Translations under genes and position numbers: made by a program | Part shown: one piece after another, positions 1 through 64,000 of the stretch | How the letters are laid out: each line of letters starts with the position of its first letter | How positions within the stretch are numbered: position 1 is the stretch's first letter | IMG/VR virus record: IMGVR_UViG_3300050014_000823 | Coordinates: 235,145 to 299,144 of that record | DNA from: a virus | Length of the DNA stretch: 64,000 nt | Reading direction: 5' to 3' (one strand) | Notes under the pieces: model-generated | What the model was told of the DNA's origin: nothing | Seen by the model: only the letters and a program-made list of their open reading frames with translations | Databases searched by the model: none

Positions 1-730
1 CATCTGCCTTTGTTAATTTTCTACCAAGTTGTTTTATATCGGTAATTTTACCACCAATCGGACTAACACCGCCAATTGGGGGAACAGGAGCAACCTCTTC
101 TTTTACAAATTTGTCGAGTTCCGGAGATTTTACTCTTACAGAAGGATTTGTAGGTTTATTGTCTGCGTAATTATGTCCTGTTTGCATTTTATCGAAACTA
201 TTTTTGCCAAACGGCATAGTATCGATAATATTAATTGCCTCTTGAAGTTCCTCTGCATTTGGTCCTTCTTGACCTTTCACGTCAATATACTTGTCGATAA
301 TATCGAATAGTTCGTTTGTATAGTTGCTGTTGAAGTTCTGTAAAGCATTTTCATCCAACTCAAAAGTTTGTGAACCATTTGCATTGGCATATGAGAATTT
401 CTGTAACTGTACACCTTGAACATTGTACACACCCTGTTGGTCACCATCATTGAATTCTAATTTGAATACGAATGTATATTGGTTTTTATCTTTATCAACA
501 CCGTTGATTGAAACTACGCTGTTGTCATCAGTCATTTGTACTGTAGTCGTATTGCTACCACCATCATTTATTGTTAACTGACCATTTTTTAATGCCATGA
601 AGCCACGGGTTAAAATTGTTTTAGCATCGGGTGTACCGAAACCTAAGTCTTCATTTAGCTTAACCTTATTGACTTTCTGAAACACTTCAAGAAGTCTGTC
701 TGTACTGCCAACTGGTTTATATATTCTCAT
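1..730 (-). CDS. Capsid-region virion protein, partial (runs off left edge)
   Basis: The reading frame is open from the ATG at 730 to the left edge, giving about 243 residues without a stop. No family is recognised. The N-terminus (MRIYKPVGSTDRLLEVFQ, then a VN pair and LNE at 25-27) resembles that of the next gene upstream. The middle is polar and beta-rich, and a Pro/Gly linker (VAPVPPIGG) follows near residue 215. It is the last visible gene of a minus-strand group of small proteins led by the promoter at 2199. The N-terminal similarity and the LNE tripeptide suggest a capsid-packaged protein processed by the prohead protease; this is inference. Confidence 0.7.
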   Translation of the reverse strand, partial: MRIYKPVGSTDRLLEVFQKVNKVKLNEDLGFGTPDAKTILTRGFMALKNGQLTINDGGSNTTTVQMTDDNSVVSINGVDKDKNQYTFVFKLEFNDGDQQGVYNVQGVQLQKFSYANANGSQTFELDENALQNFNSNYTNELFDIIDKYIDVKGQEGPNAEELQEAINIIDTMPFGKNSFDKMQTGHNYADNKPTNPSVRVKSPELDKFVKEEVAPVPPIGGVSPIGGKITDIKQLGRKLTKAD

Positions 731-741
731 GTTTATATCTA

Positions 742-1188
742 TTATTCGAAAATTATTGGGTTTTTCTGACCGAATTCTCTTAATAAAACACCTGCAAGAG
801 CATTTGCTTCGTTTTCATGCTCACTACCCGTTTCATTTGAACCATCTTTCAAAACACCCGCTTTACGTTGTTTATCGTGTACTAATTCATGTGCAAGCGT
901 CCTTAAAACGTCTGCTAAATTCCTATTTGTTGCCACCACTCGCAATTCATTTGTCTTTGGTGTGTACTTACCGAAGGAATGCATTGTTGGTGCTTCAGTT
1001 TCATCATACGAAATCACTATGTCTGGCATACTTTCACCCAAACCAAGTTTATTCTTAGCAAACTCAACGAACTGATTAATAACCTCTTCCTTCTTCTCCT
1101 TTGGGAGAATCGACTCGTTGAGATTATTAACTCTTCTCATCATTTCAAAGAGTCGTTGTGGACTGCCGTATGCATGAAATACTCTCAC
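742..1188 (-). CDS. Zincin-like metallopeptidase, HELVH motif
   Basis: A 148-residue protein with HELVH at residues 100-104, the HExxH zinc-binding site, and a downstream acidic cluster (EHENEANA, about 123-130) that could supply the third ligand. This is the usual layout of small zincin-like peptidases. The N-terminus (MRVFHAYGSPQRLFEMM, VN, LNE ending at 25) matches the start of the neighbouring 730-1 gene in spacing and several residues. That suggests a shared leader, perhaps for capsid targeting. There is no signal peptide. The stop lies 11 nt before the next start, so the genes are probably co-transcribed. Substrate is unknown; it could act on virion proteins or be injected into the host. 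Confidence 0.7.
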   Translation of the reverse strand: MRVFHAYGSPQRLFEMMRRVNNLNESILPKEKKEEVINQFVEFAKNKLGLGESMPDIVISYDETEAPTMHSFGKYTPKTNELRVVATNRNLADVLRTLAHELVHDKQRKAGVLKDGSNETGSEHENEANALAGVLLREFGQKNPIIFE

Positions 1189-1190
1189 TA

Positions 1191-1982
1191 TTAATTAAAA
1201 TCATTAAAACTATTCTGAACATCTGTTTTGGAACTCTGTGGCAGGTCATCAAAGTCTGCAATAAAACTACCATCGGGTAATTCTCTTACACCCTTCTCGT
1301 GCTCTTCATTACGTTTCTCACTGAACCAGTTACCCGACCAAAAATCATTTAAGTTAAAATAATATGGATAACTCACATTTTTCTTACTCATAAGTTTCTC
1401 GGTATTAGTCGGTTCACGGACTTCCTCAACATCGACACTAAGAGTTTCTAACTTCGCATTTAAACCTTGTACGGTTGCGTTTAGACCTTCTAATTGGTCG
1501 TGTATGCTTTGCATTGCTGCAATATTATGTTTAATAATGTCATTCTGAATGTCATCAACTTCCTGTTGTGGCTCTGCACCCATACCCATAGGGTCAGGAT
1601 TCATACCACTTGGGTCTACTGGTGGTTCAGGCATTGTGCCACCGCCTGCTGTCGGAGCATCTGTTCCGGGTGGTGTTTCTGCAGGTGGACCTGCTGCTGG
1701 TGGTTCGGGTAATGCACCCGGAGCACCTGTATTTCCTGCAGGGGGTTCACCCATACCCAAAGGCTGGTCATTGGAAGGCGCAGGAGGCACTTCGCCCCCA
1801 CCTGGTTTAGGTGCGTCTTCTTGGTCACCTGCTTCGTTAGTAATCGCAGGTATCTCATCGAACTGGTCGTTAGCACTAACTAAAGAACGATATCTTGGCG
1901 ATTCATTAATCGTATAGCCAACACGATACTTAAAGTTTCTAAGACCTTCCTCAAAAACTTTATCTTTCTTATTATCTTTCAT
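1191..1982 (-). CDS. Pro/Gly-rich virion protein with coiled coil
   Basis: A 263-residue protein of unknown family. Residues about 55-140 are a low-complexity Pro/Gly/Ala/Met linker with many PP and GG pairs. Residues about 145-190 form a likely coiled coil (DIIKHNIAAMQSIHDQLEG), followed by an aromatic stretch (YPYYFNLNDFW) and an acidic tail. INE occurs at residues 25-27, the same place as LNE in the next two genes, and fits the T4-type prohead protease rule of I/L-x-E. It ends 2 nt before the start of the metallopeptidase gene. Long open shadow frames on the plus strand over the linker are a composition effect. Confidence 0.65.
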   Translation of the reverse strand: MKDNKKDKVFEEGLRNFKYRVGYTINESPRYRSLVSANDQFDEIPAITNEAGDQEDAPKPGGGEVPPAPSNDQPLGMGEPPAGNTGAPGALPEPPAAGPPAETPPGTDAPTAGGGTMPEPPVDPSGMNPDPMGMGAEPQQEVDDIQNDIIKHNIAAMQSIHDQLEGLNATVQGLNAKLETLSVDVEEVREPTNTEKLMSKKNVSYPYYFNLNDFWSGNWFSEKRNEEHEKGVRELPDGSFIADFDDLPQSSKTDVQNSFNDFN

Positions 1983-1995
1983 CTATATGAAATTA

Positions 1996-2178
1996 TTAAT
2001 ATTGCTCTCTTAATAATTGTTTACCGTCTTTAGTAACATAGATACGGTCAACACGTTCAATCAAGCCTTCACGTTCATCGAGAATGACTTTTTTTGCAGT
2101 GTCAACCTTTGGTTTCACTTCCTCAGTTTGAGGAACTTCAACAAAGTTATCAAGTGCGTTTTCTACTTTAGTTTCCAT
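1996..2178 (-). CDS. Small acidic late protein, unknown
   Basis: A 60-residue charged protein (VENALDNFVEVPQTEEVKP, ending DGKQLLREQY) with no recognised family. It is the first gene behind the late-type promoter at 2199-2206, whose motif ends 20 nt before the ATG. It is followed 13 nt later by the Pro/Gly-rich gene, so it heads the small-protein unit running to the left edge. Confidence 0.55.
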   Translation of the reverse strand: METKVENALDNFVEVPQTEEVKPKVDTAKKVILDEREGLIERVDRIYVTKDGKQLLREQY

Positions 2179-2198
2179 AGTACTTATAATTATTTCAT

Positions 2199-2206
2199 AT
2201 AAATAC
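2199..2206 (-). promoter_or_regulatory. Late promoter element GTATTTAT
   Basis: On the minus strand the sequence reads AGTATTTATATGAAA, with the core 20 nt upstream of the ATG at 2178. It matches the element found before most virion genes here. Confidence 0.7.
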
Positions 2207-2261
2207 TATGTTTTGTTAGAAAATAATTATTTTGGGAGTATCGTAGATGTGTATTTGAAAT

Positions 2262-3041
2262 TTATTTTAAATCTTGTAGTGTATAGCCACCAATTCCACC
2301 AGTTTTACACCTATTTAATGGTATCCAACCCTCAGAAACATATTTATTTAATGTTTCACGTTCTAATTTAATCGCATTTTCAACTGAAACATATTCAGTT
2401 AATTGTTTTCTTATTGGTACTAAACCTGTCATTTTCATGTGAATTGTGACACTATCCCTTTCATCAGAATTTCTAATGTATTGTCTTTTAACTATATTAT
2501 ATGTTAATCCAACATATACGTGATTGTCTGAAAACTCATATGCGTATATACATCTTTTATATTTACTACCCACAGGAATCATGTGTTGACAAATATCATC
2601 AAGCCAACCACTTTTCAACGAAATAGTATATACGTGTGGTGAGAATTTACAAAATTCGGTTTTTGTCTTATATTCCAATGCTCTATTTCGGCAATTTTCA
2701 ACATTATTCCAATGTCCATTCGGCAATTTTTTAAATTTCATATGCCGACAAACATTTTCAAGCCACCCATTGTGTTTTGCTGATTCATATGCTTTTTTAT
2801 CTCCTTGTTGAAATTCTATTCTATGTTGATATTTTAACGCAACAGTGCGACATTTTTCCTCAGTCCACTTAAATGTATCTTCATACGGCTTTTTCATGTG
2901 TTTACATGCAATATCAAGCTGTCCACCTTTTCTCAATATTTCGTATGCTCTCGAAGATATTTCTCTGAAATCACGTCTATTCGAAAATTTAAGTGCTTCG
3001 TCAAAACACATTTTTTCAGTCCACTTATTGTATTTTTTCAT
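2262..3041 (-). CDS. GIY-YIG-type endonuclease with three N-terminal repeats
   Basis: A 259-residue protein. Residues about 1-150 hold three degenerate repeats of about 48 residues, pattern W...C...A..Y..R.EF......AY......GWL...C.HM, probably DNA-recognition modules. The C-terminal 90 residues (IYAYEFSDNHVYVGLT, later KRQYIR and ERETLNKYV) look like a diverged GIY-YIG nuclease domain. Such genes are typical free-standing mobile endonucleases of phages. It sits alone between two transcription units, directly after a hairpin that contains a late-type promoter motif, with the ATG only a few bases past the T-run. Its target is not visible. Confidence 0.75.
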   Translation of the reverse strand: MKKYNKWTEKMCFDEALKFSNRRDFREISSRAYEILRKGGQLDIACKHMKKPYEDTFKWTEEKCRTVALKYQHRIEFQQGDKKAYESAKHNGWLENVCRHMKFKKLPNGHWNNVENCRNRALEYKTKTEFCKFSPHVYTISLKSGWLDDICQHMIPVGSKYKRCIYAYEFSDNHVYVGLTYNIVKRQYIRNSDERDSVTIHMKMTGLVPIRKQLTEYVSVENAIKLERETLNKYVSEGWIPLNRCKTGGIGGYTLQDLK

Positions 3042-3047
3042 AATAAA

Positions 3048-3075
3048 AAACCGTTAATATAAATACTAACGGTTT
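3048..3075 (-). terminator. Hairpin terminator with late promoter motif in its loop
   Basis: The arms AAACCGTTA and TAACGGTTT form a 9-bp stem, followed on the minus strand by TTTTTT. It ends the sugar cluster transcript (last stop at 3096). The loop carries the late-promoter core, so the same 28 bp may end one transcript and start the next. Confidence 0.7.
3059..3066 (-). promoter_or_regulatory. Late promoter element GTATTTAT within terminator loop
   Basis: On the minus strand AGTATTTATATTAA lies in the loop of the 3048-3075 hairpin, 17 nt before the ATG of the GIY-YIG gene at 3041. Confidence 0.5.
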
Positions 3076-3095
3076 ACATAAATTTTAAATTATAT

Positions 3096-3737
3096 TTATA
3101 ATATTGTAACTAAATATCTTTTAAGTAAAGTAAAATTAGGGAGAATTTTATAATATGTCAGGTACGTATCACCGCTTAAATCTTCGTGAGATTTAATTGC
3201 CCTATTACATAAACCCAATTTTATTTCATCTATACTAATCCGAAAAAAACCATACATATTGAGATTCACACCCCAAATACATTTTTGTTTTGAAATGGCT
3301 GTTCCTAACACATATAACATTTCGTCTTTGTAATTATAAAGCATGTCTATTTCTTTCGGCAAAACATCCATTAAACCCTGTACATCAACGATTTGAAAGA
3401 ATATTGGGTCTAAATTTACGTATAGGTATTTTGGACTGAAATAAAATTGTGGTACGGCTGCGATAAAACTTTCAATGCCTCTGACGTGCGATTGTTTGCT
3501 TTCTTCGAAGCTGCATTCCCAATAAAGTTCATTGCTAACTATGCGTTTTTTCAGAATATCCGCATTCTGAATTATCTGATTGTTGGGGTTTGAAGCCTTC
3601 ATGAACGACCATCCAACGTATAGTGTAGGAAGTTTGTCGAGACTGTCATACTCTTGTGGTCCTTTATAGTAGTTAATATAACTGACTTCGGTATGATTTA
3701 CCAGTTCTTTTTCATAAATAATGTTACCTATTTTCAT
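3096..3737 (-). CDS. Unknown protein, last gene of the sugar cluster
   Basis: A 213-residue protein with no family I recognise. It has mixed alpha/beta character, a VGWSFMKAS motif near residue 42, several aromatic runs (PQFYFSPKYLYVNLDP), and no signal peptide or membrane segment. It overlaps the heptose epimerase gene by 14 nt, so it is part of the same operon and translationally coupled. A role in sugar transfer or regulation of the cluster is possible only by association. A terminator follows 21 nt after the stop. Confidence 0.65.
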   Translation of the reverse strand: MKIGNIIYEKELVNHTEVSYINYYKGPQEYDSLDKLPTLYVGWSFMKASNPNNQIIQNADILKKRIVSNELYWECSFEESKQSHVRGIESFIAAVPQFYFSPKYLYVNLDPIFFQIVDVQGLMDVLPKEIDMLYNYKDEMLYVLGTAISKQKCIWGVNLNMYGFFRISIDEIKLGLCNRAIKSHEDLSGDTYLTYYKILPNFTLLKRYLVTIL

Positions 3738-4641
3738 TTTTTAGCTTATTTACGTATTTCAAAACACCATCTTCTAACTCATGAAAAGGCTTTTTATAGC
3801 CAGCAACCCTCAACTTATTCATCTTAGCCTCAGTAAAATACTGATACTTGTCTCTGATTTTAATTGGGGTGTCAATATAATTAATAGTTCCGGGATTACC
3901 AAGACTTTTAAAAACTGCTTTCGCCAAGTCATTAAAAGTACGTGCTTTTCCTGTTCCGACATTATAAATACCCGAAAGTGGTTTTTCTGTTGCCATAAAT
4001 ATGCAAACGTCAACAATATCATCCACATATACAAAATCACGTAGCTGTTCACCGTCTTTGTAGTCTGGACGATGTGACTTAAATAATTGAATTTTTGCAG
4101 GACCTGAACAAAACTCAATTTGGTGATATAAATGTAAAACAACAGAAGCCATTTTACCTTTATCGGCTTCTCCGTAGCCGTAAACATTAAAAAATTTTAG
4201 TCCGTACCAATAAGGTGGTTGTTTTTCCTGGACTTCTGCCCAAACATCGAACTGTTGCTTTGACCAACCGTAGGGATTAAGTGGTTGTAACTTAATGATA
4301 TCCTTCTCGTCATTAAAACCTAATTCTCCGTCACCATAGGTTGCTGCACTTGAAGCATAAACCAAAGGGATTTGGTATTCTGCGCAGATATTCCAGATAA
4401 ATATACTTGCGCCAACATTATATTCGTCAAAAAGATTTCTGTCCATAACAGTAGTATCGGTAATAGCACCTAAGTGATAAATAACATCTATATCTTTGGC
4501 GTGAATTAAAAGCCATTCATATATCGACTGCAGACTTTCGGTACGGGTATCAAGTACCACAACACCAATTGCTCCACGTCTTTGCAATTCTGCAACGAGA
4601 TTCTGACCAATAAAACCTAAACCACCTGTTACTACTATCAT
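3724..4641 (-). CDS. hldD: ADP-glycero-manno-heptose 6-epimerase (HldD/RfaD-like)
   Basis: A 305-residue short-chain dehydrogenase/epimerase. The Rossmann motif GGLGFIG is at 6-12, a YASSAATYG segment at 95-103 supplies the catalytic Ser/Thr, and YGWSK at 124-128 is the YxxxK pair. Signatures typical of HldD are HLGAITDTTVMD, FNVYGYGEADKGKMASV and QLRDFVYVDD. The family converts D,D-ADP-heptose to L,D-ADP-heptose, the inner-core LPS sugar donor. Length is normal. It overlaps the nucleotidyltransferase gene by 4 nt (ATGA), so the pathway genes are coupled. NDP-sugar specificity cannot be proved from sequence. Confidence 0.88.
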   Translation of the reverse strand: MIVVTGGLGFIGQNLVAELQRRGAIGVVVLDTRTESLQSIYEWLLIHAKDIDVIYHLGAITDTTVMDRNLFDEYNVGASIFIWNICAEYQIPLVYASSAATYGDGELGFNDEKDIIKLQPLNPYGWSKQQFDVWAEVQEKQPPYWYGLKFFNVYGYGEADKGKMASVVLHLYHQIEFCSGPAKIQLFKSHRPDYKDGEQLRDFVYVDDIVDVCIFMATEKPLSGIYNVGTGKARTFNDLAKAVFKSLGNPGTINYIDTPIKIRDKYQYFTEAKMNKLRVAGYKKPFHELEDGVLKYVNKLKNENR

Positions 4642-5066
4642 AAATTTTTTATTTTCTCAATAATATTTGTGCTTGACCTTTTATCTGTTGGGTAAAAAAC
4701 CACACCAAACCTTGAATTTTCACTGCCGATTACCTCTTTATTTCTATATTGGTCACCAACAACCATATAATCAATATCTAACTTATCGACTAAGTTTCTC
4801 AACTCATCATCTGTGTCAAAGATAAATACTTGATGAACCATTCGCAAATTTCGCATTATTGTTATTCTTGTGTTAATGTCATTAATGGGTCGTTTATCAC
4901 CCTTTAACCTCTTAACACGCTCATCTGTATCAAGTCCAACATATAGCTTATTTTCCGCATCGAGAACTGGATATACATCACCGGGTTGATAGTTCTTTGC
5001 ATACCAAAGTAAGTCTATGTGTCCCGTATGTAAGATGTCAAAGCACCCGTTTACCCAGATATTCAT
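4638..5066 (-). CDS. hldC: D-beta-D-heptose 1-phosphate nucleotidyltransferase (HldE C-domain type)
   Basis: A 142-residue cytidylyltransferase-fold enzyme: GCFDILHTGH with HTGH at 13-16, KRLKGDKRPIN in the middle and RSSTNIIEKI near the end, all matching the adenylyltransferase half of HldE. It activates heptose-1-phosphate with a nucleotide. In many Proteobacteria this domain is fused to the kinase; here the two are separate genes, as in hldA/hldC organisms. There are 4-nt overlaps on both sides (HAD phosphatase upstream, epimerase downstream). CTP or ATP preference is not decidable here. Confidence 0.87.
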   Translation of the reverse strand: MNIWVNGCFDILHTGHIDLLWYAKNYQPGDVYPVLDAENKLYVGLDTDERVKRLKGDKRPINDINTRITIMRNLRMVHQVFIFDTDDELRNLVDKLDIDYMVVGDQYRNKEVIGSENSRFGVVFYPTDKRSSTNIIEKIKNL

Positions 5067-5350
5067 ATTTCTTCGATTCTTTTAGTTTTGTCATCAATAA
5101 GTAGGTCGTATGAGGGTTTAGTTTGGGTGTCAAGTCTGTGAAATTTACAACCCCAATCAGCAAGTTGTTTCGCTGTTAATTCTTTCCAATCTATACCAGT
5201 ATTTCCACCCCTGGCGGTCCAATAGGTAATTGAATGTCCTTCGTCAAAGAGTTTGTTGATTTTCTCAATCATATCATATCTTGGCTTGGCATTTGGATAT
5301 CCCTCACTACTGTCACAGATTGTTCCGTCTATGTCTACTAAAATTTTCAT
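5063..5350 (-). CDS. Small HAD-family phosphatase
   Basis: A 95-residue HAD-like protein: motif I DIDGTIC at 6-12, then ITYWTARGG (motif II region) and LLIDDKT (motif IV type DD) near the C-terminus. The compact cap-less form occurs in polysaccharide clusters. In a heptose pathway the missing step between kinase and nucleotidyltransferase is removal of the 7-phosphate by GmhB, and this gene lies in that place. It is not a clear GmhB homologue, so that role is inference. It overlaps both neighbours by 4 nt. Confidence 0.75.
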   Translation of the reverse strand: MKILVDIDGTICDSSEGYPNAKPRYDMIEKINKLFDEGHSITYWTARGGNTGIDWKELTAKQLADWGCKFHRLDTQTKPSYDLLIDDKTKRIEEI

Positions 5351-6498
5351 TGCTGGCTATCTCCTTTCTCTATTCTTATTGAATCTTCCGGAAAATCGGT
5401 TGTTGACACTTCAACTATAATCGAATTTGTAATCGCCATTAACTGATGTTCTACGTTTTGTTTAATTTCTATTTTGTCTCCTCTTTTAAAAAGAAAATAA
5501 TCGAAAAAATCACCGTTTTCACTATTCATAACACATTCCAAACTACCCCACATACAAAACCACAATTCTTGTTTGAGAATATGTTTATGCCAACTAAATT
5601 TTTTTCCTTTGAAAAATACTAAATATTTTAAACAATATTTTTCGTTATTTACTAAGTGAATTTCCAACCCCCACCCCTTCTTAACTACCTTCGAGTTCGA
5701 ATTTAATCCAATAAAAACTTGTGTCCAGAATTCTCGATTGAAATTTGTAATATTATGACACTTTTTACATAATGTAATTAAATTATCTTCACCATTATTT
5801 TTTTTATTATAATCAACGTGATGTACATGTAAGTCTTCGGTTTCGCCACACAATTGACAACAATTACCGTCCCTCTCTTTTATTCTGTCTTTTAATCCTT
5901 TATTAAATCCTCTCGCATATTTATGGTCTAACCTAACATTATCTTCAATTTCTTTATTATTTCCATTATTTCTGGAACAATTTAGTGAACAAAATACCAC
6001 ATTCTGTCCCTTATGTAAATTTCTCCTTGTGTATTCAAAAACTTTACCACATCTTTTACACGTAGCCTTTTCTTTATCTTCAATCCACGCAGGATTATTT
6101 TCATTTAGTCTTTGTTGACTCAAGTACACGCTTAGACATTCTCTTGAACACACAATTCTTTCGCCATAATGCTTAAATTCATTACCACAAACCTCACAAT
6201 TACTCGTTGTTCTTATATCGGTCTTTGGTCTTACTGAATCTAACTGACATGTTTTTGAACAATATTGTCTGTCCTTCTCCCAAGTTGGTGCATTAAATTC
6301 TTTCTGACATTGTTTACAAACCAATGTTGATTTACGATTTTCATCAGTTTGTTTTTTATTTCGATTTCGCTTACACTCATAACAAATATCACTTTTAACA
6401 TATCTCTTATCGACATGTCCATATTTACAAGGTTCACCAGTAAAGTACCACTTCTGACCGATTTCTTTAGCTTCTTCCCTTGTAATTATCTCAATCAT
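5347..6498 (-). CDS. Fusion of HNH homing endonuclease with sugar-type cupin
   Basis: One uninterrupted 383-residue frame. Residues 1-about 200 carry repeated CxxC zinc-binding pairs (CYECKR, CKQCQK, CEVCGN, CKRCGK) typical of phage HNH homing nucleases. About 213-250 is the HNH core (CCQLCG, HVHHVDY, LCKKCHN). From about 270 to the end is a cupin: KKGWGLEIHLVNNEKYC, SWHKH, ELWFCMWGSLE, RGDKIEI, NVEHQLMAI, with metal-binding histidines in SWHKH and VEHQ. Cupins of this kind occur beside NDP-sugar genes. Upstream the start overlaps the kinase stop (ATGA), so the fusion protein is what would be made. It looks like an endonuclease gene that entered the 5' end of the cupin gene without breaking the frame. 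Confidence 0.82.
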   Translation of the reverse strand: MIEIITREEAKEIGQKWYFTGEPCKYGHVDKRYVKSDICYECKRNRNKKQTDENRKSTLVCKQCQKEFNAPTWEKDRQYCSKTCQLDSVRPKTDIRTTSNCEVCGNEFKHYGERIVCSRECLSVYLSQQRLNENNPAWIEDKEKATCKRCGKVFEYTRRNLHKGQNVVFCSLNCSRNNGNNKEIEDNVRLDHKYARGFNKGLKDRIKERDGNCCQLCGETEDLHVHHVDYNKKNNGEDNLITLCKKCHNITNFNREFWTQVFIGLNSNSKVVKKGWGLEIHLVNNEKYCLKYLVFFKGKKFSWHKHILKQELWFCMWGSLECVMNSENGDFFDYFLFKRGDKIEIKQNVEHQLMAITNSIIVEVSTTDFPEDSIRIEKGDSQQ

Positions 6499-7283
6499 AA
6501 TTTTGCTTTATTTAAATCCACAACAACCACACCCTTTTGAGTAACAACCCAAGCTGCGCACTTGTTTGCAAACTGAATTGCTTTGGAAATATCTTTATTT
6601 TTCATATAATCTGCAACCAAAGCCGCAAGGAAAGTATCTCCTGCACCACTTAAATCTCTGACTGGGTGTTCATCGTCTTCATTTAAAATCTCTTGATAAT
6701 CAAAAATACCTACTTTATTGTGTGAATACATTGCCCCCTTTTTACCGAGAGTTACAACTAATATATTACTGTATTGAAAGTCCAACCATTGTTTATTTTT
6801 CAGAAATTCTTTTTCGTTTATTTTAACACAAAAAACCTTATCACACCAATGACCAAAATCTTTCTTCGTGTCCATAAAAACCAACGGATGTGAATTTGCA
6901 ATGTGTTCTATTACTTCCTCACTAATAAAACCCTTATCATAGTCACTAATAACAATTGCTTCGTATTGACTATAATCAAACGCCATTTGCCTATCATATA
7001 TGTTTGGTCCAACAAATATCATGTCGTTTTCATCAACCCGAAGTAACATCTGATTTGAAACTTCATCAACATATCGGGTTTTTGTTATGCCACTATATGT
7101 GTGGATATCTGCATCAATACCTAATGCAAGTAAGTTTGCATAGACATTCACAGCCATACCACCATTAGACTTATCACCCAAAGGTTTAAAAACGGGTACT
7201 GGTGCTTCAGGACTTAACCTGTCGCATTTTCCATAGCGAAACACATCTTTACAACCGTCACCGATTACTAATACTTTACTCAC
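6495..7283 (-). CDS. hldA: PfkB-family heptose-7-phosphate kinase (HldE N-domain type)
   Basis: A 262-residue carbohydrate kinase. VLVIGDGCKDVFRYGKCDRL and SPEAPVPVF at the N-terminus are hallmarks of RfaE/HldE kinases. NGGMAVNV is the sugar site, and DLSGAGDTF (about 208-216) holds the catalytic base and anion hole. The reaction is phosphorylation of D-glycero-D-manno-heptose 7-phosphate at C1. It is somewhat shorter than the HldE kinase half (about 315). It overlaps the UDP-GlcNAc epimerase gene and the HNH-cupin gene by 4 nt each. Confidence 0.87.
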   Translation of the reverse strand: MSKVLVIGDGCKDVFRYGKCDRLSPEAPVPVFKPLGDKSNGGMAVNVYANLLALGIDADIHTYSGITKTRYVDEVSNQMLLRVDENDMIFVGPNIYDRQMAFDYSQYEAIVISDYDKGFISEEVIEHIANSHPLVFMDTKKDFGHWCDKVFCVKINEKEFLKNKQWLDFQYSNILVVTLGKKGAMYSHNKVGIFDYQEILNEDDEHPVRDLSGAGDTFLAALVADYMKNKDISKAIQFANKCAAWVVTQKGVVVVDLNKAKL

Positions 7284-8311
7284 TGTAATCTCTTTAAAAT
7301 CTCAATTATTTTTTCCGCAGCGTGACCATCACCAAATGGGCACTCTACATTTATTTCATAATCATTATGTACTTCGTCAAAAAAGTACTTTAAGTCTTCT
7401 GGTCTTGTTACCAAAAGACCATTTACACCAATTGCTTCCGGACGTTCTGTAACAATTCGGCAAGTTAAACATATTTTATTGAAAAAACAAGATTCTTCCT
7501 GAAGTCCACCACTATCAGTTATTACCATACGACACTGAACCAGTAATTCAAGCATATCCTCATATGGCAATGGGTCAATAACTACAACATTTTTTAATAA
7601 ATGCTTCCATTTCTGCACATTTGGATTTGGATGCATTGGTAATATGAAAGCATATTGTGGATATTCCGTTGCAAGTTTTTCCAACTCAGTAAACCATCTG
7701 TCCATCCAATGATGATTTTCACGCCTATGTAATGTAACCAAAATTTTGTTGGTATATATGCATTTATCTTTATATAACAAGAGATTATCAATGACCGTAT
7801 TACCAACAACATAAACATCATCCAAAATTTTTTCTCCCGCAAGATTTCTTGCTGCCCAATCAGTTGGACATAGGTGAATATCTGCAATTTGTGATATTAT
7901 TCTCCTGTTGACTTCTTCGGGATATGGGTTTTCTTTGTCGTATGTTCGGAGTCCGGCTTCCAGGTGTATTACTTTAATACCATGATGAAATGCAGACAGT
8001 GCTACCGCAAATGCCGATGTGGTATCGCCTTGGACCATTACATATGCATCAACGAATTTACCTGTTTCTGTGTTGAGTTTACAGAAAGACCGAAAAAATT
8101 CCCACAACTGTCCTGTTATCGAACTAACAATCGAATCCAGTCTGTTGGGTTTATTCTCGATATTAAGAATCCAATCATATTCGAATTCTCCTATGTGAAC
8201 CTGTTGTCCAGTGAATAGTATGTTAAACTCAAAATTATTCTTCCTTAATTCATCGATAATCGGCTTAAGTTTAATGTATTCTGGTCGTGTGCCGTATGCT
8301 AATAATATCAT
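7280..8311 (-). CDS. wecB: UDP-N-acetylglucosamine 2-epimerase
   Basis: A 343-residue GT-B-fold epimerase. Visible signatures are YGTRPEYIKLKPII at the start, FTGQQVH, VQGDTTSAFAVALSAFHHGI, HLEAGLRTYDKENPYPEEVNR, TLHRRENHH and the C-terminal TDSGGLQEESC with TERPEA. It makes UDP-ManNAc from UDP-GlcNAc, a precursor of capsule and O-antigen sugars. Length is slightly below the usual 370. It overlaps the next gene by 4 nt and probably feeds the glycosyltransferases encoded upstream. Confidence 0.92.
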   Translation of the reverse strand: MILLAYGTRPEYIKLKPIIDELRKNNFEFNILFTGQQVHIGEFEYDWILNIENKPNRLDSIVSSITGQLWEFFRSFCKLNTETGKFVDAYVMVQGDTTSAFAVALSAFHHGIKVIHLEAGLRTYDKENPYPEEVNRRIISQIADIHLCPTDWAARNLAGEKILDDVYVVGNTVIDNLLLYKDKCIYTNKILVTLHRRENHHWMDRWFTELEKLATEYPQYAFILPMHPNPNVQKWKHLLKNVVVIDPLPYEDMLELLVQCRMVITDSGGLQEESCFFNKICLTCRIVTERPEAIGVNGLLVTRPEDLKYFFDEVHNDYEINVECPFGDGHAAEKIIEILKRLQ

Positions 8312-9075
8312 TGTAAATCTTTTAATACTTCAGGTAATTCTTCGTTAAACTCAACTGCCTTACACCAAGCAGGTGGATTAACAGGATGCATATTAACCAT
8401 GTCTGGTGTCCATTTAAGCCATATATTATTAAACCACGCATCTACATCAAAATCATTATGATGACCCCAAGTTTTTAACTTTTCTCTGAGTTCACTATCG
8501 GTTAATACGTATGATGCATGATAACAAATGGCATTTGGAATATTAATGGTTGATATCCCCGTAGGTTTTCTTTTTCTTTCGAACCTATTTCCTCTGTTTA
8601 GGTTAATAAATATTTGGGGGTGACCAACAATTTGACTGCCTAAATTAGCTACTGTTATATGTTTAAATGATTTCCAGAAACTTATCCACCCACAAGTATA
8701 AATGTCGTAGCCGGGATGATTAACAATAAACATTTTCATCTGCTCAAAGCCATCGTGAAAATAAAATTCGTCTGCATCATGAATCATAAGATAGTCAATA
8801 CCATCTTCTTTGGCTCTGTCAACACATGCATTCCTTTGTGCTTCTTCGGTAAGCCAATCACCTAAAATCAAGACAATTTTATCAGCAAATCTCGATTCTC
8901 TTATTATTTTCAAGTCAAAAGAATTTACATATTCTTGTCTTGCGGTGGGGTTATATCCCCAAGGCTTATCGCTATATGCAATATAAATTTTATCTACATG
9001 TGGATATGCATTTTCAATATTTCTCATAATCCACTTGTCTTGACCGAACAATACTATGTGTGTTGCAAATTTCAT
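8308..9075 (-). CDS. GT-A-type glycosyltransferase
   Basis: A 255-residue protein with a single GT-A-like domain. HDADEF at 99-104 fits the DxD nucleotide-sugar/metal site, and CYHASYV follows in the C-terminal half. There is no membrane segment, so it is probably soluble. It overlaps wecB by 4 nt and the methyltransferase gene by 4 nt, placing it firmly inside the sugar operon. Donor and acceptor are unknown. Confidence 0.78.
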   Translation of the reverse strand: MKFATHIVLFGQDKWIMRNIENAYPHVDKIYIAYSDKPWGYNPTARQEYVNSFDLKIIRESRFADKIVLILGDWLTEEAQRNACVDRAKEDGIDYLMIHDADEFYFHDGFEQMKMFIVNHPGYDIYTCGWISFWKSFKHITVANLGSQIVGHPQIFINLNRGNRFERKRKPTGISTINIPNAICYHASYVLTDSELREKLKTWGHHNDFDVDAWFNNIWLKWTPDMVNMHPVNPPAWCKAVEFNEELPEVLKDLQ

Positions 9076-9698
9076 TTCTTTTTAGCTATTAAACATCCAC
9101 AATCGGTTACAGAATCTTTAAATCCCTGAAAACCATCAAACATATGTTTCATTTCATCCCACGCACGCCAAACCCCGCATTGGTCTGGTTTACTTCTTTG
9201 CCAATAATCGTGCGTCCAAACATAATATTTATTTTGCATGTTATATTTAAGTATTAACTCAATTTCTTTTCTTACGTGCTCTTCTGTGTGGTCACCATCC
9301 TGTATAATTAAATCGAAATCAAATGGTTCTGACAATATTTTCAGCGAATCGTCAAGAACACGTTTAAAATTATTTGAATGTAACTTGTCATATTCAAGTC
9401 TTTCTTGAATGTCAAGCAATGTGACTTCACCGCAACCATTCATTTCAACCGCCTGCAATATGTGATTAGAACTTCTACCAAGAAAATTACCGATTTCCAA
9501 TATTCTTTTTGGCTTTAAAATGCGCATCAACACAAATATTGACTTGCCCTCACTTTCCCATATGCTTCCTGCAGGTTCTTCGGGATAGCCACCATATAAC
9601 GACTCATCATAATAACCACAAAAATCCGTAAGATTAACTCCCGTTAGTTTTTCAAACCCAATAAAATACGTCTTTATAAAGTCTTCCCTTTTATCCAT
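9072..9698 (-). CDS. SAM-dependent methyltransferase
   Basis: A class I methyltransferase of about 208 residues. ILEIGNFLGRSSNHIL is the SAM-binding loop (motif I), VTLLDI the acidic loop, and LIIQDGDHTEEHV the motif IV region, like the Methyltransf_24 group common in sugar clusters. The ATG at 9698 is preferred over an in-frame TTG at 9707, since it overlaps the upstream stop (ATGGATAA). It probably caps or modifies a glycan. It overlaps the next gene by 4 nt. Confidence 0.78.
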   Translation of the reverse strand: MDKREDFIKTYFIGFEKLTGVNLTDFCGYYDESLYGGYPEEPAGSIWESEGKSIFVLMRILKPKRILEIGNFLGRSSNHILQAVEMNGCGEVTLLDIQERLEYDKLHSNNFKRVLDDSLKILSEPFDFDLIIQDGDHTEEHVRKEIELILKYNMQNKYYVWTHDYWQRSKPDQCGVWRAWDEMKHMFDGFQGFKDSVTDCGCLIAKKK

Positions 9699-10254
9699 TT
9701 TTTTCAAACATAAAAAATTTTGCTGAAGTCAATAAAAAATTATCAACCTCTTCTATTAATTTAAAATCTTTACGATTCTCTTCCACCCAATCAGTAAACT
9801 TGCGATGAATGACATGTGGTGCACTACTATCGTAGCTATTAAAATTTGACGAAAATATTAACACGTATTTCTTTGACCCATCAAACAATCTGGTCAAATA
9901 TTTTTCATATTCCTCTTGAGAAAGAATGTGATATACTACGTCTAAGGATATACACAAATCTGCTTGGGGCAAATCCGACATTAATGAACAAAAATTCATG
10001 GCTTTATTGTTCTTAAACTTTTCGTGGCATAAATAAAGTGCATATGAAGATATGTCATAACCCATATAACTATCAAAACCCTTTAACAGACTAATTTGAT
10101 TACCATCACCACACCCAAAGTCCGATATTGTTTTAATTCCGAACTTCGTGATATAATTATTAATCACAGTCGCTTTATGGTCGGCAGTTTCGCCATACGA
10201 CCCATTACCCGAATTACCGCCTGCTCTATATCTCTCTTCCCAATAATTATTCAT
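9691..10254 (-). CDS. SAM-dependent methyltransferase (class I)
   Basis: A 187-residue methyltransferase with DFGCGDGNQ at 45-53 (motif I), MGYDISSYAL (acidic loop) and DLCISLDVVYHIL (motif IV). It resembles small-molecule and sugar methyltransferases. It starts 10 nt after the stop of the upstream glycosyltransferase gene and overlaps the second methyltransferase downstream, so the two probably act on the same glycan product. Confidence 0.8.
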   Translation of the reverse strand: MNNYWEERYRAGGNSGNGSYGETADHKATVINNYITKFGIKTISDFGCGDGNQISLLKGFDSYMGYDISSYALYLCHEKFKNNKAMNFCSLMSDLPQADLCISLDVVYHILSQEEYEKYLTRLFDGSKKYVLIFSSNFNSYDSSAPHVIHRKFTDWVEENRKDFKLIEEVDNFLLTSAKFFMFEKNG

Positions 10255-10264
10255 AATTAATTTA

Positions 10265-10918
10265 TTAATCGCTCCACCCTCTTAAACCTGCGTTTAGATG
10301 AATATACCCAACTTGTGGTGGCATTTCAACATTATATAGCATAGATTCACTGTGTACATATTTAATTATATTTGATTTTAAGTTTGTTGTTGCAATTTTT
10401 TTATAAAACCAAAGTTCGGGACAAATACTACCATTTTTATATTTGTCAATTTCCGATTCACTTTTTAATAGCGAAATTTTAGTAAACAATGCTTCAACCG
10501 CCCTTCTATTCATAAATATCACTTCCATCATTGCATATTCATTGCCATACCACACGGGGTTTCTATATACTAAATCACATTTATTTTCGAAAACACTTGT
10601 TATATGGTTCATAACAACATCAATAGACTTTGGATTTATTCTGACATCATCGTGTGAAAAAATTAAAACATCGAAATCTGTTTCCAATGACATATTACAT
10701 GACAACATCAGTCCATTAACACATCCAATTTTATGTTGGGGTGTTTCCATGTAATATTTAATACTTAGGTTATTTTCTTGACTAAAAAACTCATCATTTT
10801 TATAACTATTACACGCAATAAACTCTTGTGCGTCAGGAAAAAAACTTCTTTCAATATTTATTGTTTCCTTTAACGTTTTAAATCTATTATAAACATTATG
10901 TGCAAAAACTATTTTCAT
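10265..10918 (-). CDS. Glycosyltransferase-like protein
   Basis: A 217-residue protein with a GT-A-like N-terminal half: KIVFAHNVYNRFKTLKETI, then FDVLIFSHDDVRI with DD at 90-91 as the probable metal/nucleotide site. The second half is more variable. It is followed by the methyltransferase pair and preceded 9 nt upstream by another glycan gene. Sugar specificity cannot be read. Confidence 0.68.
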   Translation of the reverse strand: MKIVFAHNVYNRFKTLKETINIERSFFPDAQEFIACNSYKNDEFFSQENNLSIKYYMETPQHKIGCVNGLMLSCNMSLETDFDVLIFSHDDVRINPKSIDVVMNHITSVFENKCDLVYRNPVWYGNEYAMMEVIFMNRRAVEALFTKISLLKSESEIDKYKNGSICPELWFYKKIATTNLKSNIIKYVHSESMLYNVEMPPQVGYIHLNAGLRGWSD

Positions 10919-10927
10919 CTTACTAAT

Positions 10928-11656
10928 TTACCATATACAAACTTTATTTAATGTGTCAGCACCACGCAAATACCCTCTTGTTGGACCAAGACTCATCATT
11001 GAATCTAATGTCGAACCTGCGTCCAGATAAGTGTTGTTGGGGGAAGACTTAAAACATTCCATGATTAGAATGTTCGAAAACGGACCTGCACAGAAGAGAA
11101 ACAAATGATTTTCAATTTTTTTCTCTTCGATATATTTTTTCATCTTACCAACCAACTCAAAATCTTGCATCCACGCATTAGTACCAACGTAAAACGTCTG
11201 TACTATTTTACCTGCAAAGGGCAAGTGATTAATAACTGCCTTGTTGTTTACTACCATAACAACATTATAATTGTTAAACTCAGGAATTATTGTTTTCACA
11301 TAGTTGGGATAGTTTGCATTGACAAATATATTACCCCATGTCAGATGCTCATCGTCCTGTCCTGTTAGTGCTTTTAATTTTTCGTGTTTCTCGTTACCAA
11401 CACAACATCTACATGCAATTCCAACATAATAATTGTCTGCCTTGTATTGTGCAGATTCAAGTAATTTTTCCCTGAAGTATCCGTGGTCTGGTTGATTTGG
11501 GTCATAAATAAACTCACCGTTTAATTTTTGCCTTAAGTCAATGAATTCGTTGAAAAGAATAATCATTTCACCGTCATTGTTTCTTGAAACAGCAAAAGGT
11601 ATGTGATTTTTTATCTTTTCTTGAAACTTTATAAAATCTCCACCAAATGTTTTCAT
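10928..11656 (-). CDS. Possible GT-D-fold glycosyltransferase
   Basis: A 242-residue protein. The segment FAVSRNNDGEMIILFNEF near the N-terminus resembles the RxGDGE motif of GT-D (DUF1792-type) glycosyltransferases. A GIACRCC segment and LFCAGPFSNILIMECFKS in the C-terminal half fit a Rossmann-like sugar-nucleotide fold. The call is tentative because the match is short, but the location between two glycosyltransferase genes supports a glycan role. Confidence 0.5.
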   Translation of the reverse strand: MKTFGGDFIKFQEKIKNHIPFAVSRNNDGEMIILFNEFIDLRQKLNGEFIYDPNQPDHGYFREKLLESAQYKADNYYVGIACRCCVGNEKHEKLKALTGQDDEHLTWGNIFVNANYPNYVKTIIPEFNNYNVVMVVNNKAVINHLPFAGKIVQTFYVGTNAWMQDFELVGKMKKYIEEKKIENHLFLFCAGPFSNILIMECFKSSPNNTYLDAGSTLDSMMSLGPTRGYLRGADTLNKVCIW

Positions 11657-11657
11657 A

Positions 11658-12392
11658 TCATTTAATATTATTTACAGTTTTCCAACCATTATTTATACAA
11701 TGTACACAAATCTCACCACGTAAATCCAGGTGATTTCCAATTCTCCATGAAGCATTTGCATCACTGCCAACCTCATTACCTGTTCGAAAATCCGAACTCC
11801 AGAGATTCTGATTATTATCTGGATGTGGTGGAACAAATGTATTAATGTTGCCGTACTTTTGTGCTAAGTAAGAAAATGTAATATCTTCACCATTATCCCA
11901 AGAATATGGCTTTTCATACCACATATATTTTGCCCATTCTTGTCTAAAAAACCAAGCATGTCCAACTAAATCAACACGTTCAACTTTATTGGAGTGTCCA
12001 CCATTCCAACCGAACTTATGATGAGGATAATACCCTTTACAGTCAACAATTACACCACTACCACCAAGTATACCGTTGCTTTCAGGTTTTTCAATTGTTT
12101 CTACACAATTTTTAAACCAGTCCTTCTGTGGAAGTATATCATCATCAAACATTGCAACGAACTTTGTTTTAAGCATTGGTAGTATGGAAAATCTACCCCA
12201 AAATTTAGTGTTCCAGTTACATGCATATGTTCGTATATCTTTATCAACAGGAAAATATTGTGCAACATCTGTTTTATTGTACCAAACATGAATGTTTTCG
12301 CTTTTAATTTCAACTGACTGTGCCTTTACTGCTTGAATTTGTCTTTCGAGCATATAGGGTCTTTTATATACATTTAATACAACACTAATCAT
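11658..12392 (-). CDS. Family 2-like glycosyltransferase
   Basis: A 244-residue GT-A enzyme: ISVVLNVYKRPYMLERQIQA at the start is the family-2 type nucleotide-binding strand, and MFDDDI at 82-86 is the DxD motif. LVGHAWFFRQEW and WDNGEDITFSYLAQKYG form the acceptor/catalytic half, with ED as candidate base. It overlaps the upstream glycosyltransferase by 4 nt. Confidence 0.82.
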   Translation of the reverse strand: MISVVLNVYKRPYMLERQIQAVKAQSVEIKSENIHVWYNKTDVAQYFPVDKDIRTYACNWNTKFWGRFSILPMLKTKFVAMFDDDILPQKDWFKNCVETIEKPESNGILGGSGVIVDCKGYYPHHKFGWNGGHSNKVERVDLVGHAWFFRQEWAKYMWYEKPYSWDNGEDITFSYLAQKYGNINTFVPPHPDNNQNLWSSDFRTGNEVGSDANASWRIGNHLDLRGEICVHCINNGWKTVNNIK

Positions 12393-13360
12393 AATTTTTC
12401 AATATATTTTTGAGTATAAACACCGCCACCCCTTCTTGAGTCTGCATGAAGTTGTGAATCATCATTGCCGTCATGATAAACCATAGAATATTGTGTTCTG
12501 AAAATCCAACAACTCATTTCTTTAATTGCATCGTTTATTTGATTCCACGCACGCACAGGTGTTCCTGGTTTACTCACCGCAACAGCATCAACGGGTTTCA
12601 TCTTATATTCCATGTGTTTAATAACAGCATCGTCTATTAGTGCAATTCCATCCACAAAATCTTTTCTCTGCCACCATTGTTCGTGCTCAGTTATTTTTTT
12701 AAATGACCATAAATGTGGTGCAATTGCCATAATTCTGCCATTTTCTGCCTTTTTACTAAAAAACATATCCACAACCGCATCCAAGAATCCTTTAGAAAGT
12801 ATAAAATCGTCATCCATCTGTAAAACAACATGACAAGTAATATTCTTTAAAAATTCCCACATCTGATTATAACAATACCAGTGCAACACCTTTCCGTTGG
12901 GGGTTTTATTTTCAATGTATGTAAGATTTGAAAACTCATTTATTAAACTACCATATCTCGTATCAGTTGAACCGTCATTGAGAAGTATTATTTTTATTGT
13001 ATATTTTGTTGGTTGCTCGTGAAATTGTTGTATTAATCTCCGAACCTTTTCATATCTATTGTGTGACGGTATGCAAATAACTACGTCATAATCAACAAAT
13101 GCTTTTTTTTCATATATTCTAAAGCCACTTGCGCCATTTTCAGCACGTAAAGCAGTACGTTCAGAATTATTTAATCGACTCACATCAATATATGTGTTCT
13201 GTTTATCTTGTAAATAGACATCAGCACGTTTTCTATTTCTAATTTCATCCAAATCATCCATTGCTTTATTTCCTCTTTTATCGAGAAATAATAATTTCTG
13301 ATTTCGTAATTCGATTTTCTTCTCGATTAACCTCTTTCTCGAAATTTTTTGCCTTTTCAT
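12389..13360 (-). CDS. Family 2-like glycosyltransferase with basic N-terminal extension
   Basis: About 323 residues from the ATG at 13360, which overlaps the upstream stop (TAATG). The first 80 residues are a basic, helical extension (KRQKISRKRLIEKKIELR). The GT-A domain starts near 90 (YDVVICIPSHNRYEKVRRL), with LLNDGSTD and the DxD site QMDDDF at about 183-185. A histidine near the end (MVYHDGNDDSQLH) may be catalytic. It lies between a double glycosyltransferase and a single one, consistent with stepwise chain building. Confidence 0.82.
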   Translation of the reverse strand: MKRQKISRKRLIEKKIELRNQKLLFLDKRGNKAMDDLDEIRNRKRADVYLQDKQNTYIDVSRLNNSERTALRAENGASGFRIYEKKAFVDYDVVICIPSHNRYEKVRRLIQQFHEQPTKYTIKIILLNDGSTDTRYGSLINEFSNLTYIENKTPNGKVLHWYCYNQMWEFLKNITCHVVLQMDDDFILSKGFLDAVVDMFFSKKAENGRIMAIAPHLWSFKKITEHEQWWQRKDFVDGIALIDDAVIKHMEYKMKPVDAVAVSKPGTPVRAWNQINDAIKEMSCWIFRTQYSMVYHDGNDDSQLHADSRRGGGVYTQKYIEKL

Positions 13361-14970
13361 TACCAACTTTCAGCTATAACTTCCTCATATAGTGTAAATA
13401 CTTTATTGGCAGAAAAGTCCGAGTGATATTTTTCCAAGTCCTGTGGAACTTCCTGTAATTCCTTATTTTGAATGTTTCCTTGGTCATCCACAACATATAT
13501 CCAACCTGGTTTTCCACATAAAAATCCCTCAATGGTTGTTCTGCCTTTAAAAATTCCTGCAGTATAGTCACACTTCTTAATGTATTCTTCGACATTCTGC
13601 TTAACCCCAAGATATTTCACATGGTCGCCAACGAGAATATTAGCATACCCGCCATTATCCGCACCGATTATCTGTAATAATTGACCATTCGTTCTGGTCA
13701 TTTCAACTAAGTCGAGTAAAATGTTTTTTCTTAAATGGTCAAGTGTACCAATAAACAGTACAATCTCTTTGGGATTCTTAACAGGCGTATAGTTTGTATT
13801 AAACCTCTTAGTATCGAATGGATTGTCAATTGTGACAATCTTATCAGCCTCAATACCGTAAGACCTAATATAATCGGTGATGCTATCACGAATACTTATG
13901 TATCTCGCAATTCTTGGATTGATAATTGGTTCTTCGAAGGTAGGTATGACTTCGCTTCTGACATGCATAACTGCAGGAGTATTCGGGTATAAGCCTAACA
14001 TAAGTTCCCCGATAGGTTTGTGGTTAATGTGAATGATATCGAATTCCTGCTCATTTTTAATAAAATGAAATTTACCGTCTTGGTCCAGTACATAATTGGG
14101 TAAATTTATGTAACTGCAAACTCTTACACCATTTGCAAGTGCTTTCTTGTGTAATGGTTCGCCAACAACTTGAGAAATTATAGTAACATCACAACCCTGT
14201 TTAACAAGTTCCTTTGAAAGTTCGTAATTTGACATTTCAGAACCCGTGTAGTTTTTAAAGAACTGACAGCAGAGCAGTACTTTTAATCTACCCTCAGAAA
14301 CATGACGAATAGGTAAATTATATTCACTGGCGAACTTTATCCTATTTCTGTCCCAATCTGGATTAGTTTGACCCATTGACTTGTGTAATACTCTTATTGA
14401 GGCGGTTACACCAATATTAACATCTTTCAGATAGTTATCTACACAAAATGGTAAGTCATAAAAGTGAAATAAACCATAATTCTCGTTGAAATTTTTAACT
14501 ATTTGGTCGGGGTCAACACCCATGAATAAACCATCAATAATTATAACTGGTTTTACTCCGTTGAATTGTGGTGAATACTCACTTACCCATGTACTCATGC
14601 CGTTTGTGTGTTCAACAATACCATACATTTTGCTTCTGTCTTCCCACCACATGCCAGATGCCGGGAGAAATGTTGTCCCCGCAAGTCCAATAATTGCGTA
14701 GTCGGTATGATTAAATTGGTTTAACAATACTTTTCCCCAGTTTTTTGTCTTATATACCATGTCGTTATGACAAAAAACAAACACACAATCTTTTTCTGCG
14801 TGGGTTTTTAGTGCATCGTTATAAATCTGTGGCAAACCAAACTGTCCAAAGTTCGGATAACAAATGGTTTTATGTTGAACTCCAATAGTCTCTTTTATGT
14901 GTGATATGAATTTATTATTTTCTTCCTCAGACAAATGTGAGGAAAACACTACGACAATATTATTTTTCAT
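13360..14970 (-). CDS. Two-domain glycosyltransferase (GT-A-like plus GT-B)
   Basis: A 536-residue protein. Residues 1-about 225 resemble a GT-A domain (NIVVVFSSHLSEEENN, FCHNDMVYKTKNWG with ND as a weak DxD substitute, DLPFCVDNYLKDVNIG). From about 228 a GT-B (family 4-like) domain starts: KVLLCCQFFKNYTGSEMSNYELSK, FDIIHINHKP, VIDNPFDTKRF-type region, IVLFIGTLDHLRKNI and FKGRTTIEGFLCGKPG. Fusion of two transferases suggests two successive sugar additions. It is the first gene of the sugar operon after the KilA-N gene, which it overlaps by 11 nt. Confidence 0.8.
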   Translation of the reverse strand: MKNNIVVVFSSHLSEEENNKFISHIKETIGVQHKTICYPNFGQFGLPQIYNDALKTHAEKDCVFVFCHNDMVYKTKNWGKVLLNQFNHTDYAIIGLAGTTFLPASGMWWEDRSKMYGIVEHTNGMSTWVSEYSPQFNGVKPVIIIDGLFMGVDPDQIVKNFNENYGLFHFYDLPFCVDNYLKDVNIGVTASIRVLHKSMGQTNPDWDRNRIKFASEYNLPIRHVSEGRLKVLLCCQFFKNYTGSEMSNYELSKELVKQGCDVTIISQVVGEPLHKKALANGVRVCSYINLPNYVLDQDGKFHFIKNEQEFDIIHINHKPIGELMLGLYPNTPAVMHVRSEVIPTFEEPIINPRIARYISIRDSITDYIRSYGIEADKIVTIDNPFDTKRFNTNYTPVKNPKEIVLFIGTLDHLRKNILLDLVEMTRTNGQLLQIIGADNGGYANILVGDHVKYLGVKQNVEEYIKKCDYTAGIFKGRTTIEGFLCGKPGWIYVVDDQGNIQNKELQEVPQDLEKYHSDFSANKVFTLYEEVIAESW

Positions 14971-15649
14971 TTAGCTTATATATTTCTACCTGTGCTTCCA
15001 ATAATGCTTTTGTTTTTTCCATAGAATAGTCTCTATTAAAACATCCAATTAAAATGCTTTGTAAATTTTTTCTTAATTTTAATTCTGATTCGCTTGCATG
15101 TTGCCAAGGATTAGCTGGAAAAGTTTTTCCAAACACTAATATCTGAATTGTTCTTGCTTTATCCTTATAATCTTCCATTGTGGCTTCTTTATCAAAACGT
15201 CTCATGTAATACATATTTACCGCATTACACAATTCGCCATACAAATCAGAAGTTTCTTTACGTAATTCAATGAGGCTATCATAAACAAATTTTATTACAT
15301 GATACTCAAATTTAGGATTAAGCCACATTGAGAATTTAATGAAAAGATATGGATGCATCCATATCTCATCTGGCTTTCTTCCCATAAGAGTGTTTCCACC
15401 CTTTTTAATCGTAAATGCCTGATTTTGAGCCAAGTCACTATTCTGACTTGGGATATTTTCTTCTTTAAAAAGGACCTCAATGAAATCCTCTGTCTGTTTT
15501 AAACCCAAAAAATTTGCAATTTTTTTTGTGTCGTTATTAGACCTGTTCCATTGTTGAATTAAATAACTTGCATTGAACATTTCGTCTTTTGTACGCTGAT
15601 TAACTAAATAATCACCCATTTGACGAACCATTATCACACTACTTTTCAT
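14960..15649 (-). CDS. KilA-N domain protein
   Basis: A 229-residue protein with a KilA-N-type DNA-binding domain in residues about 1-125: DYLVNQRTKDEMFNASYLI, then MHPYLFIKFSMWLNPKFE and VIKFVYDSLI. KilA-N proteins of phages are often antirepressor-like or carried by mobile genes. It has its own strong host-type promoter at 15677-15707 and overlaps the first glycosyltransferase by 11 nt, so it could lead early expression of the sugar operon. A regulator of that operon or a stray mobile gene are both possible. Confidence 0.8.
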   Translation of the reverse strand: MKSSVIMVRQMGDYLVNQRTKDEMFNASYLIQQWNRSNNDTKKIANFLGLKQTEDFIEVLFKEENIPSQNSDLAQNQAFTIKKGGNTLMGRKPDEIWMHPYLFIKFSMWLNPKFEYHVIKFVYDSLIELRKETSDLYGELCNAVNMYYMRRFDKEATMEDYKDKARTIQILVFGKTFPANPWQHASESELKLRKNLQSILIGCFNRDYSMEKTKALLEAQVEIYKLNEK

Positions 15650-15676
15650 TTATTTCTATTTACGATTTAATTTTCG

Positions 15677-15707
15677 CAAATATAAACAATAAAAAAGTCA
15701 ATGTCAA
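15677..15707 (-). promoter_or_regulatory. Bacteroidota-type promoter
   Basis: On the minus strand TTG (15705-15707), a 20-nt spacer and TATATTTG (15677-15684) match the Bacteroidota -33/-7 pattern TTTG-N19/21-TAnnTTTG. The ATG of the KilA-N gene lies 27 nt further on. Probably read early by host polymerase and may drive the sugar cluster. Confidence 0.7.
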
Positions 15708-15715
15708 GGTATTTT

Positions 15716-15997
15716 TTAAACTTCGATAAATATTCCGTTTTTCAGCCACCCATGATAGGTACACTTCAGTCCTTCATCGGTTATCGAGTTACAAACTATT
15801 GACGGATGTAAGGTTTTGGTGTCTTGGTCATAAATGTGAGGACCAGTAGAAGTTTTACCGCATTTGGGACAGCAAATGATTAGTCCACGTGAGATTAATT
15901 TACCGTCTTTATCGTTTCTGACGTAAACAATACATTCACCACGGACTAATTCATCCGGATATGCGTCTTGTTTTATTACTGCCAGTAATTCTGCCAT
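15716..15997 (-). CDS. Small zinc-site protein (DUF6527-like)
   Basis: A 93-residue protein with CCPKCGK and, near the end, LHPSIVC followed by GLKCTYHGWLKNGIF. The paired Cys and the C..HGWL.NG ending resemble the DUF6527 family seen in phages and bacterial accessory regions. Zinc binding is likely; function is unknown. It ends just upstream of the KilA-N promoter and starts 2 nt after the stop of the gp53-like gene. Confidence 0.6.
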   Translation of the reverse strand: MAELLAVIKQDAYPDELVRGECIVYVRNDKDGKLISRGLIICCPKCGKTSTGPHIYDQDTKTLHPSIVCNSITDEGLKCTYHGWLKNGIFIEV

Positions 15998-15999
15998 GT

Positions 16000-16311
16000 T
16001 TATTGTGAACGAAATGCAGTCAACGCAGCTTCATAGTCTGCTTTTACCTTTGCAAGCGGGAATGGAATACGAATTAATGCGCCATCAGGTATGTCAAATT
16101 CATTCATATAGCCGTTTGCGTATAAAATCAAAAAGTCATAGAATGGATTACCATAATATTTATTTGCTATTTTATCCAACCTACTAAATTCAGTATTCCA
16201 ATTTTCAAATTTATCACTCTGATTAACTGGCAACTGAACAAAAGGCATCATATCGGTAGTACCGTTACTATTAACGAGTATTGCGTATCTATTATAATCT
16301 CTCTGTGCCAT
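16000..16311 (-). CDS. gp53-like baseplate wedge protein with LysM-type segment
   Basis: A 103-residue protein. The segment RLDKIANKYYGNPFYDFLIL, then ANGYMNEFDIPDGALIRIPFP, is the LysM/tail-protein-X type pattern (D.IA.KYYG......I...N....P..I..G..I.IP) of phage baseplate proteins including T4 gp53. It starts 2 nt after the large baseplate gene stop, in the same late unit. Confidence 0.65.
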   Translation of the reverse strand: MAQRDYNRYAILVNSNGTTDMMPFVQLPVNQSDKFENWNTEFSRLDKIANKYYGNPFYDFLILYANGYMNEFDIPDGALIRIPFPLAKVKADYEAALTAFRSQ

Positions 16312-16313
16312 AA

Positions 16314-19300
16314 TTATTGTTGTTTAGGTGGAAATTTTTTAATATATGCTGCATTTAATATGTCTGATTCTGCTTTTAATATGCCATTCATATATGTTTG
16401 TTGGTTTTCTGCTTCTTTCCAAGGTCTGTTGTATAATCCCTCTGATGTAAAGTTTGAATTAGCATAATAGTTAAATGTAATAGCATTCTGTAAAGCATCA
16501 ATTGGTCCTTTGAGTGACTGACCACCAATAACTTTCATTTGTAACGTTACTTTTGCTATCATTGGTTGCATACCAAAACCTTCGGGGTTCATATCCCAAG
16601 TAGTTTCAGCATAGTCAATGCTCAGGTTTTCAATAATAACCTTAGTAAAGAAAAAGTCACCAACTCTCAATATACATACAGGTTGTCTACCAAAAACTGA
16701 ATTCTTTGCTCTTGGAATTCCAGCTTCATCAACAACATCATAACGTTTTGCAGCTCCCTGTCTCATACATTGCTGTAAGAAGGTCAATCTCTTATGAAAA
16801 TCTTCTGGTGTTTGAGTATGAAAAACAGGATTATAATAATTGCTTTCAACAGACTGAAAACCTTTCTGCATTGCAGCATCCTCTTTACGAACACTCATAA
16901 CACACTGACTCGCATTATTACTGTTCTGTGACTTAACAAGCGGTTGATTACTTGCACGTAATCCCGCAACAATTACTGTATCGGGATAAGAAAGCGGTGG
17001 AATCTTCTTGGGTGGTGCTTCTCTCGTTCTCCTAAATTCAATTGTAGCATAACGCTCTTGTGTGGTTGCGGGAAGTTCAAGTTTAGCCTCAATTTCCTTT
17101 TGGGTTTTACCTGATGAGTTTGCAGGATTAGCACCTGTTGCACCCACACTATCTATGCTAATTTGTATACTGCTAATATCTTCGCCAGGAAATATGGCTT
17201 CAAGTCTACCTAATACAATTTGTCTTGCTGCCTGTGCTCTTCTTCTGCCAAGCATATAATTATAGCCAGATTTACTGTCATTTAATTTAGAAGCTGCTCC
17301 GACTATTTTAATACCAAACATTCTTCTATTACCGACAGGCTTAAACAATTCGTTGAGTTTTTTATCTAAAGCACTTTTAACACCAACATAATTATATTGT
17401 GAAAATCCGGGTGGTAATAAATTCTTATCAAGTACTGGTGGGTCTGTTTTGGTCATACCTGTAACAAAGAATATGTCTTGATTAAACCCCGAACTAATAA
17501 CTTTTTTTTGTTGTCTACTACCCGGCATAATTTGATATTCATAATCCAAATACATAGTATCAACTATCTGAGAACTTTCACTTGCATCTTTAGGTAAGTC
17601 ATTAGGAAATACCATTGTTACTGGTTCGGGTATTGTAACTTCAGGTTCAGGAGTATCAACAGGACCAGTAATTTGCTCTATATGGTCGTCATTGACTCTT
17701 TGTTTTTGAGCAGGATTTTCTAATATTGGAGCAGGACTATATGGGTCACCACCAAATGCGAAAAATTCTGCAATTGCACGATGTTTATCAGTACCTTTAT
17801 ATGTGGCATTTTTCAACTGTTGTGGATAGTCAATAAGCATGGTAAAGTTCAAAGTAGCTGACCTTTCACTGTGCATGTAGTTATACATTGGTTCGTTTCT
17901 GCCAACCATAACAGTCTTGTCAAAGTTTGATTGCGTACTTTCGTTTATTTCGAGATTATATGGTGGAAACCACATAAGTCTGCCATTAAACTGTCCAACT
18001 TCACAAATAGGTATCTGTGAACCATACTCATCGTCAATAATACCAACACTGTCTTTACTAATAACTCTAACTGCAAGGTTTTCAATTGAAAACATTAAAT
18101 TACGATTATTTGGTTGGTCCGAACTGCTTTCGTGCGGTGGTAAGGTAGGGTGAATTCTTGGCATTACTCTGTCATAAATTACTGAGTTCTCGTTGCCACC
18201 ATAAACATAGTTACCTTCGAATCTGATTGCTTTGGCAAATCTATCGTATTGGTCAAGCATAGAATGCTGTCGCACACCTGTAAGACCTGCAGTTTCCGCA
18301 TTCATTGCATAATCACTGTCATTAGCCACCCACAAACCAGAGCCGTTAAAACCAACAATGTTTTTATTTTTATTTTGAAATGCTTTTCTTGTAATGTCAA
18401 CGACTGCACCATCACTGGCATTAAGTAAGTTACGTGTATATTCAAGCAATCCCGAATATGCACGAAAACTAACATTTCTTTGATTTGTTGGATTTACCTG
18501 TTCGTCTGCATGATTTGAAGTACCTAATAATTTATTAATATTATCACTTGCATTAGGTGATATTCCATTCATACCCCAAACAAGTTTATTACTTACTGCA
18601 TCATCACCAAATTCGTCTGAAGTATTAATCCATTCATTTGCGGTTTCACTTAATTTAAAACCGTTTACTTCTTTAAATCTGATGTTTGCAACACCAAAGT
18701 TTTTTTCTACAAAGTCTGCAGTAGGAGCATACTCTTGAGTATTATTTGAATCTAATTCCAAAGTATTTAATGCAAACGAAGTTGCCGTATTTGCCTGACT
18801 AATACTATCATCACTTGGCAAAATATTGCTATATGGATTGGTTTTAAAATAGTTAAAGTAACTTCTATAATGACTAAGCGGAGCATTAACTAAATCACTT
18901 CTTAATAATAATTGAGTGTCTGCAAATCCCTTACCACTATATTGAAGTAATGCCTTATCGTCCAATATGCTCTGACCAAAATACTCTGAACTTGCAAATC
19001 CTTGTTTATAAACGTTATTATTTAAAGCTGAATATAAAAATGAAAGTTGTCCCGTACCACTATTTTTAATATAATCGGCTTCGGTAGAATTCGGAGTAAA
19101 AGGATAATCAACAGCAGGAAAATAATATACTACAGCATTAAGAAAACTTTGAAAGTTTGATATTGCTGGTTTTTTTGTAATTCTTACGTCTAACCTCTTG
19201 GTAAATAGGTGAGTATTCTTAGCACCGTCAAATAAGTTTGAAACCTTTATAACAGGAAAATTCTGTTGTGCAATATGTGAACCTGCGTTCATTGCAAACT

Positions 19301-19634
19301 GTTTACCTAACATAGCCAAGCCTATTTTAGTCAAAGGACTTGCTTCTGCAGGATTTAACAGTCTACCATAAACGGTATTCTTGAGATTATATGACTTGAA
19401 TGGTGCGATAATACTTGCAATACCATTGACAGCATTAATAATATTTTGTGCTTGATTCTTTTCAGTAACAGGATAAAGATTGTTTGGGGTATAGAGATTC
19501 CTTGTCTGCAAGTCATTTCTTAGACTATCAGTATTAAGTAAAAGTCTTGAAGGAGTGATACCTGCATTCTGCGAAGCATTACCAGTATTATTAGTACCTC
19601 TTACGAGTGTTGGGGGTGTATTGCTACCTGCCAT
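16314..19634 (-). CDS. Large baseplate protein with OmpA-like domain
   Basis: A 1106-residue virion protein. Residues about 760-868 look like an OmpA-type peptidoglycan-binding domain (FGIKIVGAASKLND, YNYMLGRRRAQAARQIVLGRL). The C-terminal 220 residues (RLTFLQQCMRQG, VFGRQPVCILRVGDFFFTKV, WDMNPEGFGMQPMIAKV, GPIDALQNAITFNYYAN) look like a baseplate/tube-attachment fold. A proline-rich linker precedes the OmpA part. It starts 15 nt after the late element at 19649 and is followed by the gp53-like gene, which supports a baseplate role. The exact T4 counterpart is not clear. Confidence 0.7.
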   Translation of the reverse strand: MAGSNTPPTLVRGTNNTGNASQNAGITPSRLLLNTDSLRNDLQTRNLYTPNNLYPVTEKNQAQNIINAVNGIASIIAPFKSYNLKNTVYGRLLNPAEASPLTKIGLAMLGKQFAMNAGSHIAQQNFPVIKVSNLFDGAKNTHLFTKRLDVRITKKPAISNFQSFLNAVVYYFPAVDYPFTPNSTEADYIKNSGTGQLSFLYSALNNNVYKQGFASSEYFGQSILDDKALLQYSGKGFADTQLLLRSDLVNAPLSHYRSYFNYFKTNPYSNILPSDDSISQANTATSFALNTLELDSNNTQEYAPTADFVEKNFGVANIRFKEVNGFKLSETANEWINTSDEFGDDAVSNKLVWGMNGISPNASDNINKLLGTSNHADEQVNPTNQRNVSFRAYSGLLEYTRNLLNASDGAVVDITRKAFQNKNKNIVGFNGSGLWVANDSDYAMNAETAGLTGVRQHSMLDQYDRFAKAIRFEGNYVYGGNENSVIYDRVMPRIHPTLPPHESSSDQPNNRNLMFSIENLAVRVISKDSVGIIDDEYGSQIPICEVGQFNGRLMWFPPYNLEINESTQSNFDKTVMVGRNEPMYNYMHSERSATLNFTMLIDYPQQLKNATYKGTDKHRAIAEFFAFGGDPYSPAPILENPAQKQRVNDDHIEQITGPVDTPEPEVTIPEPVTMVFPNDLPKDASESSQIVDTMYLDYEYQIMPGSRQQKKVISSGFNQDIFFVTGMTKTDPPVLDKNLLPPGFSQYNYVGVKSALDKKLNELFKPVGNRRMFGIKIVGAASKLNDSKSGYNYMLGRRRAQAARQIVLGRLEAIFPGEDISSIQISIDSVGATGANPANSSGKTQKEIEAKLELPATTQERYATIEFRRTREAPPKKIPPLSYPDTVIVAGLRASNQPLVKSQNSNNASQCVMSVRKEDAAMQKGFQSVESNYYNPVFHTQTPEDFHKRLTFLQQCMRQGAAKRYDVVDEAGIPRAKNSVFGRQPVCILRVGDFFFTKVIIENLSIDYAETTWDMNPEGFGMQPMIAKVTLQMKVIGGQSLKGPIDALQNAITFNYYANSNFTSEGLYNRPWKEAENQQTYMNGILKAESDILNAAYIKKFPPKQQ

Positions 19635-19648
19635 TTATTCTTTTTTAA

Positions 19649-19656
19649 ATAAATAC
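19649..19656 (-). promoter_or_regulatory. Late promoter element GTATTTAT
   Basis: Minus-strand AAGTATTTATTTAAAA, 14 nt upstream of the ATG at 19634 of the large baseplate gene. Confidence 0.7.
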
Positions 19657-19757
19657 TTGCAATTTAATTTATTTGAATTATCTTTACATTGCCAAATTCT
19701 ATACAAACCTGGCGCACGGGTCGAACCTTATATCTATCGTAAAATTATTGGGTTGAA

Positions 19758-19919
19758 ATGTTAAAACATAAATTACAAGGCGATTTAATTTGTTTCTTTT
19801 GTCAAAAAGAAATAAATATAGTATCCCGAATTTACCACAGGTTTTTTGAAAGTCTGAAAGAATTTCGAACAAATCTTTGTAATTTCGTGTTTGATTCGGA
19901 GAAGCGAACAAGCGTTTGA
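19758..19919 (+). CDS. Possible small CxxC protein in a 360-nt gap
   Basis: The stretch 19635-19996 between the baseplate gene and the HTH-HNH gene holds the minus-strand late promoter and this 53-residue frame, starting MLKHKLQGDLICFFCQKEI. CFFC could bind metal. No family or promoter is visible, so this may be a gene remnant left by the neighbouring mobile gene rather than a working gene. Confidence 0.3.
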   Translation: MLKHKLQGDLICFFCQKEINIVSRIYHRFFESLKEFRTNLCNFVFDSEKRTSV

Positions 19920-19996
19920 GTTTTCACGAAAAACGTGGCGAAGTTACAACTTTTTTTCGAGATTATTACTATGTTTTTAAAAATATTTGAAAAATT

Positions 19997-20587
19997 ATGA
20001 AATTAAACACAAAAAAATTTGCAGGACTATGTGGAGTTAGTACAAGTACTATTAGATGTTGGTCAAGAAAAAACAAATTAAATTTTATATGTACTAAAGG
20101 TGGTCAAAGAAGATATGATGAATCTGAAGTTATAATATTTTTAAATAAAAGTAAAAGAAATTCTATTAATATAATTGAAGATTTAAAAAAATATGAAACA
20201 TCATCACCAGAATATATGAAAGCATGGTGAAATAATAATCGTGAAAAATGTCGTGAATATACAAAAAATAGAAATCATAAAAATCTTCAGTTATCTGCAA
20301 TTAAATGGATGAGAAATTTTTTATATAGAACAGAACAACAAGGATTTAAAAAAACTAAATTAAATACTATTACTGAATTTGGTTATACTCCAGAGCAATT
20401 AATAAAAAGAATTGAATGTCAGTTTCAAGATGGTATGTCATGGAGTAATAGAAAAGAATGGCATATTGACCACAGAAAACCAATTTCTATGTTTATTGAA
20501 GGTACAAGTCCAAGAATAATTAATATGTTATGTAATTTAAAACCTGTATGGGCAAAAGATAATCTATCTAAAGGTTTTAAGTTTTAA
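19997..20587 (+). pseudogene. HTH-HNH mobile endonuclease interrupted by an in-frame TGA
   Basis: Residues 1-77 (MKLNTKKFAGLCGVSTSTIRC, GGQRRYDESEVIIFL) are a MerR/excisionase-type winged HTH. The frame then meets TGA at 20228-20230 and continues in the same frame for 118 codons without another stop. That second part carries an HNH-like core (EWHIDHRKPISMF, LCNLKPVWAKDNLSKG). Together they form a plausible 196-codon HTH-HNH gene. The stop follows a TGG codon (AWW if TGA were Trp), so one G-to-A change explains it. The gene is more AT-rich than its neighbours, sits alone on the plus strand and converges with the tape measure gene. The second half could restart at the ATG at 20309. Confidence 0.7.
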
Positions 20588-23124
20588 CCCTTACCCTTAT
20601 AACCTCTTTTTGACTCATAGCTGTCATTTCTGATGTAAGCACCTGTCTGAGTGGCTTCATGAAACTTATAGCCGTCAATATTCATAGTAATATTTGAAAC
20701 TACTGCAACTTGTTTGTCACTGAATTCAACTTTTAATGGATTTTTAAGTAAATTTGTTAATTCTGAAAGTCCGCTACCGCCCTTGAAGTTTGCTTTTGAG
20801 ATTCTTTCAACTGCATCGGCAACTGCCATAAAGTCTTCACGACTTCCAGACATAACTGCCTTTATGTTTGCAAATGCTTCACCAACTTTTGAAACTTTAT
20901 TTGCTGTAAGAGCAATAATACCTAAAGTACTACCAAGTACTGCTAAACCAACCCAACCACCTACACCTGCGATAGCCAAAGCTGCACCGATTTCTGCAAT
21001 ACCAAGTCCGACTTCCATCATGTCTTTACCTGCACCTTTACTATTTTTTACAAGGTCACCTAAACCAAATCCTAATACTCCAATACCCGCTGCAGCCAAA
21101 CCAATGCCTGCACCAATTAATGCAACACCTGCACCGAAAGCAATAAGTGGACCTGCTGATGCACCAGCTGCTGTACTAAATGCTAAAATGCCAACGGCAG
21201 CCAAAGAAGTTACACCAATTGAAATACCTAATGTTAATACAATATCTCTTAAAACTTTTGCTTGTTTATCGTCAAGTTTACTCATGGAATTTGCAAGTAA
21301 ACTAATACCTGCGGCAGCAGTTCCAATACCTGCACCTATACCTAATGCAGCAGCCCCAACACCTGCACCTGCGCCAGCAAGCATTTTTCCTTTTCCTGCC
21401 ATTGCAGCACCTTGACCAATACCTTCACGTTGTTTACCTAAACTACTAAGACCACCACCACCTTTACTTTTACCCATGCCCATACCACCACTAACCCATT
21501 TTTCTATAGTGTGATTTAGACCTGCAGTAACTGCTTTCCATGCAACGGCTGCGGTAATTAAGCCAGCACCAGTTATCCACGGACCAACTGATTTAAATAA
21601 AGCAGTAAGTGGTTCTAAAACATTTGCCCTTGTCCAAGTTAAAACAGTATTAACAGTTTCAAGTATGGGTAATAAACCCGATTTTATTTCAAGTAAAGTA
21701 TTTTTAAGTGCATCTTCGAAGGTCTGTGAATCTATTGCACGGTCTTCCAAGGACTTACTTTCTTTCATAAATGAATTTGCCTGTTCTTTAGTAAGTGTTG
21801 AAATATCGTGCATATGACCTGCAAGTTTAACTTCATACCCCATAGTATTCTTATTAAAGATTGCAGCACCCTTAACTAATTCCTTTTCTCTATCAGATAA
21901 TCCCAGACCAGCTAAGTCTTGATTCATTTTATCTAAGTCCAGTCGTCTTTTAGTAGTTTCAAAGATTTCTTCTTTAGAAATAATACCCAATGACTCTGCA
22001 ACACTTGCAAGACGCTGTTTATCAGCAGGACTAATAAACTTTTCAAATGTACCGTCTGCTTGTTTTCTGAAAGTAGCAATGCCCTTAGTCATTTCAGAGA
22101 TTTTTTCCATGACTTTTTCAGGTTCATTACGCATCTGATAAAACATCTGCATTGGGTCTACCTTTGCAAATTCTCCACCCATAACCTGCAAGTTTGCAGT
22201 TAATTCGATTACCTTTTCAAGACTATCACCCATGTCAGCAACTTTAAGTGCTGAGTCCATGCTGACTTTCATCTTTTCAGAGTTCATAGCCATTTCAGCC
22301 ATTGCTTTTGAACCTCTCTGGAAAGTATATGTATTTAATTTTTTAAAATTATCATTTAAATTCTTAAGTACTTTAATTGTATTAACACCCATACGTTCTG
22401 AAGTATCAACAATACCTTGTACATAATTCATGGTGTTTTTAGCGTCAAAACCCATTAATTCAAATTGTGCACCGAGTTTGGTTGCCTGTTCAACACCAAG
22501 TCCAGTACCTTTACCAATTTTCATAATATCATCAACCATTTCAGAAGATAATGCACGTGCACGTCCTGTTTCATCAGCATAACCTGTCATGATAGTGCCA
22601 ACATCTTCAAGACTTCCACCTAATTTAGCAGCAAATCCTGCAGATTGTTCAAAGGTTTGACGGAGTTCAGCAGCTTTAGCACCCGACATACCAAGATTTA
22701 AAACAGTAGTTTTAATAATCTTGTCTTGGTCCATTAAAAACTTAATACCTGCACCAATTTGCTTATTGGTTTCACTAATAGTATTAACAAGATTTTTTCT
22801 ACAATTTTGCTGTTTTTCTAATTGAGCATTAACTTCTTTTTCATTTTTAATTTGCTCCTTTTGTAAATCAACAAGTTTTTTTAGTGCGGCTTTCTGTGGG
22901 TCACTTAATTTATTTTGATTGGCTAATAAGTCATTAATCATACGCTGTCTCTCAGCGATTTTCTCTGATTCTTTCGCTCTGGCAGTCTCCATATCCCCAA
23001 TACTCTTATACCACTTAGCTTCTTCGCTTAATGCGTCTTGGATAGCCTTGTGGTTTTCAAGTTCGTCTCTCAACTGATTTTGAATCTGCCTTCTTGATGG
23101 ACCTGCTGCTGGTGTTGTAGCCAT
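20584..23124 (-). CDS. Tape measure protein
   Basis: An 846-residue protein. The N-terminal 140 residues are a charged coiled coil (ENHKAIQDALSEEAKWYKSI, KNEKEVNAQLEKQQ), the middle is helical, and about 530-760 is rich in Gly/Ala with several hydrophobic segments (AGAGVGAAALGIGAGIGTAA, ISLLANSM). This is the usual build of a phage tail tape measure that sets tail length and contacts the host membrane during DNA entry. It has its own late promoter at 23145 and a terminator just before it. A long plus-strand shadow frame over the Ala-rich part is not a gene. Confidence 0.82.
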   Translation of the reverse strand: MATTPAAGPSRRQIQNQLRDELENHKAIQDALSEEAKWYKSIGDMETARAKESEKIAERQRMINDLLANQNKLSDPQKAALKKLVDLQKEQIKNEKEVNAQLEKQQNCRKNLVNTISETNKQIGAGIKFLMDQDKIIKTTVLNLGMSGAKAAELRQTFEQSAGFAAKLGGSLEDVGTIMTGYADETGRARALSSEMVDDIMKIGKGTGLGVEQATKLGAQFELMGFDAKNTMNYVQGIVDTSERMGVNTIKVLKNLNDNFKKLNTYTFQRGSKAMAEMAMNSEKMKVSMDSALKVADMGDSLEKVIELTANLQVMGGEFAKVDPMQMFYQMRNEPEKVMEKISEMTKGIATFRKQADGTFEKFISPADKQRLASVAESLGIISKEEIFETTKRRLDLDKMNQDLAGLGLSDREKELVKGAAIFNKNTMGYEVKLAGHMHDISTLTKEQANSFMKESKSLEDRAIDSQTFEDALKNTLLEIKSGLLPILETVNTVLTWTRANVLEPLTALFKSVGPWITGAGLITAAVAWKAVTAGLNHTIEKWVSGGMGMGKSKGGGGLSSLGKQREGIGQGAAMAGKGKMLAGAGAGVGAAALGIGAGIGTAAAGISLLANSMSKLDDKQAKVLRDIVLTLGISIGVTSLAAVGILAFSTAAGASAGPLIAFGAGVALIGAGIGLAAAGIGVLGFGLGDLVKNSKGAGKDMMEVGLGIAEIGAALAIAGVGGWVGLAVLGSTLGIIALTANKVSKVGEAFANIKAVMSGSREDFMAVADAVERISKANFKGGSGLSELTNLLKNPLKVEFSDKQVAVVSNITMNIDGYKFHEATQTGAYIRNDSYESKRGYKGKG

Positions 23125-23144
23125 TTGTAATAGTTATTATAGAT

Positions 23145-23152
23145 ATAAATAC
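23145..23152 (-). promoter_or_regulatory. Late promoter element GTATTTAT
   Basis: Minus-strand TGTATTTATATCTATAA, 20 nt upstream of the tape measure ATG at 23124 and right after the terminator at 23156-23182. Confidence 0.68.
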
Positions 23153-23155
23153 AAA

Positions 23156-23182
23156 AGACCGAGATTTTTATCGTCCCGGTCT
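23156..23182 (-). terminator. Hairpin terminator upstream of the tape measure gene
   Basis: Arms AGACCGGGA and TCTCGGTCT (one G-T pair) with a 9-nt loop, then TTTTG on the minus strand. It overlaps the stop codon of the small gene 23168-23347. Confidence 0.65.
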
Positions 23183-23347
23183 AAAATTGTTTTTACTTCG
23201 TGCTTGCTCTTGAAGTTTTTCTATTTCTTCATTCTCTCTTTGTAGTAAAAATAAGAAGTGTCGTCTTCTGTAGATTGGCAAGTGTTCGATATAATCTGCT
23301 TGGAACTTAGCGTGCTTGGTCAAGACGTATATCTCTTCATCGACCAT
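23168..23347 (-). CDS. Small charged tail-region protein
   Basis: A 59-residue protein beginning MVDEEIYVLTKHAKFQADYI, with HLPIYRRRHFLFLLQ and a charged coiled-coil tail (RENEEIEKLQEQARSKN). It lies between the gp26-like baseplate gene and the tape measure gene. Its size and place suggest a tail or baseplate assembly factor (T4 gp51 follows gp26), but there is no sequence proof. Its stop lies inside the terminator stem. Confidence 0.6.
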   Translation of the reverse strand: MVDEEIYVLTKHAKFQADYIEHLPIYRRRHFLFLLQRENEEIEKLQEQARSKNNFRPGR

Positions 23348-23364
23348 TTTTTTATATTCGCCCG

Positions 23365-24279
23365 TTAAGTTGAGGGGAAAAAAAAATCTATGCCCACAGT
23401 TAGGTTAGCATGAAATTTATATCCGTCTTTAGCCATGAACTCGTAATCCATATCAACATCAGGACTGACATCCATAATTTTTCTACGAATTGTAAAAGCA
23501 TCCAAAGCAGGCATTGCATCAACAAACTTGTCAATATATGACCTGTCGGTTTTCTCGTTGATAGCAACAATATGTGATTTTAATTTCATTGTGTTGAAGT
23601 CTGAAAACTCTTGATTATAAGTTTCTTGTAATGCCTGTGCTTTCTTAAATAATTGATTTTCATCACCCGAACTAATAAGTCTGAATGTTACAGTCTTCTT
23701 ACGCATAGGAATTTCAACAGTGAAATGACCATACTGGTCAGGTTCTTGCTTAACTATCTTATACTTAAGTTTAGTTAAATCAATGGTATCTTTAAAAGGT
23801 ATACCACTTCGTGGGTCAGTAACTTGTACGGTATAATCTGGACCATAACTTGAAGTCCTTAAGAACAATATAACCGCATTTCTGTCGCCTGCAAGAAGTT
23901 CTTCGGGAAGAATACCTGGAGTTTTAATCTTTCTACGGAGTAAAACATCCAATACAGTACCATTTTCTATTAAAGAAGGTGTAGTAAGTAAGTCTTCGTC
24001 TTTTGAAGTCATGTATTCAACATTAACTTCGGCAATACGACTTTGATAAAACTGACCTTTTGACGGAAGTTTAATGGCTTCATAAGAAGTCATCAAGTCT
24101 GGGTCGGTCTCTTTCGACATGGTTTTTTCAAAGTCCTGTGGATTAAAAACAGGCATTTTAGGTATTCCTGCACCAACTACTGGTGGCTGACCCTTTTCCT
24201 GACCTACAGTCGCTTCTTTATATTTTTTAATGGTTTCAGAGATATTCTGCTTTTTTGGTTTGTCGTTAATTTCTTCCAT
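23365..24279 (-). CDS. gp26-like baseplate hub subunit
   Basis: A 304-residue protein with the pattern of the T4 gp26 baseplate family: LPSKGQFY, VEYMTSKDEDLLTTPSLIENG, LLRRKIKTPGILPEELLAGD and RNAVILFLRTSSYGPDY in sequence. The first 60 residues are a flexible extension. The Cys pairs often present in this family are missing. It is read from the late element at 24314 and followed by a small gene and the tape measure gene. Confidence 0.65.
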   Translation of the reverse strand: MEEINDKPKKQNISETIKKYKEATVGQEKGQPPVVGAGIPKMPVFNPQDFEKTMSKETDPDLMTSYEAIKLPSKGQFYQSRIAEVNVEYMTSKDEDLLTTPSLIENGTVLDVLLRRKIKTPGILPEELLAGDRNAVILFLRTSSYGPDYTVQVTDPRSGIPFKDTIDLTKLKYKIVKQEPDQYGHFTVEIPMRKKTVTFRLISSGDENQLFKKAQALQETYNQEFSDFNTMKLKSHIVAINEKTDRSYIDKFVDAMPALDAFTIRRKIMDVSPDVDMDYEFMAKDGYKFHANLTVGIDFFFPST

Positions 24280-24313
24280 AATTATAAAATTTTATATTTT
24301 ATTATTGTTTTCA

Positions 24314-24321
24314 ATAAATAC
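24314..24321 (-). promoter_or_regulatory. Late promoter element GTATTTAT
   Basis: Minus-strand CGTATTTATTGAAAAC, 34 nt upstream of the gp26-like ATG at 24279. Confidence 0.68.
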
Positions 24322-24417
24322 GTAGAAAAAAATTTTCGACATAAATTCAAGATTTTTTATTAAGACTCGTATAAGTGGGTATTGAAGTAAAACATTAGAT
24401 AATTTAACATAAATTTT

Positions 24418-25281
24418 ATGAGTAGAGATAGATATAAAGAAGAAAAAGACTTTCAGGAACTAACTTCGGTTTCAGTAAATAGTGGTGAACAAATATCCCA
24501 AATAAAAGCAGAAATAAGTAAATTACTGCCACCGGACATTAAAATCATCGCAAAAAATGAAAGTCAAAAAAAACTTATAAATTCTATAAAAAATAATGAG
24601 ATAACGATTTGTGCAGGTCGGGCAGGAACTGGTAAAACCTTTGTTGCAATGGCAATAGCACTTGGATTACTGAGAAAACCGTCAAATAGATTTAAAAAAA
24701 TCTACTTGGTCAAATCAGTTACCACGTTAAAGGGTGAGGAACTTGGATTTCTTAAAGGCGATTTAAAAGAAAAAATTGACCCGTTTATGTGGAGTTTCTA
24801 CATTAATATGGAAAAGCTAATACTTGAATCTTCGATGAAGTCCCTTCTTGAAAAGGATATTATCAGACCATTCCCGCTTGCATACATGCGTGGTGCCAGC
24901 TTGGATGATTGTATAATCATTGCAGATGAAATGCAGAACGTCAACATTGACAACTCTTTAACACTTATGACTCGTATTGGTAGTAACTCAAAGTTAATAT
25001 TACTTGGGGACATGAACCAAATCGACATGAAGAACAAGCACGAGAGTTCATTAGAGGCTATTTTAGACATGTTTACTGACACACAGAACATCGGAACTAT
25101 AATGATGTCAGGTGAGGATGAGAATGTCAGAAACCCTCTTATTGTTGTAATAGAAGCAAAATATCTCGCATATCAGAAACTGCCGAAGAAGAAAAAGGTA
25201 ACAATGGTCAATTCTACAACTCTTATGGTTGAAAACCGATATGTTGACGCAAATAAAATAACAGTAGGAAGTAGTGAATAA
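24418..25281 (+). CDS. phoH: PhoH-like ATPase
   Basis: A 287-residue P-loop protein: Walker A GRAGTGKT at 67-74, Walker B IIIADEMQN at about 167-174, and ILLGDMNQID (sensor) later. LVKSVTTLKGEELGFLKGD and RNPLIVVIEAKY are PhoH family features. PhoH-like proteins are frequent in large lytic phages; the role in infection is unsettled. It leads a plus-strand operon running to the sigma factor gene. The start at 24418 is the only ATG before the conserved region; no clear promoter could be assigned. Confidence 0.9.
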   Translation: MSRDRYKEEKDFQELTSVSVNSGEQISQIKAEISKLLPPDIKIIAKNESQKKLINSIKNNEITICAGRAGTGKTFVAMAIALGLLRKPSNRFKKIYLVKSVTTLKGEELGFLKGDLKEKIDPFMWSFYINMEKLILESSMKSLLEKDIIRPFPLAYMRGASLDDCIIIADEMQNVNIDNSLTLMTRIGSNSKLILLGDMNQIDMKNKHESSLEAILDMFTDTQNIGTIMMSGEDENVRNPLIVVIEAKYLAYQKLPKKKKVTMVNSTTLMVENRYVDANKITVGSSE

Positions 25282-25282
25282 T

Positions 25283-25564
25283 ATGGACACAAAAATATTA
25301 GTAATATACATTGGTGTTGCTGGAATTCGTAGTGAAGATATTCCAGAGTACGTACAGAAAGTATCGAGCAAAATAACACCACAAACTTTTGAGGGTGAAA
25401 TAATTTTATTACCCACACAATCATACGATACAAAGGTCGTATGCATCAACCCTGAGTATATAACCGAACCAGAATTGGTCGAGCGACACAGGACTATGAT
25501 GAAAGAATTACAGGAAGCACTCCAGAATCAATTGGAGCAATTAAAAACAAAAAGCAATGAGTAA
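25283..25564 (+). CDS. Small unknown protein in the phoH operon
   Basis: About 93 residues (MDTKILVIYIGVAGIRSEDI, then GEIILLPTQSYDTKVVCINPE, with a Gln/Glu-rich C-terminal helix). No family recognised. The ATG at 25283 follows the phoH stop by 1 nt, and the 3' end overlaps the next gene by 8 nt, so it is translationally coupled on both sides. Confidence 0.6.
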   Translation: MDTKILVIYIGVAGIRSEDIPEYVQKVSSKITPQTFEGEIILLPTQSYDTKVVCINPEYITEPELVERHRTMMKELQEALQNQLEQLKTKSNE

Positions 25565-26300
25565 AAAACTTAAAATCGGAATTGACATTAATGAAGTACT
25601 GAGGGCAAGATGGCTTCAGTTTGACAGGTTTTACGACCAGGAATTTGGTACTGAGGATAGTGAAACAAAATATGAGTTTGACCTATTTGGTAAATATCCT
25701 TGGAAAGATACCGTTGAGGTAGAAAAGGAATTAAAAGAACCTGACGATATGCCTGCAGATATCAACCCAATTGATTATCAACTGGATAAAGACGGTGAAG
25801 CACCTGCTGACATTTTCTTATTTAAAGCACCTGTGGAGAAACATCTTACCGTAAAGGAAGTTTATAATCGTTTCATGTATGAAGATTTTCTATTTGAAAT
25901 CTTCGCAAGTGCACCAATGATGTACAAGGACATGGATGTGCACGTAAACAGATTTCAAGAAAAATATCGTGACACGGTTGATTTTACAATTGTTTCAAAA
26001 GAAAATCGTTTCAGCATACCATCGACATTGTTCTTTCTCAGTAAAATTCGCAGTAGATTTACTGAGTTTCGCTTTGTTGAAACCAACGAAGAAATGTTTG
26101 AAGGTCTTGATATTCTTATCACTGCAGACCCTGAACTTCTCGATGGCGTTGTTCCAAGCAAAAGCGTAGTAAAACTATTAAGACCATATAACGAAAAATG
26201 TTTTAGTGGCGAAATTACTCCGGTATTTCAAATCAATGACTTGATTGACAACGAAGAATTTGAAAAATTAATTGACTATATAAAACCAGTAACAGAATGA
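25557..26300 (+). CDS. Unknown protein, possible HAD-like fold
   Basis: A 247-residue acidic protein. The start KLKIGIDINEVLRARWLQFD resembles the first strand of a HAD-type domain (DINE in place of DxD), but the second catalytic Asp is absent, so an inactive or different fold is possible. The C-terminal half has TIVSKENRFSIPSTLFFLSK and GLDILITADPELL, fitting a HAD core. It overlaps both neighbours by 4-8 nt and precedes two glycosyltransferases. Confidence 0.5.
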   Translation: MSKKLKIGIDINEVLRARWLQFDRFYDQEFGTEDSETKYEFDLFGKYPWKDTVEVEKELKEPDDMPADINPIDYQLDKDGEAPADIFLFKAPVEKHLTVKEVYNRFMYEDFLFEIFASAPMMYKDMDVHVNRFQEKYRDTVDFTIVSKENRFSIPSTLFFLSKIRSRFTEFRFVETNEEMFEGLDILITADPELLDGVVPSKSVVKLLRPYNEKCFSGEITPVFQINDLIDNEEFEKLIDYIKPVTE

Positions 26301-27511
26301 GCACAGACGTATTAAATGTAGAAGCACAAAAAGCCGAAACAGAAAAAATCGAAAAGATTAAAACATCTTTAAATAACATCGTGACCAAGAAATCAAAATT
26401 CTTGTTTTGCGTATCTGAATCTCAAAGTCCCGCAGCAAGTGTGTATGAAATTTATTTTCATGCAACAGTTGTAAAAAACATGGGATACGAAGTCCTTATC
26501 TTAGTTGAAAAGGGCGATTACGTTATTCCTACTTGGATTGAAAAGGAACTCACAGCATTTAAACACGTATCAATGGCTGACCCAAAATTAGCAGTTGGAC
26601 CTGAAGATGTAATGATAATTCCTGAAGTATATTCCAACGTAATGGAACAGACCAAAAACTTACCTTGCGTAAGAGTTGGATTATTGCAGTCAGTTGACTA
26701 CATGGTTAACTCTTTAATTCCCGGCACAGACTGGAAATCATTTAACATTAACGATATTGTCACAACTTCAGAAACATTGAAAGAGTGGGTTGAAACTTTC
26801 TACGGTAAGAATAAATTCAACATTAAAACTTACAACATTGGTATTCCCGATTACTTCGAAAGAACAGAAGTTCCACAGAAACCAATAATTTCTGTTGTAG
26901 GTAGGAATGCCAATGAAATCTCAAAGTTTGTTAAATTGTTTTTCAGCAGGTTTCCGCAGTACAGTTGGGTTACTTTTGACCCGATGCTTACAAAATCAAA
27001 ACCACCACAGCAAATGCGTAGGGTTGACTTTGCAAAAAGACTTCAAGGTAACTTCGCAGCCGTTTGGATTGACAGGATTGCCAGCTTTGGTACATTTCCA
27101 CTTGAGTGTATGAAATCCGGTACAATTCCTATTTGTTTGAAACCCGATATTACACCTGAATATATTCTCGAAAGAGATACTGTAAGCGGTAACACCGTTG
27201 TAAAAATTGCCGATGGTGCAGGAATTTGGACTGATAATTATTATGACCTTCCGGTTATAACAGGTGAAGTTCTTGTTAAGTTCCTTGACGATGCAATTTC
27301 TCCCGACCTATATACTTCAATGGAAAAAATTGCAAGTAAATACAGCCAGGAAAATGCAGAACTGCAGCTTGCAGAAATCTATCAAGGATTTCTTAACACA
27401 AGAATTGCATTATTCCAAAGTGCTTTAGGACTTCCAGAAGTACCTGCAAACGGTCCTGTTCAAGAAGAACACGCTCCAGAAGCACCAAAAAATAACTTAA
27501 GAATTGTATAA
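26297..27511 (+). CDS. GT-B-type glycosyltransferase-like protein
   Basis: A 404-residue protein with a two-Rossmann layout: FLFCVSESQSPAASVYEIYF and MGYEVLILVEKGDY in the first half, and IISVVGRNANEISKFVKLFF and FGTFPLECMKSGTIPICLKP in the second, the latter being the GT-B nucleotide-binding signature of family 4-like enzymes. The start overlaps the previous stop by 4 nt. With the next gene it forms a second sugar-transfer pair outside the main cluster. Confidence 0.6.
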   Translation: MSTDVLNVEAQKAETEKIEKIKTSLNNIVTKKSKFLFCVSESQSPAASVYEIYFHATVVKNMGYEVLILVEKGDYVIPTWIEKELTAFKHVSMADPKLAVGPEDVMIIPEVYSNVMEQTKNLPCVRVGLLQSVDYMVNSLIPGTDWKSFNINDIVTTSETLKEWVETFYGKNKFNIKTYNIGIPDYFERTEVPQKPIISVVGRNANEISKFVKLFFSRFPQYSWVTFDPMLTKSKPPQQMRRVDFAKRLQGNFAAVWIDRIASFGTFPLECMKSGTIPICLKPDITPEYILERDTVSGNTVVKIADGAGIWTDNYYDLPVITGEVLVKFLDDAISPDLYTSMEKIASKYSQENAELQLAEIYQGFLNTRIALFQSALGLPEVPANGPVQEEHAPEAPKNNLRIV

Positions 27512-27520
27512 TTTATAAAC

Positions 27521-28351
27521 ATGAATACAACAGTAATAATTCCAATACATGAGTATAACGATAAGATTTCAAGTCTTTTAGACCACGCAATTGAATCGGT
27601 ACTTAAACAAGAAAAACTAACAGAGCAACCACAAATTCTTGTGGTATATGCTTCTGCAATAGAAGAAGGTATAATCGCCTTTCAACAGAGTCTGTTGAGA
27701 AAGTACCAGAATGCTCTTGACATTCTTTTTATTAAGAATGACGGTAAAACCGATTATCAGTCACAAGTTAATCTTGGAGTAGAGTCGGTAACTACCGCAT
27801 ATTTCTCGGTACTTGAATTTGATGACGAATATGGTACTACCTATTTCAGCATTGCAAACAAATACATTAAAGCATATCCGGAAATTGACGTATTTCTTAC
27901 CATGATGATTGAGGTCAACGAACAGAATATGGGTATTAAGTTAACCAATGAAACCGTATGGGCACAACAGTTTGTAGGTGAGAACGGTGAAATGGGTTAC
28001 TTGAACCTTAACGCATTGAAACAGTACACAGACTTTAAAATGAGTGGTGCTATTATTAAAAAGTCAGAATTTGTCAACGTAGGTAAGTTTAAATCAAACA
28101 TTAAGTTAACCTTCATGTATGAATTCTTACTCAGAGCATTAAACAATGCCTGCAAAGTCTTCAGTATTCCAAAAATCGGCTACAAACACCTTGCAACACG
28201 TGAAGACAGTATGTTTGATGTTTACCAGAAGAACATGCCTGCAGACGAAAGAAAATTTTGGTTTGATACTGCAACTAAAGAAGCAAACTTTGTCAATGAC
28301 AGAACTATTGACATGTCAAGAATGCTGAAGATAGTTGTAGATGAAAAATAA
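27521..28351 (+). CDS. Family 2-like glycosyltransferase
   Basis: A 276-residue GT-A-like protein: TTVIIPIHEYNDKISSLLDH at the start, the DxD-like EFDDEYGTTY near 107-116, and an acceptor half with DFKMSGAIIKKSEF. It lies 9 nt after the GT-B gene and just before the late sigma factor gene. The acceptor could be phage DNA, virion or host glycan; sequence does not tell. Confidence 0.65.
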   Translation: MNTTVIIPIHEYNDKISSLLDHAIESVLKQEKLTEQPQILVVYASAIEEGIIAFQQSLLRKYQNALDILFIKNDGKTDYQSQVNLGVESVTTAYFSVLEFDDEYGTTYFSIANKYIKAYPEIDVFLTMMIEVNEQNMGIKLTNETVWAQQFVGENGEMGYLNLNALKQYTDFKMSGAIIKKSEFVNVGKFKSNIKLTFMYEFLLRALNNACKVFSIPKIGYKHLATREDSMFDVYQKNMPADERKFWFDTATKEANFVNDRTIDMSRMLKIVVDEK

Positions 28352-28374
28352 TCGTATACTGAATTCTACCGTGA

Positions 28375-29130
28375 ATGAAAGAGAAAGAGTTAGAATGTGC
28401 TCCGTATTTTGCAGAAAGGGAAGAGAAAGCAGTACTCGATTATATTAATTCAAATTCCGCACAGGAAAAGAATAAAATATACAACGAAATCCTGCTCGAA
28501 CCCTTCCGCAAGATGATTCAATCCATACTTCGTAGGTATCCGATTCATATCGGAAACTACGATATGGAAGAAGTCGAATCTAATGCTTTGACACACCTTA
28601 TAGAACATATGGTGAAGTTTAATCCCGACAAGATTACCAAGTCCGGAGTGAAAACCAAAGCATTTAGTTATTGCCAGACGATTATCAGAAACTACTACAA
28701 AGACCACAGTAAAAAAAGTTACACTGAGAAAAAAATCAACTTGAGTTTTGACGACTATGTTGATGAGATTAATGAAAATATCGAATACACCTATGAAATG
28801 GAAGTCGATACACACAATCAACTCGATAAACTTATTAAAACTGTGATAGATAAAATAGAGGATAAAATCAATAATGACCCTCTAATGAAGAAGAATGAGG
28901 TAATTGTCGGTGATGCTATCGCCAACGTATTAAAAAATTGGCAGGTGTTATTTCAAGAAGACACTCCAGATGGCAAATACAATAAGAGAGTAACAAATAA
29001 GTTTGCAAAAAACAAAATATTACTTTTTTTAAAAGAGCAAACTGGTCTGTCAACCAAAGAGATAAGAATTGCAATTAAACCTTTCAAGGATATTTACTTC
29101 CTGGAAAAAATTGACTATCTCGATGACTAA
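28375..29130 (+). CDS. gp55-like late sigma factor
   Basis: A 251-residue protein with a sigma-70 region 2-like block: EILLEPFRKMIQSILRRYPI, DMEEVESNALTHLIEHMVKF and KTKAFSYCQTIIRNYYKDHSK, the last being the aromatic -10 recognition helix pattern. T4 gp55 is a minimal sigma with only region 2 and a short C-terminus, reading a single -10-like late element. The C-terminal part here (GLSTKEIRIAIKPFKDIYFL) could be a short HTH. The genome carries a repeated single element (GTATTTAT) before late genes, consistent with this factor. It is the last gene of the phoH operon. Confidence 0.75.
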   Translation: MKEKELECAPYFAEREEKAVLDYINSNSAQEKNKIYNEILLEPFRKMIQSILRRYPIHIGNYDMEEVESNALTHLIEHMVKFNPDKITKSGVKTKAFSYCQTIIRNYYKDHSKKSYTEKKINLSFDDYVDEINENIEYTYEMEVDTHNQLDKLIKTVIDKIEDKINNDPLMKKNEVIVGDAIANVLKNWQVLFQEDTPDGKYNKRVTNKFAKNKILLFLKEQTGLSTKEIRIAIKPFKDIYFLEKIDYLDD

Positions 29131-29147
29131 CATAAATTAAAAAACCT

Positions 29148-29155
29148 GTATTTAT
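29148..29155 (+). promoter_or_regulatory. Late promoter element GTATTTAT
   Basis: CTGTATTTATATG, 20 nt upstream of the ATG at 29176. The neighbouring genes are all on the plus strand, so its direction is unambiguous. Confidence 0.75.
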
Positions 29156-29175
29156 ATGTACTAAAACTATAAACG

Positions 29176-29565
29176 ATGGCAAGACCTGTTAGAAGAAAAT
29201 TGGCATTTGACGAAGAAAGCGTGAATAAGCTACTTCAAGAAATCTATGATGATAGTCACAATTTAAAAGCTAAGATTACCCGCTTATTTAATAAGTGGGA
29301 AATCAAGGTGAAAGAAAGTGGCGAAGTTGCCGCAATTGGCGACCAGATAATTAAACTTATTTTGGCTGAAGCTAAAAATCAAGACCAGAAAATCATGATA
29401 TTAAAATATCTGAAGGAAGTGGTGTTTGATAACAAGGTAGGTGGACCGAACAACAGACCTGAACCTGAAAGGGAAGGTGAAATGACTACAGCAAGAAGAA
29501 ATGAACTTCTTAAGATGGTGGAAGACGGTATTGAGAGAAAAGATAAAGAAAGACAGCAAAACTAA
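29176..29565 (+). CDS. Unknown small virion or assembly protein
   Basis: A 129-residue helical, highly charged protein (MARPVRRKLAFDEESVNKLL, GDQIIKLILAEAKNQDQKI, TTARRNELLKMVEDGI). It could be a small terminase-like or assembly factor by size and place, but no motif supports either. It is the first gene behind the late promoter at 29148 and shares the TAATG junction with the next gene. Confidence 0.6.
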   Translation: MARPVRRKLAFDEESVNKLLQEIYDDSHNLKAKITRLFNKWEIKVKESGEVAAIGDQIIKLILAEAKNQDQKIMILKYLKEVVFDNKVGGPNNRPEPEREGEMTTARRNELLKMVEDGIERKDKERQQN

Positions 29566-30884
29566 TGGGATTACTCGACCAAAAAAAGGATATTTTTACT
29601 ACTATTGGTGCATATACTTCTATGTCGCAGTCTGGAAGTATGCCCGATACAACCAATATTTTTCCGTCAATTAATAACAAAAAAGACATTGTACCGCTAT
29701 TGCTTGATGTTATGAAAGTCGTGGTTGGTACGGATGCCCTACAACAATTGACTGGTCAACTTTTTACAAAATTTATTACTAAGGTTGAACCTACATTAAA
29801 AGCTGCAGTTAAAAACCAAACTGTTCAGCCAAATAGCGGAACAGTAATTCCCGATGGTTTTAAAAATAACGGCTATACCATTAAAGTAAGGGATGTTGAC
29901 CCATATAGTTTATTGAAAATCAATCCTACAAGTACTTCGGGAAGTATGCTTTACGATACTTCTAAACCAAATTTTAATAAACTTGCATATCAAGCAATAC
30001 AAAATGCTGGTACTGACACGATTTTTGGTAGTATAATTATAAACTACAGTCAATCAACAGATACTTTTAATTTTAAACCAAACTTAGCAGTTACGGGTGC
30101 AAATCCAAAAATAGGTGATTTTCTCGGTGGGTTTGTTGATGACATGGAGATTATAAATAAAAAAACTTTCACTACCGATGTAATGAATAGCATTTATGGA
30201 ACGATTTCACATGCTCAGAAAAAAACAGTCGAACAAATTGCCGCAGAACTTGAAATAAATAAACTTATTGAACAATTAATAAACGACAACGATAGTTTTG
30301 TAATTTCACCCGAAGACTATGAAGCAATTCTCAGACAGGCACAAGAATTTGCCAATGGTGTTGTTTTTTACGACATGGGTTGCGGTGTTATGGGTGCAAG
30401 TCTGCCGTTAAGCGGATTATCTGCACTAATCGGCAGTATCAGTGGCTCAACCGACCCGTTTTTTGTTGGTAATGCAGTAAATGCTACAATTGACGCAAGT
30501 ACAAAAAATACTCCCGAAATGGCAACTGCCAATAAACAGACAGTCAAAGACGGATTTTTTCAAAGACTCATAAAATTAATAACACAATCACTTGCACAGG
30601 CGGTAACAACTGCCCCGCAGATTAGAACACTACAGGGAATTATAAGTGGATTTCAAAATAATGGTGTGGTGCAACTCGGTAATCCAAAAGATGACTTGAA
30701 AAAATTTAAGGTGTATTTAAATTGTGTGATTAAAGCTGCAATGGCAATGATAAATAAATTTATCTTTGACTTGGTAGTTACACTTTTAAATAAGTTGTTA
30801 GTTCCGGTAATAAAAGCAATAATTAGAGAAAAAATAAATCAATATATAAAAATTTTACAAAGTTTAATACCAGTAAAGACATGA
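29565..30884 (+). CDS. Baseplate-region structural protein
   Basis: A 439-residue protein with Gly/Ser-rich beta segments, an alanine-rich hydrophobic part near 275-300 (GCGVMGASLPLSGLSALIG) and a C-terminal hydrophobic helix pair (LVVTLLNKLLVPVIKAII). No family recognised. It lies in a late unit with tube-like and spike genes, so a baseplate or tail-tip role is likely. Confidence 0.6.
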   Translation: MGLLDQKKDIFTTIGAYTSMSQSGSMPDTTNIFPSINNKKDIVPLLLDVMKVVVGTDALQQLTGQLFTKFITKVEPTLKAAVKNQTVQPNSGTVIPDGFKNNGYTIKVRDVDPYSLLKINPTSTSGSMLYDTSKPNFNKLAYQAIQNAGTDTIFGSIIINYSQSTDTFNFKPNLAVTGANPKIGDFLGGFVDDMEIINKKTFTTDVMNSIYGTISHAQKKTVEQIAAELEINKLIEQLINDNDSFVISPEDYEAILRQAQEFANGVVFYDMGCGVMGASLPLSGLSALIGSISGSTDPFFVGNAVNATIDASTKNTPEMATANKQTVKDGFFQRLIKLITQSLAQAVTTAPQIRTLQGIISGFQNNGVVQLGNPKDDLKKFKVYLNCVIKAAMAMINKFIFDLVVTLLNKLLVPVIKAIIREKINQYIKILQSLIPVKT

Positions 30885-31129
30885 TAGTAGACCAGAAATT
30901 AAACAAACAGTTTGTGGGTGTATATCTTATCGATGGCGATATAGAAGGCACACAACTCGCAACAACAGTTAAGCCTAATTGGTTCAGGATACTGATGACC
31001 AATTGGTTTTTAGGTTGGAAATGGATGAGTATTCCAGTTTTAAAAACAAAACAAGAGCAACTTAAAAGAATGAAAGCAATTGCTACCGACATCGCAAATG
31101 GTGTTGAGGAAGCAAATAAAGCAAAGTAA
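30881..31129 (+). CDS. Small unknown late protein
   Basis: An 82-residue protein (MIVDQKLNKQFVGVYLIDGD, then NWFRILMTNWFLGWKWM, a Trp-rich amphipathic stretch, and a basic helix). It overlaps the previous stop by 4 nt (ATGA). The Trp-rich segment may be membrane-associated. Confidence 0.6.
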   Translation: MIVDQKLNKQFVGVYLIDGDIEGTQLATTVKPNWFRILMTNWFLGWKWMSIPVLKTKQEQLKRMKAIATDIANGVEEANKAK

Positions 31130-31130
31130 T

Positions 31131-31538
31131 ATGCCAATTAATTTCAACAGCGTAGAGTCAATAATCGGTGGTTTCGACAAGATATTGAAACTTACCTCTA
31201 TTGGTGGTCCACCAAAAGTTCCACCGCCTTTGATATTGGTAGGTGTTCCCCAACGTCCGGGATTATCACCGACTAAAATTGCTTCACGCATTATTTCAAG
31301 AAAGTCAGAAGCGGGACTACCTGTTGGTGCATTACCTTCAGGTGGTGTCAGTCCAGATGAACTTATGGAAAGAATTAGGGTTGAAGAAATTATAAACGCA
31401 TTACAGCAAGAAGCTATTATTACTATTGTCATTCCACCAGGAATTACATTAAGTGCGTCAGGTATTGGACCTACAGGACCTGTTTCTGTATTTGGTTCAA
31501 CCATTTATTATGCTAAAGGTTATGGAGTAATACAGTAA
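31131..31538 (+). CDS. Unknown Pro/Gly-rich baseplate-region protein
   Basis: About 135 residues from the ATG at 31131, 1 nt after the previous stop. It has a Pro-rich stretch (GGPPKVPPPLILVGVPQRPG), then SPDELMERIRVEEIINALQQ and a Gly-rich beta end. No family is recognised; an in-frame upstream ATG would overlap the previous gene and is less likely. Confidence 0.6.
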   Translation: MPINFNSVESIIGGFDKILKLTSIGGPPKVPPPLILVGVPQRPGLSPTKIASRIISRKSEAGLPVGALPSGGVSPDELMERIRVEEIINALQQEAIITIVIPPGITLSASGIGPTGPVSVFGSTIYYAKGYGVIQ

Positions 31539-31542
31539 AATT

Positions 31543-31938
31543 ATGGTGGAACATTTTAAATCACCGATGGCTTATGAGCCATTTCGCCCAAATCGTTGGA
31601 TACTAAGTTTTCCAGACGACTTTAATTTACCAGAATATTGTGTCAATAAGGTTTCAAAGTTGAAACATTATAGTGAGGGTAAGGGTAGTTGGAGAAAACT
31701 TACAATTACACTATACGATATAATGGGTGTAACCGTTACGAAAAATTTGCTTGATAATCTCAATCATGCACCAATAAGGGTTACATTAAAAAAATTAGAC
31801 CCCACGGGTGTATCTGTTGAAACCATTGAAATTTTTTCTAAGACGGTTGATATAAATTTTGGTGAGTTTGATTATGCTTCTGATGGCATAAGTAAGATTA
31901 AGGTAATATTAAAACCAACAAAAGTACAGGTATCATAA
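31543..31938 (+). CDS. Tail-tube-fold baseplate protein
   Basis: A 131-residue protein whose layout parallels the tail tube protein at 34623-35114: PMAYEPFRPNRWILSFP near the start, a central WRKLTITLYD strand, LDPTGVSVE and then INFGEFDYASD. The tube protein has the matching EPKRVNRFFAEF, MDITFLDPIGP, LDPTGIEVE and SIDFGDNSYDE. It may be a tube initiator (T4 gp48/gp54 role) or another ring of the hub; the location beside the spike gene supports that. The paralogy is my reading by eye. Confidence 0.55.
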   Translation: MVEHFKSPMAYEPFRPNRWILSFPDDFNLPEYCVNKVSKLKHYSEGKGSWRKLTITLYDIMGVTVTKNLLDNLNHAPIRVTLKKLDPTGVSVETIEIFSKTVDINFGEFDYASDGISKIKVILKPTKVQVS

Positions 31939-32180
31939 TGGAAAATTTAAGCGGATATACCCCAACACAGTTACTGAAGATGATAAATGATTGCAAAGCA
32001 AAGCATGAAACATTAAAACAGGAAATCATTGGTTTCGTTGACGAAGTTGAAACAATAGAAATGAAAATCAATGCAAGAATTGATGTTCTTGGTAAATGGG
32101 AAAAAGAATATGTTGAATTAATCGAAGAATTAAGTAATAGAGAAAATGGCATACGACAAACCGATATTACAAACGAGTAA
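31938..32180 (+). CDS. Small coiled-coil late protein
   Basis: An 80-residue, almost wholly helical acidic protein (LLKMINDCKAKHETLKQEI, ETIEMKINARIDVLGKWEKE). Its ATG overlaps the stop of the tube-fold gene, and it overlaps the spike gene by 35 nt. It is probably an assembly factor or a small structural helix bundle. Confidence 0.6.
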   Translation: MENLSGYTPTQLLKMINDCKAKHETLKQEIIGFVDEVETIEMKINARIDVLGKWEKEYVELIEELSNRENGIRQTDITNE

Positions 32181-33036
32181 TCCATATAAACAAGAGGGCA
32201 TGCAGATTTCTGTAACCCGCACGATTTATTATGGTGAAGTGGTTGACATTGCCGACCCTACTGAGGGTGGTAGAATTAAGGTAAAAATTCCAGACTTGGA
32301 TAATAAAACAACCAATGCTGATTTACCTTGGTGTTATCCTATGATGCCTAAATTCGTACACATATATCCTAAAGTAGGTGAAATGGTAAGAATTTATCTC
32401 GAAGACGTAAAATATCCACAAAGAAGTCGTTATTGGATGGGTAGTATTATCTCACAGATGCAAAAAGTCGAATTTGACTCGATTTATACCGCACTTTCAA
32501 CAACAAATATGGCATTGACCGCACCAGACCCTGCACCTTCAACATATCCGGATGCGGTTGGTGTATATCCACTACAGGAAGACATTGCAATCGTTGGTAG
32601 AGTTAATACCGATGTAATATTAAAAGTAAATGAAGTTCAAATCAGAGCAGGTAAACACGAAGACGGTAATCCTCTTAAACTCAACGTAAGAAATCCCGCA
32701 ACAATTGACATGAACTTCGAGCCGAAGACAAACGAAACAAACTATTATAGTAACACAGTTATCATGTCGGATAAAATTGCAATAATTTCTCACGATGGTA
32801 AACCACAGTTCAAAGCTGCAAGAATTACTCCCGAAGACCGTGTAAAGATTTTCGAAAACGGTCATCCTATGGCGAGAGCAGATGTTTTAGTTGAGGCACT
32901 GAATGTTATGAGAAATGCAATTATTCAACACATTCATGGCTATTCAAATCTTCCTGCGGATAAAACTGCTATAATTCATAGCTTAGAGAATATTAATTTT
33001 GACGCAATTTTACAAAAAAACATTGTCATAAATTAA
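32146..33036 (+). CDS. Baseplate central spike protein, gp5/VgrG-type OB domain
   Basis: A 296-residue protein. Residues about 27-110 form the OB-fold of gp5-like spikes: YYGEVVDIADPTEGGRIKVK, LPWCYPMMPKFVHIYPKVGE, MVRIYLEDVKYPQRSRYW. The remainder has repeated beta segments (NTVIMSDKIAIISHDGKP) and an HxH pair (IQHIHGYS). There is no lysozyme domain, unlike T4 gp5. It is the last gene of the 29176-33036 late unit. Confidence 0.78.
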   Translation: MAYDKPILQTSNPYKQEGMQISVTRTIYYGEVVDIADPTEGGRIKVKIPDLDNKTTNADLPWCYPMMPKFVHIYPKVGEMVRIYLEDVKYPQRSRYWMGSIISQMQKVEFDSIYTALSTTNMALTAPDPAPSTYPDAVGVYPLQEDIAIVGRVNTDVILKVNEVQIRAGKHEDGNPLKLNVRNPATIDMNFEPKTNETNYYSNTVIMSDKIAIISHDGKPQFKAARITPEDRVKIFENGHPMARADVLVEALNVMRNAIIQHIHGYSNLPADKTAIIHSLENINFDAILQKNIVIN

Positions 33037-33052
33037 TTTTATTGTACATTTG
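33023..33052 (+). promoter_or_regulatory. Bacteroidota-type promoter, nearly leaderless
   Basis: TTG (33023-33025), a 19-nt spacer and TACATTTG (33045-33052) match the host pattern. The ATG at 33059 is where transcription should start, so the mRNA may be leaderless. Confidence 0.65.
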
Positions 33053-33058
33053 TCCTGT

Positions 33059-33844
33059 ATGGATTTTACAATACCTACCGAACTATTTACTGCATTTAAT
33101 GATATTACGTTTTTTGACGTACCTCATAAATATTACATTGACAATAAAGAACTAATATCGGTAACCACATTAATTCACAAGTATCAAGAGGAATTTCAAG
33201 AAGATTTCTGGGCAGAAATTAAGGGTTGTCAACATGATTTGACTCCAAATCAAGTTAAACGTGCATGGAGATTTATTAATAAGAAAGGTACTATTAAGGG
33301 TTCTGCAATACACGACTATGCTGAAAATATGTTTCAGAATAAGGAGTTTGACTATCCTCTACATACAATTCTGACCGAATTTGGCTTTGACCCTGTTTGG
33401 AACGAATACCAAACAACCAAAAAACACGTTGAGGCATTTTATAAGGCAGTTCAAGGTAAATTAATTCCTATCCGTACTGAATTTGTTGTTTATGACAGAG
33501 AATCCCTTATTGGTGGTATGCTCGACATGTTGTTTTATAATGTCAAAGCACGGGAATTTCAGATTTGGGACTGGAAGACTAACAAGAAATTCATTCGAGA
33601 AGAAAAATCCAGGCATTTACTCAATGAACTTTGTATGATTGAGGATTGTGACTTGGAAGTTTATAGTTTGCAATTAGAACTCTACAAATACATCATAGAG
33701 AAGAATACAGGCATGAAACTCGGTAAGTCTTACATAGTATGGTTTTCTCATAATAACCCAACCTACGAGATAATAGAGACCAAAAACCGCAAATATGACA
33801 TCGGTGTTATAGTCAACAACAGAATTGCTGAACTTGCAGCTTAA
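33059..33844 (+). CDS. RecB/Cas4-like PD-(D/E)XK nuclease
   Basis: About 261 residues. The nuclease core is visible in order: an H in SAIHDYAENMF, then RTEFVVYD, IGGMLDMLFYN (acidic residue), FQIWDWKTNKKF (the D-W-K of motif II-III) and DLEVYSLQLELYKYIIE (QxxxY of RecB-type domains). Such nucleases act on DNA ends in recombination or genome processing. The ATG at 33059 is used; an upstream TTG in the promoter box is unlikely. It has its own early-type promoter. Confidence 0.78.
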   Translation: MDFTIPTELFTAFNDITFFDVPHKYYIDNKELISVTTLIHKYQEEFQEDFWAEIKGCQHDLTPNQVKRAWRFINKKGTIKGSAIHDYAENMFQNKEFDYPLHTILTEFGFDPVWNEYQTTKKHVEAFYKAVQGKLIPIRTEFVVYDRESLIGGMLDMLFYNVKAREFQIWDWKTNKKFIREEKSRHLLNELCMIEDCDLEVYSLQLELYKYIIEKNTGMKLGKSYIVWFSHNNPTYEIIETKNRKYDIGVIVNNRIAELAA

Positions 33845-33845
33845 T

Positions 33846-33900
33846 TCTGGCTCAGTACATTTACTGTTGTGGCTCACATATTAGCTATTGTGAGCCAGAA
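33846..33900. other. Overlapping alternative hairpins between convergent genes
   Basis: GGCTCACA and TGTGAGCC form an 8-bp stem with a 10-nt loop. An upstream TCTGGCTCA copy can instead pair with TGAGCCAGA of the right arm. No T-run follows on either strand, so this is not a standard terminator. It could be an mRNA 3' stabiliser or a switch between the plus nuclease gene and the minus GIY-YIG gene. Confidence 0.5.
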
Positions 33901-33919
33901 ACCCGTTAGTAGCTAACAT

Positions 33920-34549
33920 TTAGGCTACGTGTGACCAAGTTTTTCTTGTGATTATTTTATTAATTGCACCATAACTCACATTAAACATATTTCCAATTTT
34001 TTCTTGTGTTAACTTACCTTCGGCATATATCCTACGAATTTCAATGACTTCTAACAGATTTAATTTTAAATTAGTTTGTCTGTGTGTTGGAATACCCATT
34101 TTAGCTGATGATATTTTATCTTTTGTTTTAAGCGAAGTGGTCATGCCATATCTGGGATGCTTATTACCCGTTCTACCATACATTGGATTTTTTTCACCTA
34201 ATTTTTTAAATGAAAGTTTTTGTTTTGTCTTTTCACTATGTTTTCTATCTAAAAACGTATGCTCTGGGTCGTTGACATTATAACCAAAGCTATTATCGAA
34301 AGAATTATGTGCCAATATAAAACTTAGTTCATGTGATAATAAATCATCTATTCTACATTCTAACAATATTGTAAACTCAAATGATTCTGCCCCGTACTTA
34401 TTCCACGATGACTGTAAATGTAAATTATGGTGTTTATTATGATTTAAGTGCCACTTATGGTCACGCCATCGTTTTTCAATAGTGGTAGTACTACCAATAT
34501 ATACTTTATTATTGATTTTATTTAATATTTTATATATTCCCGTTTTCAT
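33920..34549 (-). CDS. GIY-YIG homing endonuclease with NUMOD-type repeats
   Basis: About 209 residues. MKTGIYKILNKINNKVYIGS is the GIY-YIG core, with WRDH and YGAESFEFTIL continuing the nuclease domain. Residues about 105-150 have NUMOD3-like repeats (KTKQKLSFKKLGEKNPMYG), and the end (TQEKIGNMFNVSYGAINKII) is an HTH DNA-binding tail. This is the classic layout of phage SegA-type homing genes. It lies right after the terminator of the tail tube gene, so the tail operon is undisturbed. The ATG at 34549 starts the conserved MKTGIYK. Confidence 0.88.
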   Translation of the reverse strand: MKTGIYKILNKINNKVYIGSTTTIEKRWRDHKWHLNHNKHHNLHLQSSWNKYGAESFEFTILLECRIDDLLSHELSFILAHNSFDNSFGYNVNDPEHTFLDRKHSEKTKQKLSFKKLGEKNPMYGRTGNKHPRYGMTTSLKTKDKISSAKMGIPTHRQTNLKLNLLEVIEIRRIYAEGKLTQEKIGNMFNVSYGAINKIITRKTWSHVA

Positions 34550-34556
34550 ATAAAAG

Positions 34557-34589
34557 AAAACCACAAATATACTAAATATTTGTGGTTTT
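34557..34589 (-). terminator. Hairpin terminator after the tail tube gene
   Basis: A 13-bp stem (AAAACCACAAATA with its complement) and a 7-nt loop, followed on the minus strand by TTTTCTTTT. It ends the tail tube transcript. Confidence 0.8.
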
Positions 34590-34622
34590 ACAATACTTTT
34601 TAGTTTATGTATAACTACTTGA

Positions 34623-35114
34623 TTACAAGTTGAGTATACATCTCCAGGGCTGGATTGAAAGTGTAATGTTGGTCAAAGTATCTTCATCGTAACTGTTGTC
34701 GCCAAAGTCGATTGATGTTATCATACATTGTTCCAAGAACCATTTTTCTACCTCAATACCTGTTGGGTCGAGTGCTTTTAATAGAATGTTCTTCTTATAA
34801 CCTGCTGCGTAACCCATACGTCCTGTAAGAGATTCAGCGTGTAATCTAACCCATTCCATGAGTTGCTGTGATGTTGATGGACCAATTGGGTCAAGGAATG
34901 TGATATCCATTGATTCCCAGTTATAACGTCCCGCAACATAGTTACGCTCATTCATGAAGTTAATTTCTACTGAATTGATTTTCATTGAAGGTCTTTTGAA
35001 TTTTTGTACTTTCCAAACTTCAATGCCTAATTCATCTGCGAACTCCGCAAAGAATCTATTTACTCTTTTCGGTTCATATTCGAAAGGGATGCCCCTAATC
35101 ATTTCTCCTGCCAT
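34623..35114 (-). CDS. Tail tube protein (gp19-like)
   Basis: A 163-residue protein with the T4 gp19 tube pattern: YEPKRVNRFFAEFADELG at the start, MKINSVEINFMNERNYVAG, the MDITFLDPIGPSTSQQLMEW region, and LDPTGIEVEKWFLEQCMITS with SIDFGDNSYDEDTLTNITLS near the end. It forms the inner tube of a contractile tail. It has a late promoter (35153) and a terminator of its own, expected for a major structural protein. Confidence 0.83.
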   Translation of the reverse strand: MAGEMIRGIPFEYEPKRVNRFFAEFADELGIEVWKVQKFKRPSMKINSVEINFMNERNYVAGRYNWESMDITFLDPIGPSTSQQLMEWVRLHAESLTGRMGYAAGYKKNILLKALDPTGIEVEKWFLEQCMITSIDFGDNSYDEDTLTNITLSIQPWRCILNL

Positions 35115-35152
35115 GTTTTTATCTGTTTAATTAAATAATGCTTATTTTTCTA

Positions 35153-35160
35153 ATAAATAC
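35153..35160 (-). promoter_or_regulatory. Late promoter element GTATTTAT
   Basis: Minus-strand AAGTATTTATTAGAAAA, 38 nt upstream of the tail tube ATG at 35114. Unlike the weak sites, the GAAAA tail is present. Confidence 0.72.
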
Positions 35161-35180
35161 TTACGTATTTGAAAATAAAA

Positions 35181-35696
35181 TTACAATAGCGGCATTATTC
35201 CGGTCTTATGAAATATGTTGATTTCACATGCAGTCATCTGTTCTAATGTTTTTTTCTTTGGTGCTTCAGTTACCATGAGGGGAATATATGGTTCTTCTGC
35301 AGGAAGTGTCAAATCACATGTACAGTCTTTGTCGCATTTTTCATCGCATTTTTCGTCATCCTTACATTCGCAATTTGGGTCTGCACATGCACATTTTGGT
35401 TCTTCGGGAAGTGTGTCAATTACTGCATCACCGTTTCCTGGTCCGAAATGATATTCGTCTTGAAATTCAAATTTAACTTCTTTTGGAGTCATTTCTTCCT
35501 CAAGCAATTTTGAAATTTCTGCTTCCGCATCAACATTATGATAATTTTCAAGATTTTCAGTGATTTTTTCCGGTGTTTCACCGACTTCATTGATGAAATG
35601 TTCACGTGCTTCTTCGTCTGTTATTATTTTTACTTCTTCTACAGGTGTGTTAAGTATTGGCTTAACATATTCCTTTTTATTATTTCTTGTACTCAT
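35181..35696 (-). CDS. Acidic protein with a cysteine-cluster domain
   Basis: A 171-residue acidic protein. Residues about 95-130 have a dense Cys cluster: CACADPNCECKDDE then KCDEKCDKDCTCD, nine Cys in under 30 residues, a metallothionein-like or zinc-binding arrangement. The N-terminal half is helical and Glu-rich, and the end reads LEQMTACEINIFHKTGIMPL. It lies between the tail tube and tail sheath genes and has a late promoter (35726). No family recognised. Confidence 0.65.
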   Translation of the reverse strand: MSTRNNKKEYVKPILNTPVEEVKIITDEEAREHFINEVGETPEKITENLENYHNVDAEAEISKLLEEEMTPKEVKFEFQDEYHFGPGNGDAVIDTLPEEPKCACADPNCECKDDEKCDEKCDKDCTCDLTLPAEEPYIPLMVTEAPKKKTLEQMTACEINIFHKTGIMPLL

Positions 35697-35725
35697 TTTA
35701 TAAAAAATTATAATATTATTTTCTC

Positions 35726-35733
35726 ATAAATAC
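35726..35733 (-). promoter_or_regulatory. Late promoter element GTATTTAT
   Basis: Minus-strand AGTATTTATGAGAAAATAA, 29 nt upstream of the ATG at 35696 and just past the sheath terminator. Confidence 0.7.
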
Positions 35734-35746
35734 TATATAAAAAAGA

Positions 35747-35770
35747 AAAGACCCACGGAAGTGGGTCTTT
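35747..35770 (-). terminator. Hairpin terminator after the tail sheath gene
   Basis: A 10-bp stem (AAAGACCCAC with GTGGGTCTTT), GGAA tetraloop, and TTTTCTTTTTT on the minus strand. Confidence 0.85.
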
Positions 35771-35790
35771 GTCAATATGAAAGTCATCAA

Positions 35791-38682
35791 TTATGCACCA
35801 ACGTCAGCAAAGGATGCTCCGGTAGGAGTAATTGTAAATGTGATTCCGATATATTCAACTGCACGTGTTGGTTTGATGAAGATTTCGCCAAATAACTCGT
35901 TTCTGTCGATTGTTTCTGGAGTGTTAATAATGTCGTCCATTTTAATTCTGAAGTCATATAAACCTCTTTCTCTCTTAACTGTATCGAGTACAGGAGTTGC
36001 TTTTGACAAGAACTGGTCGATAGTAGTTTGGTCGTTCTGTTCGAATACCAATCTGATTGCGATGTTTGTAATAAGAACTTTAAGTTGAAGAAGTAATCTA
36101 CGAACATTGATTCTATCAAGAGCACTTGCTTTAACCTGTAAGGTCTTCTGACCAAAGATTGCTGTACCTGCATCTGCAAAGTCAGCCATTGGATTGATTC
36201 TACCTGTGTAAAGAATATCACGTGCTTCCAGTGATAATTTATACATAGATTTTCTTGCATTTGTAACACCACGGTTCAAACCAGCAGGTGCGAACCAAGG
36301 GAATGCTGTATTGTCAGTATAAGCCATTGCTTTTACTACTTCACCTGTAGGTGGAATATAAACGTTGACGTTATTCTGAGTATCCCTCATTTGAATCCAA
36401 GGGAAGTATGTACATGAGTAGTTGCTGTCAATACCTGATGTATCAAGTAAATCAACAATACCCTGTGCTGCAAGTACGTCCTGTTTTTCACTACCTGTTG
36501 TTTTAGGTATTTCAATGTCAGGAGTATCAATTACATAAAGTGTGTCAGTTCTTTGAGTAGTCAACATGTTGATTGTATCGAGAACTAATACGTTTTGGTC
36601 TGACCAGTTGATACCTGGAGTTGCAAATACGTTAATTGTTACCTGTTCTGGGTTTGAGAATGTATTTATTGCAGTTTCCCATGCTTGGAAGTCATTTGTT
36701 GCTGGAACTAATGGCTGAACACCATCATAAATTCCACCTTGACGATAAAAGTCACCGTATGAACGACTGTTTCTGTTAACATCCCAACCATCGAAACCAC
36801 CTGCAGGTGCAAGAGTGAATTTTCTTGAAGCCAATAAGTAATAAGGATTTAATGGGTCAACAACATCTGCGATACTTTCAAACGAACCTGCACCAACCTC
36901 AAAACTACCAATTAATTCAGCACCATCCATATATGTTGCACCAGTTGCGTTAATATCCATGTGGAAACCTTTAGTTTTTGTGTATCCAATTGGATTTGCA
37001 TTTACATTATTGTAGCCGTCAAAGTTAAAGAAGTTCTGGTTGATACCATCACCAACAACACCCGGAGCATCATAACCACTTGCTGACATACCTAAGTATA
37101 CTCTTGCAACTCTTTCGTTTGACTCATAATGAGTTTTGTAGAATACCTTTGGTGTTATACCTGCATAGTTAGTAGGAACACTTCCTGTGGTAGTTGCACT
37201 TAATGCATAATCATTAAACCACAAACCTTCGAAACCTGCAGGGAATGAATCCTGATGTTCTTCTGAATCCATTTCAACCATGATGTATTTGCTCTGAAGG
37301 TCATATTCGCCATCAGTTGTACCGATACGCTGTGCAATATATGCATTAGTACCTTTTATTAATGTACATCTTGTGTATGTTTCCAAAACATTGGGAGCTG
37401 CGTCAGTATCGTAGAAAGCACGTACAAGTACGTCAAATTCCATTGTAATTGGATTGATATTTCCAATACTGATTTTTATTTCTTGGTTAGCTGCGTCACC
37501 GTCAGAGATACTTATGAATTTAAATAATCTTGCAACATTATTACCTTTAAGTTGTGACACAACCCAAGGAGTTTCTGGAGTTTTGAATTGTGTTTTATAG
37601 TCTCCAAATAAAGTGGTGTTTGTTCTAATCATATCGGTGTGAATACCATATGCATATGATTGAACGCCACTTATTCCGTATTTTGTTAATCCACTTAAAA
37701 CTGGGTCTGTAATTAAAACAGAAGTACCGTCTGCATCAAGTTTTTTAATTAATTGAGGATAGGTTGCTTGACACCAAATTTTAGTTTTTTTGTCTTTAGG
37801 AAGGTTTCCTATTACGTTTGGTAAGAAACTTGAAGCATCTGGATTTAATGAAGCCGTATAAGATTCTGTACCACCACTATAGTTATTAGGTGCTGGAACT
37901 GCAGGTACTTTAAGTCCTCTATTTGTTGCTTTCAAAGTAAATTGTCCAAACAAATCACCACTACCAATTAATGTGGTATTAGTCGAAGCTGAAATTGTAA
38001 GACCAGTACAATCAAATACAGTTGTTGATGGCAAGTTTACGTTATCTTGAACATAACCTCTGCTTCTTATAACTGCAAGCACCATACCTTCATATGCTGA
38101 ATATGAAGTACCGCTTAAAACAGTTGTTATTTGACGAACAGTACCACCTGTAAGGTTTACTGTTGTTGCTGTGAAAGAATATGATGTTCCAAGGAATGAA
38201 GTTGGACCTGTTTTAGTAAAACCTGAGAATGATGTTCCTGTTTGACCACTACTATATATTGTAACACCCAAATAGGTATTGCCTGCATATGTTTTAGTCA
38301 CAGCACTGCTCGTTGAAACAACACCCATTGTGTGAGGGTCAACACCCGCACTTAAGGTAATGTTCCACGCATTTCCTGCATCATATCCGCTTAAACCCAA
38401 TACTCTTGTAACCCACATTTGGTTTGATTCATCCAAATATGCATTAGCTGTATAAGGTAATTGATATTGAAGTTGTCCGTTACTTGGAAACCTTTTAACG
38501 CTCTGAGGACCAAATCTATTTGCAAATTCAGTCTGGTCTTGAACATATACTGGTTCGAAAGCAGGACCTTTTGTTGTTTCGCCAACAACACCTAATGTTG
38601 TTATACCTACGTTACGTGTAACGAATGTTAAGTCACGTTCTCTAAATTTTATACCCGGAGAGGTAAATACGAATTCTGCCAT
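35791..38682 (-). CDS. Contractile tail sheath protein (gp18-like)
   Basis: A 963-residue protein. The start FTSPGIKFRERDLTFVTRNV with GVVGETTKGPAFEPVYVQDQ, the ending DDIINTPETIDRNELFGEIF and YIGITFTITPTGASF are typical of sheath proteins. The middle is a large set of Ser/Thr/Gly-rich beta domains, making it larger than T4 gp18 (659 residues). Residues GPQSVKRFPSN and ALDRINVRRLLLQLKVLI lie in the conserved core. It is a single-gene late unit with its own promoter at 38744 and terminator. Confidence 0.9.
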   Translation of the reverse strand: MAEFVFTSPGIKFRERDLTFVTRNVGITTLGVVGETTKGPAFEPVYVQDQTEFANRFGPQSVKRFPSNGQLQYQLPYTANAYLDESNQMWVTRVLGLSGYDAGNAWNITLSAGVDPHTMGVVSTSSAVTKTYAGNTYLGVTIYSSGQTGTSFSGFTKTGPTSFLGTSYSFTATTVNLTGGTVRQITTVLSGTSYSAYEGMVLAVIRSRGYVQDNVNLPSTTVFDCTGLTISASTNTTLIGSGDLFGQFTLKATNRGLKVPAVPAPNNYSGGTESYTASLNPDASSFLPNVIGNLPKDKKTKIWCQATYPQLIKKLDADGTSVLITDPVLSGLTKYGISGVQSYAYGIHTDMIRTNTTLFGDYKTQFKTPETPWVVSQLKGNNVARLFKFISISDGDAANQEIKISIGNINPITMEFDVLVRAFYDTDAAPNVLETYTRCTLIKGTNAYIAQRIGTTDGEYDLQSKYIMVEMDSEEHQDSFPAGFEGLWFNDYALSATTTGSVPTNYAGITPKVFYKTHYESNERVARVYLGMSASGYDAPGVVGDGINQNFFNFDGYNNVNANPIGYTKTKGFHMDINATGATYMDGAELIGSFEVGAGSFESIADVVDPLNPYYLLASRKFTLAPAGGFDGWDVNRNSRSYGDFYRQGGIYDGVQPLVPATNDFQAWETAINTFSNPEQVTINVFATPGINWSDQNVLVLDTINMLTTQRTDTLYVIDTPDIEIPKTTGSEKQDVLAAQGIVDLLDTSGIDSNYSCTYFPWIQMRDTQNNVNVYIPPTGEVVKAMAYTDNTAFPWFAPAGLNRGVTNARKSMYKLSLEARDILYTGRINPMADFADAGTAIFGQKTLQVKASALDRINVRRLLLQLKVLITNIAIRLVFEQNDQTTIDQFLSKATPVLDTVKRERGLYDFRIKMDDIINTPETIDRNELFGEIFIKPTRAVEYIGITFTITPTGASFADVGA

Positions 38683-38743
38683 GTTTATAGTTATTAATAG
38701 TTTCTATTATTATTTCTGTAATTAAACGTTTTGTCGTTTTCAA

Positions 38744-38751
38744 ATAAATAC
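38744..38751 (-). promoter_or_regulatory. Late promoter element GTATTTAT
   Basis: Minus-strand AGTATTTATTTGAAAACG, 61 nt upstream of the sheath ATG at 38682, so this mRNA has one of the longest leaders here. Confidence 0.7.
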
Positions 38752-38872
38752 TAAAAATTTATTGAAAAGGTAATTTACCATAATTTATATCACAGGGGTA
38801 TTGGTACTGATAAACACAGATTTGGGGAAATTCGGGATTTTTCGCCAGGAATTTCGGATTTTTCTGGATTTT

Positions 38873-38910
38873 TTGCATGAAATTTTCAGAAATTTCATGC
38901 AATTTTTTTT
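38873..38910 (+). terminator. Orphan plus-strand terminator in a divergent intergenic region
   Basis: A 13-bp stem (38873-38885 with 38890-38902) and TTTTTTTT (38903-38910) make a strong plus-strand terminator, yet the gene on the left is on the minus strand. Two degenerate 21-bp repeats lie just upstream (38826-38868). A short untranslated RNA from 38752 on, or insulation of the promoter at 38949, would explain it. Confidence 0.7.
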
Positions 38911-38948
38911 CAGTTTTTTTTAAAGATTTTTCAGAAAATATCGTATAA

Positions 38949-38956
38949 GTATTTAT
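38949..38956 (+). promoter_or_regulatory. Late promoter element GTATTTAT
   Basis: AAGTATTTATGTGAAA, 21 nt upstream of the ATG at 38978. It argues against the upstream GTG at 38957 as start. Confidence 0.75.
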
Positions 38957-38977
38957 GTGAAACACAAATTAGTTACT

Positions 38978-41152
38978 ATGAACAAATCACAACGCATTTA
39001 TTTAAACACTGGAACTACTCAAAACGATAAATATATCCAGTTTCAACTCGAACAAGACGTGGATACTATTGAGTTCATGACAATGAACATCTATACCAAA
39101 GACGCATACCAAGACTTTAACTCAGACTACGGTGTATTGGTGGGTAGAGTCATAGCAAATGGTGGAATTGGTATTCCTAATGCAAAAATAAGCATATTCA
39201 TACCTTTGACTGATGCAGATGCCGACATTGGAGATATTGCAAGTATCTATCCATATAAAACCCCAAGGGATAAGAACAGTGAGGGTAAAAGGTATAACTT
39301 ACTTCCAAGAGTCTCAGAGTTTGAACCAAGTACTGGCGTTTTTAAACCAAAACAACCTTTCGGCAGTTTTCCAATTAAACCTGAAATAGTAACAAATCAA
39401 GCATTTTTGGATGTTTATAAAAAGTATTATAAATATACGGCACTAACTAATAATGCGGGTGACTATATGATATTTGGTGTACCAATTGGCGTACAGACGG
39501 TTCATTTAAGTGTAGATATTACTGACATTGGTAAATTTTCGATGACTCCTGCTGCTATGGTAACTAACTTAGGTTACTCACCGAACTTCTTTACAGACAA
39601 TAATACGAGAATTAAGCCTTCGGAAGACTTAACCGACTTACCGAATATTGAAACCCAAGAAATTACCGTTGATATTGTACCTTTCTGGGGTGATACAACA
39701 AACTTTACAATAGGAATTACACGTCAAGACTTCAGAATTCGTTCTGTACTCACAAATACTTTTACAATCTTTGGGTCGGTGTTTACCGATGCATATAAGT
39801 CAATGTGGGGACGTGGTATATCCGGTACTGATAGTACGTGGGCATTATATCAAATGGGAGTAGATAATGGTTTAACAGTTAGACAAAATATTGGTGCTGC
39901 ACAAAAAGCTGCGGGAACTGTAACGGAGAAAATATATTATTATCCAGTAAATATCAGTGATACACAAATTGCCACTGGAAAATTTGTGGACCAAATGCTA
40001 TTATTAGACACAACACAATATTCTGTATATAAAAGGGGTGGTGACTTTGCGGCTATTGTTAGTTGTAATAGAAGAAAAATTATTACAGATGATTTTGGTA
40101 ATGAAGTGGTGGTTGCAGATAATGCACCAGACGGTATATTTACAAGATTCAGTGGATTTATGACACTTGAAATTTCTCCCGATACCATTCCTTTGGATTG
40201 GGAATCAATCGGTCATCACGTAGAAATGAAACCAATAAGACAAATAATCAAAATTCCACAATATGCAGATGCAGGAAAAACATTTGTTAATCCTAACACT
40301 TATCATGATTGTTGTAATAGTAGTTTTCATGGTAATGATACAGATATTGCACAAAATAATGCATGGAGAGCCGAACATTATAGTTTTAGTGGTGGTGGAC
40401 TTTATAGCGTAAGCAGATTTCATGGAATTGTTGCTAATGGTCTTGATAGGGAAAGTAGTTGTCCATATGGATTTATTGCTGGTGATACCATAAACGTTGC
40501 ATGTATTGCTTGGTCTCAAAATGCAGGGGTAATTCAAACAAATAATTATGATTCGGGTAATAATGATGATGTTGAATTTCCAACAAATTCTATTATGACT
40601 GGTTGCGCTGCTATTAGTGGTTTGACATGTGCGACTGTTTTTGGTGCTAACTGGATGAATTTATCGATATATCTGCCACAAACGGGATGGGTTTATAATA
40701 ATTATGCTTATATACATTGTTGGAGAGTCAATTCTCAATTTACTTTTGCTGACCGAAATAAATATAATAATAGTTATTATCAATTACCCAACAAACAATT
40801 AATTGCGGGAAAATATACTGACACATGTAGTTTTACACGTTCAGACTTAAACTGGAGTGATTTTATTCCTATGACAAAATGTGATGTGGTTAAGATGAAC
40901 GAAACTGGAACCAAAGGATTTAAGACATTTAATGATGGTAAGACTATTACTACTATAAGTGGTAATTACCCATTACAGGGCACGTATCGTAATGGAACAT
41001 ATAAACCTTCGTGTAATCCCACACCTGCCCCATTCTGTGGGGGTAAATGTAATGGTGTTTCCACATGTGCGTCAGATGGTAAAACATATTTCTTCAAGGG
41101 AATTGATACCTCAGACTGTGTTGCCTTTATTACTTGTTTAGGAATTATATAA
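38978..41152 (+). CDS. Large virion protein with carboxypeptidase-regulatory-like domain
   Basis: About 724 residues from the ATG at 38978. Residues about 45-190 contain an Ig-like fold of the carboxypeptidase-regulatory type (GVLVGRVIANGGIGIPNAKI, then GDYMIFGVPIGVQTVHLSVD). The middle is rich in Asn/Tyr/Thr beta segments with scattered Cys, and the C-terminus has a Cys-rich stretch (CNPTPAPFCGGKCNGVSTC). It has its own late promoter and terminator. It is probably an exposed tail or fibre-type protein; the binding target is unknown. Confidence 0.65.
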   Translation: MNKSQRIYLNTGTTQNDKYIQFQLEQDVDTIEFMTMNIYTKDAYQDFNSDYGVLVGRVIANGGIGIPNAKISIFIPLTDADADIGDIASIYPYKTPRDKNSEGKRYNLLPRVSEFEPSTGVFKPKQPFGSFPIKPEIVTNQAFLDVYKKYYKYTALTNNAGDYMIFGVPIGVQTVHLSVDITDIGKFSMTPAAMVTNLGYSPNFFTDNNTRIKPSEDLTDLPNIETQEITVDIVPFWGDTTNFTIGITRQDFRIRSVLTNTFTIFGSVFTDAYKSMWGRGISGTDSTWALYQMGVDNGLTVRQNIGAAQKAAGTVTEKIYYYPVNISDTQIATGKFVDQMLLLDTTQYSVYKRGGDFAAIVSCNRRKIITDDFGNEVVVADNAPDGIFTRFSGFMTLEISPDTIPLDWESIGHHVEMKPIRQIIKIPQYADAGKTFVNPNTYHDCCNSSFHGNDTDIAQNNAWRAEHYSFSGGGLYSVSRFHGIVANGLDRESSCPYGFIAGDTINVACIAWSQNAGVIQTNNYDSGNNDDVEFPTNSIMTGCAAISGLTCATVFGANWMNLSIYLPQTGWVYNNYAYIHCWRVNSQFTFADRNKYNNSYYQLPNKQLIAGKYTDTCSFTRSDLNWSDFIPMTKCDVVKMNETGTKGFKTFNDGKTITTISGNYPLQGTYRNGTYKPSCNPTPAPFCGGKCNGVSTCASDGKTYFFKGIDTSDCVAFITCLGII

Positions 41153-41156
41153 AATG

Positions 41157-41183
41157 AAAAACCCCCGAAATTCGGGGGTTTTT
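41157..41183. terminator. Bidirectional terminator between convergent genes
   Basis: Arms AAAACCCCCGAA and TTCGGGGGTTTT with a T-run on both strands. It ends the plus virion gene and the minus lipoprotein gene. Confidence 0.88.
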
Positions 41184-41184
41184 A

Positions 41185-41931
41185 TTATTTGTTAAAAGTG
41201 TAAACTGCGCTTGAAGACGGAGTGTGCAGAACAACCTTAGAACTCAAAAGTGATAGTTTAAGTTCTGTTTTTCCAGAATTAAGTGATTTTATTTTAAACA
41301 CAAGTTCATCGGATTGATTTCCTTTACAATGAATGGTATTATCGGTTGTGTTAATGGTAACATCATAATCATAACCATTAACATCAGCAGGAACGGCACA
41401 AAGGTCTTTGATATTTAATATGTCTGGATTTAAAGTAAATTTAAGATTCAGCGCACCATAATTAATGCCATCATTTTTCAATGTAACAAAATCGGCAGAT
41501 GTATTTCCGTATTTTTTTGTTGGTGTAGTTTCCAAAGAAATAAATCTCCAAGTACCGAGCAACATATTTACTGTTATGGGATTTACTTTTACAGTTACAC
41601 TATTTGATGTGGCAGGACTACCAATTGCATCCGATGCATTTGATGTAAGTACACATGTTACCGCATCGTTATTATTGGGAGTGTAAGTATATGTGGGACT
41701 ATTTGTTCCAGCATTTACACCATTAACTTTCCACTGATATTGTGGTGATGTTCCACCAAATGTCGGAGTGGCTGTAAATGTAACAGAAATACCTGGGTCA
41801 ACAGGATTTGTCAACGTTGCAATTGATACTTTTACATAATTAATGTCTTCATTAGCGGGTTTTTCACAACTGGTACTCATAATTACCATTGCAAACATCA
41901 GAGTCATAAAATAAATAGCTTTTTTCATCAT
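41185..41931 (-). CDS. Secreted lipoprotein with Ig-like and lipocalin-like domains
   Basis: A 248-residue protein. Residues 1-21 are a lipoprotein signal (KKAIYFMTLMFAMVIMSTSC); the lipobox Cys lies near 22 and is followed by EKPANEDIN, a Glu/Asp-containing start like surface lipoproteins of Bacteroidota. Residues about 30-115 form an Ig-like domain (YQWKVNGVNAGTNSPTYTY, CVLTSNASDAIGSPATSN) and about 120-248 a lipocalin-like domain (LLGTWRFISLE). This architecture is common in Bacteroidota chromosomes and rare in phages. It could alter the host surface and block superinfection; this is inference. No late element precedes it. Confidence 0.82.
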   Translation of the reverse strand: MMKKAIYFMTLMFAMVIMSTSCEKPANEDINYVKVSIATLTNPVDPGISVTFTATPTFGGTSPQYQWKVNGVNAGTNSPTYTYTPNNNDAVTCVLTSNASDAIGSPATSNSVTVKVNPITVNMLLGTWRFISLETTPTKKYGNTSADFVTLKNDGINYGALNLKFTLNPDILNIKDLCAVPADVNGYDYDVTINTTDNTIHCKGNQSDELVFKIKSLNSGKTELKLSLLSSKVVLHTPSSSAVYTFNK

Positions 41932-42046
41932 ACAAGTTTTTAGTTAAACAATAAAAAATTAAAATTAAGTTAAACAACAACTGATTATACGTATTTGCTC
42001 AGAAAATGTTACAAAAAAGTGCAACTATTTTAAAAAAAATTTCTGG

Positions 42047-42054
42047 GTATTTAT
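42047..42054 (+). promoter_or_regulatory. Late promoter element GTATTTAT, 5 nt from the start codon
   Basis: GGGTATTTATAGAATATG: the core ends 5 nt before the ATG at 42060. If the element acts as in other units, the mRNA is almost leaderless. Confidence 0.55.
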
Positions 42055-42059
42055 AGAAT

Positions 42060-43211
42060 ATGAGCGAAAACATTCAAATATTACTCGGCAGTTGCCAAAA
42101 TATCCACTCTGTCAATACGGATAATTTTCAGAAGATAGAATTGGAAAACAAACCTGCACAGATTAACGAATATGACATAAAGAATGCTTTAAGTGCAACC
42201 GAGATTTTCGATGCGGAGCGAGAAGCAAATCAAAACTACAGAATTTATGGCAGAATTGAGTATTTGTCATTGTTGAATGGTCTTAAATTGGATTACACTA
42301 AATTACAGGACTTTTTTATTCCACAAACACTAAACAGTAAGAACATTTTTAGTTCGTTTAAGTTTTACTTGCTTAAGCCAGGAACAGGATATACTCAAAT
42401 TGCTGGAAGTACTGTTGAATACATAAGATATTTCGATGTGATTGCAACTCCAGATGATTTCGAACTTTATAACGCTGGCTTTACCAATAATGTTTATGGA
42501 GAACAAGTATATGCGTTTAACTTCAACAAGGACTTTGATGTTTTACCATACGTAGATAACTTCGGATTTCCACTAATGGAATTGTTTCTATATGCGGTGT
42601 ATCAACCCGCAAGAAACGGAAGTTTTCAACTTGAAACAATGTTTAGTACTTCTTTTGGTACAACTGGCGTTTCAACAAAAGTACCATTTACACCCACAAC
42701 ACTTAATACTGGCAATAGAATATATGGTGACCTAATAGAATATTCAAAATCAGATTTTCTACAAGTGCCTTCAACTCAGCACCCAAATGAGCAGCTAATG
42801 TATATTAATACACCATATGACGCAGGTACGCTTCAATGGGTATACAATTCGTTAATTCCATTCAGACTAAGATATTTTTATGACAATCTTAATGCGGCAA
42901 ATACAGGAAGTACTTCATATGAGCAATCTTCAACAATACCATACTATGCAACTTCGCTTGGTCAGGGTAATTATGTTTGGAGAGATATTATACTACAGGG
43001 AAATATTGACCCACTAACAGGATTAGGTGTTGATTATCCGTTTGTTAATAAAAGGAGATATTTGTTTTCACCTGTTATTCTCGATGTATCTCCAAATTTA
43101 AATGACCCATTTACTCTCGGTGTATTCACTGAGATTAAGTTCGGTACACCTACAATAATGAACACCAAACCAATTAGCGATTTAAAAAATATTGGAAAGC
43201 CATGTCTATAA
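42060..43211 (+). CDS. Unknown virion protein
   Basis: A 383-residue, Tyr/Asn/Phe-rich beta protein (MSENIQILLGSCQNIHSVNT, YLLKPGTGYTQIAGSTVEYI, PVILDVSPNLNDPFTLGVF). No family recognised. It overlaps the next gene by 10 nt, and both follow the late element at 42047, so they are probably co-expressed virion components. Confidence 0.6.
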   Translation: MSENIQILLGSCQNIHSVNTDNFQKIELENKPAQINEYDIKNALSATEIFDAEREANQNYRIYGRIEYLSLLNGLKLDYTKLQDFFIPQTLNSKNIFSSFKFYLLKPGTGYTQIAGSTVEYIRYFDVIATPDDFELYNAGFTNNVYGEQVYAFNFNKDFDVLPYVDNFGFPLMELFLYAVYQPARNGSFQLETMFSTSFGTTGVSTKVPFTPTTLNTGNRIYGDLIEYSKSDFLQVPSTQHPNEQLMYINTPYDAGTLQWVYNSLIPFRLRYFYDNLNAANTGSTSYEQSSTIPYYATSLGQGNYVWRDIILQGNIDPLTGLGVDYPFVNKRRYLFSPVILDVSPNLNDPFTLGVFTEIKFGTPTIMNTKPISDLKNIGKPCL

Positions 43212-44041
43212 TTAAAGAAACAATAAAATATCTTGGAGTTGATATGAATCTGAAAATTAATTTGGGTTCAACAGATGGCTTTTTGGGTTTACAACAGGAA
43301 ATAGACAATCTTACACAGGTTGTTGGTGTTGATTTAGTCAATCCACCTGTAGATGGCGAAGAGCGTAGACTTAAATATTTGCCAAGTATTACACCGTTGT
43401 CATTGTCATTCAGATTCTACGACATACCTTCAAGCGGGTGGGGCGCAAGTTTCCAAAATGTGGGTTTTAGTTTAGATGATATTCATGGCTTAAGTTCAAA
43501 CATGCTGAATAGTTTTTTCATTATGGATTACTATGACAGTGTTGATACGACAACACAGAATAAAATATTTACAACATATTTAACAAAATTAATTTTATAC
43601 GATGCTTATGGTAATAAAGTCTACACCCCGACATATACAATTGGTGGGACAATACCAAATCAGTTCTACTATCAATACATACCGCTTTGGTACTTGAATT
43701 CATTTACTGGAAATACTATTACAGGTTACACTAAATTTAGTTTTTATAATGCAATCAACGGTAAAATTGTGTCGTTTTATAATTACGACAATGGCAATCC
43801 TTTGCCGGGAAACTATGTTAATCCGGAGAAAATGTATTTTAAGACTGAAATTAATCGTACAAACAAGACATGGAGAATAATAACGACATCATTCCCCAAT
43901 GCATTTGCAAATGAATTGTGGGATGCACCTGCTTATAAGGATAAAGTTGATAAGACTGTTCAGAACTTCAACAATGAAGCACAGGATTATCCTTCGGGTA
44001 ATACGTTTAATTATGTAAATGGAACTTACAATACTATTTAA
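43202..44041 (+). CDS. Unknown virion protein
   Basis: A 279-residue beta-rich protein (MSIIKETIKYLGVDMNLKIN, LSLSFRFYDIPSSGWGASF, TWRIITTSFPNAFANELW). It overlaps the preceding gene by 10 nt and converges with the minus gene 44034-44798, overlapping it by 8 nt at the 3' end. No terminator was found there. Confidence 0.6.
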   Translation: MSIIKETIKYLGVDMNLKINLGSTDGFLGLQQEIDNLTQVVGVDLVNPPVDGEERRLKYLPSITPLSLSFRFYDIPSSGWGASFQNVGFSLDDIHGLSSNMLNSFFIMDYYDSVDTTTQNKIFTTYLTKLILYDAYGNKVYTPTYTIGGTIPNQFYYQYIPLWYLNSFTGNTITGYTKFSFYNAINGKIVSFYNYDNGNPLPGNYVNPEKMYFKTEINRTNKTWRIITTSFPNAFANELWDAPAYKDKVDKTVQNFNNEAQDYPSGNTFNYVNGTYNTI

Positions 44042-44798
44042 CAACAATACCAATTTGTGGTTTTCTCATAGTCTTAACAATGTCAAAGTCTTTTTCGTCT
44101 TGGATGAAACCTTGGACTTTCAAAGCATATTTAGCTACGAAAAATCTATCACCGTCAATATTCTCAATAGGATTGGCTTCTGCGAAACCTTCGAATAATA
44201 GTGGCATTGGTGCACCTTTAATCCACACGTATTCTTGACGTGATTTGAAATTTCTCAGAATTTGCTCATCGTATTGGTTAACGTCTACACGGTATTTTGT
44301 AAAAAGAGTTGCCTCAAAGGTCAAATCGACATTTGTAGGTTCAGGCATCTTAAACATTAATGAGATTATTTCGCCTGCATCCATGATAGGCACGTTCATG
44401 TATCTGAATTTACGTGGTTGTGGAATACTGTATTTAGTACCAAGTCTTGTGCCGGGTTGTTTATCAATACGTCTGACTGTAATGTAGGGAGTTGGAACGT
44501 TTTTGTCATTATCTACGAATTTCCAAGTCTTAGAAAATTCACCCCAACGGTCATTGTCGAGATAAAAGGTCGGAACTATCTGACCATCGATTGCAATTTT
44601 CATACCGTCAGTATTCACATAGTGAAACAAAGCTGCGTCAATATCTTCAAGTAAAATAGTTCTTGGTAGATATTTAGTCTTTTTGTCGGTATTGACCATC
44701 AGTTCCTCAATCCTGTCGAAGCCGTACTTAAGATATTCACATCCAGGCTTTGGTGGATTTATGTCAATGGTGTATTTTATTTTCTTTGGTAATGACAT
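44034..44798 (-). CDS. Late virion protein, possible tail completion or sheath-end protein
   Basis: A 254-residue protein (DRWGEFSKTWKFVDNDKNVP, PTPYITVRRIDKQPG, FRYMNVPIMDAGEIISLMFK, ENIDGDRFFVAKYALKVQGF). It resembles a single-domain structural protein of T4-type phages and has the size of gp3/gp15 tail-completion proteins, but no motif proves it. It is a single-gene unit with a late promoter at 44816. Confidence 0.5.
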   Translation of the reverse strand: MSLPKKIKYTIDINPPKPGCEYLKYGFDRIEELMVNTDKKTKYLPRTILLEDIDAALFHYVNTDGMKIAIDGQIVPTFYLDNDRWGEFSKTWKFVDNDKNVPTPYITVRRIDKQPGTRLGTKYSIPQPRKFRYMNVPIMDAGEIISLMFKMPEPTNVDLTFEATLFTKYRVDVNQYDEQILRNFKSRQEYVWIKGAPMPLLFEGFAEANPIENIDGDRFFVAKYALKVQGFIQDEKDFDIVKTMRKPQIGIVVK

Positions 44799-44815
44799 TT
44801 AATTACAGTTTTTAT

Positions 44816-44823
44816 ATAAATAC
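44816..44823 (-). promoter_or_regulatory. Late promoter element GTATTTAT
   Basis: Minus-strand AGTATTTATATAAAAAC, 17 nt upstream of the ATG at 44798. Confidence 0.7.
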
Positions 44824-44825
44824 TC

Positions 44826-44856
44826 TTGCCTTTTAATTAGATTAATACTATATTTG
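44826..44856 (+). promoter_or_regulatory. Bacteroidota-type promoter
   Basis: TTG (44826-44828), a 20-nt spacer and TATATTTG (44849-44856), 19 nt upstream of the ATG at 44876. Probably drives the plus-strand metabolism block early. Confidence 0.7.
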
Positions 44857-44875
44857 CCTTCTTAAATCACAGCAG

Positions 44876-45223
44876 ATGTTAATTGAACGCAAAGAAATAC
44901 TCAATGAGGACAAGAGTACCGGATATATAGAAGCAGTTTTTAATTCGGACAATGTACTCAAAACTACCTACTTTCCTCAAGCACAAAGACTTTACATTGC
45001 ATTTAGCAGAGGACACACATATTCTTACGGCAATGTTTCACGTGAAATGTATAATGAATTTGAAGCTGCGGACTCCCAAGGCAAGTACTTTCACGCAAAA
45101 ATAAATAATAAGACAAAATTCCCGACACGCAAAGAATTTACTCTGTACCCAAGTGAAGTACAGGGTTTAAAGGAAACTGTTAAAAACAAAATGTCGGAAT
45201 TAAAAGAAGACGAAGATGAATAG
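44876..45223 (+). CDS. KTSC-domain protein
   Basis: A 115-residue protein. TTYFPQAQRLYIAFSRGHTYSY and VSREMYNEFEAADSQGKYFH follow the pattern of the KTSC domain (small nucleic-acid-associated domain often fused to synthetases or nucleases). The C-terminus is charged (KNKMSELKEDEDE). It is the first gene behind the host-type promoter at 44826 and overlaps the next gene by 8 nt. Confidence 0.7.
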   Translation: MLIERKEILNEDKSTGYIEAVFNSDNVLKTTYFPQAQRLYIAFSRGHTYSYGNVSREMYNEFEAADSQGKYFHAKINNKTKFPTRKEFTLYPSEVQGLKETVKNKMSELKEDEDE

Positions 45224-45521
45224 TATCGAAGAACGAGACAATCTTATTCAGTTAATGCAAGAAGCGTTGAAATTCTATGCAGACCCAACCAATTATATTG
45301 GTCCAATGGGAACTATTGCACCGATTTATTCTGATGATTATGGCTCACAAGCACGTTTTGCTTTAGAAAAGGTTAAACAATTAAATGAGCAAAATCAGAA
45401 AATTCAAGACGATTACGACAAACTTATATTGGAAGCAGAAGAACTCGAATCTACAGGTGAAACAAGTCCTTTGGACCTAATTAACATATTTATACAAACC
45501 CGTGATGATAAAAACGTTTAA
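45216..45521 (+). CDS. Small unknown phage protein
   Basis: A 101-residue helical protein; QEALKFYADPTNYIGPMG and DDYGSQARFALEKVKQLNEQ recall hypothetical proteins found in many phages. Its 3' end overlaps the start of the broken mazG gene by 17 nt. Confidence 0.65.
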   Translation: MNSIEERDNLIQLMQEALKFYADPTNYIGPMGTIAPIYSDDYGSQARFALEKVKQLNEQNQKIQDDYDKLILEAEELESTGETSPLDLINIFIQTRDDKNV

Positions 45522-45735
45522 AGAATATCAGCAAGAAGCAAATTTTCTCAAAATATCTTTGGATAGGTTTCTTGAGAAATATCCCGACTTGCCTGCAGAC
45601 GTAATTCTTTTAATGAGAGTTACTTACGATGGTTTAGGACTTGGTGAAGCAGGTGAAGTACAGGGTAAAATCAAAAAGATTATTCGGGATGATGGTGGAA
45701 AAATAACACCTGAACATATTGAAGCAATTAAGGGT
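45505..45735 (+). pseudogene. mazG: mazG-like pyrophosphohydrolase, 5' part (interrupted)
   Basis: 77 codons up to the insertion, then ACG TGA inside the element. The part contains the first MazG motif, GLGLGEAGEVQGKIKKIIRD (ExxE pair), which binds Mg. The second motif (ExxD) is on the 3' part at 47228-47374. Joined at GGT the two make a 124-residue protein ending HGSGDNR, the normal length of a single-domain MazG. MazG hydrolyses NTPs to NMPs and fits the neighbouring dUTPase and thymidylate synthase. Without removal of the insertion the gene is inactive. Confidence 0.8.
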
Positions 45736-45836
45736 ACGTGAACAGTTCGGTTAAATCTACAAAAATCTATTAAAACCTATGAAAATCTATGGACGAAATA
45801 ATTTTAATAAAAACTGATATTTTTAATTAATATATA

Positions 45837-45844
45837 CTATTTAT
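45837..45844 (+). promoter_or_regulatory. Possible late promoter element (variant CTATTTAT)
   Basis: ACTATTTATAAAAGAG, 33 nt upstream of the tnpB ATG at 45878, inside the mobile element. Such a site would let the element use late phage transcription. Confidence 0.4.
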
Positions 45845-45877
45845 AAAAGAGTATTAAAATTACCCAATTAAATTAAA

Positions 45878-47215
45878 ATGTTGAAAGCAATTAAAATTAG
45901 ACTTTATCCGAACAAAACTCAAAGTAGTTATATAAATCGTCTATGTGGTTCATATAGAAAGGTATTTAATATGTGTTTGGAAAAAAAGATAAGTGCTTAT
46001 AACAATGACAAGACAAGTCTGGGATTAAAGGAATTAGGAAATTATTTTCATCAGGACTTAATTAAAAAAGAAGAATTTTTATATCTCAATGAGCACAACA
46101 CCAAAGTATTAAAACAAACAATCATAAATTTACTTGATAGTTATAAAAGATTTTTTGTAAATGGTAATGGTTTCCCCAAATATAAATCAAAACATGATAA
46201 CAATCAGTCAGCGAGATTTCCGCTGGAAGCAATATCAAAATTAAATAGTTATTCTGATAACAAGATAACATTAGGCAGACCATTAAAAAATATTAGTTTT
46301 GAATGTTCTAACAGAGATAAAAATTATTTAACAAATCACAAAGATAAAATCAAGTCAGCAACCATAAGTAGAACAAAATCCGATAAATACTTTTTATCTG
46401 TTCTTATTGATAATATAATTGAAAAACAAATACCAGAACCAACTAATGATATTTTAGGTATTGATATTGGTATAAAAGATTTTATGGTTTGTTCTGATGG
46501 TCAAGTGTTTAATAACTTGAAACTTAAACGTAATAATGAAAAAACATTAATTAAATTACAAAGACAATTAAGTAAAAAACAATTAGTTGGGACTGGTGAA
46601 TATCGGTTAAATAAATATGGTAATAAGGTTGAAATAAATAAACCTTCAAACAATAGATATAAAGCAAGAGTAAGACTTGTAAAATTTCAAGAAAAATTAA
46701 ATAATATAAAAATAAATTACATACATAACATTACAACTCAATTAGTTCGTGAGAACCAAACGATAGTTATTGAGAATTTAAATGTTAAAGGTATGTTAAA
46801 AAACCATTGTTTGGCAAAATCAATTCAAGATTTAAGTATCAACGAGGCATTCAGACAGTTAAAATACAAATCTGAATGGTATGGAAGAGATTTGATTATA
46901 ATAGACAGATGGTTTCCTTCGAGTAAATTATGTAATGTTTGTGGTTATAAGTATAAGAATTTATCATTAAAAGAAAGACATTGGACTTGTCCAGACTGTG
47001 GGACACAACATGATAGAGATTATAATGCGGCAACAAATATTATGAAAGAAGGAAAGAGATTGATAGGGACACGTTATCCCGAATTTACGCTTGTGGACTA
47101 TCCAACTATGGATGACAGACTCAGTAATGAGGTACTAAAAAGTAGTGATAGGTTGAGACAAGAAGAAAAAAGTACAAATAGTGAACGAAGTGAACTTCGT
47201 ACTAAGTTTTTGTAG
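45878..47215 (+). CDS. tnpB: TnpB RNA-guided nuclease (IS605 OrfB family)
   Basis: A 445-residue TnpB. N-terminal KAIKIRLYPNKTQSSYINRL and the central KRFFVNG region are typical. RuvC motifs are intact: LGIDIGIKDFMV (Asp, near 195), IVIENLNVKGML (Glu, near 298) and HDRDYNAATNIM (Asp, near 385). A zinc finger (CNVCGYK and CPDCG) lies at about 350-380. After the core a 50-residue tail (TRYPEFTLVDYPTMDDR to the end) overlaps the expected guide-RNA coding region. Length is normal and no frame damage is seen, so it is probably active. Confidence 0.92.
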   Translation: MLKAIKIRLYPNKTQSSYINRLCGSYRKVFNMCLEKKISAYNNDKTSLGLKELGNYFHQDLIKKEEFLYLNEHNTKVLKQTIINLLDSYKRFFVNGNGFPKYKSKHDNNQSARFPLEAISKLNSYSDNKITLGRPLKNISFECSNRDKNYLTNHKDKIKSATISRTKSDKYFLSVLIDNIIEKQIPEPTNDILGIDIGIKDFMVCSDGQVFNNLKLKRNNEKTLIKLQRQLSKKQLVGTGEYRLNKYGNKVEINKPSNNRYKARVRLVKFQEKLNNIKINYIHNITTQLVRENQTIVIENLNVKGMLKNHCLAKSIQDLSINEAFRQLKYKSEWYGRDLIIIDRWFPSSKLCNVCGYKYKNLSLKERHWTCPDCGTQHDRDYNAATNIMKEGKRLIGTRYPEFTLVDYPTMDDRLSNEVLKSSDRLRQEEKSTNSERSELRTKFL

Positions 47216-47227
47216 ATTTTTTTGAAC

Positions 47228-47374
47228 GGTGAATTATCTGATATATTATGGTATATCTCATCAATATGTGATACACTTGGATTAAAAATGGAAGATGTTG
47301 CCACATATAATATCGAAAAATTAAAGTCCCGTAGAGATAGGGGAGTATTACATGGCAGTGGTGATAATCGTTAA
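47228..47374 (+). pseudogene. mazG: mazG-like pyrophosphohydrolase, 3' part
   Basis: In the frame that continues the 5' part it reads GELSDILWYISSICDTLGLK, then EDVATYNIEKLKSRRDRG and HGSGDNR before the stop. ELSDILWY supplies the second MazG acidic pair, and the KLKSRRDRG-HGSGDNR end is diagnostic. It lacks its own start and cannot be translated alone. Confidence 0.8.
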
Positions 47375-47415
47375 AAAAATATTATTGTGTTTATTGATTA
47401 TTTCAATAACACCAA

Positions 47416-47423
47416 GTATTTAT
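47416..47423 (+). promoter_or_regulatory. Late promoter element GTATTTAT
   Basis: AAGTATTTATTGTAAAA, 15 nt upstream of the ATG at 47439. It argues that the longer reading from 47352 is not the real start. Confidence 0.6.
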
Positions 47424-47438
47424 TGTAAAAATAATACT

Positions 47439-48068
47439 ATGGTTGAAAAGGTATGTTTAAATTGTGGTGGTCAATATAAAGTAATTGACAGTCGAAAAGA
47501 TAAGGCAAAATTTTGTTCAAAAGAATGTGCCAATATACAATTAAATGGTGAAAAAAATACTGTATGTACTGAATGTGGTGAATCGTTTCATTTAAAGGAA
47601 TCGTCAAAGAGAAGATATAAGAGAACACAAGGTTATTTTTGCTCGACAAAATGTGTTGCAGATTTTAGAAAGAAAGCATATATAGGTATCAATAATCCTA
47701 ATTTTAGAAATGCTGAAACAAGTAATGGCTATTTGCTTGAGCAATTACCTAAATTCGGAAGAATTAAATTACATCATAAAGTAGTGTTTGAGTATTTAAA
47801 CATCAATGAAATACCACACAATTATTGTATTCACCATAGAGATTGTCAAATTAATAACAACGACAAAGAAAATTTGGCACTATTAACAGGAAGCGACCAT
47901 AGATGGTTACATAAAAATTTTGGCAATGCAACTTTATGGGCATACGTAAATAACAGAATATCTCTGAAAGAATTGTGTAGTTGGTGTAAAAATCCCGAAA
48001 AGGCTATGAAATTGTTACCATTTAACATTATAACACAAAAAGAATTAATTATATATGAAAACAGTTAA
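47439..48068 (+). CDS. HNH homing endonuclease
   Basis: About 209 residues from the ATG at 47439. The N-terminus has two CxxC zinc motifs (CLNCGGQYK, FCSKEC; CTECGESF, FCSTKC). The core is IKLHHKVVFEYLNINEIP, then YCIHHRDCQINNNDKENLAL with a histidine cluster and SDHRWLHKN, typical of HNH-type phage endonucleases. It stands between the tnpB-split mazG and dut, overlaps dut by 14 nt, and has a late-type element of its own. Confidence 0.82.
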   Translation: MVEKVCLNCGGQYKVIDSRKDKAKFCSKECANIQLNGEKNTVCTECGESFHLKESSKRRYKRTQGYFCSTKCVADFRKKAYIGINNPNFRNAETSNGYLLEQLPKFGRIKLHHKVVFEYLNINEIPHNYCIHHRDCQINNNDKENLALLTGSDHRWLHKNFGNATLWAYVNNRISLKELCSWCKNPEKAMKLLPFNIITQKELIIYENS

Positions 48069-48480
48069 AATAAAATTACTACATCCCGATGCACAAATAC
48101 CACGAAAAATTATTAATAGTGATGCATGTTATGATGTTGTTGCAACAAGTAAACGAGATTTGGGTGATGGTAGAATTCATTATGGACTTGGATTCGCATT
48201 AGAAATACCGGAAAATACACAATTGGATTTACGACCAAGAAGTTCAGTACATAAAACCGGACTTATATTAAGCAATTGTATTGGAACTGGTGATGAAGAA
48301 TATCGTGGAGAATTTCAGGCGGTTTTTTATCACATAATATCAACACTACCACCGTATGAAATTGGCGACAGAATATTACAAATACAATTAAGAACAAGGG
48401 AAGATGTTGAATTTGAATTAACAGACGAATTATCTAACACCCAAAGAAATAGTGGGGGTTTCGGAAGTACGGGAAAATAA
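48055..48480 (+). CDS. dut: dUTPase
   Basis: A 141-residue trimeric-type dUTPase with all five motifs: SDACYDVVA (I), RPRSSVHKTG (II), GTGDEEYRGEFQAVFYH (III), PYEIGDRILQIQL (IV) and NSGGFGSTGK (V). The tyrosine of the third motif and the C-terminal P-loop-like closure are present. It hydrolyses dUTP to dUMP and pyrophosphate, feeding thymidylate synthase encoded 0.7 kb downstream. Confidence 0.93.
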   Translation: MKTVKIKLLHPDAQIPRKIINSDACYDVVATSKRDLGDGRIHYGLGFALEIPENTQLDLRPRSSVHKTGLILSNCIGTGDEEYRGEFQAVFYHIISTLPPYEIGDRILQIQLRTREDVEFELTDELSNTQRNSGGFGSTGK

Positions 48481-48504
48481 CTTTATTAAATACAGGCAAA
48501 TAAT

Positions 48505-48693
48505 ATGGAAGAAAGAATTTTAGAAGAAGTAGACCCAAAAGAAGTTTTGGATGAACAAGGACCAAACGTATTTCTTTATTATAGAGATACTAAATCGGTA
48601 TTCATAACATCAGGTGAAGCATGGTATATGAGAATATGGCTATTGCTATCAAACCCATTCCGTTACTTATTTACGGGACGTGTGAGATATTAA
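48505..48693 (+). CDS. Small unknown protein
   Basis: A 62-residue protein (MEERILEEVDPKEVLDEQGP, EAWYMRIWLLLSNPFRYLF), with a hydrophobic C-terminal half that may touch a membrane. Its leader holds one copy of the AT-rich intergenic repeat described at 48475-48986. Confidence 0.55.
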   Translation: MEERILEEVDPKEVLDEQGPNVFLYYRDTKSVFITSGEAWYMRIWLLLSNPFRYLFTGRVRY

Positions 48694-48719
48694 AATAATT
48701 TTATTAAAAACAAACAATT

Positions 48720-48965
48720 ATGTTTACAAAAGAAGATTTCAAAAACGATTCGGGTCTTGAATTCAAAGACCTATCCGATGAACTAATGCGTGTTTATGTA
48801 TTTCCCGACATGAAAATAAGAATAAATGAACCTCTCCTGTTGAATGTTTCAACAAGCGGTGGTCATAGAATTTTTGACTCAGAAGGCAATTCAAATTATA
48901 TTCCTTCGGATTGGAGACGACTTTATTGGGTCGTAAAAGAGGGCAAGTCTCACTTCGCTTTCTAA
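48720..48965 (+). CDS. Small unknown protein
   Basis: An 81-residue protein (FKNDSGLEFKDLSDELMRVY, TSGGHRIFDSEGNSNYIPSD, WRRLYWVVKEGKSHFAF). No family recognised; the compact beta layout suggests a small folded domain. Its leader has the AT-rich repeat. Confidence 0.6.
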   Translation: MFTKEDFKNDSGLEFKDLSDELMRVYVFPDMKIRINEPLLLNVSTSGGHRIFDSEGNSNYIPSDWRRLYWVVKEGKSHFAF

Positions 48966-48994
48966 AAATAATTTTATTTAAAATAATCTCGATA

Positions 48995-49201
48995 ATGAAG
49001 GGTACAACTGGAATCAGATTAAGAAGAGAAAGTGCTAAAAGACTACTTGAGGCACAACTATTACGTGGCACTAAGCCAGAAAAAATCAACAAGAAGACTA
49101 CCGCTAAGATGATACCGCTAACTCCTGCGGACATCACCCGCATCAATAAAGAAATTGCTGCGTTAAATAATCCGAAAAACAAAAAGACCGTAAGTGCTTA
49201 A
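48995..49201 (+). CDS. Small basic protein
   Basis: About 68 residues from the ATG at 48995 (KGTTGIRLRRESAKRLLEAQ, PEKINKKTTAKMIPLTPADI), basic and helical, perhaps nucleic-acid binding. The stop overlaps the thymidylate synthase ATG (TAATG), so the two are coupled. An upstream in-frame ATG lies in the neighbouring gene and is less likely. Confidence 0.6.
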   Translation: MKGTTGIRLRRESAKRLLEAQLLRGTKPEKINKKTTAKMIPLTPADITRINKEIAALNNPKNKKTVSA

Positions 49202-50280
49202 TGGAAAGTTATTTAGACTTACTTCAAAACATCATTGATAATGGTGTTGAGAAAGAAAGTGGTAGAGCAAACATGCCGAATACCATAGGTATTTCACATG
49301 GAGTGATTAAAATGGACCTTCAAGAAGGTTTTCCACTACTTACCACAAAGAAAATGTACTGGAAGGGCATCGTACATGAACTTCTTTGGTTTCTCCGTGG
49401 AGAAACAAACATAAAATATCTCGTTGATAACAACGTGAATATCTGGAACGGTGACGCATACCGTTGGTATTTAAAATGGTGGGATGAAAAGGGTAAAACA
49501 TTGGGTGGACTTTGTAAACTCGAAACAATTGAAGAATTTGTTGAACAAGTTAAGCAGGATTCAAATTGTTCATATACTTGGATTGATGTTCCATCAACAG
49601 GTCAAGGTGTAAAAGAATATACTATTGGTGACTTGGGTAAAGTCTATGGCTACCAATGGAGAAATCAGAATGGTGTTGACCAAATAAAGGAAGTTCTTGA
49701 TGGTTTAAAGTCAAACCCATACAGTCGCTACCATGTAATTGATGCTTGGAATAAAGCAGACTTCAAGGAAATGGCATTACCACCATGCCACCTAATGTAT
49801 CAGTTTATTGTCAGACCACTGAGTTTAAAAGAAAGAATTGATTATCATTTTAATGTACTGAAAGGCGAATTCTATCTGACACCTGACGATAATGAAGAAT
49901 TAGCATATCTCGATGCGGCAGGCGTTCCGAAGTTCTACTTGGACCTTAACATGTATCAGAGAAGCTGTGATACGCTATTAGGTGTACCATTTAACATTGC
50001 TTCGATGTCGTTACTGCTTAAATTATTCGCAACGGTAAACAATATGCTTGATGGCGTGGCTACTTGGATTGGCGGTGATACACATTTATATGTGAATCAT
50101 ATCGAACTTGCCAAAGAACAAATATCAAGAGTTCCTTATGACCTGCCACAACTATTCATTAGAAAAGAATTAAGTTGCCTTGACGATATTCTTGCATTGA
50201 CCATTGAAGACTTTGAATTGGTTGGCTATAAAAGTCATCCTGCAATTAAAGCAGAATTGTTCACTGGCTTAAAAAAGTAA
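49201..50280 (+). CDS. thyA: Thymidylate synthase (ThyA type)
   Basis: A 359-residue enzyme. Signatures in order: FPLLTTKKMYWKGIVHELLW, FLRGETNIKYL, GKVYGYQWRN, the catalytic Cys in ALPPCHLMYQ (near 197), DLNMYQRSCDTLLGVPFNIA and GDTHLYVNHIELAKEQ. It methylates dUMP to dTMP with methylene-tetrahydrofolate. It is longer than E. coli ThyA (264) through inserts around 95-140 and 225-250, as in other phage enzymes. It works with dUTPase and the former MazG in the same block. Confidence 0.95.
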   Translation: MESYLDLLQNIIDNGVEKESGRANMPNTIGISHGVIKMDLQEGFPLLTTKKMYWKGIVHELLWFLRGETNIKYLVDNNVNIWNGDAYRWYLKWWDEKGKTLGGLCKLETIEEFVEQVKQDSNCSYTWIDVPSTGQGVKEYTIGDLGKVYGYQWRNQNGVDQIKEVLDGLKSNPYSRYHVIDAWNKADFKEMALPPCHLMYQFIVRPLSLKERIDYHFNVLKGEFYLTPDDNEELAYLDAAGVPKFYLDLNMYQRSCDTLLGVPFNIASMSLLLKLFATVNNMLDGVATWIGGDTHLYVNHIELAKEQISRVPYDLPQLFIRKELSCLDDILALTIEDFELVGYKSHPAIKAELFTGLKK

Positions 50281-50284
50281 ACAA

Positions 50285-50410
50285 ATGGGTGACAAAAACT
50301 TCAAGCAAATCGGCAAATTTCAGTTTTCGGTAGAAGTGCCTGTAGATTCTGATTTGGCACTTGCTATCAGACTTGCTACTGAAAGACGTGATAAAAAGTT
50401 GAGTTTATAA
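50285..50410 (+). CDS. Very small unknown protein
   Basis: A 41-residue frame (MGDKNFKQIGKFQFSVEVPV, DLALAIRLATERRDKKL) starting 4 nt after the thyA stop. A clean ATG and polar codon use support translation, but there is no family. Confidence 0.45.
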   Translation: MGDKNFKQIGKFQFSVEVPVDSDLALAIRLATERRDKKLSL

Positions 50411-50412
50411 AA

Positions 50413-50562
50413 TTGGGTGCAAACAGGGATGACAAGGATAAGATTCTTGAAAATCTTGACGGTATACTCAAAATGAACGAGAGCATTAAGCTAATGGAAG
50501 ATGCAGCTATTGCCGTGAGAATGTATAAACTTGAAGAACAGAAAAATAAAAGTGTTGAATGA
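50413..50562 (+). CDS. Very small helical protein, TTG start
   Basis: A 49-residue frame (start, GANRDDKDKILENLDGILKM, NESIKLMEDAAIAVRMYKLE). The only in-frame start near the beginning is TTG at 50413. The stop overlaps the next ATG (ATGATAAT), which supports coupled translation. Confidence 0.4.
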   Translation: MGANRDDKDKILENLDGILKMNESIKLMEDAAIAVRMYKLEEQKNKSVE

Positions 50563-50813
50563 TAATATTATACATAATAGTCACATTATTAACAGTTGCA
50601 GTATTACTACTTGCAGGTGCACTTTATTTCTTTGCGAGAAAGAGTCAGTACATTTCTGATAAGGAAAAAGAGTTTATTGTCTTCGTCATAGATATATTTG
50701 AGCAATACGGTGACGACTTAGGTGTTCAAACTAAAGCAGAACATAAGAGACTCTGTGAAGAACTCGAAAAGATTAAAACAAAGTATTTTACAATAAAAAA
50801 AGAGGACAAATAG
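50559..50813 (+). CDS. Small membrane protein
   Basis: An 84-residue protein with one N-terminal membrane segment (IILYIIVTLLTVAVLLLAGA, LYFFA) and a charged cytoplasmic tail (SDKEKEFIVFVIDIFEQYGD). It could be an infection-stage membrane factor. It is the last gene of the plus block; a terminator follows. Confidence 0.65.
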   Translation: MIILYIIVTLLTVAVLLLAGALYFFARKSQYISDKEKEFIVFVIDIFEQYGDDLGVQTKAEHKRLCEELEKIKTKYFTIKKEDK

Positions 50814-50825
50814 TCCTCTTTTTTA
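50795..50825. terminator. Bidirectional terminator
   Basis: GAGGAC and GTCCTC arms extended by A/T runs, loop AAATA, with T-runs on both strands. It separates the plus metabolism block from the minus late unit. Confidence 0.85.
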
Positions 50826-50843
50826 TTTCCGGTTTTTAAAGAC

Positions 50844-51026
50844 TTACCATTTCTCCATGAGAATTGATAATGCATCTAATGCTGCAAGTTGTGCTACAAC
50901 GCTTGCGTCACTATTAGTTACTAAAGTCACACCTGGAGTACTGTTAAAACCACTACCTGCTAAACCTGCGCCAATTCTTGCCCATAGTCTGTAGGTATTT
51001 TGTGTTAAAGGTGATGTTGCTGTCAT
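50844..51026 (-). CDS. Small late protein with LWA module
   Basis: A 60-residue protein (MTATSPLTQNTYRLWARIGA, STPGVTLVTNSDASVVAQLA, ALDALSILMEKW). The YRLWARIG, PGVT and AQLA pattern is also found at the C-terminus of the next upstream gene. It has a late promoter at 51060. It may be a minor virion protein. Confidence 0.65.
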   Translation of the reverse strand: MTATSPLTQNTYRLWARIGAGLAGSGFNSTPGVTLVTNSDASVVAQLAALDALSILMEKW

Positions 51027-51059
51027 TTCGTTTTAGTTTTTAAATAATATTATTTACAT

Positions 51060-51067
51060 ATAAATAC
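51060..51067 (-). promoter_or_regulatory. Late promoter element GTATTTAT
   Basis: Minus-strand AGTATTTATATGTAAATAA, 33 nt upstream of the ATG at 51026. Confidence 0.7.
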
Positions 51068-51095
51068 TCAAAATTTCCCTAAAATCGAGATATAA

Positions 51096-51530
51096 TTAGG
51101 GTTGTTCATGAATAACTGCTTCTGCAGCCAAGTATGCCAATTGTCTTGCTATACTTTCATCTGTAGGTGTAACGCCAGGTATATAACCGATTTTTGCCCA
51201 TAAATCGTAATCTTCGGTTGACAAATCTACTGCCAAACCTGCGGTAAAGCTAACTTGATTACCATATGTGGTTACACCACCTGTGGTTGCATATGCTCTG
51301 ACATAATATGTGTTATTTGCAAGCAATCCAGTTAATGAACTTACAAAAGGTGCTAAAGAAGTACCATTGGTTGTTTTACTGTTTGCTATGGTTGGGTTCG
51401 GTGAAGTATTCCATACTACACCCTTTGCTGTAAGAGTCACACCTGTGACTGTTGAAGTGACTGTACCACCACCAGTTGCGGTTGCTGTGGTTATCGAACT
51501 TATTGCGGAAGTAGTAACTATAAGTGCCAT
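51096..51530 (-). CDS. Small virion protein with FN3-like domain and LWA module
   Basis: A 144-residue protein. Residues 1-about 100 form a Ig/FN3-like domain typical of Bacteroidota surface proteins (SSITTATATGGGTVTSTVTG, GLLANNTYYVRAYATTGGVT, YGNQVSF). The C-terminal 40 residues (DYDLWAKIGYIPGVTPTDES, ARQLAYLAAEAV) match the short protein downstream. Probably a decoration or receptor-binding component; the acquisition of a host-type Ig domain is inference. Confidence 0.7.
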   Translation of the reverse strand: MALIVTTSAISSITTATATGGGTVTSTVTGVTLTAKGVVWNTSPNPTIANSKTTNGTSLAPFVSSLTGLLANNTYYVRAYATTGGVTTYGNQVSFTAGLAVDLSTEDYDLWAKIGYIPGVTPTDESIARQLAYLAAEAVIHEQP

Positions 51531-51563
51531 AATTTTTTCTATATTTAGTTTAAGTTATTTTAT

Positions 51564-51571
51564 ATAAATAC
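51564..51571 (-). promoter_or_regulatory. Late promoter element GTATTTAT
   Basis: Minus-strand AGTATTTATATAAAATAAC, 33 nt upstream of the ATG at 51530. The spacing equals that of the next downstream unit. Confidence 0.7.
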
Positions 51572-51587
51572 TTTGAAATATCTGGAT

Positions 51588-52145
51588 TTACTTAAAATCG
51601 CCTTTAGTTTCATTGAGAAAAGGTACAACGTCCTCTTTTACAGGGACTCCAGTTACCAATTTCCAGTATGTTTTAAACCCACCGATTGTTTTTTTAGTTT
51701 CATCGGTAACATTATTGGCAGTTTCAACTTCATAAAATCTGCGTTTTTCGCCACTCATGTTGTATTCGATGAAATCGCCACGGTTGATTTCTACTTGTAG
51801 TTCTTCCAGTTCTTTCAAATAAACACCAAAGCGTAGATTTCCCGTATCATCCCTTGTAATGCCACCTTGACCTGCACCATAATAATCCTGCTTGCCGTCT
51901 TCAACATCAACCATAACAGATATTTTAACTGGTGCCAAGAATTTCTTATCTTTGGTTTTTGCTTGACCATATAAGGCATGAACCTGTGTCTGATTAATGT
52001 TAACTCTGTGAAGTATAATAAATTGTGGGTTATCTGCTTTCAGATAATTTCTACCGTACATTATATCCAAATCAAAAGAATTCTGGGTCATAAACATCCC
52101 ATATCTGTCATTCTCAAGGTCAAGTAATTGCTTTTTCTTTTTCAT
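51588..52145 (-). CDS. Probable neck or head-tail joining protein
   Basis: A 185-residue protein (SFDLDIMYGRNYLKADNPQF, KISVMVDVEDGKQDYYGAGQ, DFIEYNMSGEKRRFYEVETA). It follows directly after the 372-residue protein in the same unit, as the gp13-gp14 pair does in T4-type phages. No strong signature; the call rests on the order. Confidence 0.45.
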   Translation of the reverse strand: MKKKKQLLDLENDRYGMFMTQNSFDLDIMYGRNYLKADNPQFIILHRVNINQTQVHALYGQAKTKDKKFLAPVKISVMVDVEDGKQDYYGAGQGGITRDDTGNLRFGVYLKELEELQVEINRGDFIEYNMSGEKRRFYEVETANNVTDETKKTIGGFKTYWKLVTGVPVKEDVVPFLNETKGDFK

Positions 52146-52148
52146 TGG

Positions 52149-53267
52149 TTAAATAGCTATAATTGGGAACATTGGTGGTTGATATCCACGTTCTCTGTTG
52201 ACATTCTCTGCAATATCTGCACGAATCTTAGTCATGTTTTCCTGGCTTAAGTATGCCAATTGTTCCATTATAATTTTTTCTGTTGCTTCTTTTAGTTCTT
52301 TACCTTCGTCAAGTAAATGTCTGTAGTCCATAGTTAACTGCTTGTCAGTTACACCAAGTTCACCACTGTAGAAACCTCTCATACCACCGATAACAATTTT
52401 CACTTTAGCCAACAATAGATTTCTTATTTGCTGATGTGCAACGTCATTCATCTTTGACCACTCAAGTATTTTGGCAGGTGGGTCTGAAGGTAATTTAATA
52501 ACATCGTTATTTTCCTCCAAACATTTATCTCTGTCGGCAGGATTCGTATCGTAATACCAATACCAAACTTTCCTACCTGCATAGTGTGTTCCCCACTGAC
52601 CAGCAATTTCATGACGGTCACCGGGAACTGGGTATAAATGCAAAATCTTTTCGCCTGATGCCAAACCTGTAATACGATAGGTTAATATTGACTGTAAAAC
52701 TCTTTGCTTCATTCTACGGTCCTGTGCAGCAAGTAATGTTGAAAAGGTCGGTTGTACATATGATGCAGGACGACCTAAATATGACCATCCAACCATGCCG
52801 GGTGACCAAGCATTCATTGCGAATGGGTCAGCAAGTCCACCGTCAATTTCTGGTGGTGTTTCCCAAAGCACTTCATTAACTTCTCTACCCGCAGGTATGA
52901 TATAGTGCTGAGTATGTCCCGAAGTTACAATAAAATCACGTTTTAGTTCCCATCCTTCTGCTGCAGGAGCATTAGTACCCAAACCTACTTGTTTAGAATA
53001 GGCATAGGTAAAACTCTCCATGTAATGGTTTGATTTATTGGTATATGCTGAGAGAAAGTCGCCTGTCTCTTTATCCATACCTTCCAATGAAATCCACTGC
53101 TGTTGAATTAACCAGCCATTTACAAGTGCGGAATAGTCCTCAACGACCATTTCAAGAAACGAAATCATCTGTTCGTCATCAAGTTCAAATGGTCTTTTTG
53201 GGTGACCCATTTCGTGTTTTATCTTAAGAAATAAATTATTTCTATCAACTGTTGTTATTAATCCCAT
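52149..53267 (-). CDS. Probable neck protein (gp13-like)
   Basis: A 372-residue protein: NNLFLKIKHEMGHPKRPFEL at the start, DEQMISFLEMVVEDYSALVN, and a helical C-terminal half (WSKMNDVAHQQIRNLLLAKV, KELKEATEKIIMEQLAYLSQ). The layout resembles T4-type neck proteins, and its position in a late unit with the next gene supports it. It has its own late promoter at 53296. Confidence 0.5.
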   Translation of the reverse strand: MGLITTVDRNNLFLKIKHEMGHPKRPFELDDEQMISFLEMVVEDYSALVNGWLIQQQWISLEGMDKETGDFLSAYTNKSNHYMESFTYAYSKQVGLGTNAPAAEGWELKRDFIVTSGHTQHYIIPAGREVNEVLWETPPEIDGGLADPFAMNAWSPGMVGWSYLGRPASYVQPTFSTLLAAQDRRMKQRVLQSILTYRITGLASGEKILHLYPVPGDRHEIAGQWGTHYAGRKVWYWYYDTNPADRDKCLEENNDVIKLPSDPPAKILEWSKMNDVAHQQIRNLLLAKVKIVIGGMRGFYSGELGVTDKQLTMDYRHLLDEGKELKEATEKIIMEQLAYLSQENMTKIRADIAENVNRERGYQPPMFPIIAI

Positions 53268-53282
53268 AATTACATATATTTG
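53252..53282 (+). promoter_or_regulatory. Bacteroidota-type promoter
   Basis: TTG (53252-53254), 20-nt spacer and TATATTTG (53275-53282), 36 nt upstream of the plus ATG at 53319. Shares the intergenic space with the minus late element at 53296. Confidence 0.68.
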
Positions 53283-53295
53283 TGGTCTGTTTCAC

Positions 53296-53303
53296 ATAAA
53301 TAC
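53296..53303 (-). promoter_or_regulatory. Late promoter element GTATTTAT
   Basis: Minus-strand AAGTATTTATGTGAAAC, 28 nt upstream of the ATG at 53267. It overlaps the leader of the plus unit, so the two promoters face away from each other across 20 bp. Confidence 0.72.
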
Positions 53304-53318
53304 TTTAATAGAACTATT

Positions 53319-53783
53319 ATGCCTACAATTGAGTACGAAATTAAATTAAATGATGAGGGTAGACCTTGTATTGATTTACCTAAAGATTATGAGCATAGAC
53401 CAGAAGACAAATTTTTCTGGATTGAAATGGCAAGATATTTCTTGCAAGTCACTCGTGGGCACATGATTGCACCACCATACGACCAAAATACAATGAACAT
53501 GATGGATGTCACAATTCCATTGCTCGGACAAATCGGTGATGAAATGGCGAGAATTGTATACCACAACATGATTGCGGCAGGTGAGGCAAACAAACTCATT
53601 GGTATGGATTGGGATATGTCAGTTCAGACAATTGCAGAGCGTGACGCAATACCTGACGTGGGAATTGTATACAATAACAGACTATATTTAAGAAAAGAAG
53701 GACTGAAAGTCTTTGTTCTTGAAGGTGGTGCGATATACGAATTAAATGGTGGTACAACAAACGAAAATTGGACAGAAATATGA
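53319..53783 (+). CDS. Unknown protein heading the helicase operon
   Basis: About 154 residues from the ATG at 53319 (PTIEYEIKLNDEGRPCIDLP, KFFWIEMARYFLQVTRGHMI, VGIVYNNRLYLRKEGLKVFV). The earlier TTG at 53280 lies in the -7 box and is rejected. No family recognised. The stop overlaps the next ATG. Confidence 0.65.
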   Translation: MPTIEYEIKLNDEGRPCIDLPKDYEHRPEDKFFWIEMARYFLQVTRGHMIAPPYDQNTMNMMDVTIPLLGQIGDEMARIVYHNMIAAGEANKLIGMDWDMSVQTIAERDAIPDVGIVYNNRLYLRKEGLKVFVLEGGAIYELNGGTTNENWTEI

Positions 53784-54025
53784 TACAAACATTAAAGTTT
53801 TCAATTGAAGTCGAAGTCGGAATTCCTGACCATGAATATGGTATGAAAATCAGAAATAGGTTTATTAAAGCATTAATTGCCGATACTCCCGAAAGAATAT
53901 CTTTCGAAGAATTGGAGAAAATACTTTGTCTTACTGGTTTACAATATTATATTCAAAGTGTAGACTTTGCGCAAAAAAGTCCAAATGACGATGAGTCAAT
54001 AACTAAATTTGTAATCAGAGGATGA
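53780..54025 (+). CDS. Small unknown protein in the helicase operon
   Basis: About 81 residues (MIQTLKFSIEVEVGIPDHEY, NRFIKALIADTPERISFEEL). The ATG overlaps the upstream stop (ATATGATA) and the stop overlaps the helicase start by 4 nt, so three genes are coupled. Confidence 0.6.
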   Translation: MIQTLKFSIEVEVGIPDHEYGMKIRNRFIKALIADTPERISFEELEKILCLTGLQYYIQSVDFAQKSPNDDESITKFVIRG

Positions 54026-55506
54026 GTTTTAAACCTACCGATGAACAGGAAAGGATATTTCTTTTCATAAAGAAACGTCCTGAGAACGTATTAATTAAGG
54101 CATTTGCTGGTTGTGGTAAAACTTCAACCGTTGTCGAAGCAGTTAAATTACTGCCACCCGATAAGTCTATTACCTTCTTGGCTTTCAACAAGCATATCCA
54201 AGAGGAACTGAAAACAAAGTTGCCGGAGCATGTAAGATGCTATACTACCTATGGTTTGGGAACTTCCGCAATTAAGAGGAAGTATGGTGACAAAATAACT
54301 TTCGATGAGTTCAAGGCAGATAAAATCATATTGAAAAAATCGAAAAATTGGGGATTGGAAGATGAGTTTAAAAGCCAGGAAAAACTTGACTATTATCTTA
54401 ACTCAATTAAAAAACTTGCGAACCTCTGCAGACTTACTTTAACAGTTAAGCCGGAATACATTCCGTATATAGCTGACCGATACGAAATAAATAATCTGAG
54501 CAAACCTCAAGATATCAAGAGGGTATTGAAAGTACTCGATGAAATGTCAACCAATAGGGAAACCTTTGATTTTACGGACATGGTTTACTTACCTGCAATA
54601 GATAATGGTATCTGGATGTTCCCGCAGGATTACGTATTTGTAGACGAAATCCAAGACGTTAATCGTTGTCAGATTCGTATGATTGAGAAAGTCTTAAAAC
54701 GTGACAGAAAAACAGGCAAACTTTTGGGTAGGTTAATTTGTGTTGGTGACTTTTATCAAGGTATCTATGGTTTTAATGCAGCCGATGAGAAGTCTTTCGA
54801 ATGGTTCGAAAAGTTTCCGAACACCAAAACTCTACCACTTTCATATTCCTTCCGTTGTGCTAAGAATATTATTACCGAAGCAAACCGACTTGTTCCGGAA
54901 ATTAAGGCACTTCCCGAAGCACCCGATGGTATTGTCCGGGAAGGACATGTGCTTGAAGAAGCAGAAAGCGGTGACTTTGTACTCTGCAGGACCACAATGC
55001 CGTTAGTTAAATTATTCTTTGAGTTCTTGGTTCAACACAAAAAAGCAATTGTTAAAGGTTCTGATATTGGTGTACATCTTAAGGAGTTAATCGGCACAAT
55101 TAAAACACTTAGCGAATTAAAAACTTTCTGGGAACAGGAACTTGATAATTTTAAAGCCGACTTGAAAAGCAAAGGTGTGCTGAATCCCGAAGAACACTCA
55201 GGGTTTGTTGCACTTGCCGACAAGGTTTTGACATTAGTATTTCTTGCCAAACTTTCAACAGATATTCCCGACTTAAAATCAAAGATTGAAACCATATTTA
55301 CCGACAAAATACAGGGTATTTGTCTTAGCACTGTGCATAAAGCTAAAGGATTAGAGGCGAACCGAGTATTTATAGTACGTCCGGACCTATTACCAATGAA
55401 AGCCGTAAAGGGTTGGCAACAGATTCAAGAGACAAATTTGGAGTATGTGGCAATAACAAGAGCAAAAACCGAACTTATATATGACAATGAATGGTCTGAT
55501 GAATAG
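54022..55506 (+). CDS. UvrD/Dda-type SF1 helicase
   Basis: A 494-residue SF1 helicase: Walker A AFAGCGKT at 27-34, FLAFNKHIQEEL (motif Ia), VFVDEIQDVN (II, near 208), ICVGDFYQGIYGF (III), YSFRCAKNI (IV), STVHKAKGLEANRVFIV (V) and YVAITRAKTELIY (VI). It unwinds DNA during replication or recombination. Length is close to Dda (439) and below UvrD (720). It is followed by two small genes with overlapping starts. Confidence 0.92.
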   Translation: MSFKPTDEQERIFLFIKKRPENVLIKAFAGCGKTSTVVEAVKLLPPDKSITFLAFNKHIQEELKTKLPEHVRCYTTYGLGTSAIKRKYGDKITFDEFKADKIILKKSKNWGLEDEFKSQEKLDYYLNSIKKLANLCRLTLTVKPEYIPYIADRYEINNLSKPQDIKRVLKVLDEMSTNRETFDFTDMVYLPAIDNGIWMFPQDYVFVDEIQDVNRCQIRMIEKVLKRDRKTGKLLGRLICVGDFYQGIYGFNAADEKSFEWFEKFPNTKTLPLSYSFRCAKNIITEANRLVPEIKALPEAPDGIVREGHVLEEAESGDFVLCRTTMPLVKLFFEFLVQHKKAIVKGSDIGVHLKELIGTIKTLSELKTFWEQELDNFKADLKSKGVLNPEEHSGFVALADKVLTLVFLAKLSTDIPDLKSKIETIFTDKIQGICLSTVHKAKGLEANRVFIVRPDLLPMKAVKGWQQIQETNLEYVAITRAKTELIYDNEWSDE

Positions 55507-55720
55507 AAAACACGTCAAAATCACAGTCAACTTACCAAAAGGTTGTGATGACGTAATTGGCACAGCCGTCAAAGACGGTGAAGATGTCGTAGGTAAAGTC
55601 ATTGAATATGACAAAGAAACTGGTAAGGCAACAATGAAATTAAAAGCTGCAACATGGAAAAAAATTGCAGGTAACACAGGATTACCAAAAAATTTATACA
55701 GCGAACAAAAGAAGAATTAG
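55499..55720 (+). CDS. Small unknown protein
   Basis: About 73 residues (MNRKHVKITVNLPKGCDDVI, GEDVVGKVIEYDKETGKATM). The ATG overlaps the helicase stop (ATGAATAG). The GKVIEYDKETGKATM segment is a small beta motif seen in phage proteins of unknown role. Confidence 0.6.
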   Translation: MNRKHVKITVNLPKGCDDVIGTAVKDGEDVVGKVIEYDKETGKATMKLKAATWKKIAGNTGLPKNLYSEQKKN

Positions 55721-55721
55721 T

Positions 55722-56087
55722 ATGTTACATGAAATGGAATGGCAAGTAAAAATTGAGGGACAATCAAAGCAAAGGATTTTGGTTACCTTCGACCCACAGG
55801 GAGAATTAATAATTTTCAAAGGTCAGTACTCGATTAAAAACAATTGGGTTGACTTTAGCACAGACACTTATCCAATGGACATTACGTTGGAAGGTATACA
55901 GGCAAAAATAATTAAGGTGTATAATCAGATGAATGACAGACTTAAAGTCTATGATGACCTTAATAAAAGTTTCGCCTTGATTAAAAATGTGGAAATACGA
56001 AACGGAGAATTGGCAGGTACTATAGTAGTTACCGACAATTCCATTTATGGAAGTCCCGTAGAAGACAGGGGAAGAGATAACGTTTAG
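55722..56087 (+). CDS. Unknown protein, last gene of the helicase operon
   Basis: About 121 residues (MLHEMEWQVKIEGQSKQRIL, DMDITLEGIQ-like centre, DLNKSFALIKNVEIRNGELA). It starts 1 nt after the previous stop. A longer in-frame start upstream overlaps the previous gene and is less likely. It converges with the minus gene 56084-56473, overlapping by 4 nt. Confidence 0.6.
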   Translation: MLHEMEWQVKIEGQSKQRILVTFDPQGELIIFKGQYSIKNNWVDFSTDTYPMDITLEGIQAKIIKVYNQMNDRLKVYDDLNKSFALIKNVEIRNGELAGTIVVTDNSIYGSPVEDRGRDNV

Positions 56088-56473
56088 TGTCCACCTGCAT
56101 TTGATGCAGTGTTTTGACCATTTATGTTGGTATTTAATGAAGTACCACCGTTCCTATTATTACTGCTACTAAACTGACCACCACTATTATTTACAGGTGG
56201 AGTAGTTGCTCTTTCTCTAACAAGTGCTTCGACAGTACCGTTTAATGTACCAATGGATGTATTGATTTTAATGAGTTCTTGTGAAGTTGCCGCATTTTGG
56301 TCATTTTGTGCTTTAAACATTTCACTATAGTGTGATTCTGTGGCATTAACTTTAGGTACTACAACAAGTTGATAGAACCCATAGAATAACCCCAATAATG
56401 CAAATATTAACGCAAAAAAACTTTTTACAGTAAAAACAATTTGCGTACTTCCGCTAATTTGATTGAGTCCCAT
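56084..56473 (-). CDS. Membrane-anchored coiled-coil protein with polar tail
   Basis: About 129 residues from the ATG at 56473, or 166 from an earlier ATG at 56584 that overlaps the upstream gene by 71 nt. One membrane segment (SFFALIFALLGLFYGFYQLV) is followed by a coiled coil (QELIKINTSIGTLNGTVEAL) and an Asn/Gly/Ser tail (NNSGGQFSSSNNRNGGTS). The layout could suit a spanin-like or virion membrane factor; this is unproven. Confidence 0.55.
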   Translation of the reverse strand: MGLNQISGSTQIVFTVKSFFALIFALLGLFYGFYQLVVVPKVNATESHYSEMFKAQNDQNAATSQELIKINTSIGTLNGTVEALVRERATTPPVNNSGGQFSSSNNRNGGTSLNTNINGQNTASNAGGH

Positions 56474-56513
56474 CAGTTTAAATTTCTTATTTCCTAATTT
56501 ATTTTTTAACCAC

Positions 56514-56972
56514 TTATTTATCTCTGTAATACAGAGAACTTTTCCAAGTGATTTTAATATTAATTGTATCCAAGTCACTATCATATCTGTATACTACTGT
56601 TGGCGTTGTTCCAATTATTACTGCAAATCCGTTTGGTGATTGTTCACGTGTAATTTCCAAACTATCTATAAATATTTTTGCACCGCTTATCCAAGTTTTA
56701 ACCGCTTGACCATTGTACTTTGAATTGCTTTGTAACACCAATTCATATCTGTATTTGGGTAAGACATTAACCTGTTTCTGAATAGTAGTCTGATTTATAG
56801 ACATTACATTCAGTTGTTTTGTAACATATGATGAAATACTTATTTTATTTGCTTGTGATGTTTCTCTATCCCAAGTTCCTAAATCTTCTACCTTACTTTT
56901 TTTGACATAATCTTGTGCATTTAATGCAATAAATCCAAACAATAGTACGGCAATAATTAAAATTTTTTTCAT
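56514..56972 (-). CDS. Secreted protein with signal peptide
   Basis: A 152-residue protein. Residues 1-19 are a signal peptide (KKILIIAVLLFGFIALNAQ), with AQD at the likely cleavage site as in Bacteroidota secreted proteins. The mature part is beta-rich (SISSYVTKQLNVMSINQTTI, GFAVIIGTTPTVVYRYDSD). It is read from the late element at 56991, right after the major capsid terminator. Possible roles are lysis, host surface change or virion-associated export. Confidence 0.7.
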   Translation of the reverse strand: MKKILIIAVLLFGFIALNAQDYVKKSKVEDLGTWDRETSQANKISISSYVTKQLNVMSINQTTIQKQVNVLPKYRYELVLQSNSKYNGQAVKTWISGAKIFIDSLEITREQSPNGFAVIIGTTPTVVYRYDSDLDTINIKITWKSSLYYRDK

Positions 56973-56990
56973 TATATAAACATTACGACT

Positions 56991-56998
56991 ATAAATAC
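56991..56998 (-). promoter_or_regulatory. Late promoter element GTATTTAT
   Basis: Minus-strand AAGTATTTATAGTCGTAATG, 18 nt upstream of the ATG at 56972. Confidence 0.72.
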
Positions 56999-57011
56999 TT
57001 TTATAAAAAGA

Positions 57012-57037
57012 AAAAGGGTGTCAATTGACACCCTTTT
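57012..57037 (-). terminator. Hairpin terminator after the major capsid gene
   Basis: A perfect 26-bp palindrome with GGGTGTC in the stem, followed on the minus strand by TTTCTTTTT. It is the end of the capsid transcript (stop at 57058). Confidence 0.85.
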
Positions 57038-57057
57038 CTATATTGGTTGTTTTAAGA

Positions 57058-58731
57058 TTACCTTAAGTCACCGATTCCGAAGGTTGTTAAACCATCGCAG
57101 TAGATTCTACCGTAGTAACGGTTAAGTACCATTTTCTTTGCATAACGAGTCATGATACCACGGATTGGTGTGAAATCAAATGGGTTATACATTACAGGGG
57201 TTAACTGCATTGGTACGTAAGGAGCGTAGATGTAACCTGTTTCCAAGATACTTGTTCCTTTATGTCCGATAAGCACTGTGTTAGCAGGTGAATAAGGGTC
57301 ACGATATACAAGATAACGTCCGCTAAGTGTACCGATTTTCTCAATACCCATGTTGTACTTGTCCTGTTCTGGAGAAGCGTTAGATACATGGAAATATTCA
57401 AGGTCATCGAATACTGCAGATACCTCAGGAGATACTACAATCCATGATGCGCCACCACGAAGGGTTGCTTTGTGAATCTGTGCAGAAATCTGGTTAATTT
57501 TCGTAACCAAAGTCTGGTTCCAGTCCTTCTGTGTACCCATGTAAGCAGTTGTCTGTCTACGGATACCGTTGTAGTCCCATCTTGATGTCCAAGCAGCACC
57601 ACGTCTCAAATCACGAAGGATTTCACGGTCAATTTCAGCAGCCATTTGCTCAGAAAGCAATGCTGTTAATTCAGCTTCAGCGTCAATGTTTTGGAAAGCA
57701 CTAACGTCCTGTGCAAGTTCTGGAGTCCACTGTGCACGCATTTTTCTTGTCTCAACTGATACAGTTACCTGGTCAAGTTGGAAAGTTACTTCAGCCATAC
57801 GGCTATCTTCTTCCATATCAGAGTAAACTCTGTATTCGAATGAGAAAGCAGGTGTGCCTGTTGATGCGCTTAATGCCTGGTAACCATCAGTTCCAGCGTA
57901 GGTTAAGTCAACAAGTAAGGTCATGTTACCAAGTTTGTCAACCATTGCCTGTCCGTATTTCTGAACTTTTACGTTGAAAGGAATAGATGTACCTGCAAGA
58001 AGACTTTCACTTACGAAAGGAGCAGGAGCAGTAAAGTTAGCACTTGATTTGATTTTCAAACCAGCTAAGAAAGATTCAGTGTCCATTGGAACGCCCGTAG
58101 GTCCAACTAACTTACCTTCGAAGGTTGTACTGAAACCACCAACTACTACTGTAAGATATTTTGTTCCAGGTGCGTAAGGGAATGGAAGTGAAGTAGCACC
58201 AGTTACAACGGTGATTTCACCTTTGCTTCTGTCAAATAATGATGCACCTTCTTCAGCGTATTCAGTTGCATAGAAAGCATCGTATAATGAACGGCTTTCG
58301 AACTGAGTTCTTGCTGATAATACTGTGGTTGCTGCGTTAGCATATGCACCATCAGGTGAAGTGTTAGCGAACTGAGCTGCGTTAACTTGAACTCTCTCAG
58401 ATGCTTTAGGGTTGATGTAGTACAATTTACCGATAGGTAAGTTAAGTGCTTGTACAGACACGATGTCGTTTGCTAAAAGTTTAGCGAACACTCTACGGAT
58501 AACCGGGAATGCAACGGTTTCAAACTGACCACTGTTATATGATTCAGTTGACTCGTTAATCATGTGTGATAACTGGTTTTCGAAAAGCTGTGCGCAGTTC
58601 TCTTTTACGTTACCTTCAAGACCTTCAAGAAGTCCGATTTTTTCCCAACGATTCGTTGTTATTTCTCTTTGTTCACGGAGTTGTTTCAAACCAATGTTGC
58701 CAACTTCCGCACTTTCTAATAAAAATCCCAT
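57058..58731 (-). CDS. Major capsid protein (gp23-like)
   Basis: A 557-residue protein of the T4 gp23 type. FPVIRRVFAKLLANDIVSVQ, YATEYAEEGASLFDRSKG, REILRDLRRGAAWTSRWDYN, PEVSAVFDDLEYF and the C-terminal PFDFTPIRGIMTRYAKKMVL are matching segments. Residues 34-37 read LLEG, a likely prohead protease site (I/L-x-E) that would give a mature start at 37, similar to the propeptide of T4. No late element directly precedes it; it is co-transcribed with the scaffold gene 20 nt upstream. Confidence 0.9.
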   Translation of the reverse strand: MGFLLESAEVGNIGLKQLREQREITTNRWEKIGLLEGLEGNVKENCAQLFENQLSHMINESTESYNSGQFETVAFPVIRRVFAKLLANDIVSVQALNLPIGKLYYINPKASERVQVNAAQFANTSPDGAYANAATTVLSARTQFESRSLYDAFYATEYAEEGASLFDRSKGEITVVTGATSLPFPYAPGTKYLTVVVGGFSTTFEGKLVGPTGVPMDTESFLAGLKIKSSANFTAPAPFVSESLLAGTSIPFNVKVQKYGQAMVDKLGNMTLLVDLTYAGTDGYQALSASTGTPAFSFEYRVYSDMEEDSRMAEVTFQLDQVTVSVETRKMRAQWTPELAQDVSAFQNIDAEAELTALLSEQMAAEIDREILRDLRRGAAWTSRWDYNGIRRQTTAYMGTQKDWNQTLVTKINQISAQIHKATLRGGASWIVVSPEVSAVFDDLEYFHVSNASPEQDKYNMGIEKIGTLSGRYLVYRDPYSPANTVLIGHKGTSILETGYIYAPYVPMQLTPVMYNPFDFTPIRGIMTRYAKKMVLNRYYGRIYCDGLTTFGIGDLR

Positions 58732-58751
58732 TTTGTATGATTTTTTTTATG

Positions 58752-60359
58752 TTATTGAATTATTTTTTTGTCTCTTCTTTCGACATACTCAATCAGTTTT
58801 TTCATTTTATTGATGTGTTTGTCGTCTTTGTAAGCGGTTACCTCATCAAGTTGTTGCTTAGAAGAAGGCTGTATAGAGACACTTGCCTTTGCTTCTACGC
58901 TCTCAGTTAGAGTTTTCTTACCTTCCTTCATTTCTGTAAGGAAGTTTTTGTACACCTTCTGTGATGAAGCGATACTATCAACCTTTTTAAATTCGTTGAT
59001 AATCTTTATTTTATCATCTTGTGTCAAGGCGAGTTCTTCGTTAACCAACAGATTGTTGACGTGAGCCAAGTTGGTGTTGAATACTGCCATTTCTTTCAAT
59101 TGATTGCGATACTTGTCAAGTGCAATTTTGTAATTTTCAAGTAATTTGGTAACACTCTGTTTGTACTCCTTAGTTTCATTCAACTTTTTAGTGAGAATTT
59201 TGTTCTCTTTGATTAAACCACCTAATTTCTTAGCTGATTCATCCTGTTGACGGAATCTTCCGTGAGTTCCTTCGTGGTCACCTAATTTACCGGGTGTGAT
59301 TGTACCTGCAGAATAAGAAATTTGCATAGTTTCATCAACTGGTGCTTCTGAACCTGCTGAACCCAATACGTCTTGTACGTCTTGGTCGGTAATAGTTGGC
59401 TCTTCGTCAATCATTGGCTGAGTAGGTCCACCCGGATGAATGCGGTTTGCACCTTGTCCACCGTTGTTTTTTTGTTCGCCTAATTCGTCAATCATTGGGT
59501 GAGTAGGTCCACCAGCGTTGACTTGGTTTGCACCTTGTCCACCGTTGTTTTTCTGCTCTCCAAGACCACCGAGATTATTAATCATTTCATCAAGTTGTTC
59601 TCTCATTTTTACAAGTTGGTCCACCGGACTGCCTGTAGTTGTTGCAGCTTGTACTCCGTTTAATTCCTCACCAAGTCCCTGCATCTGAGAAATTTCTTCC
59701 TCGATTTGTTCCATTGTGAGAACGTCATCGTTTCCACCTGCATTACCCAAAGCATTGTCCACACTCTGTGTATCAAGTTCTGTTATGTCGAATTCTTCTG
59801 TTAAATTTGGCATTGGTTTACCTGAAGTTGGTCCTTTGATTTTTTCTTTAAAAGCAACACCCTTTTCGAGTTCACCTTTACCCTGATTTGGAGTTTTAGC
59901 TTCCACATCAGCTACGAAATCTTTTTCACGTTCTTCTTCAAGCATGTCCTTTCCTTTAGCTTTCGCTTTTTCTTTGAAAGGTTCACCCTTACCAACAGTA
60001 TCAGTGATTTTTACATCTTCTGCTACTTTCTGAATTCCTTTTGGTTTTTCACCGAAAGGCTTGCTGCTACCAGCTTCTTCTTTTACGACCTTTTTGGTCT
60101 CTTTTTCTTGATTCTTCATATCAGATTCTTTGTTTGATTCAGTTTCATCTGATTCCTCAGATTCTTTGTCATTATCCAATATTTTATAGGACTCTTTTAC
60201 TGACTTTTTATTTTTAGTTATTTCTTCTTTTAATAAGTTGTTAAATTCCTTTGGGAATTCTTCTGCCAATCTTTTTTTAGCATTAGCATCTGCAGCTTCT
60301 TGGATTGAGTTATAATCCACTAAGGCTTCTTTGAGAATAGATTTGCTTTCGTTTGCCAT
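58752..60359 (-). CDS. Prohead scaffold/core protein
   Basis: About 535 residues from the ATG at 60359; the late element at 60395 lies inside the longer frame and fixes this start. The protein is acidic, Lys/Glu-rich and largely disordered (VKESYKILDNDKESEESDET), with a tandem 27-residue repeat in the middle and a coiled-coil C-terminal third (LGGLIKENKILTKKLNETKE). This matches T4 gp22-type scaffolds, which are digested by the prohead protease. It sits between protease and capsid genes, the T4 gene order. Confidence 0.78.
   Translation of the reverse strand: MANESKSILKEALVDYNSIQEAADANAKKRLAEEFPKEFNNLLKEEITKNKKSVKESYKILDNDKESEESDETESNKESDMKNQEKETKKVVKEEAGSSKPFGEKPKGIQKVAEDVKITDTVGKGEPFKEKAKAKGKDMLEEEREKDFVADVEAKTPNQGKGELEKGVAFKEKIKGPTSGKPMPNLTEEFDITELDTQSVDNALGNAGGNDDVLTMEQIEEEISQMQGLGEELNGVQAATTTGSPVDQLVKMREQLDEMINNLGGLGEQKNNGGQGANQVNAGGPTHPMIDELGEQKNNGGQGANRIHPGGPTQPMIDEEPTITDQDVQDVLGSAGSEAPVDETMQISYSAGTITPGKLGDHEGTHGRFRQQDESAKKLGGLIKENKILTKKLNETKEYKQSVTKLLENYKIALDKYRNQLKEMAVFNTNLAHVNNLLVNEELALTQDDKIKIINEFKKVDSIASSQKVYKNFLTEMKEGKKTLTESVEAKASVSIQPSSKQQLDEVTAYKDDKHINKMKKLIEYVERRDKKIIQ
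59403..59564 (-). repeat. Tandem 81-bp repeat in the scaffold gene
   Basis: Two adjacent copies (59403-59483 and 59484-59564) encode LGEQKNNGGQGAN, two variable pairs, then GGPT and PMIDE. They differ by a few residues (QVNA/RIHP, H/Q), so duplication is recent. They may widen the spacer of the scaffold. Confidence 0.85.
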
Positions 60360-60394
60360 ATCTTTATTGTCGTGACTAATACTATAATTTTTAT

Positions 60395-60402
60395 ATAAAT
60401 AC
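60395..60402 (-). promoter_or_regulatory. Late promoter element GTATTTAT
   Basis: Minus-strand CGTATTTATATAAAAATTATAG, 35 nt upstream of the ATG at 60359. It fixes the scaffold start and drives scaffold and capsid genes. Confidence 0.72.
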
Positions 60403-60494
60403 GTAATTTTTATCAAAAAGTATTATTTTTAATGATTTCGCCTTTAATTTTCTTGCTTATCAGAAAAATTATACTATATTATGCGCCCAAATAT

Positions 60495-62414
60495 TTATAA
60501 TAAAAATTTGTCTATTGCCGTAATTATCTTATCGTCACCTTCTTTAAGATAAATACCATTTTTATTTACGTAGGTTTCTCCAAAGCTAAGTTCGCCATTT
60601 TTGCCAGGGAATAGAAATGCTCCGGGAGTACTTGGTGTTGCAACTAAGTCAAAACCAATTAATTCGAAGTCATTTTGTACAAGGTTCTCACCATGTAATT
60701 CCTTAAGCGTTCCGACACCACGGCTGGAAATACCTAATCTGATTTTATTTTGTAAGTAGAGAATTACCTTATCGCCAACAACTGAAACCACACCATACTT
60801 AATAAAGCCGGGTGATACAATTATTTTTAATTCTCCGAATAAAACATTTTCTTGCTGACCTTTACCCCACCACATTTTTGTAATCATGTGTGAGATATTC
60901 TGAAGTGATATTATGCTTGAATTACCTGTCCAATGTGATTTGCCGTTTACTTTAACTAAAAAGTTGCCATTTTTAACTCTAACGCAAGCAATGTCACCAT
61001 CAAAATCAATCTCATTAACACTAATACATCTTTTATCTAAATAAATGTTTTTTCTTTTTGATATATTTAAATTATATTGTAAATGAGAGTTTTCTTCTTT
61101 AATCAACCTTCTTTCATTAACATCTTCGTTCATATGTTCAATTGTTCCATCGGATAAAACAATCTCTTTTTTTATTATTACACAATCTATTAAATATCTG
61201 TCTTTAGGTTGATATGTAGTAATATTACCGTTTCCACCAATTTTAATCAGCACTTCGTGTAAATCATTAATTAATTGTTTTGATATTGAAAAAACCGATT
61301 CTTTATTCGACCAATTTTTATGCTTTGACTTAACCGATTTACCATCGCCAATTTGAAACCAATCAAAAAATATTTTCAATAAATTTGATGATGCCTGTTT
61401 TAATTCAACAGGAATATATTTATTATATGAATATCCTAATGGATATAAATAATTATATAATCTTGCGTCTGCTATATGATATTGACATTTTCCATTATCA
61501 TGTTCATCAACCCAATATTTAAAAGGTAATTTATTTAATAATTCTACAATAATTTTCTTTTTTTCCGTATTTTTTTGTGTTATAACAACATCATATCCTT
61601 TCAATTTATATTGATTGGACTTTGTACCGCCACAATGCCCTTCAGCCAAATAAATACCTATAAATGCAAACCAATCCTCAGACTTAATATTGATTGGTCG
61701 TGTATATTTTTCAATTAAATCATGTTTTGTATTAAAACTAAGAATATTTGTGTCAACGCCATTTAATGTGAAATATTCATTATATTGACCAACCCATTCA
61801 CCTGTTTTTAATAATTTATATTTACCTGATGAGAAAATATTGTTTTTATTATTAAAAATATCTTCAGCAAAAAAATAATTTCTATCACCTTTCGAGTTTT
61901 CAAGTAAAAATCTGTGATTACCAGTCACAGTTAAATCAATATTTTGACCAAAAAATTTATACATCTTACCCTTATAATCCAAATAGATTTTTTTATCAAT
62001 TTTTTGAATTTCAATTTGATTTGTTTCGGTATTTAATGTTAATATTTCTTCATCTTCTGAAATGTCCTTGAACCATTTCCAACCATTTTTAGTACAAATC
62101 ATTGATTCAGAAGCATTTACGCAGTCTGGGTGGTCGGCTTCGGAAACCGCACTATTAGTATCAACTAACTTTTGATACTCCATAACTTGTGGTAGAAGAA
62201 CCTCTTTAGGATAAATCCTACCGTTCTTATTTTTAACACCCCACTTCTGTAAAATACAGTTTATTAAAACTGGCTCATTTGGCTTAAGCACAAATGCTTC
62301 GTTAACGTATTTGGGATTTAAATCAGAGTCTAAATAACCAGCATCGTGCTCGATTAAAATTCCAAAACCCACATCACCAGCTTCCAGTATCCTGCTTAAT
62401 TGTTTCTTTAGCAT
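60495..62414 (-). CDS. Prohead protease (gp21-like) with an intein
   Basis: About 639 residues from the ATG at 62414, of which 401 are an intein; the spliced product is about 238 residues, near the T4 gp21 length. Extein parts: WGVKNKNGRIYPKEVLLPQ, VSEADHPD (catalytic His at about 95), then SSIISLQNISHMITKMWW, GISSRGVGTLKEL (Ser site) and FDLVATPSTPGAFLFPG. It cleaves scaffold and capsid proteins in the prohead. The late element at 62430 shows that the upstream TTG reading is not the start. Confidence 0.88.
   Translation of the reverse strand: MLKKQLSRILEAGDVGFGILIEHDAGYLDSDLNPKYVNEAFVLKPNEPVLINCILQKWGVKNKNGRIYPKEVLLPQVMEYQKLVDTNSAVSEADHPDCVNASESMICTKNGWKWFKDISEDEEILTLNTETNQIEIQKIDKKIYLDYKGKMYKFFGQNIDLTVTGNHRFLLENSKGDRNYFFAEDIFNNKNNIFSSGKYKLLKTGEWVGQYNEYFTLNGVDTNILSFNTKHDLIEKYTRPINIKSEDWFAFIGIYLAEGHCGGTKSNQYKLKGYDVVITQKNTEKKKIIVELLNKLPFKYWVDEHDNGKCQYHIADARLYNYLYPLGYSYNKYIPVELKQASSNLLKIFFDWFQIGDGKSVKSKHKNWSNKESVFSISKQLINDLHEVLIKIGGNGNITTYQPKDRYLIDCVIIKKEIVLSDGTIEHMNEDVNERRLIKEENSHLQYNLNISKRKNIYLDKRCISVNEIDFDGDIACVRVKNGNFLVKVNGKSHWTGNSSIISLQNISHMITKMWWGKGQQENVLFGELKIIVSPGFIKYGVVSVVGDKVILYLQNKIRLGISSRGVGTLKELHGENLVQNDFELIGFDLVATPSTPGAFLFPGKNGELSFGETYVNKNGIYLKEGDDKIITAIDKFLL
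60921..62123 (-). other. Intein with LAGLIDADG endonuclease domain
   Basis: A 401-residue insertion from Cys (residue 98) to Asn (498). It starts CVNASESMICTKNGWKWF, has a splicing block ending KSHWTGN, and the +1 extein residue is Ser. Two LAGLIDADG-type helices are seen: WFAFIGIYLAEGH near 250-260 and FFDWFQIGDGK near 347-358. The block G ends in G-N rather than H-N. Both halves of the protease remain in frame, so splicing is likely needed for function. Confidence 0.9.
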
Positions 62415-62429
62415 AACAAATTCTTTACT

Positions 62430-62437
62430 ATAAATAG
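62430..62437 (-). promoter_or_regulatory. Late promoter element (variant CTATTTAT)
   Basis: Minus-strand AAACTATTTATAGTAAAG, 15 nt upstream of the prohead protease ATG at 62414. Confidence 0.65.
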
Positions 62438-62446
62438 TTTGCAATA

Positions 62447-62599
62447 TTAATTTAACTCAACACTAACCTTTTGTTGAGGTTCTTTTACCGTTTTAACATC
62501 CTCAACATTAATATTTTCAATAAAAATGCGAGTCTCTGTCTCGATTAAAATTTTTTTAAGAGTTGCGTTAACCTCTTTTAGTTTTTCTAATTTGGTCAT
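62447..62599 (-). CDS. Small head-region protein
   Basis: A 50-residue charged protein (MTKLEKLKEVNATLKKILIE, ENINVEDVKTVKEPQQKVSV). It lies between the membrane coiled-coil gene and the prohead protease, where T4 has small prohead core genes such as 67 and 68. No sequence proof. Confidence 0.55.
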   Translation of the reverse strand: MTKLEKLKEVNATLKKILIETETRIFIENINVEDVKTVKEPQQKVSVELN

Positions 62600-62608
62600 T
62601 GGATTGAA

Positions 62609-63025
62609 TTATGATTCTGGAGTTATTTTTTCAACCTTTTCACGAATTTCGTCTAACTTCAATAAGATTTTTTCACTCTCAACTCTTCCAATTTTTTCGT
62701 TTAAATCCAATAACATAGATACACCATTTAATACATGTAGGGTTTCTTTTTCACTTTCCATCCACTGACGACCTCTTTCTTCCTCTTTTTTAAGCATTTC
62801 CACTCTGATTCTTTCGAGTGTATCCGAATGGTCCTTTCTGATTGCATCAACTTTTGCAGTATGTTGCTGTTGCATGAGTTTCATTTCAGCAGTTTTCTTT
62901 TTTAGTGACCTCATTGCAATGATGATGGATATCGTGTATGTGACGACTGAAACACCAATCATCGCAATTATAATATATTGATGCAAAAGTGTGGCATCTG
63001 TTCCGGCTATTTGCATTAAAATCAT
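62609..63025 (-). CDS. Membrane-anchored coiled-coil protein
   Basis: A 138-residue protein. One membrane segment near 17-38 (QYIIIAMIGVSVVTYTISII) is followed by a long coiled coil (KLMQQQHTAKVDAIRKDHSD, LLKLDEIREKVEKI). It could act at the inner membrane in prohead initiation or lysis. It is read from the variant late element at 63041. Confidence 0.65.
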   Translation of the reverse strand: MILMQIAGTDATLLHQYIIIAMIGVSVVTYTISIIIAMRSLKKKTAEMKLMQQQHTAKVDAIRKDHSDTLERIRVEMLKKEEERGRQWMESEKETLHVLNGVSMLLDLNEKIGRVESEKILLKLDEIREKVEKITPES

Positions 63026-63040
63026 AGTTTTTGTTTTATA

Positions 63041-63048
63041 ATAAATAG
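63041..63048 (-). promoter_or_regulatory. Late promoter element (variant CTATTTAT)
   Basis: Minus-strand GACTATTTATTATAAAAC, 15 nt upstream of the ATG at 63025. Confidence 0.6.
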
Positions 63049-63097
63049 TCTTGAAACTCTGATAAGATTTTATTATCTTTATATTTTTTCAATTTCT

Positions 63098-63105
63098 GTA
63101 TTTAT
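63098..63105 (+). promoter_or_regulatory. Late promoter element GTATTTAT
   Basis: CTGTATTTATAGTAAAATC, 15 nt upstream of the ATG at 63121. With 63041 it forms a divergent pair 49 bp apart. Confidence 0.75.
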
Positions 63106-63120
63106 AGTAAAATCAGAATA

Positions 63121-64000
63121 ATGGCAGTAACAAACTCAAATAACTTAGTAACATCACACGGCAATGTTTTATTGATTGACCCTAACATGGTTAACGTCAA
63201 TCCGAACATGATAAATAGCATACCGCAATACCAAGATATGTACATCTTTGCGGAGTTGACGGCTAAAAGGAAAATGAGAACTGTGTTGGAAACATCTGCA
63301 AAAGGAACAACAACAATTCAAGATAATGGCATGGCAGGCAATGATTTTATTGTAAACTTCATAGGCAATAATCAAGACTCAACTGATGCCAACCCAAACT
63401 ATTTAAAATTTACCACAAACTGGTATGATGGCAGTACTGGAAATAAAACACAGTTTGAGGGTTTTGGTATTAGCAGTATTAAGGTAGTAATCAACTCATC
63501 ATATATTCCGCAGGTAAACATTGAATTTATTGACTTAAGAGGCTTGGCATTCTTCAACCAAACCAATTCACCATATAGAATATTGTTCGATTTTCCACCG
63601 CCAATCTTTGAATTAAAACTCAAAGGATATTATGGTATGCCTTTATTATATAAGTTGCACCTTGTTAAATATACCTCAGAATTCAAGTCAGAAACAGGCA
63701 ACTACGTTATAAGTGCTCAGTTTGTTGCATTGACATATGCGCCATTAACTGACGTATTGTTTAGATACGTGATAAACTTTCCGCTAATCAGCAGTGGCTC
63801 AGTTTCAATAACTCCAAGTGCAGAGGTTAAACCAAAAAATACGTATGAACTTATACTTAAGTTGAAAAATCTTTATACACAATTCAATGAAAAGAAAAAT
63901 ACTGATGTAGATACACAGGTTTACAACAACATTCTGTCACAATTAAATGCGATTGACGCAGCTTTGGGAATATTAAACGGATATGCAGTAAATCCGGGAT
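63121..64000 (+). CDS. Large virion protein, partial (runs off right edge)
   Basis: The first 293 residues of a longer protein, open to the right edge. It begins MAVTNSNNLVTSHGNVLLID and has a beta-rich part (ISSIKVVINSSYIPQVNIEF, FELKLKGYYGMPLLYKLHLV, NYVISAQFVALTYAPLTDVL) like baseplate or tail-tip proteins. LILKLKNLYTQFNEKKN starts a helical part. A late promoter precedes it. Family not recognised. Confidence 0.7.
   Translation, partial: MAVTNSNNLVTSHGNVLLIDPNMVNVNPNMINSIPQYQDMYIFAELTAKRKMRTVLETSAKGTTTIQDNGMAGNDFIVNFIGNNQDSTDANPNYLKFTTNWYDGSTGNKTQFEGFGISSIKVVINSSYIPQVNIEFIDLRGLAFFNQTNSPYRILFDFPPPIFELKLKGYYGMPLLYKLHLVKYTSEFKSETGNYVISAQFVALTYAPLTDVLFRYVINFPLISSGSVSITPSAEVKPKNTYELILKLKNLYTQFNEKKNTDVDTQVYNNILSQLNAIDAALGILNGYAVNPG

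What the first reader, a model, noticed from the sequence alone, without database searches (positions are those of the whole stretch)
45505..47374. tnpB element sits exactly between the two catalytic motifs of mazG
Removing 45736-47227 rejoins a 124-residue MazG at GGT with ExxE on one side and ExxD on the other. The tnpB has all RuvC residues and lacks tnpA. Insertion into the most conserved spot is the pattern of homing elements, so TnpB may act as an RNA-guided homing nuclease using the 3' flank as guide target. Ends share a 13-bp inverted repeat that could also bring RNA ends together, as in an IStron.
Basis: partly seen in the sequence, partly recalled or inferred. Interest (0 to 1): 0.72.

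Follow-up and report, generated by a model that had tools for sequence, protein, structure and literature searches.

The report
TnpB insertion sequence splitting phage mazG
A small jumping gene that carries an RNA-guided DNA cutter (TnpB) has landed inside a large virus's mazG gene; it is a family member without its own transposase, an ordinary kind of mobile element rather than a splicing intron or a site-specific homing element.

Summary
mazG is interrupted by a precise 1495-bp insert (45735-47229), not 1492 bp. Four related phages carry the empty site, aligned through the junction without gaps, and no second mazG was found in this 299-kb record. TnpB aligns to ISDra2 TnpB with its D/E/D triad, and a covarying RNA fold supports a guide RNA at the 3' end.

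The element is best read as an IS607-type insertion sequence without tnpA. It inserts after GGG and ends in CGG without target duplication. Its left end has four motifs at 10-bp steps starting at bp 21, as in the IS607-family element IS1535. The '13-bp inverted repeat' is that motif on the right end. Relatives sharing the ends or guide-RNA scaffold encode an IS607 transposase. A second copy (83%) in the same genome splits an hsp20 gene.

IStron and site-specific homing are not supported. Rfam finds no group I intron, relatives sit in both orientations in unrelated genes, and all 27 compared mazG relatives are uninterrupted. The spot between the motifs is one of only two GGGT sites in mazG. Cutting of the empty mazG allele, as for any TnpB, is plausible but untested.

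The parts
45505..45734 (+). 5' part of mazG, with the ExxE motif; ends in the GGG target
   Evidence: Frame 45502-45741; rejoined protein hits Pfam MazG; gapless to intact relatives
45730..45734 (+). AAGGG: insertion target and inferred TAM for the guide
   Evidence: GGG precedes the left end in most copies found; published IS607 TnpB TAMs are AGGAG or GAGGG (PMC11061315). TAM role is inferred
45735..47229 (+). whole element, 1495 bp, IS607-type, tnpA-less
   Evidence: Empty-site alignments; second copy with the same ends
45755..45794 (+). left-end array of four motifs (ATCTA/ATCTA/ACCTA/ATCTA at 10-bp steps, LE bp 21-60), probable TnpA binding sites
   Evidence: Lag-10 identity not reached in 20,000 shuffles; same layout described for IS1535 (PMC6188088)
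45878..47215 (+). tnpB, 445 aa, RuvC D196/E299/D381 and Cys4 zinc ribbon
   Evidence: Pfam OrfB_IS605, Cas12f1-like_TNB, HTH; NCBIfam guided_TnpB over cut-off; PDB ISDra2 TnpB E=2.8e-73
47064..47229 (+). probable omega-RNA scaffold, overlapping the tnpB C-terminus
   Evidence: 7 of 9 consensus pairs with compensatory changes in 10 related 3' ends
   Evidence: Inverted repeat I2; 31-bp right end shared with other elements
47230..47249 (+). inferred guide-encoding flank (TGAATTATCTGATATATTAT), part of mazG
   Evidence: Position only; no RNA data. Nearest empty alleles differ by 1-3 bases
47230..47374 (+). 3' part of mazG, with the ExxD motif

Best explanation
This is an IS607-type insertion sequence without tnpA that keeps tnpB, its omega-RNA and both ends (an IS1341-like, TnpB-only form). 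It inserted without target duplication after a GGG in mazG of a large virus, splitting the gene. Movement would need a serine transposase in trans, for example one of the two IS607-type TnpA genes about 165 kb away in the same record. After insertion the omega-RNA takes its guide from the mazG 3' flank, so TnpB would cut empty mazG alleles next to AAGGG and favour retention or spread of the insertion among viral genome copies. Shown: precise insertion, IS607-like ends and relatives, intact TnpB catalytic residues, RNA covariation. Inferred: trans mobilisation, guide production, cutting, loss of MazG function.
For: Empty sites without gaps and a second copy in hsp20 with the same ends. Left-end motifs at LE 21-60, 10-bp steps, as footprinted for IS1535 (PMC6188088); insertion at GGG and CGG termini as for IS607-type elements (PMC4227781). 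Relatives L005 and L117 carry a transposase over the NCBIfam IS607 cut-off; L011 and L202 carry Resolvase+MerR proteins. Several distinct TnpB elements occur in the record. TnpB domains and triad; covarying 3' RNA.
Against: No tnpA in the element, and the in-genome TnpA element L005 has a diverged end motif, so the helper is unproven. No RNA or activity data. TnpB itself scores below the NCBIfam IS607_TnpB cut-off and, over the IS200_TnpB model, also below cut-off; only the broader guided_TnpB model is passed.
Confidence: 0.88

Rival explanations
1. IStron-like: the insert is removed from the mRNA by self-splicing helped by its complementary ends, so mazG stays functional.
For: Frames are restored exactly in mazG, hsp20, L008 (two elements) and others; group B IStrons share GGG/CGG ends and long AU-rich end pairing (PMC4227781).
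Against: No group I intron in Rfam at E up to 10; only about 140 nt precede tnpB; antisense copies (L016/L112, L142) have IS607-type ends, and L016 the same inverted repeat; exact frame restoration follows from any insertion without target duplication; the end pairing is explained by transposase-binding motifs.
Confidence: 0.04
2. Site-specific homing element: TnpB acts as a homing nuclease dedicated to the mazG site, spreading the element to empty mazG alleles of co-infecting phages.
For: The guide matches its own empty site by construction; the closest empty allele (L021) differs by one base in 20. TnpB works as a drive for IS200/IS605 elements in plasmids (PMC11870625).
Against: 0 of 27 mazG relatives are occupied and none has GGG at the site; the near-identical second copy sits in hsp20, and relatives are in unrelated genes: the pattern of transposition followed by local retention.
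Confidence: 0.07
3. The split is tolerated because the two MazG halves are made as separate polypeptides that assemble.
For: Both halves keep open frames; a TTG codon in frame with the C-half lies 7 nt after the tnpB stop.
Against: The same TTG is out of frame in the hsp20 copy (sequence), so it is not a feature of the element; each half lacks one catalytic motif; no activity data.
Confidence: 0.05

Closest known systems
IS607 family (IS607, IS1535, ISC1926; PMC6188088)
   Same: GG target and GG terminus, no target duplication, left-end motifs phased by 10 bp from LE 21 to 60, motif inverted on the right end; relatives encode the IS607 transposase
   Different: No tnpA in this copy
IS1341-type TnpB-only elements (PMC9956272)
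   Same: Only tnpB between recognisable ends
   Different: Here the ends and relatives point clearly to IS607 rather than IS605
TnpB/omega-RNA nucleases (ISDra2 TnpB, 8BF8; IS607 TnpBs such as ISFba1, PMC11061315)
   Same: RuvC D/E/D triad, zinc ribbon, structured 3' RNA, G-rich motif before the target
   Different: Activity, guide and TAM not tested; longer C-terminus encoded by the RNA region
Group B IStrons (PMC4227781)
   Same: Insertion after GGG, element starts with T and ends CGG, complementary AU-rich ends, ORF B-only forms exist
   Different: No group I intron detected; antisense insertions in the family

Membership tests
IS607-type insertion sequence | insertion at GG, GG terminus, no target-site duplication | tested here: met
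   GGG|T...CGG|T with empty sites
IS607-type insertion sequence | helically phased short motifs in the left end, inverted on the right end | tested here: met
   Four motifs at LE 21-60, 0 of 20,000 shuffles; PMC6188088
IS607-type insertion sequence | encodes a serine-recombinase TnpA | tested here: not met
   Only tnpB lies in the element; present in relatives L005, L117, L011, L202. So it is a tnpA-less derivative, not a complete IS607
TnpB RNA-guided nuclease | RuvC D/E/D triad and zinc ribbon | tested here: met
TnpB RNA-guided nuclease | structured omega-RNA at the 3' end | tested here: met
   7 of 9 pairs with compensatory changes; structure only, expression not shown
TnpB RNA-guided nuclease | guided DNA cleavage next to a TAM | not testable with these tools
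   Needs biochemistry or an interference assay
IStron | group I intron core | tested here: not met
   No Rfam match at E up to 10 in this element or the mini element; none at gathering threshold in relatives. No positive control was run
IStron | self-splicing in vivo | not testable with these tools
   Needs RNA; antisense insertions in relatives argue against it as a family trait
Site-specific homing element | same site occupied in different related phages | tested here: not met
   0 of 27 mazG relatives occupied; family found in unrelated genes

The most novel reading that the evidence does not exclude
The sense-oriented copies in mazG, hsp20 and other genes are removed at the RNA level by an undescribed, non-group-I mechanism using the complementary ends, keeping the split genes functional.
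Probability: 0.03. Interest if true: 0.85.

Novelty: new member of a known kind. Interest (0 to 1): 0.27.

Why it matters
It gives a clean natural case of a TnpB-only IS607-type element in a large virus, with empty sites, a second copy in the same genome, full TnpA-bearing relatives and a tnpB-less relative that keeps the RNA scaffold. That makes the question of how TnpB helps transposase-less elements persist or spread among multicopy phage genomes testable. It also shows that a precise insertion in a conserved motif with paired ends need not mean homing or splicing.

Tried and rejected
Group I/II intron: no Rfam match at E up to 10 in the element or the mini element. Always-sense insertion (intron-like): rejected, mixed orientations. 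Translational bypass using GGT/GGT: rejected, because the hsp20 copy sits in another frame (GGG-GTA). A second intact mazG or hsp20 in the record: none found, though the record may be incomplete. Phage-wide promoter at TATACTATTTATA: only one site in the window, inside the element. Location between catalytic motifs as evidence of targeting: rejected, one of two GGGT sites. The first guide-mismatch table was off by one codon and was corrected. The left end of L010 and the ends of several distant relatives could not be placed. The phage record of Clostridium botulinum that carries known group B IStrons was not fetched as a positive control, since it is a toxin phage.

Full report
OBSERVATION. 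The window lies at 235145-299144 of a 299,144-base virus record. A 79-aa frame with the MazG ExxE motif stops just inside an insert that contains one long frame, tnpB (45878-47215, 445 aa), and the MazG ExxD motif follows the insert. The flanks joined in a script give a 124-aa protein that hits Pfam MazG (E=2.4e-8). Relatives L020-L023 from other viral contigs have intact mazG with partly syntenic flanks. The joined window aligns to them through the junction; in L020, L021 and L023 the mazG alignment has no gaps at all (L020: 373 bp, 85.5%), and in L022 it runs through the junction inside a longer gapped alignment. Codon-level comparison puts the junction at the same place in all. This fixes the insert at 1495 bp, ambiguous by the shared GGT; by the IS607 convention it is 45735-47229. 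No second mazG was found in the record.

A SECOND COPY. The same record has an 83% identical element at about 144284-145734 (L004:3785-5235's frame) inside an hsp20 gene. Removing it rejoins LEDG-VLTVTIPK, and Pfam HSP20 then scores E=7e-22. L101-L103 have the gene uninterrupted. Identity between the copies is patchy (blocks of 97-100% next to 63-85%), which suggests exchange between copies or uneven constraint. The record has three further TnpB matches and two Resolvase genes, both at 115 kb.

WHAT FAMILY. Both copies follow GGG and end in CGG: AAGGG|TACGTGAAC...GAACGG|TGAATT and ACGGGG|TACATGAAC...GAACGG|TATTAA. Most relatives with placed ends follow the same rule (L008, L009, L016, L117, L119, L139 and others); L142 is an exception on the left side (ACGGT). 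Four motifs of the left end start at bp 21, 31, 41 and 51. None of 20,000 shuffles reached the lag-10 identity, and lag 10 is the best or tied best of lags 8-12 in nine of ten related left ends. For the IS607-family element IS1535 the literature describes four 9-bp motifs, helically phased, from about LE 20 to 60, two motifs on the right end, GG termini and no target duplication (PMC6188088). Complete relatives encode the expected serine transposase. L005 (same genome) and L117 pass the NCBIfam IS607 transposase cut-off. L011 (TnpB 65% identical in alignment A1) and L202 (a Bacteroidales MAG) carry Resolvase+MerR proteins next to tnpB. L117 and L202 also share the C-terminal/omega-RNA sequence with the window. 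The mazG element is therefore an IS607-type element without tnpA; as a complete IS607 it fails the tnpA criterion.

TnpB AND ITS RNA. The TnpB profile matches ISDra2 TnpB (8BF8/8EX9, E=2.8e-73). The printed alignment is to 9YYG, where positions 191, 278 and 361 fall on D196, E299 and D381 of the window protein; the ISDra2 triad numbering is from general knowledge. These residues and the four zinc-ribbon cysteines are invariant among the seven aligned relatives. In ten 3' ends, RNAalifold finds two small hairpins in which 7 of 9 pairs have compensatory two-sided changes (GGGA/UCCC, CCCA/UGGG, GGUA/UACC). This is good evidence for a structured RNA near the right boundary. Published IS607 TnpBs use AGGAG or GAGGG as adjacent motif (PMC11061315), close to AAGGG here. 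The guide would be TGAATTATCTGATATATTAT and the target the empty mazG allele; that is inference.

HOMING AND ISTRON TESTS. Of 27 mazG relatives compared at the site, none is occupied and none has GGG there; the nearest three differ from the guide by 1-3 bases. mazG has two GGGT sites, both in sense, and none in antisense, so the sense orientation and a site near the motifs are unsurprising. In the window, 87% of GGGT sites fall in long frames, 164 sense and 114 antisense. Insertions of relatives are sense in L008 (two elements), L117 and L119 (a DNA-methyltransferase-like gene, judged from memory of the motif), probably sense in L009, and antisense in L016/L112, L142 and probably L013. The sample is too small to test a bias, but antisense copies with the same paired ends (L016) argue against splicing as a general property. 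Rfam shows no group I intron. Published group B IStrons share the GGG/CGG ends and AU-rich end pairing (PMC4227781), so the resemblance is real, but the defining intron was not found.

MECHANISM. Transposition by an IS607-type TnpA supplied in trans (or present at the time and lost since) put the element into mazG. TnpB with its RNA then probably cuts unoccupied copies and so favours retention, a drive demonstrated for IS200/IS605 TnpB in plasmids (PMC11870625). In a multicopy phage genome this is homing-like, but it is a generic TnpB property. The in-genome TnpA element (L005) has the same target and general end layout but a diverged motif, so it is only a candidate helper.

NOVELTY. New member of a known kind. 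The freshest by-product is L008:820-1184, a 365-bp tnpB-less relative with both ends and the RNA hairpin, also inserted in frame in sense.

Noticed in passing
L008:820-1184: A 365-bp element without tnpB that keeps both IS607-type ends and the conserved omega-RNA hairpin, inserted in sense and in frame in a small gene. It looks like a guide-RNA-bearing mini element that would need TnpB and TnpA in trans.
   Followed up: partly
L005:1690-1905, L011:3171-3389, L117:3157-3369, L202:1981-2202: A conserved small ORF (about 70 aa...NxKVVxVxKxxxELENGDxxPxxFELDxDxxxEEFQxxLDxSK...) lies just upstream of the IS607 tnpA in phage and Bacteroidales elements; no Pfam family above cut-off.
   Followed up: partly
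L005:1886-3140: Two different IS607-type serine transposase genes in tandem before one tnpB, in the same virus record.
   Followed up: no
G000:C1:1-341 (L183, L198): The contig edge carries the end of another TnpB gene whose last 31 bp match this element's right end at 94%, so different TnpB types share one right end.
   Followed up: partly
window 47352-48068 (+): An HNH-endonuclease-like gene with zinc-finger-like cysteines directly abuts mazG; it is absent from the aligned region of L020. Possibly a separate free-standing homing nuclease; judged by eye from the sequence.
   Followed up: no
window 60495-62444 (-): Looks like an intein in a prohead-protease-like gene (SEADHPD-CVNASESM...GKSHWTGN-SSIISLQ), judged by eye from the translation.
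   Followed up: no
window 45735-47229 vs L004:3785-5235: The two copies in one genome are a mosaic: blocks of 97-100% identity beside blocks of 63-85%, as if exchange or gene conversion had happened between them.
   Followed up: partly
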